Shown in pieces: positions 1 through 40,617 of a stretch of 40,617 bases of DNA. A model generated the notes under the pieces. It had not been told where the DNA came from. It saw only the letters and a program-made list of their open reading frames with translations, and made no database searches. The translations under genes were made by a program, and so were the position numbers. The stretch lies in the NCBI GenBank assembly GCA_030610655.1, contig JAUWRG010000010.1:1-40617 (forward strand), written 5' to 3'. Numbering within the stretch: position 1 is the first letter of the stretch; each line of letters opens with the position of its first letter. The stretch comes from Dehalococcoidia bacterium. GTDB taxonomy: Bacteria; Chloroflexota; Dehalococcoidia; E44-bin15.

Positions 1-420
1 AATTTTGCCCTTCCAAAGGTGATCGAGCAGACGACCCGGACAAGCAGCAACTATTTCAATCCCACTGCGTAGTCTCCGGACTTGTTGATCTATACTCACT
101 CCACCGTAAATGGCAATACTCTGCAGTCTAGTTTGTTCCCCCAAATCAGTTATGGTCTCGCATGTTTGCTCGGCCAGCTCACGCGTTGGCGAGATTATGA
201 GAGCTCGGACGCGACCCCGTGGGCCTTGCAGTAGACGCTGCAGAATCGGCAGCGCAAAAGCTGCAGTCTTGCCGGTTCCGGTCTGGGCCAGGCCAATGAC
301 ATCACGTCCCTGCATAATTGGTGGGATTGATTTAATCTGGATTGGTGTGGGTGTAACGTAACCGAGCGCCGCTACACCGGCCATGACGCTCGGATGAAGA
401 TTAAAGGTTTCGAAATTCAC
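1..420 (-). CDS. DEAD-box RNA helicase, N-terminal part (runs off the window edge)
   Basis: Reverse-strand frame from a GTG at 420: MNFETFNLHPSVMAGVAALGYVTPTPIQIKSIPPIMQGRDVIGLAQTGTGKTAAFALPILQRLL...ALIISPTRELAEQT...YGGVSIDQQVRRLRSGIEIVAACPGRLLDHL; Q-motif, motif I (AQTGTGKT), Ia (PTRELA) visible. Not in the ORF track. Confidence 0.93.
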   Translation of the reverse strand, partial: MNFETFNLHPSVMAGVAALGYVTPTPIQIKSIPPIMQGRDVIGLAQTGTGKTAAFALPILQRLLQGPRGRVRALIISPTRELAEQTCETITDLGEQTRLQSIAIYGGVSIDQQVRRLRSGIEIVAACPGRLLDHLWKGKI

Positions 421-494
421 TAAAGCTCCTCAATAGAATTTTATAAAGTTATATGTTTCTTACTTGAGGCAGGCGATTTAACTTATTCCTGGTA

Positions 495-821
495 TCATCG
501 CTGCCTTTTTACACTAAAATGGCTACCTCTTCCGCTATGGAATGACCTCTTGTCTTTGTTGTCTGAAAGAGGAAGAGCTTCAACAACTTCAATAAGCCGG
601 CCCCTTATTGTTTTACCCTTGAGACCGGCAACTGCAACTGCGCCTTCAGACTTTGAGACCATTTCAACAAAGCCGTATCCCCGCGGTTGTCCGCTACCAA
701 TGTACTTGTCATTCATGACACTTACAGATATAACTTGTCCGAAAGCTGTAAATTCTTGTCGCAATTCATCCTCAGTCATCTCAAGCGGTAAATTACCCAC
801 ATAGATATTCATGTTGCTCAA
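495..821 (-). CDS. RRM-domain RNA-binding protein
   Basis: NIYVGNLPLEMTEDELRQEF...RGYGFVEM: RNP2 and RNP1-like motifs of RRM_1. Confidence 0.92.
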   Translation of the reverse strand: MSNMNIYVGNLPLEMTEDELRQEFTAFGQVISVSVMNDKYIGSGQPRGYGFVEMVSKSEGAVAVAGLKGKTIRGRLIEVVEALPLSDNKDKRSFHSGRGSHFSVKRQR

Positions 822-934
822 CTTTTGTGAAATGGGTTACCCCTACGCCGATTTGCTACAAGTGTGTTAATAACAATTTACGGAGTTACGCAGGTACTAA
901 CACGACTATTAAGCATAGATGGCGACCGGATAGT

Positions 935-1276
935 TTAATATCTTCGCTGCCTTCCTCCCCCGGATCTGCCACCTCTACCACCACCATAGCCACCACTCCC
1001 TCTGTCACCATAGGAACCACCACTTCTGCTATCAGTGCGAGGGCGGGCTTCATTAACCACAATAGTCCGCTCTCTTAGTATTTTCCCGTTAAGACCCGCG
1101 ATTGCAGCTTCGCCCTCGGACTTTGATGCCATTTCAACAAAGCCAAATCCCTTAGGTCGCCCGCTGATCTTGTCGGTCAGGATGTTGGCCGACGTTACTT
1201 CTCCGTAAGCCGAAAATTCCAGCTGTAATTCCTCTTCGGTCGTATCATAGGGTAAGTTGCCTATGTAGATTCTCAT
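935..1276 (-). CDS. RRM-domain RNA-binding protein with Gly/Arg-rich C-terminus
   Basis: RIYIGNLPYDTTEEELQLEF...KGFGFVEM RRM motifs followed by GGSYGDRGSGGYGGGRGGRSGGGRQRRY tail. Confidence 0.94.
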   Translation of the reverse strand: MRIYIGNLPYDTTEEELQLEFSAYGEVTSANILTDKISGRPKGFGFVEMASKSEGEAAIAGLNGKILRERTIVVNEARPRTDSRSGGSYGDRGSGGYGGGRGGRSGGGRQRRY

Positions 1277-1319
1277 ATTTTTGTTCCTTTCTTTAAATTG
1301 TGTAATCCTTGTTCTAGTG

Positions 1320-1355
1320 ACATATATAGGCCAAGAGTACCTGACCTATATATGT
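1320..1355. promoter_or_regulatory. Perfect 11-bp inverted repeat upstream of the RRM gene (candidate operator or 5'-UTR hairpin)
   Basis: ACATATATAGG (1320-1330) / CCTATATATGT (1345-1355), 14-nt spacer, about 44 nt upstream of the start at 1276. Confidence 0.45.
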
Positions 1356-1491
1356 ATTCAAGAGTAAACTAGTATTAGGTGCTCATTCTGACCGTACCGT
1401 AGTAATCACTACAATACACCAACCTGCCTTCACTAGGCTCAAACGGTATTCCCGTGTCTTTCCTACATCAGGCATGGAGGGCACAAAACAT

Positions 1492-1680
1492 TCACCACTT
1501 GGAATTGTAGCTGTAGTCTCCACTGTCGGAACGCTTCGCTTTGTTGGCTCGACGGCATGAGGGACAACGCTTAGGCTCATTGGTAAAGCCTTTAGATTTG
1601 AAGAACTCTTGTTCCCCAGCGCTGAAAGTGAAGGTAGTCCCACAATCGGAACATTGGAGAGACTTGTCCTGCAAACTCAT
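1492..1680 (-). CDS. Small zinc-ribbon protein (zinc-ribbon domain family with CxxC...CxxC)
   Basis: From internal ATG at 1680: MSLQDKSLQCSDCGTTFTFSAGEQEFFKSKGFTNEPKRCPSCRRANKAKR...; two CxxC pairs; ORF-track start at 1803 looks too long. Confidence 0.85.
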   Translation of the reverse strand: MSLQDKSLQCSDCGTTFTFSAGEQEFFKSKGFTNEPKRCPSCRRANKAKRSDSGDYSYNSKW

Positions 1681-1942
1681 TGGATGACCTCCTCTCTTCT
1701 GTATTTTAGTTAGAGTCCAGCCATCCAATACTTGACATAAATCTAAGGGGATTCTAAGAAGCTTGTGATAACCTAAACCGAAACTACTAAGTACATCATA
1801 CACTAAAGCGACTAACTTTGCAAATCAATAAGTAGCAGAGAAATTGGTTGTGTTGCCACTGTAGATGACTCAATCCGTAACGTGGAGGGACCTGCCGGCA
1901 GACTTGAATAGCAATCAGGGTGTCTGTTGGTCAAAAAATGGG

Positions 1943-1970
1943 AAAACCACCCGAAAAACCGGGTGGTTTT
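1943..1970. terminator. Candidate bidirectional intrinsic terminator
   Basis: AAAACCACCCG-aaaaac-CGGGTGGTTTT, 11-bp stem flanked by A and T tracts. Confidence 0.75.
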
Positions 1971-2005
1971 CTCAAGCGTAGTTAGCTACGATTTAGGCGT
2001 GGTTT

Positions 2006-2080
2006 TGGTGAGCCGTCGGGGATTCGAACCCCGGACACCCTGATTAAAAGTCAGGTGCTCTACCCCTGAGCTAACGGCCC
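2006..2080 (-). tRNA. tRNA-Lys (anticodon TTT), CCA encoded
   Basis: Reverse strand GGGCCGTTAGCTCAGGGGTAGAGCACCTGACTTTTAATCAGGGTGTCCGGGGTTCGAATCCCCGACGGCTCACCA; cloverleaf arms pair by eye. Confidence 0.96.
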
Positions 2081-2377
2081 ACATTTAGGTCCAGCAAAAG
2101 AACAAACCTTTATAATCACTTTGGGCTCAGCGTATTGGTCTTACGCCCGCACCGCACCCTGTCGATAGGTTGATTCTACTATGTCCCAATACCAAATTCA
2201 AGGTTTTATGCTTGTTCAGACAACATACATTTTATAGCTTACCTGCACTGTCCATCTCACATCGTCTTGAAAGGAGATTTTGTCCGTGTCGCCTAGGTCG
2301 CAGGGCATGTCAACTTTTTGATTTGTAACTAGCACCGCCAAAAGTGATAGCTTTTATAAGAATAAGAAGGGTTTGAC

Positions 2378-2986
2378 ATGAATAGTCAGACGCTATATCA
2401 TTATTCATTATATTACTGGGTAAAGCAGTTGCACCAGTCCCCCCTAGATGTTTCCAACAGCCTCTGCTGGGAAGGTGTGGAGAAAGGTAGTCAAACGCTG
2501 GACAACGAACGCGAAAGAGTAGAAGCAATAGTCGGTGAATACGGCGCTAGTCGTGACAGCCTTATCTCCGTACTCCAGGACATACAATCCGCGCTTCATT
2601 ATCTGCCAGAACATGCTCTGAGAACAGTAGCGAGTCAGTTGAGCCTTCCATTGATACAGGTCTATGGGGTGGCCACCTTTTTCAAGGCATTCAGTCTGAA
2701 GCCGCGCGGCGAGCATATAGTCAACGTTTGTCTAGGCACGGCTTGCCATGTGCGAGGTGCTCCTGCTGTGCTCGACGAAGTCAAAAGGCGACTTGGTATC
2801 GAGCCTGGCGAGACAACCGAAGATATGAAGTTTACACTGGAGACGGTTAACTGCCTTGGAGCATGTGCTTTAGGACCAATCGTGGTTATAGATGGTAATT
2901 ACCACGGACAGATGCTCCTGGGGAAGGTGAAGAAAGTCCTCCGGGAAATAGAGAGAAGAACCCAGAGGGATGAGACCCATGAATAA
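2378..2986 (+). CDS. NADH dehydrogenase / NAD-linked oxidoreductase 24 kDa subunit (NuoE/HymA-like, thioredoxin-like [2Fe-2S])
   Basis: VYGVATFFKAFSLKPRGEHIVNVCLGTACHVRGAPAVLDE...VNCLGACALGPIVVIDGNYHG: NuoE Cys motif. Confidence 0.93.
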   Translation: MNSQTLYHYSLYYWVKQLHQSPLDVSNSLCWEGVEKGSQTLDNERERVEAIVGEYGASRDSLISVLQDIQSALHYLPEHALRTVASQLSLPLIQVYGVATFFKAFSLKPRGEHIVNVCLGTACHVRGAPAVLDEVKRRLGIEPGETTEDMKFTLETVNCLGACALGPIVVIDGNYHGQMLLGKVKKVLREIERRTQRDETHE

Positions 2987-4838
2987 GTTGGGTTCAGCAG
3001 TTGAACTAGAACAATTGCGGTCTAAGATTCTCAGCCAGCGCGACCCAAACCGGGTTTGTATTGTTACTAGTGTCGGAACGTGTGGACTTGCGCGCGGCGC
3101 CGCGGAAGTTGCACAAGCTATTTCAACAACACTAGGTGACCTAGCACTAAAGGACTCCGTTGATGTCAGAGTAACAGGATGCCACGGCTTCTGTGAAATA
3201 GAGCCGGTAGTTGTCATATATCCTGAAAGAATTATCTATCAACAAGTCACCCCTGCCAATATTCCAGAAATAATCTCTCAGTCAGTAATCAATAACAAAG
3301 TCATTAGAAGACTTCTTTACACGGATGTATCCACAGGGAAGAAGGTGATCCATGAGCAGGATATACCCTTCTATAGTAAGCAGAATAGGCTTTTGCTTGA
3401 TAGCAACAGACTCATAGATCCACATGAGATCGAGGACTACCTCGCAATTGGCGGCTACTCAGCACTGTCCAAAGTGCTCTTTGAGACTCAGCCCGAAGAG
3501 GTGATTGAAGAGATCAGAAGATCTGGGCTGCGGGGGCGTGGCGGTGGGGGATTTCCCACAGCCAGAAAGTGGGAGTCGTGCCGCAATGCTCCATCCTCAG
3601 ATGGCATACGCTATGTCATTTGTAACGCCGACGAGGGTGACCCTGGCGCCTATATGGACAGGAGTCTTCTCGAAGGAAACCCTCACAGCGTCATAGAGGG
3701 AATGATAATCGGCGCATACGCCATAGGGTCGCATTACGGCTATGTCTATGTGCGACACGAATACCCCCTTGCTGTGAATAATCTTGGCATAGCGTTGGAG
3801 CAAGCAAGAGCATACGGCCTCCTTGGCGAAAATATCCTTGGCTCTAGCTTCGACTTTGACATCAAGATTTCGCGGGGCGGAGGTGCCTTCATCTGCGGCG
3901 AATCGACTGCGCTCATGGCCTCACTGGAGGGCAAGATAGGCGAGCCACGCCCCAAGCACATCCATACCGTGGTGAGCGGGCTTAATGGTAAGCCCTCTAA
4001 CCTCAATAACGTCGAAACCTGGGCGAATGTGCCCCTCATAATCAACCGCGGTGCCGACTGGTACTCACAAATCGGCACTGAAGGCAGTAAGGGCACCAAG
4101 ATATTCTCTCTAGTGGGCAAGATAAACAATACAGGGTTGGTTGAGGTGCCAATGGGCATTACACTCAGAGAAATGATCTACGACATCGGGGGCGGAATCC
4201 CCAATGGCAAGAGATTCAAAGCTGTTCAGACAGGAGGTCCATCGGGTGGTTGTATTCCTGAGAGCCTGCTCGATCTGCCCGTTGATTTCGATAGGCTTGC
4301 CGAGGCAAGCTCAGTGATGGGCTCAGGTGGAATGATAGTAATGGATGAGGACACCTGTATGGTGGATATAGCAAGATACTTCACCAAATTTCTCACTGAG
4401 GAATCCTGCGGCAAGTGCGTGCCGTGCCGTGAGGGGCTGGATAGAATGCTGGATATCTTAGTTGACATAACGGAAGGACGAGGCAAGGAAGAATATATCG
4501 ATCTCCTGGAGGAACTTGGTGTTGTCATAAGGGAGGCCTCCCTTTGTGCTCTGGGGACCACAGCCCCCAACCCCATTCTGTCAACTATCAGATATTTTCG
4601 TGACGAGTATGAGGCTCATATAAAAGAGAAACGCTGCCCAGCGGGTGTGTGCAAGGCACTCATTACATTCACTATCGATGAGGAGAAATGCAACGGCTGT
4701 GGTGTATGCGCTAGAGAATGTCCACAGGATGCAATATCAGGCGAGAAGAAAAAGCTGCACGTGATCGATCAGGATAAGTGCATCAAATGCGGGCTTTGTC
4801 GTGATAGTTGTAAGTTCGATGCGGTCACAGTTTCGTAA
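2970..4838 (+). CDS. NuoF/HymB-like NADH- and FMN-binding subunit with N-terminal [2Fe-2S] thioredoxin-like domain and C-terminal 2x[4Fe-4S] ferredoxin domain
   Basis: RGRGGGGFPTARKWE, NADEGDPGAYMDRSLLEGNPH, GESTALMASLEGKIGEPRPK, ESCGKCVPCREG; C-term CNGCGVCARECPQDAI and CIKCGLCRDSCKFDAV. Confidence 0.95.
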   Translation: MRPMNKLGSAVELEQLRSKILSQRDPNRVCIVTSVGTCGLARGAAEVAQAISTTLGDLALKDSVDVRVTGCHGFCEIEPVVVIYPERIIYQQVTPANIPEIISQSVINNKVIRRLLYTDVSTGKKVIHEQDIPFYSKQNRLLLDSNRLIDPHEIEDYLAIGGYSALSKVLFETQPEEVIEEIRRSGLRGRGGGGFPTARKWESCRNAPSSDGIRYVICNADEGDPGAYMDRSLLEGNPHSVIEGMIIGAYAIGSHYGYVYVRHEYPLAVNNLGIALEQARAYGLLGENILGSSFDFDIKISRGGGAFICGESTALMASLEGKIGEPRPKHIHTVVSGLNGKPSNLNNVETWANVPLIINRGADWYSQIGTEGSKGTKIFSLVGKINNTGLVEVPMGITLREMIYDIGGGIPNGKRFKAVQTGGPSGGCIPESLLDLPVDFDRLAEASSVMGSGGMIVMDEDTCMVDIARYFTKFLTEESCGKCVPCREGLDRMLDILVDITEGRGKEEYIDLLEELGVVIREASLCALGTTAPNPILSTIRYFRDEYEAHIKEKRCPAGVCKALITFTIDEEKCNGCGVCARECPQDAISGEKKKLHVIDQDKCIKCGLCRDSCKFDAVTVS

Positions 4839-4849
4839 AAGGGAAAAAC

Positions 4850-5515
4850 ATGGTTGAATTGACTATTGACGGAATCAAAACGAAGGTGCTTGAGGGGACT
4901 ACAGTTCTTGAAGCAGCCAAAGAAATGGGTATTGTCATTCCAACTCTGTGCTATCATCCCGGTCTTAGCCCTTATGGCGCCTGCCGAGTCTGCATAGTCG
5001 AAGTGGTTAAAGGCAATCGCTCATCTCTGGAAGCATCCTGTACACTACCGGCGGAGCAGGCACAGGTAATCCTTACCAACTCAGACAAGGTGCGGAAGAC
5101 GCGTAAGGTCATCGTCGAACTGTTGCTTGCTTCGTGCCCAAACTCCAAAACGCTGCAGGACATGGCGGCAAATATGGGCATAAATAAGGTTCGTTTCAAG
5201 ATAAAGGACAGGGGCTGCATTCTATGCGGACTCTGCGTGCGCTATTGCAACGAGCAGATGAAGTCCGGAGGCATTGGATTCGTTGGCCGTGGCACGTCAC
5301 GGAGGGTTGCAACCGCTTTTGATGTCACTCCAGAAGAGTGTCGCAACTGTGGTGGTTGCGAATGGATATGCCCAGTTTGCGAACGAGCCTGTACAGCGGG
5401 GAACCTCATAGATGGTCTCTGCGGAGGATGCCAGAACCTGGTACCTGTGGAGACCTGCCCCATATGCACAGGATGTTCAGAGAGCGTGGGCCCACATGGC
5501 CATAAAGTTTACTGA
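4850..5515 (+). CDS. NuoG-N/HoxU-like [2Fe-2S]/[4Fe-4S] subunit with an unusual Cys-rich C-terminus
   Basis: YGACRVCIVEV [2Fe-2S] plant-type motif; CILCGLCVRYC and CRNCGGCEWICPVC; tail CGGCQNLVPVETCPICTGC. Confidence 0.88.
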   Translation: MVELTIDGIKTKVLEGTTVLEAAKEMGIVIPTLCYHPGLSPYGACRVCIVEVVKGNRSSLEASCTLPAEQAQVILTNSDKVRKTRKVIVELLLASCPNSKTLQDMAANMGINKVRFKIKDRGCILCGLCVRYCNEQMKSGGIGFVGRGTSRRVATAFDVTPEECRNCGGCEWICPVCERACTAGNLIDGLCGGCQNLVPVETCPICTGCSESVGPHGHKVY

Positions 5516-5573
5516 TTTTAGTAATGCAATCAGTAGATAAAGGAACCTAGAAAAGGGTAGAAGGAGGTTATAG

Positions 5574-7151
5574 ATGACACTGACAAGATATAACGCAACA
5601 GCCGCTACATTGAGTAAGAACAGGACGGGTGGTGACTGGTGCCCGATAAGTGGAATGTGTGTTACTTGCGTCGAAGGCTGTATCGGTATGTGCGAGATTG
5701 GTAAGAGCGCATACCGCGGTCACGAGGTTATCTACCCACAGCCGTTCGGAATAATTACCACTGCATCACAGAAAGCCTACCCTGTTGACTTATCCCATTT
5801 CAACATAATGGGAACAACCGTTGGTGCTGTCGGTATAGAAGAAGACTCCGACAAGGCTATCTTTCCAAATGTCAGTCTTGAGACAAGGCTAGGTCATGAT
5901 AAGGGGATCAAGCTGCGCCTTCCAATCGTAATTCCTGGTCTAGGTTCTACCAATATCGCTAAGCAGAACTGGGAAGGTTTAGCCATCGGTTCAGCCCTAG
6001 CAGGTACACCTCTTACCATCGGTGAGAATGTGTGTGGAATGGACGTCGACTCAGAGATAGTGAATGGAAGAGTGATTCGCTCACCTGAGCTCGAGAGCCG
6101 CGTAAAGCTTTATAAGGAATGGCAGCGTGATGGCTATGGCGCCATTATCGTGCAGGCAAATGTAGAGGACAGCCGCCTTTGTGTGCTGCAGTATGCCATA
6201 GAGAAACTCGGGGCTGACGTGGTAGAGCTAAAATGGGGACAGGGAGCTAAGGACATAGGTGGTGAGGTCAAAATCAAAAGCCTTGAGAAGGCACAACTGC
6301 TCCAAAAAAGAGGCTATATTGTTCTTCCAGACCCGCTTGAATCTGTCCATATAGACGATTTCAATCAGGGCACCTTTACCGAGTTTGAGAGACACTCACG
6401 AGTTGGGATGGTTACCGAAGAGAGCTTCCTTGAAACTGTCAGTCAATTGCGGAAGGAAGGGGCCAAATACATATCGCTAAAGACCGGCGCCTACAGGCCT
6501 GCAGACCTCGCTCGCGCAGTCAAGTTCTGCTCTTTGGCAAAAATCGATTATCTCACCGTTGATGCTGCAGGTGGTGGTACCGGCATGAGCCCGTGGCGTA
6601 TGATGAACGAGTGGGGTGTGCCTGGTATCGAACTATGGTCGCTGCTCTACAAATGCTGTAATCGTCTGGCACAAAAAGGTGAATACGTGCCTGACATTCT
6701 ACTTGCAGGCGGGTTTGTTTTAGAAGACCAGATATTTAAGGGGCTGGCACTCTGTGCTCCCTATGTGAAAGCGATAGGCATGGCAAGAGCACCTCTTGCT
6801 GCAGTCATGGTGGGTAAGACTATCGGTGAATCGATAGAAAGTGAGCAACTTCCTATTTACCTGCAGCGATTTGGCAAAACTAGGGAAGCTATCTTTGTTA
6901 CTGCTGAAGAGCTTAAGAGAGAGCACGGCAAAGATTATAATAAGATACCAACCTCAGCTATCGGGCTATATACTTACTACGAGCGCCTTGCTCAGGGCCT
7001 GCGCCAGATCATGAGCGGCTCCCGCAAGTTCGCCATTGAACACATAACTCGTAACGACATCGCTGCACTGACTCCAGAGGCCGCCAGAGTTAGCGATATT
7101 CCACTTGTCTCAGACCTGGATGCAGCAGAGGTAGAGAGGATCTTAGGGTAG
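5574..7151 (+). CDS. FMN-binding glutamate synthase-like (GltB FMN domain) protein with Cys-rich N-terminus, no glutaminase domain
   Basis: GPYxx-type synthase-domain text: LPIVIPGLGSTNIAKQNWEGLAIGSALAGTPLTIGENV...VVELKWGQGAKDIGG...VDAAGGGTGMSPWRMMNEWGVPG; N-term CPISGMCVTCVEGCIGMC; strong RBS AGAAGGAGG. Confidence 0.85.
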   Translation: MTLTRYNATAATLSKNRTGGDWCPISGMCVTCVEGCIGMCEIGKSAYRGHEVIYPQPFGIITTASQKAYPVDLSHFNIMGTTVGAVGIEEDSDKAIFPNVSLETRLGHDKGIKLRLPIVIPGLGSTNIAKQNWEGLAIGSALAGTPLTIGENVCGMDVDSEIVNGRVIRSPELESRVKLYKEWQRDGYGAIIVQANVEDSRLCVLQYAIEKLGADVVELKWGQGAKDIGGEVKIKSLEKAQLLQKRGYIVLPDPLESVHIDDFNQGTFTEFERHSRVGMVTEESFLETVSQLRKEGAKYISLKTGAYRPADLARAVKFCSLAKIDYLTVDAAGGGTGMSPWRMMNEWGVPGIELWSLLYKCCNRLAQKGEYVPDILLAGGFVLEDQIFKGLALCAPYVKAIGMARAPLAAVMVGKTIGESIESEQLPIYLQRFGKTREAIFVTAEELKREHGKDYNKIPTSAIGLYTYYERLAQGLRQIMSGSRKFAIEHITRNDIAALTPEAARVSDIPLVSDLDAAEVERILG

Positions 7152-7173
7152 TATCCACGAACATATTGCTTCT

Positions 7174-7944
7174 TTATGCGTTTTTAACCCACTCCACAGC
7201 ATTTCGGAAAACGCGGAAGCCATCCCCATATTCTCTCCTTGGTTCTCTTGTCCATCTTGGGTGTTGAGTCCAGCGGACAAAACGTTCCGGGTGTGGCATC
7301 AAAGCGAAAACGCGACCTGAATCATCGCAGATACCAGCTATGCTATTTGCAGAGCCATTGGGGTTATAAGGATAGCCTGCTTGGATGTTTCCTGTCTCGT
7401 CAGCGTAGTATAAGACTACATTCAGCTCATCAAGTATTTTAGGTTCGCCCACCACCTTACCCTCGCCATGGGCCACGGGAAGATACATTGTGGTTATTCC
7501 TTGAGTGAAAATGCACGGGCTTGTCGGATTAGCGCTGAGGTACACCCAGCGAGACTCAAATTTCCCAGAATCATTGCCTGCCAGGCTTAGCTGCGGAGGG
7601 CCTCCATCCGCTGATTTGGACAAAATGCCGGCCTTCACCAGAACCTGAAAACCATTGCAAATCCCCAAAACGAGTCCTCCGTCTTCAACGAACCTTTGGA
7701 TATCTTCTCCAAGCTTCAGCCTCACCTCATTTGCCAGAATCTTGCCCGCTGAGATATCATCGCCGTAGGTAAAACCACCAGGTATGACCATTATCTGGTA
7801 ATTGGAAAGGAGTTTCTGCCGACGGAGGAGCTCATTTATATGTGCTGACTCTACCTGTGCCCCCGCCTGCTCAAAGGCAAACGTCGTTTCAACATCACAG
7901 TTTGTTCCAGGAGCTTTCAACATGAGCGTCTTTACATTTGCCAT
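7174..7944 (-). CDS. purQ: Phosphoribosylformylglycinamidine synthase subunit PurQ
   Basis: KAPGTNCDVETTFAFEQAGA, GLVLGICNGFQVLVKAGIL (class I glutaminase nucleophile), ALMPHPERF. Confidence 0.96.
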   Translation of the reverse strand: MANVKTLMLKAPGTNCDVETTFAFEQAGAQVESAHINELLRRQKLLSNYQIMVIPGGFTYGDDISAGKILANEVRLKLGEDIQRFVEDGGLVLGICNGFQVLVKAGILSKSADGGPPQLSLAGNDSGKFESRWVYLSANPTSPCIFTQGITTMYLPVAHGEGKVVGEPKILDELNVVLYYADETGNIQAGYPYNPNGSANSIAGICDDSGRVFALMPHPERFVRWTQHPRWTREPRREYGDGFRVFRNAVEWVKNA

Positions 7945-7950
7945 TGAATC

Positions 7951-10812
7951 CTACCAGCGAAGAGGTTTCTGCCAGGCTTCCTTTAGCTCGGCAATAGAAG
8001 CCGAAAGCACCCTCGCTCCACTAATGCCATATACATCGAATTTTTCATCGGTTTTTACTTCACCGATGGCGGCAAAGTCCAACCCGTTCATCGATTTTTC
8101 AAACTCAGACTTATCTTCCGGTGCTACCTCCACCAGGAAGCGGGTGTTCGACTCTGAGAAGAGCACAAAATCGTTTCGATGCATGGATTCACCGAGCGGG
8201 ACCTGCCTCAGATGAATCACCATCCCAAGCCCTCCAGCAAAGGCCATCTCAGCCGCAGCCACGCCAATTCCACCCTCACTGCAATCATGGCAAGCCTTAA
8301 CCGAACACCTCTCCATGGCCGTACTAAGCCTATCCATAAGTTTCTTCCCCTTCTTGGGCTCCACTTTGGGTACGTTATTTCCCACATAGCCATGAATATC
8401 ATAGTAGTGCGAACCACCCAATTCATCCTTTGTTGTACCGACGATGTAAATAAGGTCGCCCGCTTCTTTGCAGTCCATAGACACCACTCGATTCACATCC
8501 TCCATCACGGCCATAGCCGATATAAGAAGCGTATGCGGAATACAGATCGTCTTTCCCTCGGCTTCATACTCGTTATATAGGCTATCCTTGCCAGAGATGA
8601 AAGGAGTCTCATAGGAGATAGCAATATCATAGCACGCCTGCGCTGCGCGCACTAAAGCTCCCAGCCTATCAGGCTTCTCTGGATTACCCCAACTGAAATT
8701 GTCCAGCAGTGCCACCTTTTGAAGAGTTCCTCCGACAGCGATAACCTGTCTCAAAGCCTCGTCTATCGCAGATGCAGCCATCCAGTAGGGATCGATATCT
8801 CCATATTTAGGATTTATGCCATTAGAAACGATCATACCCATGTCTGAATCAAGTATCGGCCTGATAATGGCAGCATCGCTCGGACCATCGTTATTTCTTC
8901 CTACCAGGGGCTTAAGAACACTGCTGCCTTGTACCTCGTGGTCGTATTGGCGGATAACCCATTCCTTGCTGCAAACATTTAATGAGCCGAGGATCCGTAT
9001 TAGAGCTTCCCGCAGGTCGGGTGGCTCGGGAAAGTCAGGTTCATCATACTGCGGTTGCTCCCAGACTGCCTCCCTCTCGAGTTGAGGCAATCCGTGATGC
9101 AGGAATTCCATATCAAGGTCGCAAACAAGCGTATCTTTATAGAAAAGCTGAAGCCGCCGGTTATCGGTGAACTCGCCGATTACTGCAGCTTCTACATCCT
9201 CGCTTGCAAAAAGGGCGATCAACTCATCGACGCAGTTTGCAGGGACAGCCAGCAGCATCCGCTCCTGGGACTCCGATATCCAGATTTCTGTATAAGAGAG
9301 TCCCGAGTACTTCAAGGGAACTCGCTCCAAATATACACGCACGCCGGTTTCCTCCGCCATTTCCCCTACTGCCGACGAAAGGCCACCCCCGCCACAATCA
9401 GTAATTCGCCGATAAAGTCCCCGATCCCGCGCCTTTAAGAGAACATCGATCATCCTCTTCTCGGTAATAGGATTGCCTATCTGAACAGAGCTGGTAGAGA
9501 TAGCCTCGGATTCCTTGGTTAGTTCTCCTGATGCAAATGTAACGCCATGTATCCCATCACGCCCTGTCCTACCTCCAACCACGACAACCAGATCTCCGGG
9601 TTGCTGCTGACCCCTCTGGCTCATGCTTTTCGGTAATAATCCTACTGTGCCGCAGAATACCAACGGATTCCCCGCATAGCGCTCATCGAAAAGTATAGCG
9701 CCGTTGAGAGTAGGGATTCCAAGGCGGTTGCCGTAGTCAGCCACACCAGCACGGACACCCTTGAAAATACGACGTGGGTGCAAGACACCCTGGGGAAGCC
9801 TATCGTATGGAAGGTCAGGAGGGCCGAAGCAGAAAACATCGGTGTTTAATATTGGTTTTGACCCGAGTCCCGTGCCCAAAGGGTCACGAATAACGCCACC
9901 TATTCCAGTCGAGGCACCGCCATATGGCTCAACCGCTGAGGGGTGATTATGAGTCTCGACTTTAAAACACAATGCATAGTGGCCATCGAAATCTATTACT
10001 CCAGCGTTGTCCACAAAAACCGAAAGACACCAAGGCTTGTGCAGTTCCTCGGTGACCCTCATGATAGTGCTTTTGAGCAAATCATCGATAACTACCTCAC
10101 CCAGCCTGATCTTACCCCTGAATGTCTTGTGTTTGCAGTGCTCAGACCATGTTTGCGCCAGTGTTTCAAGCTCAACCTCGGTCGGATTTCGACCTAATCT
10201 GGAGAAGTAGTCTTGGATCTGCTTCATCTCCCCTAAGTCCAGCCAGAGCCTATCCTTACTCAACTCTATTAGCTCGTCATCGTCCATACTCAATAAATCG
10301 ATAACTGACAAAGAGAATTCATACGTCGCTGACGGAAGCGAGGGCCCTTCTCGCCTGGTGACCACATGCTGGATTACGCTATTGACCAGTAGCTTATCAC
10401 AGATGGATTGTAGGGTGTCCTCCGAGAGCTCACCCCATAGGTAGTAGCTCTTGGCGGTTTTTACGGAATCAACTGTTGCTATGCCGAGATCGAGAATACC
10501 CTTCTTAACGCTCTCCTCCACAGGATCCATCACACCAGGATTGTAAGCAACCTCGATGACACGAACATTACTGTCTTCAACCCCGGTAATAGACGCCTCA
10601 CCATATGAATACTCCTCGACAACAGGATCGACTAATAGCTCTCGACAGATTCTCCTCACTTCTTCCTCATTCAAGCTCCCCTCAAGCAGATATATGTCGG
10701 TCACCTTAGCCTTTTCAACAGTCGTGATGCCAAGATCTTGGATGTCTTTTTGTAACCCTTCCCCTCTGGGTTCTGGAAAGCCAGCCTTTATAGAGACCTC
10801 GATTCGGAACAA
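7951..10812 (-). CDS. purL: Phosphoribosylformylglycinamidine synthase PurL with two N-terminal PurS-like domains
   Basis: TWSEHCKHKTFRG, FKVETHNHPSAVEPYGGASTGIGGVIRD, GGGGLSSAVGEMAEETG; first ~155 aa contain two PurS-like repeats (GLQKDIQDLGITTVEKAKVTDIYLLEG and SVKKGILDLGIATVDSVKTAKSYYLWG). Confidence 0.95.
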   Translation of the reverse strand: MFRIEVSIKAGFPEPRGEGLQKDIQDLGITTVEKAKVTDIYLLEGSLNEEEVRRICRELLVDPVVEEYSYGEASITGVEDSNVRVIEVAYNPGVMDPVEESVKKGILDLGIATVDSVKTAKSYYLWGELSEDTLQSICDKLLVNSVIQHVVTRREGPSLPSATYEFSLSVIDLLSMDDDELIELSKDRLWLDLGEMKQIQDYFSRLGRNPTEVELETLAQTWSEHCKHKTFRGKIRLGEVVIDDLLKSTIMRVTEELHKPWCLSVFVDNAGVIDFDGHYALCFKVETHNHPSAVEPYGGASTGIGGVIRDPLGTGLGSKPILNTDVFCFGPPDLPYDRLPQGVLHPRRIFKGVRAGVADYGNRLGIPTLNGAILFDERYAGNPLVFCGTVGLLPKSMSQRGQQQPGDLVVVVGGRTGRDGIHGVTFASGELTKESEAISTSSVQIGNPITEKRMIDVLLKARDRGLYRRITDCGGGGLSSAVGEMAEETGVRVYLERVPLKYSGLSYTEIWISESQERMLLAVPANCVDELIALFASEDVEAAVIGEFTDNRRLQLFYKDTLVCDLDMEFLHHGLPQLEREAVWEQPQYDEPDFPEPPDLREALIRILGSLNVCSKEWVIRQYDHEVQGSSVLKPLVGRNNDGPSDAAIIRPILDSDMGMIVSNGINPKYGDIDPYWMAASAIDEALRQVIAVGGTLQKVALLDNFSWGNPEKPDRLGALVRAAQACYDIAISYETPFISGKDSLYNEYEAEGKTICIPHTLLISAMAVMEDVNRVVSMDCKEAGDLIYIVGTTKDELGGSHYYDIHGYVGNNVPKVEPKKGKKLMDRLSTAMERCSVKACHDCSEGGIGVAAAEMAFAGGLGMVIHLRQVPLGESMHRNDFVLFSESNTRFLVEVAPEDKSEFEKSMNGLDFAAIGEVKTDEKFDVYGISGARVLSASIAELKEAWQKPLRW

Positions 10813-10890
10813 GAGACCCCCCTTTTACCCAACCTCATCGGTGGCTGCCTACCATCTAATCATGGCTGCAAAGCAGGTAGCAAATAGGCT

Positions 10891-10929
10891 GTCATTCTGA
10901 CCCTTCACTTTGTGAAGGGTCAGAATGAC
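10891..10929. repeat. Perfect 18-bp inverted repeat (REP/MITE-like) between hisF and purL
   Basis: GTCATTCTGACCCTTCAC-TTT-GTGAAGGGTCAGAATGAC; a further direct variant GTGAAGGGGCTCAGAATGA at 10935-10953. Confidence 0.85.
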
Positions 10930-11002
10930 AGGAAGTGAAGGGGCTCAGAATGATACAACATATGGAAAACATTCTATTTTCGGAATAAACCATTGAAACT
11001 GG

Positions 11003-11776
11003 CTACATTCTTACCGCTATGCCTTTCTGCTTCAAGTAGCTCTTCGCCTGAGAAATGGAGAGCTCTCCAAAGTGGAAAATAGAAGCAGCAAGAACAGCAG
11101 ATGCTTTACCCAAAGCTACGGCCTCATAGAGATGCTGTAGCCTCCCTGCTCCACCAGAGGCGATGACCGGTATACTAACTGCCTCCGCCACCGCCTTGGT
11201 CATCTCCAAGTCATAGCCTTCTTTGGTACCGTCGGCATCCTTGCTGGTAAGCAATATCTCCCCAGCACCAAGCTTTTCCACCCTTTTCGCCCACTCTACA
11301 ATATCCATCCCCGTGGACTCATTGCCGCCCCTAACCACCACCTCCAATCTGGGAAGGTCACTATCAGGCGGGTTCTTCCTGCCATCGATGGCGACAACCA
11401 GTTTATTCCTACCAAATTCCTTCGAGGCTTCTTCTACTAGCGTAGGATTTTCAACCGCCGCGGTGTTGATCGAGACCTTATTCACACCAAGTGCGAACAA
11501 GTCCTTCATATCTTCAATGCCTCCGATACCACCTCCGACAGTGAAGGGAATGGTAACCTTTTCAGCTACCCTCTTGACCCACTCTAACCTTATTCCTCTG
11601 TTCTCAAGCGTAGCCATGATATCGAGGAACACGAGTTCATCTGCCCCTTGTTGGCAATAGGCCTCCGCTGCCTCCACAGGATCACGGGCATCCCGTAGGT
11701 TTACAAATTTCACCCCCTTCACTACCCTTCCATCTTTGACATCGAGGCACGGTATGATTCTCACCTCTTTGTTCAT
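11003..11776 (-). CDS. hisF: Imidazole glycerol phosphate synthase cyclase subunit HisF
   Basis: MNKEVRIIPCLDVKDGRVVKGVKFVNLRDARDPVEAAEAY...ELVFLDI...PFTVGGGIGG...VIASGGAGRLQH; start placed at the internal ATG rather than the ORF-track start at 11818. Confidence 0.96.
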   Translation of the reverse strand: MNKEVRIIPCLDVKDGRVVKGVKFVNLRDARDPVEAAEAYCQQGADELVFLDIMATLENRGIRLEWVKRVAEKVTIPFTVGGGIGGIEDMKDLFALGVNKVSINTAAVENPTLVEEASKEFGRNKLVVAIDGRKNPPDSDLPRLEVVVRGGNESTGMDIVEWAKRVEKLGAGEILLTSKDADGTKEGYDLEMTKAVAEAVSIPVIASGGAGRLQHLYEAVALGKASAVLAASIFHFGELSISQAKSYLKQKGIAVRM

Positions 11777-12062
11777 CTCAAAGCTCCCGAATTTGATTTC
11801 AATACGCTGCAAGAGCACTCAGTGCTTCCTGGACACCGGGGGTAAGCCCGTAGGAACCAGCTTTTTCTATGATACACCACTCTAGAAAAGCTGTCGACCT
11901 CCATAATGCTGTCTTAGTCAAACACCATATGTGGGGAGCGGTGGCTCCAATTGCATACTAGACGTTTTGTTGATTAGAATAGGGGCATGGGGACTAGCCT
12001 GAGAAGTCTTGTCAAGCTATCTATTATTATAGGGACGTGCGAAACTATTTTGAACTTAAAGA

Positions 12063-12085
12063 GCGAAGCTAACTGTTAACTTCGC
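12063..12085. terminator. Weak hairpin, candidate terminator 3' of the excisionase-like ORF
   Basis: GCGAAGCTAACTGTTAACTTCGC: imperfect palindrome (one internal mismatch pair), weak T tracts. Confidence 0.35.
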
Positions 12086-12118
12086 CCTGATTTTACCCAA
12101 ACTGAAGTCAATCATAAT

Positions 12119-12283
12119 CTAAGGAGACAAATTGCTACTGTTCTCTTCCTGAAGGAAATCTAAAAGGTCAGAACCAAGGAAACGCCACTGACGACCAGCC
12201 TTGCGTCCACTGAGTTCGCCACGATGCATTAAGAGCCTAAAAGTGCTGTCTGGTAGTTTGAGCAGTGTTCGAGCTTTCTCCAA
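12119..12283 (-). CDS. Small excisionase-family (HTH_17-like / MerR-type) DNA-binding protein; TTG start or 5'-truncated
   Basis: Reverse strand reads (EVYT)LEKARTLLKLPDSTFRLLMHRGELSGRKAGRQWRFLGSDLLDFLQEENSSNLSP*; typical helix-turn-helix plus wing; upstream in-frame TGA. Not in the ORF track. Confidence 0.7.
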   Translation of the reverse strand: MEKARTLLKLPDSTFRLLMHRGELSGRKAGRQWRFLGSDLLDFLQEENSSNLSP

Positions 12284-12364
12284 AGTGTATACCTCATTTC
12301 AATGATGCCCATTCGGTAACACTTTATATTGACGCAACACGTGGCCTGTGCTCGTCCAACACAT

Positions 12365-12496
12365 GAGTAATACATTGCCTCCTTGCGAGCAAAGCGACAC
12401 CGCTCGCCACTCCGTGCCGAAGCCCTCACCGCAGTGAAGCGGAGGCAAAGAATATTCATTCAGATTCTTGGCCGCTTCGTGCCATCAGAATGACGC
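12365..12496. repeat. Degenerate dispersed intergenic repeat sequence
   Basis: CATTCAGATTCTTGGCCGCTTCGTGCCATCAGAATGACG and CTTGCGAGCAAAGCGACACCGCTCG resemble the TCATTCTGA...CGAAGCG class of intergenic repeats; shares TCAGAATGAC with the repeat at 10891. Confidence 0.45.
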
Positions 12497-12787
12497 ATGA
12501 TTTCTCCCTACCGAAGATTGCATCCTCAAGTTCGCTTGCTTACACTCGCGAAAAACCCCGCTGTAGCGAAAGATGTCACCCATTCATTTGAGCGAGATCC
12601 TATGATTCGCGATGCTGTCGATCCTTCTCCAAAACTCTTCGCCAATCCAGGCAAACTCCAAGATAGTCTTTCTCTATATACACACCCACCCCACCAAACA
12701 AGGAGCCTTGGGCTGTCCCTCTCGTAGAAAGGTTTTAAGCCAAGCCCTCGACCAAAACACTGCCCACTGTGGTATACTTGAGGCAAG

Positions 12788-13396
12788 GTGGATGGTCAGA
12801 TTCAGCAGGCCATCGAGACCCTCAGGAGAGGGGGCATTGTTGCCTACCCCACAGATACCGTCTACGGGCTGGGCGCTAGTGCACTTGATGATGGTGCTGT
12901 GGCAAAGGTCTACGAAGCTAAGGGCAGACCTCGCCATCTCGCTCTCCCGTTGCTCCTTAGCAGTGTATCCCAGATAGCAGTGGTAGCCACGGATGTCCCC
13001 GAAATCGCATGGCGCCTGGCTGAGCGTTTTTTACCCGGCGGGTTAACACTTATTTTACATAAAGCACCCACAGTATCGAGCATCATCACTGGCGGGAGCG
13101 ACAGGATTGCATTACGAGTGCCCAATCACCCCGTCCCAATCGCCATCATCGAGGGGTTGGGCGCTCCAGTCACTGGCACCAGCGCCAACCTCAGCGGCTG
13201 TCGTAGTTCCGTGACACCGCAGGAGGTTCATCGCCAACTGGGAGATAGGGTGGACCTTATTATCGATGGCGGCAGATGCCCTGGAGGGATAGATTCCACT
13301 GTGGTCGATCTCACCGAGGAAGCGCCAAAGATGCTGAGACAGGGGGCTGTAAGACGTGAGGAGATCGAGCACGTTTGTGGCATGAAGGTGCGCTAG
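12788..13396 (+). CDS. tsaC: L-threonylcarbamoyladenylate synthase (Sua5/YciO/YrdC family)
   Basis: GGIVAYPTDTVYGLGASALDDGAVAKVYEAKGRP...APVTGTSANLSG...STVVDLT; GTG start. Confidence 0.93.
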   Translation: MDGQIQQAIETLRRGGIVAYPTDTVYGLGASALDDGAVAKVYEAKGRPRHLALPLLLSSVSQIAVVATDVPEIAWRLAERFLPGGLTLILHKAPTVSSIITGGSDRIALRVPNHPVPIAIIEGLGAPVTGTSANLSGCRSSVTPQEVHRQLGDRVDLIIDGGRCPGGIDSTVVDLTEEAPKMLRQGAVRREEIEHVCGMKVR

Positions 13397-13411
13397 AAGG
13401 AGGTGGGGAAC

Positions 13412-13846
13412 ATGCGTATTGCTATCGGCTGCGACCATAGAGGGTTTAATCTCAAGAAGGCAATCATCAAATTGCTTTCTGAAGAAGGGCATAGCTACGA
13501 GGACTTTGGCTGTTACGATACTGAATCGGTGGACTATCCTGATTTTGCGAGGAGCGTAGCTCAAGCAGTGGCACAGAGACGTTTCGACCACGGTATCCTT
13601 ATCTGCGGCACGGGCATTGGCATGAGTATCGCAGCAAACAAGGTGCCTGGGGTGTATGCCGCCCTGTGCCATGATGTCTTCAGCGCCCAGCGCAGCCGAC
13701 AACATAACAACGCCAATGTTCTCTGCCTCGGTGGGTCAGTTATCGGGGTAGACTTGGCTAAGGATATTGTCCACACCTATCTTGGTACTGATTTTGAAGG
13801 AGGAAGACACGCGCGGCGTCTAGAGAAAGTGAAGGCGCTAGAGTAA
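13412..13846 (+). CDS. rpiB: Ribose-5-phosphate isomerase B
   Basis: MRIAIGCDHRGFNLKKAIIKLL...GILICGTGIGMSIAANKVPGVYAALCHDVFSAQRSRQHNNANVLCLG; ATG at 13412 preferred to GTG 13403. Confidence 0.94.
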   Translation: MRIAIGCDHRGFNLKKAIIKLLSEEGHSYEDFGCYDTESVDYPDFARSVAQAVAQRRFDHGILICGTGIGMSIAANKVPGVYAALCHDVFSAQRSRQHNNANVLCLGGSVIGVDLAKDIVHTYLGTDFEGGRHARRLEKVKALE

Positions 13847-13916
13847 TAATAGCTTCCTTGACAAACATCGCTCTTCGTTGCTAATATGGGCTTGCTTTCC
13901 GAAATGAGAAAGTAAT

Positions 13917-15800
13917 ATGGCCAAGTTATTAGACCGCATCAATGAGCCCGCCGACCTAAAGGAATTGACTTCTTCTGAACTCGAGCAGCTTGCAAGTGAA
14001 ATTCGAGAGGAGATCATTGCCATAGTGGGTGCCAACGGCGGGCATCTTGCTTCCAACCTCGGAGTAGTTGAACTCACCATCGCCCTGCATCGCTGTTTCG
14101 AAAGCCCTCACGATAAGATTGTGTGGGACGTCGGCCATCAGACGTATGCTCACAAGCTACTCACCGGCCGTAGGGAGCGTTTCTCTACCATCCGACAACA
14201 CGGAGGGCTTAGTGGATTTGCTGAGCGGGAGGAGAGCCCTCATGACGCCTTTGGTACCGGCCATGCCTCAACATCCATCTCCGCAGCGCTGGGCATGGCG
14301 ATAGCCCGCGATTTAGCAGGAGAAAGCCACAACGTGGTAGCCGTAATCGGCGATGCTGCCCTAGCAGGGGGAATGGCTTTTGAAGCATTGAATCAAGTAG
14401 GGCACTTGGGCACTAAGCTTATCGTGCTCTTGAATGATAATGGGATGGCGATCTCACCAACTGTGGGCGCCCTCTCCAGGCTCCTTTACCGGCTCCGACT
14501 CGACCGCCGCTATCACCGAGCCAAACAGGGGGCGTCGTACGTGGCAGCAAAACTACACATGGGGACCAAGCTGCGGCAAGTGTGGAAACGGGTAAAGAAA
14601 GGCGTGAAGGGCATAATCATTCCCGCGATGTTCTGGGACGAGCTTGGCTTTACCTATGTTGGACCGATCGATGGGCATGATATCGCTGAGCTAGAGATGG
14701 TGCTTTCTCAGGTAAGAAAATACGCTAATAGGCCGACTCTTGTCCACGTGGTCACAAGGAAGGGCAAAGGGCATCGCCCTGCCGAGACGGATGCGGTTGG
14801 TTTTCATGGTGTGTCCCCGAATCAAAGCGAGAAAGACAGTCCCCCTTCCTATAGCGAGGTCTTTGGCAAAACAGTTCTCCGACTTGCTACGGACAATCCC
14901 AGAATAATAGCCATCACTGCTGCGATGTCTGAAAGCACGGGCCTAAGCATCGTTGCTGACAAGTTCCCAGAGCGGGTTTTTGATGTGGGCATCTGTGAGC
15001 AACATGCCGTTACCTTCGCTGCAGGGCTTGCCACCCAGGGATTTAGCCCCATTGTCGCCATATATTCTACCTTCCTCCAGCGTGCCATTGACCAGGTCAT
15101 CCACGATGTTTGCCTCCAGAATCTGCCGGTGATCTTTGCCATCGATCGAAGTGGCATTGTGGGCGAGGATGGTAAGACCCACCAGGGTACCTTCGACCTC
15201 TCATATCTAAGTTTTATTCCTAACATGGTTCTCGCCTCGCCGAAAGATGAGAATGAGCTTCAACACCTGCTTTACACAGCAGTGAGGGTAAACCGCCCCG
15301 TTGCGATTCGCTACCCCAAGGGCCCCGGATTGGGTGTCCTTCTGGACGAGGAGCTACACGAATTGCCCTTAGGGAAGGGGGAAGTGCTCATGACCGGGGA
15401 TGACGTCGCAATCCTCGCTGTAGGCTCTACTGTGGCGCCATGCATTGAAGCGGCGCAAAGATTAGCCGAGAAGGGGATAAGATGTACCGTAGTCAATGCC
15501 TGCTTCATCAAGCCCCTCGACTCATCGCTCATCCTGGATATAGCCCGCCGCACCAAGAGGGTGGTTACTGTTGAGGATAATGCCGTTAAGGGTGGGTTCG
15601 GCAGCGCCGTGCTTGAGCTTTTGGAAAGCTCGCTCATCCATGAGCTTGAGGTTGAGCGCATTGGACTACCCGACGAGTTCGTGGAACATGGTTCTCAGGA
15701 AACGCTTCGCGCCAAGTATGATCTGGACACTGAGGGGATAGTGAAGCGGGTTCTGTGCGCCTTTCCTCAGCTTGCTTCTTTGGTGGAAGCAACGAAGTAG
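13917..15800 (+). CDS. dxs: 1-deoxy-D-xylulose-5-phosphate synthase
   Basis: GGHLASNLGVVELTIALHRCFESPHDKIVWDVGHQTYAHKLLTGR, GHASTSISAALGMA, VIGDAALAGGMAFEALNQVG, DVGICEQHAVTFAAGLA. Confidence 0.97.
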   Translation: MAKLLDRINEPADLKELTSSELEQLASEIREEIIAIVGANGGHLASNLGVVELTIALHRCFESPHDKIVWDVGHQTYAHKLLTGRRERFSTIRQHGGLSGFAEREESPHDAFGTGHASTSISAALGMAIARDLAGESHNVVAVIGDAALAGGMAFEALNQVGHLGTKLIVLLNDNGMAISPTVGALSRLLYRLRLDRRYHRAKQGASYVAAKLHMGTKLRQVWKRVKKGVKGIIIPAMFWDELGFTYVGPIDGHDIAELEMVLSQVRKYANRPTLVHVVTRKGKGHRPAETDAVGFHGVSPNQSEKDSPPSYSEVFGKTVLRLATDNPRIIAITAAMSESTGLSIVADKFPERVFDVGICEQHAVTFAAGLATQGFSPIVAIYSTFLQRAIDQVIHDVCLQNLPVIFAIDRSGIVGEDGKTHQGTFDLSYLSFIPNMVLASPKDENELQHLLYTAVRVNRPVAIRYPKGPGLGVLLDEELHELPLGKGEVLMTGDDVAILAVGSTVAPCIEAAQRLAEKGIRCTVVNACFIKPLDSSLILDIARRTKRVVTVEDNAVKGGFGSAVLELLESSLIHELEVERIGLPDEFVEHGSQETLRAKYDLDTEGIVKRVLCAFPQLASLVEATK

Positions 15801-15855
15801 AAAGAGCGTGGAGTACAGAAAGACGATGCTTAATGGAGCTTAGTGAGATGTTGGC

Positions 15856-15892
15856 AATATCAGGTGGTCCTGTTTAGCACCTGATATTTTTG
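15856..15892 (+). terminator. Candidate intrinsic terminator after dxs
   Basis: AATATCAGGTG-N11-CACCTGATATT then TTT: 11-bp stem with T tract. Confidence 0.75.
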
Positions 15893-15923
15893 TTAAGGGA
15901 AGGTAGAAGATCAAGGAGAGGAA

Positions 15924-17114
15924 ATGAACAAGAAAACCGTCAGAGACATCGATGTAAGAGGTAAAAGGGTGTTGGTGAGGGTTGACCTCAATGTTCCCTT
16001 CGACGAAAAGGGCGCCATCGCCGATGACACCCGAATTCGCGCCGTGCTCCCTACCATCAAGTATCTTACCGATAATAAGGCACGAGTGATCCTTTGCTCC
16101 CATTTGGGACGTCCCGATGGAAAGGTGGTCGAGGAGCTAAGGCTGGCCCCAGTGGCTGAGCGTCTCTCCCAACTGCTCAATTCGCATGTGGAGATGACAA
16201 CCGACTGTGTCGGCCCCCAGGTCGAAGAAGCAGTGGCAAAACTCAAAAAGGGTGACATCCTCATGCTGGAAAACCTGCGCTTTCATGCTGGGGAGGAGAA
16301 GAACGACCCCAAATTTGCCTGGGCACTGGCTCAACTTGCTGATATCCATGTCAATGACGCTTTCGGCACTGCCCACAGGAAACATGCCTCAAATGTAGGT
16401 GTTACCGAGTATATTACCAGTGTAGCTGGTTTCTTAATGGAGAAAGAGATCGACATGATTAACAAAGCCTTAGATGAGCCGGCGCGCCCTTTCACTGCCA
16501 TTATCGGGGGTGCAAAGGTAAGTGATAAGATTGGGGTTATAGAGAACATTCTTGGTAGAGTGGATTCTCTGATCATTGCCGGAGGCATGGGCTCCACCTT
16601 TTTGAAGGCTTTGAAGTACGATGTCGGCGAATCGCCTGTAGAAAACAAGAAGGTAAGCCTGGCACGGCGACTGATGGAAATGGCCGCAGAGAAAGGGGTT
16701 CACCTCCTTCTGCCTACCGATGTTGTGGTTGCGGAGAAATTTGAACCCCAGGCTAAGTCCAAAACCGTGCAAATTACTGGAGTGCCATCAGGGTGGCAGG
16801 TCATGGACATTGGGCCACAAAGTATAGCACTTTTTGAAGCTAAGCTTCGCAAGAGCAAAACGATCGTCTGGAACGGACCAGTGGGTGTTTTCGAGTTCCC
16901 CAAGTTCGCCAATGGAACCCAGGCTATTGCACACCTGCTGGCAGGCTTAGATGCTACCACTGTCATCGGGGGAGGCTCAACCGCTGAGGCTGTTGAGGAA
17001 CTGGGACTGGTGGACAATATGACCCATGTCTCCACAGGTGGAGGAGCTTCCCTAAGATTCCTTGAGGGCAAAACCCTACCCGGGGTGGCAGTGCTCCAGG
17101 ATAAGGAGAGCTAA
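15924..17114 (+). CDS. pgk: Phosphoglycerate kinase
   Basis: GKRVLVRVDLNVPFD, VILCSHLGRPDG, MLENLRFHAGEEKND, VWNGPVGVFEF, VIGGGSTAEAVEELG. Confidence 0.97.
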   Translation: MNKKTVRDIDVRGKRVLVRVDLNVPFDEKGAIADDTRIRAVLPTIKYLTDNKARVILCSHLGRPDGKVVEELRLAPVAERLSQLLNSHVEMTTDCVGPQVEEAVAKLKKGDILMLENLRFHAGEEKNDPKFAWALAQLADIHVNDAFGTAHRKHASNVGVTEYITSVAGFLMEKEIDMINKALDEPARPFTAIIGGAKVSDKIGVIENILGRVDSLIIAGGMGSTFLKALKYDVGESPVENKKVSLARRLMEMAAEKGVHLLLPTDVVVAEKFEPQAKSKTVQITGVPSGWQVMDIGPQSIALFEAKLRKSKTIVWNGPVGVFEFPKFANGTQAIAHLLAGLDATTVIGGGSTAEAVEELGLVDNMTHVSTGGGASLRFLEGKTLPGVAVLQDKES

Positions 17115-18319
17115 TGATCGGCCTCGAGCAAATAACGGCGCTTGCTAGAGCCACCCCTTCTAAGATTGTACTCCTTGTCCTGGATGGCTTGGGAGGACTG
17201 CCTCATCCCGAGACGGACCTGACAGAGCTAGAGACCGCCAAAACACCAAATCTCGACAGGCTGGCAAAAGAGGGCATCTGTGGAATGGTGGACCTAGTCA
17301 GCACCGGGATCACCCCAGGCAGCGCACCGGGCCACCTCGCCCTATTTGGATACGACCCACTAAGGTTTAGCGTAGGACGAGGCGCTTTAGCCGCTCTAGG
17401 TATAGATTTCAAGCTCGAAAAGGGGGACCTTGCTGCCAGAGGCAACTTCTGCACCCTGAACCGGAGCGGCATCATCACCGATCGCCGTGCCGGACGGATT
17501 CCCACCGATAAATGCATCGAATTATGCCAACTCTTGGACGGGACCGATATTAATGGTGTTGCGGTCCTTGTCTCACCGGTAAGAGAACACCGCTTTGTAG
17601 TGGTTTTCCGTGGAGAGAACCTCTCAAGCGAGTTGAGCGATTCCGACCCTCAGCGCGAGGGAGTGCTACCCAAGGCGGTTGTTCCCCTTTCTACAGAGGC
17701 CGCCAGGGCGGCACACATTGCTAACGAATTTATCGCTAAAGCAAGAGATAAGCTTACTGAGCGCTACCCGACGAACATGGTTATCTTGCGTGGCTTTGCC
17801 CACTACCCCGACTTCCCCAAAATGAGTGAAGTGTTCAGCCTCAAGCCCGCTGCCATAGCCTCTTACCCCATGTATCTAGGACTGGCCAAGGTTGTGGGCA
17901 TGGAGCTTCTATCAACAGGCACCACTATTGCAGAAAAGTTCGCTACATTTGAACAGCACTTCGATAGTTATGACTTCTTCTTTATACATGTGAAAGAAAC
18001 GGATACGGCCGGCGAGGACGGCGACTTCGATCGAAAGGTCAACGCTATCGAAGAGGTGGACAACGCCTTACCCAGGCTCATCAAACTTAATCCAGATGTC
18101 ATAGTTGTCACCGCCGACCACTCAACCCCAGCAGTATTAAAAGGGCATAGTTGGCATCCTGTTCCCTTTCTGCTGTACTCCAAATGGTGCCGCCCCGATG
18201 GGGTGGGAGAGTTCTCGGAGAGTGCTTGCACCAAAGGTTCGCTGGGGAGATTTCCTGGTGCGGATGTTATGCCCCTTGCTCTGGCAAACGCCCTGAAGCT
18301 GGGCAAATTCGGAGCTTGA
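17114..18319 (+). CDS. apgM: 2,3-bisphosphoglycerate-independent phosphoglycerate mutase, archaeal (ApgM) type
   Basis: IVLLVLDGLGGLPHP...TELETAKTPNLDRLAKEGICGMVDLVSTGITPGSAPGHLALFGYDP; overlaps pgk stop (TAATG). Confidence 0.93.
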   Translation: MIGLEQITALARATPSKIVLLVLDGLGGLPHPETDLTELETAKTPNLDRLAKEGICGMVDLVSTGITPGSAPGHLALFGYDPLRFSVGRGALAALGIDFKLEKGDLAARGNFCTLNRSGIITDRRAGRIPTDKCIELCQLLDGTDINGVAVLVSPVREHRFVVVFRGENLSSELSDSDPQREGVLPKAVVPLSTEAARAAHIANEFIAKARDKLTERYPTNMVILRGFAHYPDFPKMSEVFSLKPAAIASYPMYLGLAKVVGMELLSTGTTIAEKFATFEQHFDSYDFFFIHVKETDTAGEDGDFDRKVNAIEEVDNALPRLIKLNPDVIVVTADHSTPAVLKGHSWHPVPFLLYSKWCRPDGVGEFSESACTKGSLGRFPGADVMPLALANALKLGKFGA

Positions 18320-18367
18320 AAGCAATAAAGAAACTGAGCACTCTGAATCTAATTTTGCTAAGATAAA

Positions 18368-21300
18368 ATGTCTAACCAAGCCAAGATTGCTGAATTAGTG
18401 GAGAAATACCACCAGGATGCTACGAGGCGGAGCCTATCCGAAGCTGATGTTCGAGCTATCTACATAGACTGGCTTTTCTACTATCTGGGCTGGGATGTGT
18501 GGAAAGATGCCCCGGTTGAAGTTACCAGATACCACCGTGAAGGTTATCAACGAGGAGTTGGCGTCATTGATGTCGGTTTGGAGATTGGTGGTGAGCCGGT
18601 TCTTATCCTAGAAGCTAAGCGGTTTGGAGCCATCCTTCGCTATACTGAGCGCTCTGGTGACCGCACCCCTGAAGAGAGGCAACTCTTCCGCTATGCTCGC
18701 TCCAGGAAAATTCCCTACGGCATCCTCACCAATTTTGAACGGCTTCATGTCTTCAACGCTGACCATGAACGTCTTATCCTCCACTTTGATGACCCTCAGG
18801 AGTATTTAGACCGCTTCTCTGAACTGGAACGCCTCTACCCAGATAACGTTAAAACTGGCAGTCTCCCTGCCTGGGAGAGACAACTGGAGATCAAGGATAT
18901 TGATGAGACTTTCCTTGCTTCGCTACACAACTGGCGCCTCTGTTTAGCTAATGCCATTTATAAGCACAACGCTGATAATCCATCTGTAAAAACCGATGGC
19001 GACTTTGACTTCACCAAATTGATGGCAGCGGTACAGCGCCTTCTCGACCGCCTGATCTTGGTGCGTTATGCCGATGATAAGGAAGTATTGCTTGTCTATG
19101 ACATCTTAGAAACCATTCTTTCCAGCTATCGTAAGAAGGGCGCCTATGCAGGGTGTGACCATCTAAGGAAAGAGTTCATCGACCTTTCCCATAATATGGA
19201 TGAGCAGCATAATACTACCTTATTCCAGAAAGGTCATATCTGTGAACAGGTCTTCATCCCCAATGAAGTGCTAGCTTCAATTATTGAGGAGATGAATAAT
19301 ATCTCCTTCCGCAAATTCAGTTCCGATATTTTGGGCAATACTTATGAGAGCTATCTTGGCACTAAGCTAACATTGCAAAATGGCAAAATTGAGTCTGCGG
19401 AGCGGCGAGATATACGCAAGAGCGGTGGAATCTATTATACCCCAACCTGGGTAGTTCGCTATATATTGGATAATACCTTAGGCACACTACTCAGCCATCT
19501 CGAGGGGAAGCATGGACTGAGAGCTATTGAAGAGGCAAAAGGGATCAACGTGCTAGACCCCGCTTGTGGCAGTGGCTCCTTCCTCATCTATGCCTACCAG
19601 GTATTCGCCGACTTCTACCGCCGAATGAATAGGGCAATAGAGGAGGAGCAGATGGAGCTTCTCGCATCTGGAGCTACCGCAGATATGTTCGAGCGATTGG
19701 AAGCCCTTAAAGATTTGCCTCAGCCGGTGCTTGATTACCCACAGCATATCTTGAGGGAACAGCTTTATGGTGTTGACCTTGACCCTGAAGCTGCCGAGAT
19801 TGCAGCGGTAAATCTCACCATGCAAGCCTTTGCCGATACCAAAAGGGAGAAGCTACCACTCATCCTGAATGAGAACATCAAAGTGGGGAATTCCCTCATC
19901 TCAGGCACGGAAGAAGAATTACGCCGCTACTTCGGCGATGAGTGGCAGGAAAAGAAGCCCTTCAACTGGGAGAAGGAGTTCCCCGAGATTATGGCCGATG
20001 GCGGCTTCGATGTGGTCATTGGCAATCCACCGTATCTTTTTGGCGAATATATAGACCCCTCACACAAGAGTTACTATAAGGATAATTATCAGGTAGCTAT
20101 GGGACAATACGATATATTCTGGCTATTTTATGAGAAATGTCTGCAGCTTTTGAACAAACATGGCTATCATGGCTACATAGTCCCTGATGCTATGCTTGTT
20201 CGAGATGAATCGCAAATTTTAAGGGCACTGCTATTGGAGAGAACCCAGCTTAAGAAGATAGCCCATGTAGGTACTGTATTTCCACACTCTGATGTGTCTT
20301 CCGTGATTATCGTTCTTCACAAGAGCAAAGAAGCCATTACACAGAATATTGTTGATATTGAGCAGCTACGGCAAGCTGGACAGCTTCAGCTTGTTAACCA
20401 AATTACTCAAAGTGGATTCTTGCGGCATGAAAAGTACGCCCTTGTGTTGGGTCTCAATGAGCACTGGGAAACGGTCGAGCAAAAGCTAACTCGCTATTCT
20501 CAGCTTTTAGGAGACTTTGTGAGTCTTTCAAGAGGAGAGGAATTTGGGAAGAGAAAATTAGAGAAGATACAAGGAGAAATCCCTCCAAGGAAGGTGCCTA
20601 TTCTAGTGGGTGAGAATATCAGAAGATATTGGATAAGCGCCCCTGTCTATCTTATATCTCAAGAGAAGATTGCTAAACCCATTAGTAATTACCAATCGCC
20701 AAAAATCCTTATTGTGAAAACAGGAGAGAGACTGGTGTGTGCTATTGACACCGAAAATAGATATACTCTCCAATCTCTCTACAATATTCGGCTGAAAACA
20801 AGTTGTCCCTACCAGCAAAATTATATCTTGGCTATATTGAATTCAACTTTGATGTCAGCCTATCTGCAACAAGAAGTTACCTCTTATAAAAAGTTGTTTC
20901 CTCAAATAAACCAAGGTCATATCCTAGCGCTCCCCATCCGCCACATTGACTTTGATAACTCTGAGGAGAAAAGCAAGCATGATAATCTGGTGGCTCTGGC
21001 TGATAAGATGCTGGAGCTTAATAAACGCCTCGCCCCTATACGCAAGGCTTCCTCGCCAGAGAAAGATAAGCTACTTCAAGAAATCGAGCTTACCGACCGA
21101 GCTATTGACCGTCTGGTCTATGGCCTGTATCAACTCAACGAGGATGAAATTAAGGTGATCGAGGAGGACAGCTTTGGTGAGGAGTTCGCTGAAGCGTATG
21201 GTAAATTGCCAACCACGGAGCAAGCCGAAGCTTTAGCTGAGAAGCGCGCTGCTTCTCAGCAGAGGCAAGAAACTCTTGAGCAGGAACTGGAGCGCTTAAA

Positions 21301-21586
21301 AGAGATTATTATTCGCCAATATCAGCCGGAGAGAATCTACCTCTTTGGCTCTCTGGCTCAAGGTAAAGTGCATCCCTGGAGCGACATCGACCTTTGTATT
21401 ATCAAAAAGACTGAGGTTCGCTTCCTGGATCGGCTTAAAGAGATAATCCAGCTCACTGACCCACGAATAGCAGTAAGCTTTACCGTGTATACACCGGAAG
21501 AGGTGGCGTCCTTTGAAAAGGAGAGGCATTATTTTTGGAAGGATGAAATAGTAGCAAAAGGGAAGGTAATCTATGAATCGAGCTGA
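18368..21586 (+). CDS. Single-chain restriction-modification enzyme (N-terminal PD-(D/E)xK-like nuclease, N6-adenine methylase, target recognition region) with C-terminal MNT-type nucleotidyltransferase domain
   Basis: GVIDVGLEIGGEPVLILEAKRFG (nuclease-like); GGIYYTPTWVVRYILDNTL, VLDPACGSGSFLIYAYQ, VVIGNPPYLFGEY (N6-adenine MTase); C-term RIYLFGSLAQGKVHPWSDIDLCII (GSx10DxD MNT motif). Confidence 0.92.
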   Translation: MSNQAKIAELVEKYHQDATRRSLSEADVRAIYIDWLFYYLGWDVWKDAPVEVTRYHREGYQRGVGVIDVGLEIGGEPVLILEAKRFGAILRYTERSGDRTPEERQLFRYARSRKIPYGILTNFERLHVFNADHERLILHFDDPQEYLDRFSELERLYPDNVKTGSLPAWERQLEIKDIDETFLASLHNWRLCLANAIYKHNADNPSVKTDGDFDFTKLMAAVQRLLDRLILVRYADDKEVLLVYDILETILSSYRKKGAYAGCDHLRKEFIDLSHNMDEQHNTTLFQKGHICEQVFIPNEVLASIIEEMNNISFRKFSSDILGNTYESYLGTKLTLQNGKIESAERRDIRKSGGIYYTPTWVVRYILDNTLGTLLSHLEGKHGLRAIEEAKGINVLDPACGSGSFLIYAYQVFADFYRRMNRAIEEEQMELLASGATADMFERLEALKDLPQPVLDYPQHILREQLYGVDLDPEAAEIAAVNLTMQAFADTKREKLPLILNENIKVGNSLISGTEEELRRYFGDEWQEKKPFNWEKEFPEIMADGGFDVVIGNPPYLFGEYIDPSHKSYYKDNYQVAMGQYDIFWLFYEKCLQLLNKHGYHGYIVPDAMLVRDESQILRALLLERTQLKKIAHVGTVFPHSDVSSVIIVLHKSKEAITQNIVDIEQLRQAGQLQLVNQITQSGFLRHEKYALVLGLNEHWETVEQKLTRYSQLLGDFVSLSRGEEFGKRKLEKIQGEIPPRKVPILVGENIRRYWISAPVYLISQEKIAKPISNYQSPKILIVKTGERLVCAIDTENRYTLQSLYNIRLKTSCPYQQNYILAILNSTLMSAYLQQEVTSYKKLFPQINQGHILALPIRHIDFDNSEEKSKHDNLVALADKMLELNKRLAPIRKASSPEKDKLLQEIELTDRAIDRLVYGLYQLNEDEIKVIEEDSFGEEFAEAYGKLPTTEQAEALAEKRAASQQRQETLEQELERLKEIIIRQYQPERIYLFGSLAQGKVHPWSDIDLCIIKKTEVRFLDRLKEIIQLTDPRIAVSFTVYTPEEVASFEKERHYFWKDEIVAKGKVIYESS

Positions 21587-21926
21587 GGACTGGTTCGAGC
21601 TAGCCGAGGAAGATAGGCGGGTGGCTGAATGGGCTTTTCAGGAGGGCATTTATAATCAGGTCTGCTTTCATGCCCAACAAGGTGCAGAGAAGATGCTAAA
21701 GGGATTCTTAAGGTGGCATAATCAAAATATCCCCAAAACGCATTCCCTTCTGGAGATTTTGAGCCGTTGCATAGATTCAGACCAGACAATGGAGGAGCTT
21801 CGAGACGATTGTAGAAAGTTGCAGGCTTATTATATGCCCACTCGTTACCCTGATGCGTTGCCAGGCTCACTGCCTGAAGCCTTACCGACCGAGAATGATG
21901 CTAAAAAGAAGCCTACGGTGGTTTAA
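21573..21926 (+). CDS. HEPN-domain protein, MNT partner; reading frame probably continues to 21967 in the -1 frame
   Basis: DWFELAEEDRRVAEWAFQEGIYNQVCFHAQQGAEKMLKGFLRWH...YYMPTRYPDALPGSLPEALPTENDA: HEPN family signature; 14-nt overlap with upstream gene. Confidence 0.9.
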   Translation: MNRAEDWFELAEEDRRVAEWAFQEGIYNQVCFHAQQGAEKMLKGFLRWHNQNIPKTHSLLEILSRCIDSDQTMEELRDDCRKLQAYYMPTRYPDALPGSLPEALPTENDAKKKPTVV

Positions 21927-22010
21927 TGCGAATCATAAGTCTAATTCAGGATAGGCTGAAGAAATAAAGCTTATGTCTCTAAGCGACAAATTTGCTAGGA
22001 AGGTTAAAAT

Positions 22011-22766
22011 ATGAGAATGCCATTAATTGCCGGCAACTGGAAGATGAACACCACCCTAGCTGAAGCCTCAGCGCTGGTGGAAGAAATAAAGGAGAGACTT
22101 GACATAATAGAAGGAGTGGAAAAGGTGCTCTGCCCTCCTTTCGTCTCCTTGACTTTGATCAAAAAGCTCCTCCACGGCTCATCTATCAAGCTGGGGGCAC
22201 AGAATATATACTTCGAGGAGAAAGGTGCCTATACCGGGGAGGTCTCCCCCTTGATGCTATCTGGAATTTGCGAATTCGTCATCTTGGGACACTCCGAGCG
22301 CCGACAATATTTTGGTGAGACCGATGAGATTGTAAACAAAAAGGTTCACACAGCGCTAAAGGCTGGATTAACTCCAATCCTTTGCATTGGGGAGAAGCTT
22401 GAAGAAATGGAGGCAAGAAAGACTGAGGAGGTTGTAACCAGGCAGGTCAACGGTGCGCTCAAGGGCATTGAATCGCCTCAACGATTGGTTATCGCTTATG
22501 AGCCGATTTGGGCCATTGGCACTGGTAGAGCTGCAACACCTGAGGATGCGAATATTACTATTGCAATAATCAGGAAAACATTGAGTCATCTCTACGGCGA
22601 TGGGCTAGCCCTTGAGACACGGATTCTATACGGGGGGAGCGTGACTGCTGCCAACATATTTGAATTCGTCATACAACCCGAGATCGATGGTGCCTTGGTA
22701 GGCGGGGCAAGCTTGAAAGCGGGGGAATTTCTAAGTATTGTTGAGCAGTCCGCAGCCGCAAAGTAG
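22011..22766 (+). CDS. tpiA: Triosephosphate isomerase
   Basis: RMPLIAGNWKMNTTLAEA, GAQNIYFEEKGAYTGEVSPLML, VILGHSERRQYFGETDE, VIAYEPIWAIGTGRAATPE, ILYGGSVTAANI. Confidence 0.97.
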   Translation: MRMPLIAGNWKMNTTLAEASALVEEIKERLDIIEGVEKVLCPPFVSLTLIKKLLHGSSIKLGAQNIYFEEKGAYTGEVSPLMLSGICEFVILGHSERRQYFGETDEIVNKKVHTALKAGLTPILCIGEKLEEMEARKTEEVVTRQVNGALKGIESPQRLVIAYEPIWAIGTGRAATPEDANITIAIIRKTLSHLYGDGLALETRILYGGSVTAANIFEFVIQPEIDGALVGGASLKAGEFLSIVEQSAAAK

Positions 22767-22897
22767 CGGATTATGCAATGAGTAATAAACATAGATAGCA
22801 TTCCCCTTTTTGGTCAGCCAGCAGACTGCCAGCACTATGGCAGATGTGCTATACTTATGGTCGACAAGAATTTGAATACTAAGTTAAGGATGGGGGA

Positions 22898-23794
22898 ATG
22901 GCTACTCAAAATGTCATTGCGGTTATGTTCGATTGTGATGATACCCTGTGTCCGGACACTATCACATTTCTGCTGCAAAGATATGGCATAGACCCAAAGC
23001 CATTCTGGGAAGAAGTAGCTGAGCAAGTCTCGGCCGGTTGGGATCCACCACTAACATACATGTACAAGGTCATCGACCTTGTAATCTCAGGAAGAATGCC
23101 TGATTTGACCAATGAGAAACTCAGGCAAATTGGAGCGCAAATAAGATTCTTTCCCGGTATCCCGGGCGTCTTCAACGATCTCTCCGAGTTCATCAAACGG
23201 AAGCGAGAGTTCGTGGACGCACAAATCTCTTTGGAATTCTACATAGTAACTGGTGGCTTTGAGGAGATGGCCAGGGGAAGCGCGATCGCTCCATACATGG
23301 AGGATATTTTCGGTTGCACTTTCTGGGAAGATCCAAATACTCATCTCATTGCCCGCCCACAAGCCACCGTGACTTTCACCGAAAAAACGAAGTTTATCTA
23401 TGCCATAAACAAAGGCATTACAGGCGACGAACTCCGTAGCAATCCCTATTTAGTCAATGATTCTATAGAGGAACGTGATAGGAGGGTTCCCTTTTACAAC
23501 ATGATCTATGTGGGTGATGGCCCAAGCGACATTCCGTGCTTTTCGCTAATTCAAAGCCAGGGTGGAAGTGCAGGTGAGAGAATGGGGCATGTGATCGGGG
23601 TATATAAAAGAGGAGCAGTTGAAAAAGCATATGAGCTAGCTCGTGGGGACAGGATAACAGCTGGCCCTTTTTCGGCCAAGTACACTCGGGGCAGTGACCT
23701 TAGGAAATACTTGGAACAGAACATCCTTGACATCGCACATGGTATCGTGACGCATCGGAGGAGAACGTTTCGGCATGGTGTCAATTACTCCTAG
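22898..23794 (+). CDS. HAD-superfamily hydrolase
   Basis: VIAVMFDCDDTLCPDT (motif I DxDxT variant), FYIVTGG (motif II), MIYVGDGPSDIPCF (motif IV). Confidence 0.85.
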   Translation: MATQNVIAVMFDCDDTLCPDTITFLLQRYGIDPKPFWEEVAEQVSAGWDPPLTYMYKVIDLVISGRMPDLTNEKLRQIGAQIRFFPGIPGVFNDLSEFIKRKREFVDAQISLEFYIVTGGFEEMARGSAIAPYMEDIFGCTFWEDPNTHLIARPQATVTFTEKTKFIYAINKGITGDELRSNPYLVNDSIEERDRRVPFYNMIYVGDGPSDIPCFSLIQSQGGSAGERMGHVIGVYKRGAVEKAYELARGDRITAGPFSAKYTRGSDLRKYLEQNILDIAHGIVTHRRRTFRHGVNYS

Positions 23795-23860
23795 TATTCT
23801 GGCAACAAGATTTCTAATCCACTTCCGGAGCCCCGACTGTGTTTGAGCAAGTGAGGTAAA

Positions 23861-24916
23861 ATGAAAGTACTCCATACGGCTGATATACATCTAAGGGAAT
23901 ATCAAGACGAAAGGTGGAAAGCTCTGCAAGAACTGATCGAAATCGGGAAACAAAACGAAGTTAGCATTTTCGTGATATGCGGTGACCTCTTCAATGAAGG
24001 CATTGATGCTGAAAACCTGAGGCCTTACATACGGGGGATCTTCTCGAACACTGGCTTTAAGGTCCTAATAATTCCTGGCAATCATGACAGGGATTCATAC
24101 AAGGGGGGCATGTATTTCGGTGAAGCTGTATTCATCTTGAGCAGTTCACCTTTCGAATACGAGAATATCAGAGTTGTTGGAATGCCCTTCGAGCCAATAC
24201 AAGGGGAAGAACTTCTCAGGAAAATCCGAGCTTTGAACAAGGTATTAACAGGTGATAAGAAGAATATCCTACTTTGTCATGGGGAACTTCTCGACGCCTT
24301 CTTTTCGAGAACGGATTTCGGTGAGGAAGGTGAAGGAAGGTATATGCCTTTCAGGCTGTCTTATTTCGAAGAGTTGAATATTGATTACGTGCTTGCAGGT
24401 CATTTCCATTCGAAATTCGACGTATGGCGATTAGAGAATGGAGGCTATTTTGTGTATCCCGGTTCACCTATTTCAATTACTCAGAGAGAAACAGGGCAGA
24501 GAAAAGTCAATATTTTCGAGATAGGAGATCCGCCTAAAGAGTACGCGCTTGATACACCTCATTTCGAAAAAGTGGTCATAGAACTCGACCCTTTCGTGGA
24601 CCAAAATCCTCTGGAAATCACAAAAACACATTTTGAAAAACTACATCCAAAAGCCAAAGCCATCTTGACCGTTTCAGGATACATCAACAGTGAAAGAATC
24701 CGTACAACAGAAACGGACCTTGTAAGTGAAATAGAACAAATGACTACAGGAAAATGTGTTGAGAAACACTATGAGTTCAGAGACATCCGAAGGATACTTG
24801 AAGATGACTTGTTTAAGAGTTTTATGAGCAAGATCAGGCAAGCTGGCTACGAGGAAGACAAGATAAAGCAACTGCAAGATGTTGCAATCAGGGCAATGAT
24901 GAAGGTACAGCTATGA
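23861..24916 (+). CDS. Metallophosphoesterase / SbcD-YhaO-like DNA nuclease
   Basis: MKVLHTADIHLREY, VICGDLFNEG, IIPGNHDRDSY, LLCHGELLD, YVLAGHFHSKF: calcineurin-like phosphoesterase motifs in order. Confidence 0.9.
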   Translation: MKVLHTADIHLREYQDERWKALQELIEIGKQNEVSIFVICGDLFNEGIDAENLRPYIRGIFSNTGFKVLIIPGNHDRDSYKGGMYFGEAVFILSSSPFEYENIRVVGMPFEPIQGEELLRKIRALNKVLTGDKKNILLCHGELLDAFFSRTDFGEEGEGRYMPFRLSYFEELNIDYVLAGHFHSKFDVWRLENGGYFVYPGSPISITQRETGQRKVNIFEIGDPPKEYALDTPHFEKVVIELDPFVDQNPLEITKTHFEKLHPKAKAILTVSGYINSERIRTTETDLVSEIEQMTTGKCVEKHYEFRDIRRILEDDLFKSFMSKIRQAGYEEDKIKQLQDVAIRAMMKVQL

Positions 24917-27249
24917 AAATAAAGGAATTCTCAATACGCCGCTATGGACCATTGCCAGATACTGGACGTATAACAGTGGGTAATTTCTCTCTATTCTTCG
25001 GGAAAAACGAGGATGGTAAGACTCTCACCATAGACGGCCTAGTAAAAATGTTGTTGAGAACAGGAAGACGCCTTTTTGAGCGCATAAACAGGGTAAATGA
25101 AGAGCCGGAAGGCTACTTGATCGTGGAAGATGCTGAAGGTAGAGAACTAAAACTCCCAGAGAAAGGAGACTTAACAGACATTACTGATCTTACCCCTGAA
25201 GAATGTCGCAATATATTCATAATAAGAAATAGCGACCTTTCTATCGCCTTAGAGAGCGGGTTCTATAGAAATGTGACAGACCGCCTTGTCGGTTTGAGAA
25301 CCGGAGAGATTTCTCAAATAAAAGGTCAACTGCAAGAGCTAGGGAAATTAACTAAGGCTGACAGCACCGCTTCTCTGCGTGACTGGGCAGGCGAGAAATT
25401 AAAGACTGGGATAAGACGTGCACATAGTTTGATTGAAAAGATCAAGGCATTGGATGAGAAGATTAGAGCGGAGAACTTTGATAGGTTTGAAGATGAGTTT
25501 CTCAAGATAAGAGAGGAGGCGAGCGAAGTTAGCCGTAGGATAGAAGCCTTTGAGAATGCTAGGAAAAGAGAGCAATACGAAAAGTGTAATAGCGCTTATG
25601 AAGCCCTTACATCTGCCCGGAAAAATCTTGAGGAACTGGAAGTTTATATTCGCGAGGATGAGCAGCTGTGGGCTGGGTATGGGAAGGATATTAAGAACTC
25701 GACAGAGGACATACAAAAGTTACAAAACGTAGCGGATACCGAGAAAGGAGAATTGCGGCAAAAAGTGAAGGAATTGGAGGTGGATAAGTTGGCTTTGCAG
25801 GCCCTCGCCGAGAGGAAAAAAAGGCTAGACGATGAAATCAAGCTGGAAATCAAGAACTATGAGATGAAGAGTGGAGAGTTAGCGCTGAAAGAAACGAAGG
25901 GTAGATTCTTTGCAGTAGCAGCGATAATTTCAGTTGTACTACTATCTATACTAGCCTTTGGAATTATTCTCAGGCCATCGCTATTATCCTACGCACTCTT
26001 TGTGTGCTTCTTAATATTAACCGGGGTTTTTGCAACACTAAGGTTTTCACTCATAAGAGAGAAAGCCTGGCTTGCGGGGGTGTTTGAAAGAATCAAATTA
26101 AGCGTTTCAAGATTTGAATTGGGTGCAGAAAGCATCGGAGGAATCCTCTCCAATATTCAGAAATTTGACGAGGAATATTCTAAACGGCAAATGGAATTAG
26201 AGCAGCTTAAGACGGAAGTATCACTATTGGAAAGAGAAACAAAGAATCTTGAAGAAACGCAGATCCCAAGCATAGAAGAGAAAAACACGAAAGCTAAGGG
26301 GAAAATAGATGAGGTGATAAGCAAAACCGGAGTAAGAACTCTTCAAGAGTATCGTGAAAAGCTTGCATTGAAACTGGGGTATGAAAGATCAGCAGAGACG
26401 CAGCTTGGTATACTACAAAGTCATTTTGGCTCAGCAGGAGAAACATCGGAGGAGAACTTGTCGCATTGGCTTGAGGATATTAGTGCCCTCAAGGAATTCG
26501 AGGATAAGGCTAAGGATATAGCATACGATGAGAAGACCGCTTCACAGTTGAAATCTGAGCATGAGATGCTTCTGACTAGCCAAAAGGAACTTGAGGGCAG
26601 GATGGCCGATCTTTTTGACCAGTTAAGAGAAGTAGAAAAGGAAGCGAATGAGATTCTAAGGTTGGAAGATGATTACCTATATTGCAACACTTCGGTAGAT
26701 ATGAACGCAATCAGGGACAAGTTGTTAGAGTGTATAGCCAAAATCGAGGTCGAAAAAGATGATGCACTAGAAGCTATAAGAATCTTCGAGGAACTCGAAG
26801 GGGAGGAGGAAGAAAAGATCTCTGCTCTTTTTGGTAAGGACAGCCCTATTTCCAAGCACTTTTGTAAGATAACGGGCGGCATTTATGAGGAGGTAGAGTT
26901 CGTTCTTGATGACGTGAGGAAAGTACAGGTCAGACTTCAAGACGGTAGTATATTGGCTGCCGATAAACTATCAGGTGGCGCCTACGATCAGTTATATCTT
27001 TCCATCCGGCTTGCCCTTGGGGAAAAGCTACTAAAGGGAGGCAACGGTTTCTTCATCATGGACGACCCATTCGTAAAAGCCGACTTAGGAAGATTGCAAA
27101 AACAGCTTGATATACTCAAGAGTATCTCTGAATCGGGATGGCAGATTATGTACTTTACTGCGAAAGATGAGGTAAAGGATGTTCTGCAACAAGATATACA
27201 AAGCGGCAGGATCCGCTACGTGGAACTTCAAGGTACATTTCCTCAATGA
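24913..27249 (+). CDS. AAA ATPase, SbcC/YhaN-like, with long coiled coil interrupted by a predicted transmembrane hairpin
   Basis: FFGKNEDGKTLTIDGLVKMLL (Walker A region), long coiled coil, FFAVAAIISVVLLSILAFGIILRPSLLSYALFVCFLILTGVFATL hydrophobic pair, KLSGGAYDQLYLSIRLALGEKLL (signature), GFFIMDDPFVKAD (Walker B); ATGA overlap with upstream gene. Confidence 0.9.
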   Translation: MKIKEFSIRRYGPLPDTGRITVGNFSLFFGKNEDGKTLTIDGLVKMLLRTGRRLFERINRVNEEPEGYLIVEDAEGRELKLPEKGDLTDITDLTPEECRNIFIIRNSDLSIALESGFYRNVTDRLVGLRTGEISQIKGQLQELGKLTKADSTASLRDWAGEKLKTGIRRAHSLIEKIKALDEKIRAENFDRFEDEFLKIREEASEVSRRIEAFENARKREQYEKCNSAYEALTSARKNLEELEVYIREDEQLWAGYGKDIKNSTEDIQKLQNVADTEKGELRQKVKELEVDKLALQALAERKKRLDDEIKLEIKNYEMKSGELALKETKGRFFAVAAIISVVLLSILAFGIILRPSLLSYALFVCFLILTGVFATLRFSLIREKAWLAGVFERIKLSVSRFELGAESIGGILSNIQKFDEEYSKRQMELEQLKTEVSLLERETKNLEETQIPSIEEKNTKAKGKIDEVISKTGVRTLQEYREKLALKLGYERSAETQLGILQSHFGSAGETSEENLSHWLEDISALKEFEDKAKDIAYDEKTASQLKSEHEMLLTSQKELEGRMADLFDQLREVEKEANEILRLEDDYLYCNTSVDMNAIRDKLLECIAKIEVEKDDALEAIRIFEELEGEEEEKISALFGKDSPISKHFCKITGGIYEEVEFVLDDVRKVQVRLQDGSILAADKLSGGAYDQLYLSIRLALGEKLLKGGNGFFIMDDPFVKADLGRLQKQLDILKSISESGWQIMYFTAKDEVKDVLQQDIQSGRIRYVELQGTFPQ

Positions 27250-27346
27250 GGTTCAAGTATTGTTGGTGATGCTACTTCGACTTTTCTCCCTCCACTCAGG
27301 CCTGATCCTTATCCCTGTCGAGTAGGGAATTGCAGAACAGGGCGAA

Positions 27347-28279
27347 ATGAATTGTCTTATCGCCATTGTGGGTCCCACCTCTGTGGGTAAGAGTACTCTG
27401 GCGCTCTGTCTAGCGCAGATTTTCGATGGCGAGATCGTGAGCGCCGACAGTCGTCAGGTCTACCACTATATGGACATTGGCACGGCAAAGCCAAGCCGTG
27501 AGGAGCGTGCCCTCATCCCTCATCACCTTATCGATGTCGCTGACCCTGATGAGGATTTCAGCCTTGCCGTTTATCAGGAGATGGCGTATCAGGCGGTGGC
27601 GGATATTCACAGGCGAGGAAAGCTGGCGCTTTTGGTAGGTGGCAGCGGCCTCTATGTGAAAGCAGTCATAGGGGGCTTCAAAATCCCTCAGGTTGCTCCA
27701 AACCCTGAACTGAGGCAGAGCCTGGAGGAGAAAGCAGCAGGTGAAGGCTATATAGCACTCTATAAGGAACTGGAGCAGGTAGACCCCGATGCAGCAAAAA
27801 AGATCGACCCCCGAAATGTACGACGAGTGATCAGAGCTTTGGAGGTCTGCTATACTACAGGAGTCCCTTTCTCTCAGCTTCAGATGAGCGAGCCACTTTT
27901 TCACACTTTAGTGATTGGACTGACCACTGCCAGGGAGGATTTATATCGCAGAATCGATGAGCGAGTCGATGGCATGATAGAGCGAGGCCTGGTTCAGGAG
28001 ATTCAATCACTTCTGGAGCGAGGCTACTCGTTTGACCTTCCCTCGATGTCAGGACTGGGCTACAATCAGATAGAACAGTACCTTCAGGGGAAGGTAGAAC
28101 TGGATGTTGTTGTGCAGCACATAAAATATGAGATCCATCGCTTCGCCCGCCACCAGTATGCCTGGTTCCGCCTTAATGACGAGAGGATCCATTGGTTTGA
28201 TATAAGAAGTGGAATAGAGAAACCGGTTCAGGGTCTGATCCAGGGATTTTTAAGAGCTAGAGAAAAAGTCAATCTATGA
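27347..28279 (+). CDS. miaA: tRNA dimethylallyltransferase MiaA
   Basis: CLIAIVGPTSVGKSTLALCLAQIFDGEIVSADSRQVYHYMDIGTAKPSREE; RNVRRVIRALEV. Confidence 0.96.
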   Translation: MNCLIAIVGPTSVGKSTLALCLAQIFDGEIVSADSRQVYHYMDIGTAKPSREERALIPHHLIDVADPDEDFSLAVYQEMAYQAVADIHRRGKLALLVGGSGLYVKAVIGGFKIPQVAPNPELRQSLEEKAAGEGYIALYKELEQVDPDAAKKIDPRNVRRVIRALEVCYTTGVPFSQLQMSEPLFHTLVIGLTTAREDLYRRIDERVDGMIERGLVQEIQSLLERGYSFDLPSMSGLGYNQIEQYLQGKVELDVVVQHIKYEIHRFARHQYAWFRLNDERIHWFDIRSGIEKPVQGLIQGFLRAREKVNL

Positions 28280-29088
28280 AGTTCGCCAAGATGCAAGCTA
28301 CTGGGAATGATTTCGTATTGGTCGAGGCTGATACGGAGCGCGATTGGCCCCAGCTTGCCAAGTCGATGTGTAATCGCCACTTCGGCATCGGCGCCGATGG
28401 GCTCATTCTATTCATGCCCTCAAAAGTAGCCGATTTGTATATGCGCTTCTTTAACCCCGATGGCTCAGAAGCTGAGGCTTGTGGCAATGGACTGAGGTGC
28501 ATCACCAGATATGCTATTGACAAGGGATATGCCAATGAGCTCACAGTACAAACGCAAGGGGGCGTTAGAAAGGTACAAGCCCAGGGTAAGCAGATTCAAG
28601 TAGATATGGGGATACCCGGTCTCAAGGCTGATGAGATACCAATGCTCATTGATGAGAAGCTTGACATAATACTGGATTGCCCCATTAACGTTGAAGACAG
28701 GATACTCCCCTTGACCTGCCTGTCTATGGGTAATCCACATGCTGTCTGCCTCCTTGAGGAGCCGGTGGCAGACTTTCCCCTTTTGGAGCTTGGTCCCAGG
28801 GTGGAAAACCACCCCGCTTTTCCTCAAAGGGTGAATTTTGAGGTAGCAAATGTTTCCGACCGAAAGAAGATCGTGGCTAGGGTTTGGGAGCGAGGGGTAG
28901 GGGAGACCCTGGCCTGCGGCAGTGGGGCTTGTGCCGTCGCCGTGGCAGCCCGACTTCATAACCGCGTGGACAGCCATGTGGATGTGACATTACCGGGAGG
29001 GACGCTTACTATAGATTGGGACGGGGTGAGCAAGGTGATACTCACCGGCCCTGCGGAGCTGGTGTTCTTGGGAGAATGGCCTGACTAG
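28276..29088 (+). CDS. dapF: Diaminopimelate epimerase
   Basis: MKFAKMQATGNDFVLVEAD, FNPDGSEAEACGNGLRCITRYA, ERGVGETLACGSGACAVAVAA; ATGA overlap with miaA. Confidence 0.96.
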   Translation: MKFAKMQATGNDFVLVEADTERDWPQLAKSMCNRHFGIGADGLILFMPSKVADLYMRFFNPDGSEAEACGNGLRCITRYAIDKGYANELTVQTQGGVRKVQAQGKQIQVDMGIPGLKADEIPMLIDEKLDIILDCPINVEDRILPLTCLSMGNPHAVCLLEEPVADFPLLELGPRVENHPAFPQRVNFEVANVSDRKKIVARVWERGVGETLACGSGACAVAVAARLHNRVDSHVDVTLPGGTLTIDWDGVSKVILTGPAELVFLGEWPD

Positions 29089-29138
29089 CTGCGGATTTGC
29101 AACTGTCAGGCTACAAAAATAATTTGGAGGTTTCTTGA

Positions 29139-29561
29139 ATGAGTGAATCCGGAGAAAAGAATCTGGCGGGGGCAAATCTGGTTAGCGCCAATTTTCGAGG
29201 GGAGATAATGTGCGACGCCGACCTGTCAGGGGCTACCCTGGTTCAGGCCGACATGCTGAATTGCGACCTGAGCGGGGCTAATCTCAAAGGTGCCAACCTT
29301 ACCGGCGCAGATTTGACCGATGCCGACCTGTCCAGTGCTTGTTTAGTGGACGCCAACTTGATCAGGACGAGGCTAAGGGGCACGCTTTTTAGTGGCGCTG
29401 ACCTCACTGGTGCAGTCCTGGCACAAACCGACCTTCAGGATGCCGACTTCCGAGGGGCAAAGTTTGATATCGAAAAAATCGACATTTCAGGAGCTCGTGC
29501 CTGGCAGCAAGCCAAATGGGACGAGCCTGTTTTCGAGACGTTGAAAGCAAAATTTGGATAG
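29139..29561 (+). CDS. Pentapeptide repeat protein
   Basis: Tandem A(N/D)LxxA repeats: ADLSGATLVQADMLNCDLSGANLKGANLTGADLTDADLSSACLVDANL. Confidence 0.93.
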   Translation: MSESGEKNLAGANLVSANFRGEIMCDADLSGATLVQADMLNCDLSGANLKGANLTGADLTDADLSSACLVDANLIRTRLRGTLFSGADLTGAVLAQTDLQDADFRGAKFDIEKIDISGARAWQQAKWDEPVFETLKAKFG

Positions 29562-29582
29562 GAACAAACATTAGGTTCGAAA

Positions 29583-30755
29583 ATGCGAACTGCAAAACGC
29601 ATTGAAAACTTACCCCCTTATCTCTTTGTCGAGATCTCAAAGAAGATCGCCGAGAAGCAGAAAAAGGGAGAGGATGTCATCAGCCTGGCAATAGGTGATC
29701 CTGATATCCCTACGCCGCCGCATGTCATAGAGCGCCTTTGCCAGGAAGCCCATGTGCCCGAGAACCAACGCTACCCTGAGTCTGAGGGGCTTCCTGAGTT
29801 TCGCCGGGCCATAGCTGACTGGTATAATAACCGCTTTGGTGTGACTCTTGATCCGGATACCGAGGTACTACCCCTCATCGGCGCCAAGGATGGTGTTGGG
29901 CATGTCGCCTTATGCTTCATCGACCCCGGCGACATCGCCCTCGTGCCCGACCCAGCGTACCCTGTCTATGCTATAGGCACCATGTTCGCTGGTGGTTCTT
30001 CGTATTATCTGCCGCTTGTGGAGGAGCATGGTTTTCTTCCAGACCTTGAGAGTATTCCTTCCGATATAGCGCAAAGGGCAAAAGTGCTATGGATTAACTA
30101 TCCCAACAATCCCACAGCGGCTGTAGCGGAACTAGATTTCTTCGAGAGGGTGGTTGCCTTTGCTAAAACACATGACATCGCTGTGTGCCATGATGGACCC
30201 TACACTGAAGTAACCTTTGATGGCTATCGCCCAGTGAGCTTTATGCAAGTGCCAGGAGCGAGGGATGTTGGCGTAGAATTTCACTCTCTCTCTAAGACCT
30301 ACAATATGACTGGCTGGCGGGTAGGCATGGTGGTGGGAGATGCCAGAATAATTGACGCCCTAACGAGGGTGAAATCCAACCTGGACTCGGGGATTCCGCA
30401 AGCAATCCAGTACGCCGCCATTGAGGCGCTGACCGGACCACAAGCCTGCATTGCAGAGCATAACGCCATATATCAGCGACGCCGCGACCTATTGTTCCAG
30501 ACCCTTATCGAGATAGGGCTCAAGGCAACACTCCCCCGCGCCAGCCTTTATATCTGGGCCAGGATCCCGGAGGGCTATACGTCAATACAATTTGCTACCG
30601 CTCTATTGGATGAGGCTGGGGTCGTTGTTATACCAGGCATCGGTTACGGAAAGTGTGGGGAGGGTTATATTCGAATCTCTCTAACTGTCCCAGATGAGCG
30701 TCTTGAGGAAGCGGTAGCACGGCTTAGGTCATGGCATAAGCAAAAAACATCTTGA
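29583..30755 (+). CDS. dapL: Class I/II aminotransferase, LL-diaminopimelate aminotransferase type
   Basis: RIENLPPYLFVEISKKIAEKQKKGEDVISLAIGDPDIPTP, YPESEGLPEFRRAIADWY, NYPNNPTAAVA, EFHSLSKTYNMTGWRVG; adjacency to dapF. Confidence 0.88.
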   Translation: MRTAKRIENLPPYLFVEISKKIAEKQKKGEDVISLAIGDPDIPTPPHVIERLCQEAHVPENQRYPESEGLPEFRRAIADWYNNRFGVTLDPDTEVLPLIGAKDGVGHVALCFIDPGDIALVPDPAYPVYAIGTMFAGGSSYYLPLVEEHGFLPDLESIPSDIAQRAKVLWINYPNNPTAAVAELDFFERVVAFAKTHDIAVCHDGPYTEVTFDGYRPVSFMQVPGARDVGVEFHSLSKTYNMTGWRVGMVVGDARIIDALTRVKSNLDSGIPQAIQYAAIEALTGPQACIAEHNAIYQRRRDLLFQTLIEIGLKATLPRASLYIWARIPEGYTSIQFATALLDEAGVVVIPGIGYGKCGEGYIRISLTVPDERLEEAVARLRSWHKQKTS

Positions 30756-30769
30756 CATAAGGAAAGGCC

Positions 30770-31900
30770 ATCGCCAGAACTACATTTCCCACCCATCCAC
30801 CGATAGAGAAAGCCCTTTTAGTAGGAGTCAAGGTAAAGGGGTTAAGAAACACATGGCCTGTAGAGGATTCCCTTGAGGAGTTAGCCCTTTTGACGGTTAC
30901 CGCTGGGGCCGAGGTGGTTGGCGCATCGATTCAGCGGCGACAGAGCCCAACACCTGCCTATTACGTAGGTAAGGGAAAGATAGAGGAGCTAGCCGAACTC
31001 AAGGCGGAGTTGGGATGTGATGTGGTGATCTTCGACGATGAGCTTTCGCCGACACAACAGAGAAACCTGGAGGACGCTCTTGAGGTCAAGATTATTGACC
31101 GAACTGCCCTGATCCTCGATATCTTCGCTAAGCGAGCCCAAACCCATGAGGGGCGCCTCCAAGTAGAGCTGGCGCAGCATCAATACCTTTTGCCTCGCCT
31201 CGCTGGGCAATGGAGCCACCTGGAGCGCCTCGGTGGCGGTATTGGCACCAGGGGACCTGGTGAGACGCAGATTGAGACCGATCGACGGCTCATCCGCCAC
31301 AAGATCCATCGCCTTCAGAAAGATATTCAGCAAGTGAGGAAGCATCGTGCCCTCTATCGGCGTCAGCGCGCCAAGCAAGGCATCCCAGTCGTGGCCATAA
31401 TCGGCTATACCAATGCCGGGAAAAGCACTCTACTGAACGCCTTGAGTAACGCTGATGTGTTCGTAGAAGATAAGCTCTTCGCCACCCTTGATCCGACTAC
31501 CAGAAGGCTCACCCTGCCAAACAAGCGAGAGGTGCTGATCAGCGATACAGTAGGTTTTATACAGAAGCTGCCCACCACTGTGGTCGCTGCCTTTAGAGCC
31601 ACCCTTGAGGAGCTAGGTGAGGCTACCTTGCTCCTTCACATACTTGACATAACACATAGGAACGCAGTGGAGCAAAGCATCGCCGTGGAAGAGCTTTTGA
31701 CCACCCTGGAGTTAAACCAGAAGCCGAGGATAACTGTTCTCAATAAGCTTGACCTCCTCGCTTCTAGTGAGGAAGATATCATGAATTTTGTCAGCGACGC
31801 CACAGATATTCCTCGAGACGCAGTGCTGATCTCAGCATCTAGGGGATGGGGGTTAGACCGGTTGCTGCAACGGATCGCCGAGACACTCGCTTTCCTTTGA
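30770..31900 (+). CDS. hflX: GTPase HflX (start codon uncertain; homologous text begins upstream of the ORF-track start 30890)
   Basis: [63 protein letters not shown]; open frame upstream reads (I)[50 protein letters not shown]. Confidence 0.92.
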
Positions 31901-32039
31901 GAAGTGGTTCGCACAATAGTTGTTATGTTATCTAGTCTCATATTGAACGTAAACTAATTGACATAACAGAGCCTTGCACATCTTCCCCAACATAGGCCTC
32001 TTGTAATATAATAGTGTCTTGCCATGCAGAGGTTAATAA

Positions 32040-33212
32040 ATGAACATTAAGAGATACCTTCTTACCACGCTGTTGGTAGCTTTAGTAATAGTCCTCTCTT
32101 TTGGAGTAGGCTTCGCATTCTCACAGTCATTGTCTCACCCTGTCACTGGACTCCCCGAGGAGTTCAATGCCTTAGGGGAGGTGTGGCAGTCCCTTGAGCG
32201 ATATTATGTCAACAAGGATGCACTTGACGCTGAGGAGCTTAGTGAGGGTGCTATTAGAGGGTTACTTGAAGCCCTGGATGATCCTCATACCTCCTATCTT
32301 GATGCTGAGACCTATGAACTGGAGTGGAGCGCTTATGAGGGATCTTTTGAGGGCATCGGGGCGGTGGTCACTATGCAAGATGGAGAGCTAACTGTGGTCT
32401 CTCCTATTGCTGGCGGCCCTGCCGAAGAGCAAGGCGTCAGGGCTGGTGATAAGGTCCTGGAGATCGATGGCGAGCCTACATTGGAGATGAACCTGACAGA
32501 GGCGGTACTGAAAATCCGAGGGCCGCAAGGCACAAAGGTAACCCTACTTATTCTCCACCAGGGTGAGACCACACCGGTGGATATCGAGATAATCCGACAA
32601 GAGGTCAAACTCGACAGCATTTACCTGGAGATGCTTCCCGATGGCATTGCCCTCATCCAGATCACTCATTTCTCGGAACGTACCCACGAAGAGCTTGTCG
32701 CCGTCCTCAACGATGCCATCGATAGTGGGGCGGAGGGTATCATCCTCGACCTGAGGAACAACCCCGGTGGCTATCTTCATGTTGCGGTAGATGTGGCCAG
32801 CGAGTTTCTCGATGGCGGCACCGTAGTTTATCAACAGGATAGCGAAGGGCGGCTTGATGAATCGCAAGCGACCTCTGGAGGTCTGGCCACAGATTTGCCC
32901 TTGGTCTTGCTGGTGAACGGATGGAGCGCCAGCGGCAGCGAGGTGCTCGCTGGAGCGCTTCAGGATCGCGGGCGTGCCACACTTGTTGGCAACGTAACCT
33001 ACGGTAAGGGGAGCGTAAACATTATTCGAGAGCTCAGCGATGGCTCTGCCCTCTATGTGACCACCGCTCGCTGGCTAACTCCGGATGGCAATTTAATAGA
33101 GGGTGTTGGGCTAACCCCGGACTTTGAGGTGGAGATTACTGAAGAAGACGTGTTAAATGGCCGTGACCCGCAACTGGAGTTCGCTATCGAATATATTGAG
33201 TCGCAACAGTGA
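32040..33212 (+). CDS. S41-family C-terminal processing peptidase with PDZ domain
   Basis: N-terminal signal/TM segment; PDZ (GIGAVVTMQDGELTVVSPIAGGPAEEQGVRAGDKVLEIDG); ILDLRNNPGGYLHVAVDVASEFLDGG, LVNGWSASGSEVLAGALQD. Confidence 0.94.
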   Translation: MNIKRYLLTTLLVALVIVLSFGVGFAFSQSLSHPVTGLPEEFNALGEVWQSLERYYVNKDALDAEELSEGAIRGLLEALDDPHTSYLDAETYELEWSAYEGSFEGIGAVVTMQDGELTVVSPIAGGPAEEQGVRAGDKVLEIDGEPTLEMNLTEAVLKIRGPQGTKVTLLILHQGETTPVDIEIIRQEVKLDSIYLEMLPDGIALIQITHFSERTHEELVAVLNDAIDSGAEGIILDLRNNPGGYLHVAVDVASEFLDGGTVVYQQDSEGRLDESQATSGGLATDLPLVLLVNGWSASGSEVLAGALQDRGRATLVGNVTYGKGSVNIIRELSDGSALYVTTARWLTPDGNLIEGVGLTPDFEVEITEEDVLNGRDPQLEFAIEYIESQQ

Positions 33213-33247
33213 ATTGAAGTTGGCAAACGGCTATGATAGAATGAATT

Positions 33248-33718
33248 ATGAAGGTAAAGACGGTAAGCCTCAATCGAAAAGCACACCACGACTACCATAT
33301 ACTGGAAAGCGTTGAGGCAGGGATCGCTCTCACCGGCACCGAGGTCAAGTCGATTCGTGCCGGTCGGGTGAATATTCGTGATGGTTACGCCCGTCCCGAA
33401 CAGGACGAATTGTGGTTATATAATACGCACATTGCTCGGTACGAAGGGGGCAATCGCTATAACCACGAACCAACGCGGCCGAGGAAGCTACTACTTCATC
33501 GCCGGCAGATCAACGACCTTTCCGCTAAGGTAATGCAAAAGGGCTTCACCATTGTGCCCTTAAGGCTGTACTTTAAAAATGGGAATGCCAAGGTGGAACT
33601 GGGCTTGGCCAGGGGGAAAAAGCTTTATGATAAGCGCCAGTCCATAGCTCGCCGCGAATCGGAGCGCGAGATGGAGCGCACCATGAAGCTCGCCAAGGGG
33701 CTTAAGTACAACGCGTGA
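33248..33718 (+). CDS. smpB: SsrA-binding protein SmpB
   Basis: LNRKAHHDYHILESVEAGIALTGTEVKSIRAGRVNIRDGYARPEQDELWLYNTHIARYEGGNRYNHEPTRPRKLLLHRRQI. Confidence 0.97.
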   Translation: MKVKTVSLNRKAHHDYHILESVEAGIALTGTEVKSIRAGRVNIRDGYARPEQDELWLYNTHIARYEGGNRYNHEPTRPRKLLLHRRQINDLSAKVMQKGFTIVPLRLYFKNGNAKVELGLARGKKLYDKRQSIARRESEREMERTMKLAKGLKYNA

Positions 33719-33783
33719 ATGTGAGCCCTGGCGGTCCCTTTATACTTTCCACTGCTTCGCTAGTTATGTCAAGTAACTGACAA

Positions 33784-34126
33784 GGGGACGAGTGGTTTCG
33801 ACAGGAGAGGAGAGGCTCAGGATTGCAGGCCGAGGTGCCATCGCCTCGCAAAACAGGTGGCAAAAAAGTAACTGACGAATACGTCTACGCTAGCTAAGCG
33901 CTGACACGCCCCCCCCGTTTCCCTCGATGAATGGGGATGGGCGACGAGAAGTCGAGGTGCAGCAATCCAGACGTCGATAAGAGTTGCCTAAGGAAGAATC
34001 GACTGGCCCAGCCGAACTCGGTCGGCAGAGGACGATTGGGCAAGAGCAAAGAGCCGACTAAGCCTGTAGTACATTCTGGGTGGCCCTCTTCTGGACGGGG
34101 AGTTCAACTCTCCCCCGTCTCCACCA
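33784..34126 (+). ncRNA. ssrA: tmRNA (ssrA)
   Basis: 5' GGGGACGAGTGGTTTCGACAGG; 3' GGGGAGTTCAACTCTCCCCCGTCTCCACCA; 5' GGGGACG pairs with CGTCTCC; immediately after smpB. Confidence 0.95.
33859..33897 (+). other. tmRNA-encoded tag reading frame, deduced GKKVTDEYVYAS*
   Basis: GGC AAA AAA GTA ACT GAC GAA TAC GTC TAC GCT AGC TAA; the other two frames hit stops after 3-4 codons. Confidence 0.7.
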
Positions 34127-34139
34127 AACCGAAATTTTT

Positions 34140-34172
34140 CCGCCCTGACCGTCAGGTATGGCGGTTTCTTTT
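34140..34172 (+). terminator. Candidate terminator of ssrA
   Basis: CCGCC...GGCGG hairpin followed by TTTCTTTT just 3' of the tmRNA. Confidence 0.6.
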
Positions 34173-34520
34173 GGGCTTCGCTCTTTAAGTTGGTTAGGAT
34201 GGAAGACTACAACTTTGAATAAGAGTGAGCCGGCGCCCCCCAATCCCTCCAAGGACTCCCGAGCCATCAGGTGCCGATCAGAACAAAGGAAACGCTATTT
34301 CAGGCCCCTAACGTGCAAGGCTCAGTGAGTTATCCTCTGCCTTTGACAACTGGCTCGCCATTCGTCCTTATTGCGACTTGTGGAAATCGGGCTGGCGCTT
34401 CTCCATGAAGGGATGTAAGATTGCCATACTAAAAGGACTTCTTTTTAGATTGGGAGGCAATGACCACACTGAGATGTCAAGATTCTAGCTTCTAGCACTT
34501 GGCGTGGTTCATTTGAGTTG

Positions 34521-35075
34521 ATGGCAACAACAGAACGTACGATAAATGATGCCCTCGCTGAGGTTCTTAAGGCTAGCGGTGAGCGACCGGATATTTTGGC
34601 CACTGAGCCAAGTGTCTCTGCGGTCATGATTGAAACCGAGGTAATACCGGCTACGTCCGTTGAAATGGCTATAGTCCAGCGTCTCGGCGAGCAGCTTCTT
34701 CTCTCAGGCCAGCTAGTATTGGCATCGTTAGCGGTGATCATGCCGATGAAGCAACGAGATCACTCTGGCCGCCCCTTAAAGCATGAGCTTGCTTTCGCAT
34801 TGGACTTCGACATGGCCCTTTACACAGGCGGAAATCCTGAGAAACACCTACGCTGGCCTCGAACAGGTTGGTTGCGAGGCAACACCATTGCTCTATCATT
34901 CCTCATCCAATTGGCTTCTGTCCCACCCGCAGTCATCGAACACGCGGCTGACAGATTAGTCACCGCAGAAGACAGCCCCTTGGCATTGTTCAGACGAAAA
35001 CTAGCACTTAAGCCATCGATAACTGGGGGCAAGCTCACTCCTCCTGACAGCTTGTCGGGAATGGATCACACATGA
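34521..35075 (+). CDS. Uncharacterised protein; possible stand-alone nuclease-like N-terminal domain of a restriction/DNA-methylase family (remnant?)
   Basis: ERPDILATEPSVSAVMIETEV has a D...ExE nuclease-like look; text ALYTGG...RWPRTGWLRG...SVPPAVIEHAADRL resembles N-termini of some N6-methylase proteins from memory; no methylase follows. Confidence 0.45.
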   Translation: MATTERTINDALAEVLKASGERPDILATEPSVSAVMIETEVIPATSVEMAIVQRLGEQLLLSGQLVLASLAVIMPMKQRDHSGRPLKHELAFALDFDMALYTGGNPEKHLRWPRTGWLRGNTIALSFLIQLASVPPAVIEHAADRLVTAEDSPLALFRRKLALKPSITGGKLTPPDSLSGMDHT

Positions 35076-35192
35076 AGAACGTAACACTCATCAGGCTGCT
35101 AGTCTTCATTGGGCTTGAGAATATAGGCCTCAATCCCAAGCGAGAACCGCGTGCAAACAAGTGAAGACCTATCAGAAGTTTGAGGTAGACGG

Positions 35193-36953
35193 GTGAGAAC
35201 TGATCTTAAATGGTTTCATATCTCGGACATGCATTTCGGAGGTTTCCAGTTCTTCAATAGAAAGGAACTGGCTGACTGCATCCTTGATGCCGCGCGGGAG
35301 AATCTGGGGAAGGGATGGAAGCCCGACTTTGTTGCCATAAGTGGGGATATTGCGTACAGCGCGGACCAAGGTCAATACTCTGACGCAATTTGTTTCCTTG
35401 ACAAACTGCTACAGATGCTCGAACTTCAGCGGGACAGGGTGTCAATGTGTCCTGGAAACCATGACATAGACAGGAATATCAATCGCTATCTCTTTCAGGG
35501 ATGCAGGACAAAGATAGTCTCGGGTCCGGATATTGAAGAATTCCTTCGGTCCCCTGAACGGGCTGCTTTGTTGGAACGGATGGCTCGTTACCGTGAATTC
35601 CGGGAGACATACCAGACATCCGACAGCCAGTTTACCACTGATAGTCGAAGTATTAATGCAGTTAGTCATATGAGTATCGACGGTCTCGACGTGCAGTTGT
35701 GGGAGATGAACTCTGCATGGTTAGGATACGGAGGAGAAGAAGATCGCGATAAGTTAGTTATCGGTAGCTTGTCCTTGAGCCAGTTCATTAAATCACAGCC
35801 ACCACGCGAGGGGTGCATATCTTTCGGGATTATCCATCACCCGTTTCACTGGCTTACAAGTTTCGAGAGTGAACACATCGAGGCCATCTGCTGCGAGAAC
35901 TTCGATTTCGTGCTGCACGGGCACATTCACAAGCCAGCGACAAAGGCCATGATCGTGAATGGGGGTCGGACAATCCTACTGACTGCCGGAGCTCTGCTGC
36001 AAGAATATGAAAGAGATTACCAGTTCTGCCTTGATACCTACAGCATAGCGGATAGTACACTAACGGTGGAGAGTCATCTCTACGTTGCGGAGCAGCGAAA
36101 ATGGTATGTCCATACTGACGTGCTAGAGGTTGAGCCACCTTCATCGTCCAGCCTCGTCACCACGGATGTCTATAGGGAGCTTTTGCAGAGACACGCAGAC
36201 TTCATTGCGCCCGCCCACATGTGCACAGTCATTTGCGGCATCAGTAGTGAAATCGCATTTTGCTGGAATGGATCGCCGAGCTTCTACTCACCAGTGCTGT
36301 TGAAGCAAGGCGAAGCCAGCGATGTGGAAAGTGCAGTGTCACTGCGACAATTTCAGAGGCTCATCCGTTTCTACGGCAAGAACGCGATGAACCATGTCTT
36401 TGCTGAGCATGGGTCACTCATCGAAGAGTATGATAGATTCCTCAAGAGGGAATCTGATACCGCCCCGGCATTCCGGGCAATCTTGACTGCTCGTGAGGAA
36501 GAAGCAAAGACGACACTAGGAACGGAAGTCGCGGACACATCAGCAACATCGTTTATGCAGCTGGGGCTCCGCAGGGCAATCGCCGCAGAAGATATGGCAG
36601 CAACACTAAGATACCTCGCGCTGTGTAAGGCTGACACTTCCTCACCCATTCGTGCAGAGATACTAAAATTCGACGCAAGGATTGTCGATCTCCCTGAGGG
36701 AGTCTCGTTATATGAAGCATGGCTCGAAAGCGACGGTAGCGATGACTTCTCGTTCGAAGACTACTGTGCGATCATCAACAGCCAATCCGTTAAGGGTAAA
36801 TCACAATTGGCAGGTCAGGCAATCCTGAGATGCGCGGAGCTGTATCCGAGTAAATCCGCAGAGAGACTAAACGAGATAGTCCGGAATCTTGCATCCCAGT
36901 ACGGTGACAGGACACTCTACGATCAATTCAAATCCATCACAGACAGGAGCTGA
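35193..36953 (+). CDS. Metallophosphoesterase with uncharacterised C-terminal region
   Basis: FHISDMHFGGFQ, FVAISGDIAYSADQ, MCPGNHDIDR, GIIHHPFHWL, FVLHGHIHKP motifs; GTG start. Confidence 0.9.
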   Translation: MRTDLKWFHISDMHFGGFQFFNRKELADCILDAARENLGKGWKPDFVAISGDIAYSADQGQYSDAICFLDKLLQMLELQRDRVSMCPGNHDIDRNINRYLFQGCRTKIVSGPDIEEFLRSPERAALLERMARYREFRETYQTSDSQFTTDSRSINAVSHMSIDGLDVQLWEMNSAWLGYGGEEDRDKLVIGSLSLSQFIKSQPPREGCISFGIIHHPFHWLTSFESEHIEAICCENFDFVLHGHIHKPATKAMIVNGGRTILLTAGALLQEYERDYQFCLDTYSIADSTLTVESHLYVAEQRKWYVHTDVLEVEPPSSSSLVTTDVYRELLQRHADFIAPAHMCTVICGISSEIAFCWNGSPSFYSPVLLKQGEASDVESAVSLRQFQRLIRFYGKNAMNHVFAEHGSLIEEYDRFLKRESDTAPAFRAILTAREEEAKTTLGTEVADTSATSFMQLGLRRAIAAEDMAATLRYLALCKADTSSPIRAEILKFDARIVDLPEGVSLYEAWLESDGSDDFSFEDYCAIINSQSVKGKSQLAGQAILRCAELYPSKSAERLNEIVRNLASQYGDRTLYDQFKSITDRS

Positions 36954-36957
36954 GATT

Positions 36958-39252
36958 ATGACCAATACAGGATTCCCGATAACAATCGATTTTGAGAGAC
37001 TGCTCAGAACACTCTCCAAGGAAATCTACGACACTCCTATGGCCTTTCTCCGAGAGAACGTACAGAATGCTGTGGATGCCATACGGATGCGCCAAGCCGA
37101 GAATCCCGGTTTCTCCGAAGGGCGCGTGACCGTGAGCGTGGACGAGAAGCTAGTGACGATAACGGACAATGGGGTGGGCATGTCTCAGAAAGACCAACAA
37201 GAGTTCTTCTGGCGCATCGGAGCAAGCGGGAAGAACACGCCGGAGGCAAGAAAAGCAGGGTGCATAGGTACCTTCGGGATAGGTGGATTCGCAAATTTCG
37301 GCGTATGCAACCACCTTGTTGTCACATCCAAGAGAGAAGGGTATCCAGGTTGCCGTACGAGTCTGCAAAGGTCCGATTTTGGTGAATCCACGCCAACCGT
37401 GACCAGCGAACCATGCGAAGCCTCAGGGCCGCATGGCACAATTGTGGAGGCAGAACTGATTAATCCTGGTGACCCCCAGCAGTTGAAGGATTATTTAAAG
37501 AGCTTCGTAATGTATGTGCCAGAACTCGTAACCTTCAATGGGGAGAACATCTCCGGAGCCCAGTTTATGTCTGAAGAGAGCATAGGCAATTTGCAGACGC
37601 TAATGGCTGAACCGGTGCAGCTCAGTCTGTCACCCGATTCCAGGATACAGGCAAGATTCTATAGGGATGATGCAGGAACGATTCACGTGGTAATTGGGGA
37701 ACCGGGTGCCAGTGGTGTGCATGATAGATGTCGCGGATGGCTCAGACTCAATAATGGTACTCTGGAGGCCCTCAAGAAGGGATTCAAACTATGCAACACC
37801 AATGTGTCCAGCTACATTGGGATATCTGGACGTTTGGATATGATCAACTTTGTTCCCACAGCAGGAAGAGATTCCCTTTCTCCTGAATCCCAGCATCTCA
37901 TAAGCACGTTGGCAAGAGCAATCGAAAGGCAGGCCATTGAGATCATTCTGGACTCAACTGATCTGCTATCGCAACACACGCGCATATTGCGACAAGTTGT
38001 CGCAGAAGGTTTGATTGAGCGTCTTGGAAGGCTTGATGTCACCCTCGCTGATGGCACGAAGACTACTCTCGGAAAGCTTCGCGCGAGGCATGAATCCGGA
38101 ACCAGTATCTACTTCGGCTCACAAGTGCAGCGGGAGCTCTTGGATGTACTTCAAGCCAGCGGAAACGTGATTGTGATCCTCTCTTCAGAGAGCGATAGGA
38201 AGAAAGCAGAGACTAACTATCTCTCATCCTACTGCAGCGCGACAAGCTACGAAGGACTTGTCGAAATCAAGGAGAACTACAATGACCTATCGTCGTTCGA
38301 AGTTGACTTCCTTGCCAATCTGGAGGCGGTCATCAAGCTTCGCTATGAAGTGACCGATTTTACCTTGATACCTGCAAGAATAACTGGGGGAGTCCCTGCG
38401 TACGTGCAGGGGAGAAAGGGCTCCCGGACTAGAGTCTATGTAGACGTTCGGCATCAAGAAATCACTCGACTGCACACATTGGAGGGTTCATCTTTCCTGT
38501 ACTCGATCGTGAATGAGTTCTGCAAAGAATACCTTGCGAGCGCGCTCAGAACAAAAAGCCCCAAGTTCTTTGGAAGTGGTGCCCTTGATTTTGACGAGCT
38601 AATCAGAAAACGTGCTGAGTTGTGGAAACTTGCAGAGATCGATATTCTGACATTCGTCCACGCGAGTGAAGGCGGTGCTGTTGAGTCTGATACCCTCGAC
38701 AGGAGTAGGAATCTAACAGGTATCAGGGATGTTCTCAGCCAGTCCGACATGGCGACTGTCGAAGTGGGCGGGGAGAAACCTGAGCAGGTGCAAGGAGACC
38801 AAGGAGAGAATGAGCTATCTGAAGGTACAGGTGCTCCAAAGATACTTAAGCTCATTGACAAGTCGGGATTACTGGGCATTGCTGGTTTCTACATCAAACT
38901 GATGGATGGCCCCGCAAAGGCGTTCGGTGATGATATTCAGGCAATGGAAGAGTCTTCTACTTTCTGGTTCGGCAACCGGATAACGTATGCTTTCACTGAC
39001 GCGAAGAGCATTGTATTCCACTATGAACTGCGGCTGCAGCAAATCATTTTGGCCCAATCAGATACCGAGGAGGACGAGCCAACAGGAGTTGCCCAACTGA
39101 AGAATCCAATACAGGAATACCAGAGTTCGATGTATTTCAGGATACCGGAAGTACTGGAACGATATCTCGTCCCAACTGCCGGTATTGAGATTCTGGTTCG
39201 CGTCAATTATGACTGGTTCGATCTTCAAAGAGGAAAAGCTTGGCCGTGGTGA
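36958..39252 (+). CDS. Hsp90/GHKL-type (Bergerat fold) ATPase with uncharacterised C-terminus
   Basis: FLRENVQNAVDAIRM (N box), VTITDNGVGMSQ (G1), GCIGTFGIGGFANFGVC (G2), GPHGTIVEAEL (G3); start moved to ATG 36958, 4 nt after the upstream stop. Confidence 0.88.
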   Translation: MTNTGFPITIDFERLLRTLSKEIYDTPMAFLRENVQNAVDAIRMRQAENPGFSEGRVTVSVDEKLVTITDNGVGMSQKDQQEFFWRIGASGKNTPEARKAGCIGTFGIGGFANFGVCNHLVVTSKREGYPGCRTSLQRSDFGESTPTVTSEPCEASGPHGTIVEAELINPGDPQQLKDYLKSFVMYVPELVTFNGENISGAQFMSEESIGNLQTLMAEPVQLSLSPDSRIQARFYRDDAGTIHVVIGEPGASGVHDRCRGWLRLNNGTLEALKKGFKLCNTNVSSYIGISGRLDMINFVPTAGRDSLSPESQHLISTLARAIERQAIEIILDSTDLLSQHTRILRQVVAEGLIERLGRLDVTLADGTKTTLGKLRARHESGTSIYFGSQVQRELLDVLQASGNVIVILSSESDRKKAETNYLSSYCSATSYEGLVEIKENYNDLSSFEVDFLANLEAVIKLRYEVTDFTLIPARITGGVPAYVQGRKGSRTRVYVDVRHQEITRLHTLEGSSFLYSIVNEFCKEYLASALRTKSPKFFGSGALDFDELIRKRAELWKLAEIDILTFVHASEGGAVESDTLDRSRNLTGIRDVLSQSDMATVEVGGEKPEQVQGDQGENELSEGTGAPKILKLIDKSGLLGIAGFYIKLMDGPAKAFGDDIQAMEESSTFWFGNRITYAFTDAKSIVFHYELRLQQIILAQSDTEEDEPTGVAQLKNPIQEYQSSMYFRIPEVLERYLVPTAGIEILVRVNYDWFDLQRGKAWPW

Positions 39253-39268
39253 GGGGTGTAAACTACCT

Positions 39269-39421
39269 TTACTTGAATAGCTTGCCCAGGCCACGCCCGG
39301 TAACCTTACCGGCACCACGCCGGGCGACTCTCTTACCTACCTTGCCCTTTTTGACGGCGTTCACATCACCCAGGATACGGGCTAATGTGTAGAGAAATCC
39401 CCTTGTCTTTCCTATGCTCAT
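39269..39421 (-). CDS. Small basic conserved-looking protein (50 aa)
   Basis: Reverse-strand ORF below track cutoff: MSIGKTRGFLYTLARILGDVNAVKKGKVGKRVARRGAGKVTGRGLGKLFK*; starts 2 nt after the upstream stop. Confidence 0.75.
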   Translation of the reverse strand: MSIGKTRGFLYTLARILGDVNAVKKGKVGKRVARRGAGKVTGRGLGKLFK

Positions 39422-39423
39422 AG

Positions 39424-39909
39424 CTAAGACACCTTCTCTGAATAAAGTCGATAGCTTCGTCCTTCTTTTTCTCTGCGTATGAGGCCCATTTGTTCAGCGT
39501 ATATTAGTAAGTTAGATACCTCACGCCCGTCAACACATAGCACCTTGCCGAGTTTGGCTTGGATAAACCCCGGATTTTCCAAAAGGGATGATTCTACTCT
39601 ATCCATCAAATCTGCTCGCTCCAAAGCGAAGTCAACCTCGCTAAGCCATTCCGCAAGCTCCGGTATAGATTTAAGCAGTGTCCTTATACGGTGCAAATCG
39701 TCACGCCGTCGCAAGACGGATAGGTAATGACATGCGTATCCAAGTGGTGGTGAACCCTTTATGTCCCATTGCCCAAATTCCCTAATGGTATCCTTCACTA
39801 ATTGCGGAAGCCACTTTACGGCTTCTAGCGAAAGTTCCAAGGCCTGATAATAGCGTTTTTGGGAACGAGCACGCTCAATATTTTCTAGTAGAGTAAAATA
39901 ATTGCCCAT
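39424..39909 (-). CDS. Hypothetical protein with a possible winged-helix-like C-terminus
   Basis: Open frame of 161 aa co-directional with the small ORF; C-term FIQAKLGKVLCVDGREVSNLLIYAEQMGLIRREKEGRSYRLYSEKVS looks like wHTH. Confidence 0.7.
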   Translation of the reverse strand: MGNYFTLLENIERARSQKRYYQALELSLEAVKWLPQLVKDTIREFGQWDIKGSPPLGYACHYLSVLRRRDDLHRIRTLLKSIPELAEWLSEVDFALERADLMDRVESSLLENPGFIQAKLGKVLCVDGREVSNLLIYAEQMGLIRREKEGRSYRLYSEKVS

Positions 39910-40096
39910 TTATCACCTTCGCTTGCATTCATGTTTAATCAGTCACTACTAGCGCCCACATCATAAGCCTTAGTAATTAAAGCCGTCAACATTCCTTTTG
40001 GTGATGTCTCAGACTTCCTGTAAAAGCAGATATGGCTTGGATACCTCCAAGAGAAATAATCAGGGCCCAAGAGGCCCGGAAAGGAGGACTTACGCC

Positions 40097-40617
40097 ATGG
40101 AGAGAATACCACCATCAAGGAAGATGAGACAAGAGGTTGAGGAGGTGTTTACTGGGTGTGAGACAGAGGGACATCCGCTGGATAAATTTGTCAGTTTAGG
40201 AGCCAGATATATGCTTCAGGTAGCCTTAGAGCAAGAAGTAGAGGATTACCTGGGCAGAGCTCATTACCGTCGGGGTTCCCGCCAAAAGAATGGCTGGCGT
40301 AACGGTTATGAGCCAGGGAAAGTGAAGACAGCTGATGGTATATTGGAAATAGACTTGCCGCAGCTAAGAGCCACAGAAGAACCTTATCACTCACGATTAG
40401 CCCGGCTGTTCCGAGAAGGCTCCGATATCCTGGGGAAGATGGTAACCGAGATGTATGTTAGGGGGCTATCTACCAGGGATGTAGAGAACATGTTCATCCA
40501 GACTCTTGGGCAACGGCTGCTCTCCAGGAGCGGTGTGAGCAGTCCTTCTTAGAAGGATCTATCGCCTTCAGCAGGACTTTGATACATGGAGGAAACGGGA
40601 CCTATCAGGGCTCAAGG
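40097..40617 (+). pseudogene. IS256/mutator-family transposase, frameshifted near 40540 and cut by the window end
   Basis: KFVSLGARYMLQVALEQEVEDYLGRAHYRRG...NGWRNGYEPGKVKTADGILEIDLPQLR...MYVRGLSTRDVENMFIQTLGQRLLSRSGVS then stop at 40552; +1 frame continues LLRRIYRLQQDFDTWRKRDLSGLK. Confidence 0.88.

Follow-up and report, generated by a model that had tools for sequence, protein, structure and literature searches.

Among the described systems close to the locus analysed here are the MNT–HEPN pairs of the HepT/MntA Type VII family. In Class I pairs (PF01934/PF08780), the MNT adds AMP to a tyrosine of the HEPN protein, which silences its RNase (PMC7641770); the metals are held by D39, D41 and D71 in Shewanella MntA (PMC7641770), and changes of the GS or DxD residues abolish the modification in the Legionella pair (PMC11586414). 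In Class II pairs (PF05168), GSx10DxD and the conserved tyrosine are kept and RX4H is absent, with the assays of that study made on Class I pairs only (PMC7641770). HEPN proteins that lack the motif can still be toxic, and the PF05168 proteins have an alternative conserved histidine and belong to a family that clusters with restriction-methylase (R-M) operons (PMC3710099). Their fold resembles that of the substrate-binding domains of nucleotidyltransferases, and it has been proposed that R-M-linked HEPN proteins are released upon R-M failure (PMC3710099).

The idea of an R-M-restrained HEPN effector as a second layer is shared by the PrrC/RloC-type R-M-linked HEPN toxins (PMC3710099), for which R-M subunits or an ATPase are proposed to exert the restraint, whereas in the present locus an antitoxin enzyme is part of the R-M chain itself. 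That work also lists methylase fusions, but they concern HEPN-M (DUF86), and an MNT with a PF05168 partner is not among them. The PDB entries 9z7q, 9z7v and 9z7x, named "Cmr1-MntA", resemble the present locus in that an MntA-type domain is attached to a defence protein. The literature search found no paper on this protein, which is considered here from its PDB entry; its partner is by name a Type III CRISPR subunit, a part of the CRISPR backbone, whereas the partner in the present locus is an R-M enzyme.

The window, which is the whole analysed stretch of 40,617 nucleotides, belongs to a 1.68-Mb draft genome (99.8% complete, 91 contigs) of a Dehalococcoidia bacterium. It contains the following features, all on the plus strand.

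18320-22010, plus strand: inserted block between apgM and tpiA, with two genes only, for the R-M::MNT fusion and for the HEPN protein.
18368-21586, plus strand: Type IIG restriction-methylase::MNT fusion of 1072 aa, a single ORF (Pfam, PADLOC).
18566-18754, plus strand: PD-(D/E)xK nuclease region with D68 and E82-x-K84, HSDR_N at aa 67-129 (Pfam, family alignment).
19412-20380, plus strand: N6-adenine methylase domain with IYYTP, DPACGSGSFL and NPPY (Pfam, family alignment).
20597-20938, plus strand: TaqI_C-like specificity domain, aa 744-857 (Pfam, TaqI alignment).
21170-21235, plus strand: linker from the usual R-M end (about aa 934) to the MNT, with a low-confidence start and then the helix of aa 950-985 leading into the MNT.
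21236-21583, plus strand: MNT domain, about aa 957-1072, with intact GSx10DxD, the third acid replaced by Ser and its own ATG absent.
21573-21926, plus strand: HEPN gene (PF05168, 117 aa), overlapping the fused ORF by 14 nt, with H57, R91, Y92 and P93 kept and the last helix lost.
21905-21967, plus strand: other-frame stretch that still codes for the HEPN last helix and marks the site of the gene break.

The inserted block is about 3.7 kb long and its G+C content is below that of the upstream genes. In all 12 of the other family genomes with a tpiA match, including a genome of the same genus, pgk, apgM and tpiA are adjacent, with apgM and tpiA only a few bases apart, so that among these genomes the block is seen in the window genome only and the site is empty in the 12 others. 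Neither an integrase nor an obvious target duplication is seen at this block. The R-M::MNT and HEPN genes have been either inserted together or united after successive insertions.

The N-terminal half of the fused protein is apparently a normal Type IIG enzyme, predicted to be intact. Pfam finds HSDR_N (67-129), N6_Mtase (349-671), Eco57I (464-634) and TaqI_C (744-857) in the 1072-aa ORF, all above the curated cut-offs, and PADLOC matches residues 2-656 to REase_MTase_IIG (6.3e-102). The nuclease, the N6-methylase and the specificity domain are therefore on a single chain. The alignment of ten family members shows no or hardly any variation at D68, E82, K84, Y356-Y357-T358-P359, the DPACGSGSF region and NPP(Y/W), and it is because of this conservation of key motifs that the nuclease and the methylase look intact. 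The initial annotation, which had placed an ExK nuclease motif, these methylase motifs and a recognition region in one ORF, agrees with Pfam, PADLOC and this alignment. The same one-chain domains and key motifs occur in the Type IIG enzymes of the PADLOC PDLC03604 group, which have a TaqI-like specificity domain; these relatives (about 37) stop at about aa 932-935, whereas the window protein adds a C-terminal MNT.

The relatives of the R-M half were gathered from the family of the window genome, from its phylum and from 85,462 species genomes, and all of the approximately 37 end at window residues of about 932-940, ahead of the MNT. Searching the species genomes with a two-row alignment gave 24 R-M relatives, none of which has an MNT fusion, and the search of the species-genome contigs with the single R-M protein as query gave no match. 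The R-M::MNT fusion is not found in the plasmid and phage searches either. MNT relatives are present in 87 of the 393 genomes of the class, and only the MNT of the window is joined to an R-M protein. Thus, in this sample, the exact fusion is known from one genome only. Large open frames around the MNTs of two genomes (G311 and G440) were considered as fusions and rejected, being unrelated reading frames.

The extra C-terminal stretch consists of a short linker and a complete MNT, with homology that spans from the N-terminal helix to the last strand of the free MNTs. The free relatives begin with an ATG around this point; the only in-frame starts near the junction of the window protein are GTG 930 and TTG 947, and internal initiation at GTG 930, which is preceded by GAGGA, is possible when judged from these codons. 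Pfam detects Polbeta/NTP_transf_2 at aa 974-1071, above the curated cut-off. The AlphaFold model of the full-length protein has mostly good confidence over the R-M half and low confidence over residues 935-953, and connects to the MNT through a helix (950-985); the MNT itself is badly modelled, because the alignment held almost no MNTs. Modelled alone as a single chain, the MNT segment reaches a pLDDT of 72, and its top structural matches are the solved MNT antitoxins 8xeo and 8xeh (TM 0.71-0.76 on target). A pol-beta-like MNT fold is thus seen by Pfam, by the AlphaFold model and by the structure matches, in agreement with the C-terminal MNT domain that had been assigned initially, for which a profile and structure check had been proposed. 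The NCBIfam MntA model NF047752 gives 30.6 bits for this MNT, below its cut-off of 60.

The GSx10DxD motif is present, as had been noted. Catalysis normally also relies on a further, third acidic residue (D71 in Shewanella MntA, PMC7641770), which is here a serine. This position is Asp in 18 and Glu in one of the 19 clade relatives, so that the window MNT is the only one of the 20 clade members without the third acid. Serine at this position is frequent in another MNT group, several members of which are paired with HEPN proteins, and for this reason the serine need not abolish function. Every residue that is invariant among 17 MNTs is retained in the fused MNT. The HI0073 row of the MNT alignment serves as a marker and bears no conclusion.

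The gene that follows is indeed a HEPN gene overlapping by 14 nt, as had been annotated. Its ORF (21573-21926) belongs to PF05168 (Pfam, 1.9e-27), the nearest PDB relative is Thermus TT1696, and the overlap is identical in G353, G147, G211, G179 and G219 and in the C73 pair of the window genome itself; it is the standard conserved junction of this MNT–HEPN clade. The PF05168 domain directly downstream of the MNT places the pair in Class II, and the HepT Class I signature (RX4HXY, PF01934/PF08780) is not found. The absence of an Rx4-6H motif from the HEPN sequence, also pointed out initially, is confirmed. The modification of HepT by MntA that was quoted as established is so for Class I (PF01934/PF08780), whereas the pair described here is of Class II (PF05168). 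The order of MNT and HEPN, GSx10DxD, the gene overlap and the RY-P signature are shared with the Class II HepT/MntA systems (PF05168/PF01909; PMC7641770); unlike in these, the MNT is not free and forms the tail of an R-M enzyme, the third metal ligand is gone and the HEPN protein is shortened.

This shortening concerns the C-terminus. The window HEPN keeps H57 and RYP (91-93) and ends in PTENDAKKKPTVV, at a point from which its intact relatives continue with a helix of 20-25 residues. The helical bundle is thus incomplete, as the frame ends at 21926; the end at 21967 that had been given for the HEPN gene is the stop of another frame, which carries the last helix. In this frame (21905-21967) the helix persists and matches the last helix of the HEPN protein of G463 without gaps (by eye), and the break sits at a run of five A. 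Reading through the break does not raise the Pfam score (96.0 versus 96.2 bits), so that the argument for a missing helix rests on the alignment with relatives, from which the conserved last helix is judged to have been lost to a frameshift.

The nearest MNT–HEPN pair in the class, that of G463 (50% identity for the MNT and 52% for the HEPN), follows a 1076-aa Type IIG enzyme of a different family (PDLC03630, 2.7e-87) at a distance of 44 nt and adjoins DarT. In G463, too, the HEPN gene is broken, the cause being a palindromic repeat. When the phylum is searched with a small MNT profile, further close MNTs are found, 48-58% identical to that of the window; those with 52-58% identity occupy Type III-C loci or lie next to a CARF gene. 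The close MNTs have as neighbours Cmr1, Cmr6 and Cas10c (Type III-C CRISPR; G147, G343, G353 and G335), HmaA and HmaB (G211; a helicase in G107 is 85% identical) or a CARF protein (G179). As the Cas10c proteins that were checked are without GGDD, it would be reasonable for those Type III-C loci to employ another effector than cyclic oligoadenylate signalling. The tree of 46 MNTs places the nine defence-embedded ones without exception in the 20-row clade of the window MNT and none of them among the 26 outside it (Fisher p = 1.5e-4, with 10-16 kb of context examined within the clade and about 1.5 kb for most others); the support of the clade branch is only moderate (85/91). In the flanks of the out-of-clade pairs, most of them read over about 1.5 kb, no R-M, Cas or Hma cluster is found; one of the 65 control flanking ORFs matches the mad2 methylase model, and R-M methylase motifs or R-M profile matches are seen in none of the 65.

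Two additional large fusions came from extending the MNT-profile search to two further phyla. The first is a 1162-aa protein of an archaeon (G890, locus L200), which runs from a nuclease-like N-terminus through an N6-methylase and two specificity domains to a C-terminal MNT, a domain architecture unlike that of the window enzyme; its methylase part matches PADLOC MTase_I (2.3e-105) and, in the PDB, RM.BsaXI (1.3e-31). Its MNT has GSx10DxD as well as the third acid, hence all catalytic residues, and a full-length HEPN gene lies downstream. The R-M ortholog of G980, which is 69% identical, is without an MNT, and G980 carries a separate MNT–HEPN pair elsewhere in its genome (71% and up to 80% identity). 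The closest R-M ortholog, that of G940, is cut off by the contig end. In the other case (G1338, locus L202), a 350-aa Cas3-HD::MNT protein is followed by a HEPN gene in a type I-A CRISPR locus with Cas8a, Cas11, Cas7, Cas5, the Cas3 helicase and Cas1. In G1049, the order HmaA-MNT-HEPN-HmaB is the same as in G211. MNTs have thus been joined several times to unrelated defence proteins, with a HEPN gene downstream in all three genomic cases (the window, G890 and G1338), and copies of the R-M::MNT plus HEPN architecture that look intact are found elsewhere.

The search for methylase–MNT fusions beside HEPN genes that the initial annotation had suggested thus returned one, in the archaeon. Occurrence in this assembly alone, which would have spoken against its reading, is what is found for the exact fusion, but the architecture recurs, in the archaeon and with Cas3-HD. 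Its suggestion of defence coupling is supported, the MNT clade having members within Type III-C CRISPR, Hma and Type IIG loci in addition to the independent fusions. The further idea of a back-up layer through a tethered antitoxin is favoured by the fusion, the pairing and the recurrent tethering, but the MNT and the HEPN of the window both look damaged and the switch may fail here.

The explanation that we favour, and to which we give about an even chance as a whole, is that the two-gene block is a horizontally acquired defence cassette, in which the C-terminus of a Type IIG enzyme has been joined in frame to a Class II MNT antitoxin (gene 1) and in which the second gene is the HEPN toxin, the whole forming a coupled guard. 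The R-M part would mark the host DNA and cut unmarked DNA, and the tethered MNT would keep the co-translated HEPN protein silent through nucleotidylation or binding. Loss or degradation of the R-M protein, or its blocking by an invader, would deprive the cell of the MNT as well, and the unmodified HEPN protein would then arrest growth; such a release would also make the cassette hard to lose. The fusion, the motifs, the insertion of the cassette, the defence clade of the MNT and the recurrence of the architecture are observed; the toxicity of the HEPN protein, its silencing by the fused MNT and its release on R-M failure are what we infer here. The fusion fits the release proposal of PMC3710099, the antitoxin enzyme being in this case a part of the R-M chain. 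The convergent tethering of MNTs supports the idea of a guarded back-up toxin, and since the third metal ligand and the last HEPN helix have been lost, the switch may not work in the window genome, where it is probably weakened or dead.

Counted against this explanation are the occurrence of the exact fusion in one genome, the two lesions, the restriction of the assays of PMC7641770 to Class I pairs, the absence of the archaeal fusion from the 69% identical R-M ortholog, and the moderate support of the clade branch with its unequally long contexts. There is another reading, possible at rather less than an even chance, by which an MNT–HEPN pair landed behind the R-M gene, the stop codon was lost and the pair decayed, so that the fusion is a by-product and only the restriction enzyme works. 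The two lesions are both in the toxin–antitoxin half while the R-M half is intact, the window fusion is isolated among its relatives, the HEPN gene of G463 is broken too, by the palindromic repeat, and the nearest complete archaeal R-M ortholog and its MNT–HEPN pair stand separately in G980. Against such decay, the fused MNT keeps all residues invariant among 17 MNTs, serine at the third position is common in the other MNT group with its several HEPN-paired members, and neutral passengers are not expected to become fused time and again to unrelated defence proteins, as MNTs have been.

It is improbable that the MNT and HEPN proteins instead form a two-part nucleotidyltransferase, with the HEPN protein binding the substrate and the target being the R-M enzyme, a nucleic acid or a phage product and not a toxin to be silenced. 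Such a role would agree with the lack of the Rx4-6H RNase motif in Class II HEPN proteins (PMC3710099, PMC7641770), that of the window included, and with their fold, which is like that of nucleotidyltransferase substrate-binding domains (PMC3710099), but the loss of the third metal ligand disfavours any strong transferase activity in the window copy, and the pairs assayed so far are toxin–antitoxin pairs (PMC7641770, PMC11586414). An error of the metagenome assembly at the fusion junction or at the HEPN frameshift is very improbable: the draft genome is fragmented (91 contigs) and the frame break sits at the run of five A, but the junction lies within one long open frame, followed by the conserved 14-nt MNT–HEPN junction and with the operon continuous on both sides, and the same kind of fusion is present in an archaeon.

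The locus of the window is one of several convergent tetherings of MNT antitoxins to defence proteins, a variant of a Type IIG R-M enzyme with a Class II MNT–HEPN pair and no new category. The favoured explanation, a coupled guard, can be widened, at slightly short of an even chance, to a general and repeatedly invented device, in which an MNT tethered to a core defence protein (Type IIG, Type I-like R-M, Cas3-HD of type I CRISPR, Type III CRISPR or Hma) with an adjacent HEPN protein would turn the disabling of the defence protein into growth arrest. Candidates free of lesions are the archaeal pair of R-M::MNT and HEPN (L200) and the pair of Cas3-HD::MNT and HEPN (L202). If this is true, two-gene systems would allow a direct test of the long-standing proposal that a suicidal RNase is kept in reserve by R-M systems, and there would be a simple reason for the abundance of MNT–HEPN pairs and for their frequent proximity to defence genes: the antitoxin would report the health of the defence enzyme to which it is joined.

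In Methanoregula sp. E9 (locus L075, 6001-15225), a gene of the R-M family, that is, the relatives of the Type IIG restriction-methylase half of the window fusion, is followed by serial copies of its own C-terminal 30-75 residues, and these fragments alternate with accessory genes (YhcG, RhuM, an MNT-HEPN pair and HicBA-like genes), the MNT-HEPN pair being located about 90 nt downstream of one of the fragments. The arrangement looks as if the 3' end of the R-M gene had been a recurrent insertion point for modules. Toxin-antitoxin-like or accessory genes are also seen shortly 3' of R-M family genes at four other loci, and at a further four, as judged by eye, the R-M family genes are tightly flanked by housekeeping genes:

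L027, L039, L066 and L069, close 3': DUF5615 with MerR-DUF433, RhuM, MqsA-like HTH, PIN
L033, L034, L035 and L064, 3' (by eye): trpE-like, pyrR/pyrB-like

The latter set resembles the window cassette, whose host is a glycolysis operon.

In G463, the genome with the closest MNT relative in the class, the HEPN partner of this MNT is split by an inserted palindromic repeat with a duplicated flank (L049, 5605-6463), and the interrupted gene is followed by DarT and an ADP-ribosylglycohydrolase-like gene.

By eye, the window's own genome has a further MNT-HEPN pair between mutS-like and mutL-like genes (L041, 2885-9194), and within the window (23861-27249) there is an overlap between the genes of an SbcD/Mre11-like nuclease and of a 778-aa SbcC-like ATPase, the latter with an apparent mid-protein membrane segment.

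MNT and HEPN also occur in CRISPR loci. In a type I-A operon (L202, 7298-8723), a Cas3-HD::MNT fusion precedes a HEPN gene. In Type III-C loci of several Chloroflexota (L173, L174, L178, L182), MNT-HEPN pairs lie amid Cmr genes and Cas10c. GGDD is absent from the Cas10c proteins checked at such loci, which suggests that the effector role there may fall to MNT-HEPN.

Follow-up and report, generated by a model that had tools for sequence, protein, structure and literature searches.

A mobile operon pairing a metallophosphoesterase with an Hsp90-like ATPase: a probable immune system of bacteria, so far undescribed

Two intact genes follow ssrA in a Dehalococcoidia contig

The window analysed here, a stretch of 40,617 nucleotides, is one entire contig (C36) of a near-complete 1.68-Mb genome of a Dehalococcoidia bacterium and carries, downstream of smpB and ssrA, a gene for a metallophosphoesterase (MPE) followed by a gene for an Hsp90-like ATPase, both on the plus strand. 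The MPE gene (35193-36953, GTG start, 586 aa), which encodes the putative effector, stops 4 nt before the ATG of the ATPase gene (36958-39252, ATG at 36958, 764 aa), the spacing that a preliminary description of this DNA had reported. That description had also placed the region directly 3' of the tmRNA gene, and Rfam locates ssrA at 33784-34126 on the plus strand with 162.5 bits; ssrA is context and lies outside the system. ARAGORN missed this tmRNA.

Two further readings in the preliminary description, of the first protein as a calcineurin-like phosphoesterase with all its metal-binding motifs and of the second as a Bergerat-fold ATPase with N and G boxes, proved sound. The MPE gene scores 41.2 bits with the Pfam family Metallophos (PF00149; cut-off 21.5), and its catalytic domain (residues 1-320, 35193-36152) contains the metal-site motifs SDxH, GD, GNHD, HH and GHxH, with D12, H14, D52, N89, H90, H215/H216, H244 and H246, all of them invariant in 18/18 homologues. 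The remainder of the protein (residues 321-586, 36153-36950) is predicted by AlphaFold2 (AF2) to be an all-helical tail, modelled at low pLDDT. The ATPase scores 44.2 bits against HATPase_c_3 (cut-off 25), and its Bergerat (GHKL) N-domain (residues 1-200, 36958-37557) is marked by E33, N37, D70xGxGM and GTFGIG; in an alignment of homologues, E33, N37, D70, G72, G74, G107 and G109 are invariant in all 19 sequences. Both genes are intact and the pair is real. Promoter and terminator scans of the region gave nothing better than shuffled sequence.

The open reading frames around the pair were considered as further components and rejected. The upstream ORF (34521-35075, 184 aa), previously called a nuclease/methylase-like fragment, is what an in-frame deletion has left of a methyltransferase-like protein of ~1016 aa, namely ~157 N-terminal and ~20 C-terminal residues. 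An intact relative of ~1016 aa is encoded in genome G026 (L138 820-3870, minus strand), near a tyrosine-recombinase-like ORF, and the remnant is absent upstream of the copy of the operon in genome G002 (see below). Downstream, the minus-strand ORF 39424-39909 is gene-like while the other member of the reported small ORF pair is not, and the IS256 copy is present as described, cut by the contig end.

The ATPase is a divergent relative of Hsp90

The preliminary description had placed the ATPase among MORC/Hsp90-like GHKL proteins and given it a C-terminus of ~550 aa that it called unknown. Fold and profile comparisons retain the Hsp90 part of this assignment and argue against a MORC-like or unknown GHKL protein. 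In structural comparison, residues 9-435 of the AF2 model (mean pLDDT 77) superpose on TRAP1/Hsp90/HtpG (386 residues aligned at Z 24.7 and rmsd 4.7), and the alignment extends to residue 540 with domain shifts and an rmsd of ~8, the effective coverage of VIA-align reaching residue 539. Profile comparison with HtpG gave an E-value of 6.8e-22 over 499 columns at ~16% identity, and the N-domain matched PDB profiles with an E-value of 2.8e-21. The Bergerat domain is followed by a predicted Hsp90 middle-like region of S5 fold (residues 201-433, 37558-38256) with the motif PTAGR. In Hsp90 the catalytic arginine resides in the LNVSRE motif, and in hhalign alignments the PTAGR(D/E) of the ATPase falls on LNVSRE of HtpG; the putative catalytic arginine, R304 (37867-37869), is present in 18/18 homologues.

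Residues 434-540 (38257-38577) form a probable Hsp90 C-terminal-like region, assigned from the VIA-align superposition and less sure than the N and middle domains. Most of the supposedly unknown C-terminus therefore appears to be Hsp90 middle and C-terminal-like, and only residues ~540-764 fall outside. Here AF2 predicts strands of a family-specific beta-rich domain (residues ~554-755, 38617-39222) with W, Y and P columns conserved in the family and no convincing sequence match in the PDB (best E 0.005). The protein scores far below the NCBIfam cut-offs for HtpG (55.3 bits, cut-off 371) and the HSP90 family (79.9 bits, cut-off 455), and in an N-domain tree with some very long outgroup branches, a single supported clade unites the HtpGs and excludes the ATPase family. 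Taken together, sequence profiles and models identify the ATPase as a divergent Hsp90 paralogue with N, middle and probable C domains and a new beta-rich C-terminus.

The phosphoesterase is related to anti-phage enzymes

The MPE domain has homologues among characterised anti-phage proteins. DS-8 and DS-9 (DefensePredictor) protect E. coli from phage, and mutations of the metallophosphatase catalytic residues abolish this protection (PMC13092281). The DS-8 model NF053861 matches residues 9-297 of the MPE with an E-value of 2.5e-33 (114.9 bits, equivalog cut-off 790), the DS-9 model (DS9_1) matches with 6.9e-18 (64.7 bits, cut-off 420), and profile comparison of the MPE with DS-8-like and GASH-linked MPEs gave 2.5e-31. 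MPE homologues are also encoded before GASH proteins on plasmids (L101, L103) and occur as MPE-nSTAND fusions. In GAP1-N1 GTPase systems the effector is most often a calcineurin-type domain (PMC7159879). The MPE itself contains no P-loop domain in a Pfam scan and no GAAD, and no GASH or GTPase genes were found in the window neighbourhood.

The AF2 model of the MPE has a mean pLDDT of 63, with the catalytic part better than the rest, and VIA-align covers it effectively to residue 318. Its fold matches are YydB (Z 26), Rv0805 (Z 21), SMPDL3A (Z 20) and Mre11 (Z 17), so that, as far as the model goes, the fold is nearer to the phosphodiesterases YydB, Rv0805 and SMPDL3A than to SbcD/Mre11, with which the preliminary description had compared it. 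This ordering bears on whether the pair could act as a direct nuclease, an SbcD/Mre11-type MPE under the control of the Bergerat-fold ATPase, in the manner of restriction linked to MutL/MORC. It would then degrade invading DNA and not a signal nucleotide, which would still be defence, by a different chemistry. Such a role would agree with the shared superfamily fold of Mre11, with weak SbcD model matches, with restriction-modification (R-M) genes near several homologous loci and with paraMORC operons, which pair GHKL ATPases with nucleases (PMC2292703). We nevertheless consider it unlikely: the three phosphodiesterases fit the MPE better than Mre11 does, SbcD models score 11.9-18.5 bits against cut-offs of 78-480, the partner is Hsp90-like rather than MutL, MORC or Rad50, there is no SbcC/Rad50 partner, and the MPE is homologous to DS-8 and DS-9.

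The helical tail was compared separately. A tail profile built from 16 short MPE homologues matches consensus TPR proteins, indicating that the tail is TPR-like in the shorter homologues; for the longer tail of the window protein a TPR-like nature would be an extrapolation.

The best fold match, B. subtilis YydB (PDB 9a6c_B), is modelled in complex with YydD, and YydB-YydD is possibly one more combination of an MPE with a partner.

The two genes are paired in at least six phyla

Homologues of the ATPase were collected with a four-sequence profile; single-sequence pattern searches of the genome and viral collections gave no matches, an alignment query was required, and a profile of the MPE was too divergent to scan a collection with. 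The ATPase profile retrieved full or contig-truncated homologues at no fewer than 15 loci in genomes and on three IMG/VR contigs, which are counted as viral by their collection record only. Conserved pairing, for which the preliminary description had proposed a survey of other genomes, was found throughout: among the matches listed, an MPE gene lies directly upstream of the ATPase gene at 23/23 independent loci, which are a sample and not a census, and at each of the 23 it ends within a few nt of the ATPase start, the two genes mostly overlapping. Every full-length member among these matches keeps the pairing. As controls we used the 65 other loci listed by the same profile search, mostly with ordinary HtpG, otherwise with another GHKL protein, and no such MPE was present in the fetched flanks of any of them. 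One of the 23 loci, L012, has its MPE broken into two ORFs.

According to their record titles, the carriers belong to Pseudomonadota, Bacteroidota, Myxococcota, Poribacteria, Actinomycetota and Chloroflexota, that is, at least six phyla, and include plasmids of Rhizobium sp. 007 and Pseudomonas aeruginosa. Within the phylum of the window, three of 400 genomes carry the operon, the window's own included. Homologues were found in G002 (same family, other genus) and in G161 (same class, a single-contig genome). A plasmid blastn search with the window region gave no match, the P. aeruginosa copy had no counterpart at the DNA level in E. coli genomes, and the window-type subfamily was not present in the viral contigs searched. 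In the N-domain tree the copies in the window, in Poribacteria and in Acidimicrobiales group together with support, and their MPE is ~590 aa long versus mostly ~490 aa in the rest; the sequence grouping suggests two subtypes of the system.

The public annotation of the Rhizobium sp. 007 plasmid lacks the MPE gene at L006 6529-8001, which is intact and encodes 490 aa; in its place it gives a hypothetical protein on the minus strand and a short fragment.

The operon has been transferred and is under purifying selection

Comparison with G002 defines a transferred unit. Positions 35074-39255 (plus strand) are 91.3% identical to the G002 copy, which lies at another chromosomal place among metabolic genes, while the smpB-ssrA regions of the two genomes share 75% identity. 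Since dS is 0.22 for the MPE and 0.18 for the ATPase versus 1.59 for smpB, and since the location differs, we conclude that the pair was transferred horizontally. The corresponding dN/dS values of 0.31 (MPE) and 0.24 (ATPase) indicate that both genes are under purifying selection.

Synteny with eight relatives (L132-L140) ends at position 34126 or 34127, at the end of ssrA, after which most relatives carry an acetyl-CoA synthase/CODH-like gene cluster. Another relative, G007, has directly behind ssrA a gene (L140 1589-2674) with a CAP12/Pycsar-type TIR domain, and the spot 3' of ssrA has therefore taken in another defence-type gene. In Dehalococcoides, ssrA is a known integration site of islands (PMC3146451), and in the lineage of the window it looks like a variable, defence-receiving site. 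The 3' end of ssrA that would serve as an att repeat occurs as a single copy in the whole genome, no flanking direct or inverted repeats were found around the region, and no integrase is visible between ssrA and the contig end; we infer integration at ssrA solely from the sharp break in synteny.

Defence genes adjoin the operon at several loci

In several of its hosts the operon has defence genes for neighbours. In a Poribacterium it is flanked by HmaA and HmaB. Elsewhere it adjoins Septu PtuA (Rhizobium), two genes of a type II R-M system (Muribaculaceae), an N-terminal fragment of HsdM, of type I R-M (Acidimicrobiales), LmuA/ABC-3C genes (P. aeruginosa plasmid), a PglZ protein (Polyangiaceae) and a phage integrase (Thiotrichales). 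The defence-island neighbourhood that the preliminary description wished to see surveyed is thus present in part, several other loci, including the G002 copy, having no named defence neighbour. In two batches, 122 operon neighbours matched 76 and 136 PADLOC families (E<=1e-10), compared with 18 families for 122 control-locus neighbours; because these are counts of redundant models and not of genes, they do not amount to a fold enrichment.

These neighbourhoods bear on whether the pair might be an accessory stress or signalling module, in which an Hsp90-like chaperone and a phosphodiesterase would have a protein-protecting role or modulate a second messenger and be carried by mobile elements for reasons other than phage defence. 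In its favour, the Hsp90 family consists of chaperones, the MPE is similar to cyclic-nucleotide phosphodiesterases, and some loci have only metabolic neighbours. The patchy, transferred distribution of the operon, the defence neighbours at several loci, the homology of the MPE to validated anti-phage MPEs and the strict one-to-one pairing with a single gene point away from it, and we give this module only a small chance, slightly below that of the nuclease.

A short GHKL ATPase (~525 aa) of another type was observed in a cluster with a DGQHR protein and an upstream protein of ~550 aa (L008 2199-9009, L017 7098-11475); the L008 cluster also comprises DEAD helicase and ParB-like genes, and the L017 cluster adjoins an MPE-Hsp90 pair.

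The pair differs from named systems in its regulator

No named system joining an MPE with Hsp90 was present in PADLOC 2.0, in NCBIfam 20 or in the main texts of the openly accessible literature searched, in agreement with the preliminary description, which had not recognised the pair. Several systems share one half of it. Like the pair, DS-8 joins an N-terminal metallophosphatase effector domain to a second functional module, but this module is a NACHT/STAND NTPase in the same protein, which our MPE lacks; the second gene of DS-9 encodes a HAD phosphatase. The regulator of our pair is instead an Hsp90-like ATPase encoded by a separate gene. GAP1-N1 GTPase systems likewise place a related MPE effector beside a regulatory module, but rely on GASH, GAAD and DO-GTPases, none of which occurs in the pair, and the study describing them mentions neither Hsp90 nor GHKL (PMC7159879). 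MORC/paraMORC proteins share a GHKL plus S5 ATPase module within mobile conflict-type operons (PMC2292703), yet their partners are SFII helicases and nucleases or methylases, whereas only the MPE is conserved beside our ATPase. SbcCD/Mre11-Rad50 also combines a calcineurin-fold phosphoesterase with an ATPase, but the Rad50/SbcC fold is unrelated. HtpG, Hsp90 and TRAP1 share with our ATPase the N-domain motifs, the S5/middle domain, the position of the catalytic-arginine motif and, probably, a C-terminal region, and differ from it in that the ATPase has its own lineage, an extra beta-rich domain, an obligate MPE neighbour and a patchy distribution. Because the defining partners of DS-8, DS-9, GAP1-N1, MORC/paraMORC and SbcCD are missing and the ATPase is not HtpG, we regard the pair as a known type of effector with a new type of regulator.

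An Hsp90-like clamp may control a phosphodiesterase effector

The operon is conserved and mobile, both catalytic sites are intact, and defence genes neighbour it at several loci. Its occurrence as a mobile operon in at least six phyla, together with the relationship of its MPE to proven anti-phage enzymes, leads us to conclude that the operon probably encodes a bacterial immune system not yet described, with an Hsp90 fold as its switch. We favour, with moderate confidence, a mobile two-gene conflict system, most likely anti-phage, in which an Hsp90-like clamp controls a phosphodiesterase effector. The proposal of a candidate uncharacterised defence system in the preliminary description is supported in part, by the conserved mobile operon, the defence neighbours and the homology to DS-8 and DS-9; its MORC and SbcD/Mre11 analogies fit less well than Hsp90 and DS-8/DS-9 do.

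For the mechanism we infer the following sequence of events. The effector would be a di-metal phosphodiesterase of calcineurin fold with a helical, TPR-like tail, and the dedicated Hsp90-like clamp would either keep it inactive or mature it, possibly by way of that tail. Infection might then alter the ATP-driven conformation of the clamp, through the C-terminal beta domain or through a bound phage product, and the freed MPE would cleave a phosphodiester in a nucleotide or nucleic acid, a cyclic or signal nucleotide being a likelier substrate than DNA ends, so that phage growth would be stopped or the infected cell killed. In kin systems the same type of MPE effector is joined to a sensing NTPase (NACHT/STAND or GTPase), and by analogy the Hsp90-like clamp would occupy the NTPase slot.

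The order of the two genes, effector first, their tight linkage and mostly overlapping ends and their presence on conjugative plasmids could also be those of a toxin-antitoxin-like module in which an MPE toxin is folded or blocked by the ATPase and stabilises a mobile element. An ATPase of 764 aa whose catalytic residues are all conserved would be an unusual antitoxin, and the kin effectors are phage-defence enzymes (PMC13092281), which makes such a module very improbable as the explanation; it overlaps with a clamp controlling an effector, and the two are not mutually exclusive.

The more specific proposal, that an Hsp90 chaperone fold was recruited into a stand-alone immune system of bacteria, to act there as sensor and as ATP-driven switch over a phosphodiesterase with a TPR tail, is one that we put forward tentatively, as a possibility somewhat short of even. 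If it is true, the operon would be a prokaryotic counterpart to Hsp90 in eukaryotic NLR immunity and to the pair of Hsp90 and the TPR phosphatase PP5, and Hsp90 itself would be an immune switch, beyond its role as a helper of immune receptors. Anti-phage metallophosphatases have been validated just recently, and in the pair this effector fold is tied to a regulator of a different kind. The family spans at least six phyla and includes isolates open to cloning, such as the non-pathogenic Pseudomonas fluorescens HKI0770 (L023) and Rhizobium sp. WYCCWR10014 (L016), both with an intact operon, and a compact two-gene system, if that is what it is, would bring trigger and substrate within experimental reach.

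A different combination was seen on a contig of Salmonella Infantis SARB27 that is filed under phages (L141 4986-9133): the gene for an HtpG-like protein of 611 aa lies 3 nt ahead of one whose 769-aa product weakly matches LapB (TPR), so that here too an accessory Hsp90-like gene has a TPR-type partner, but no MPE.
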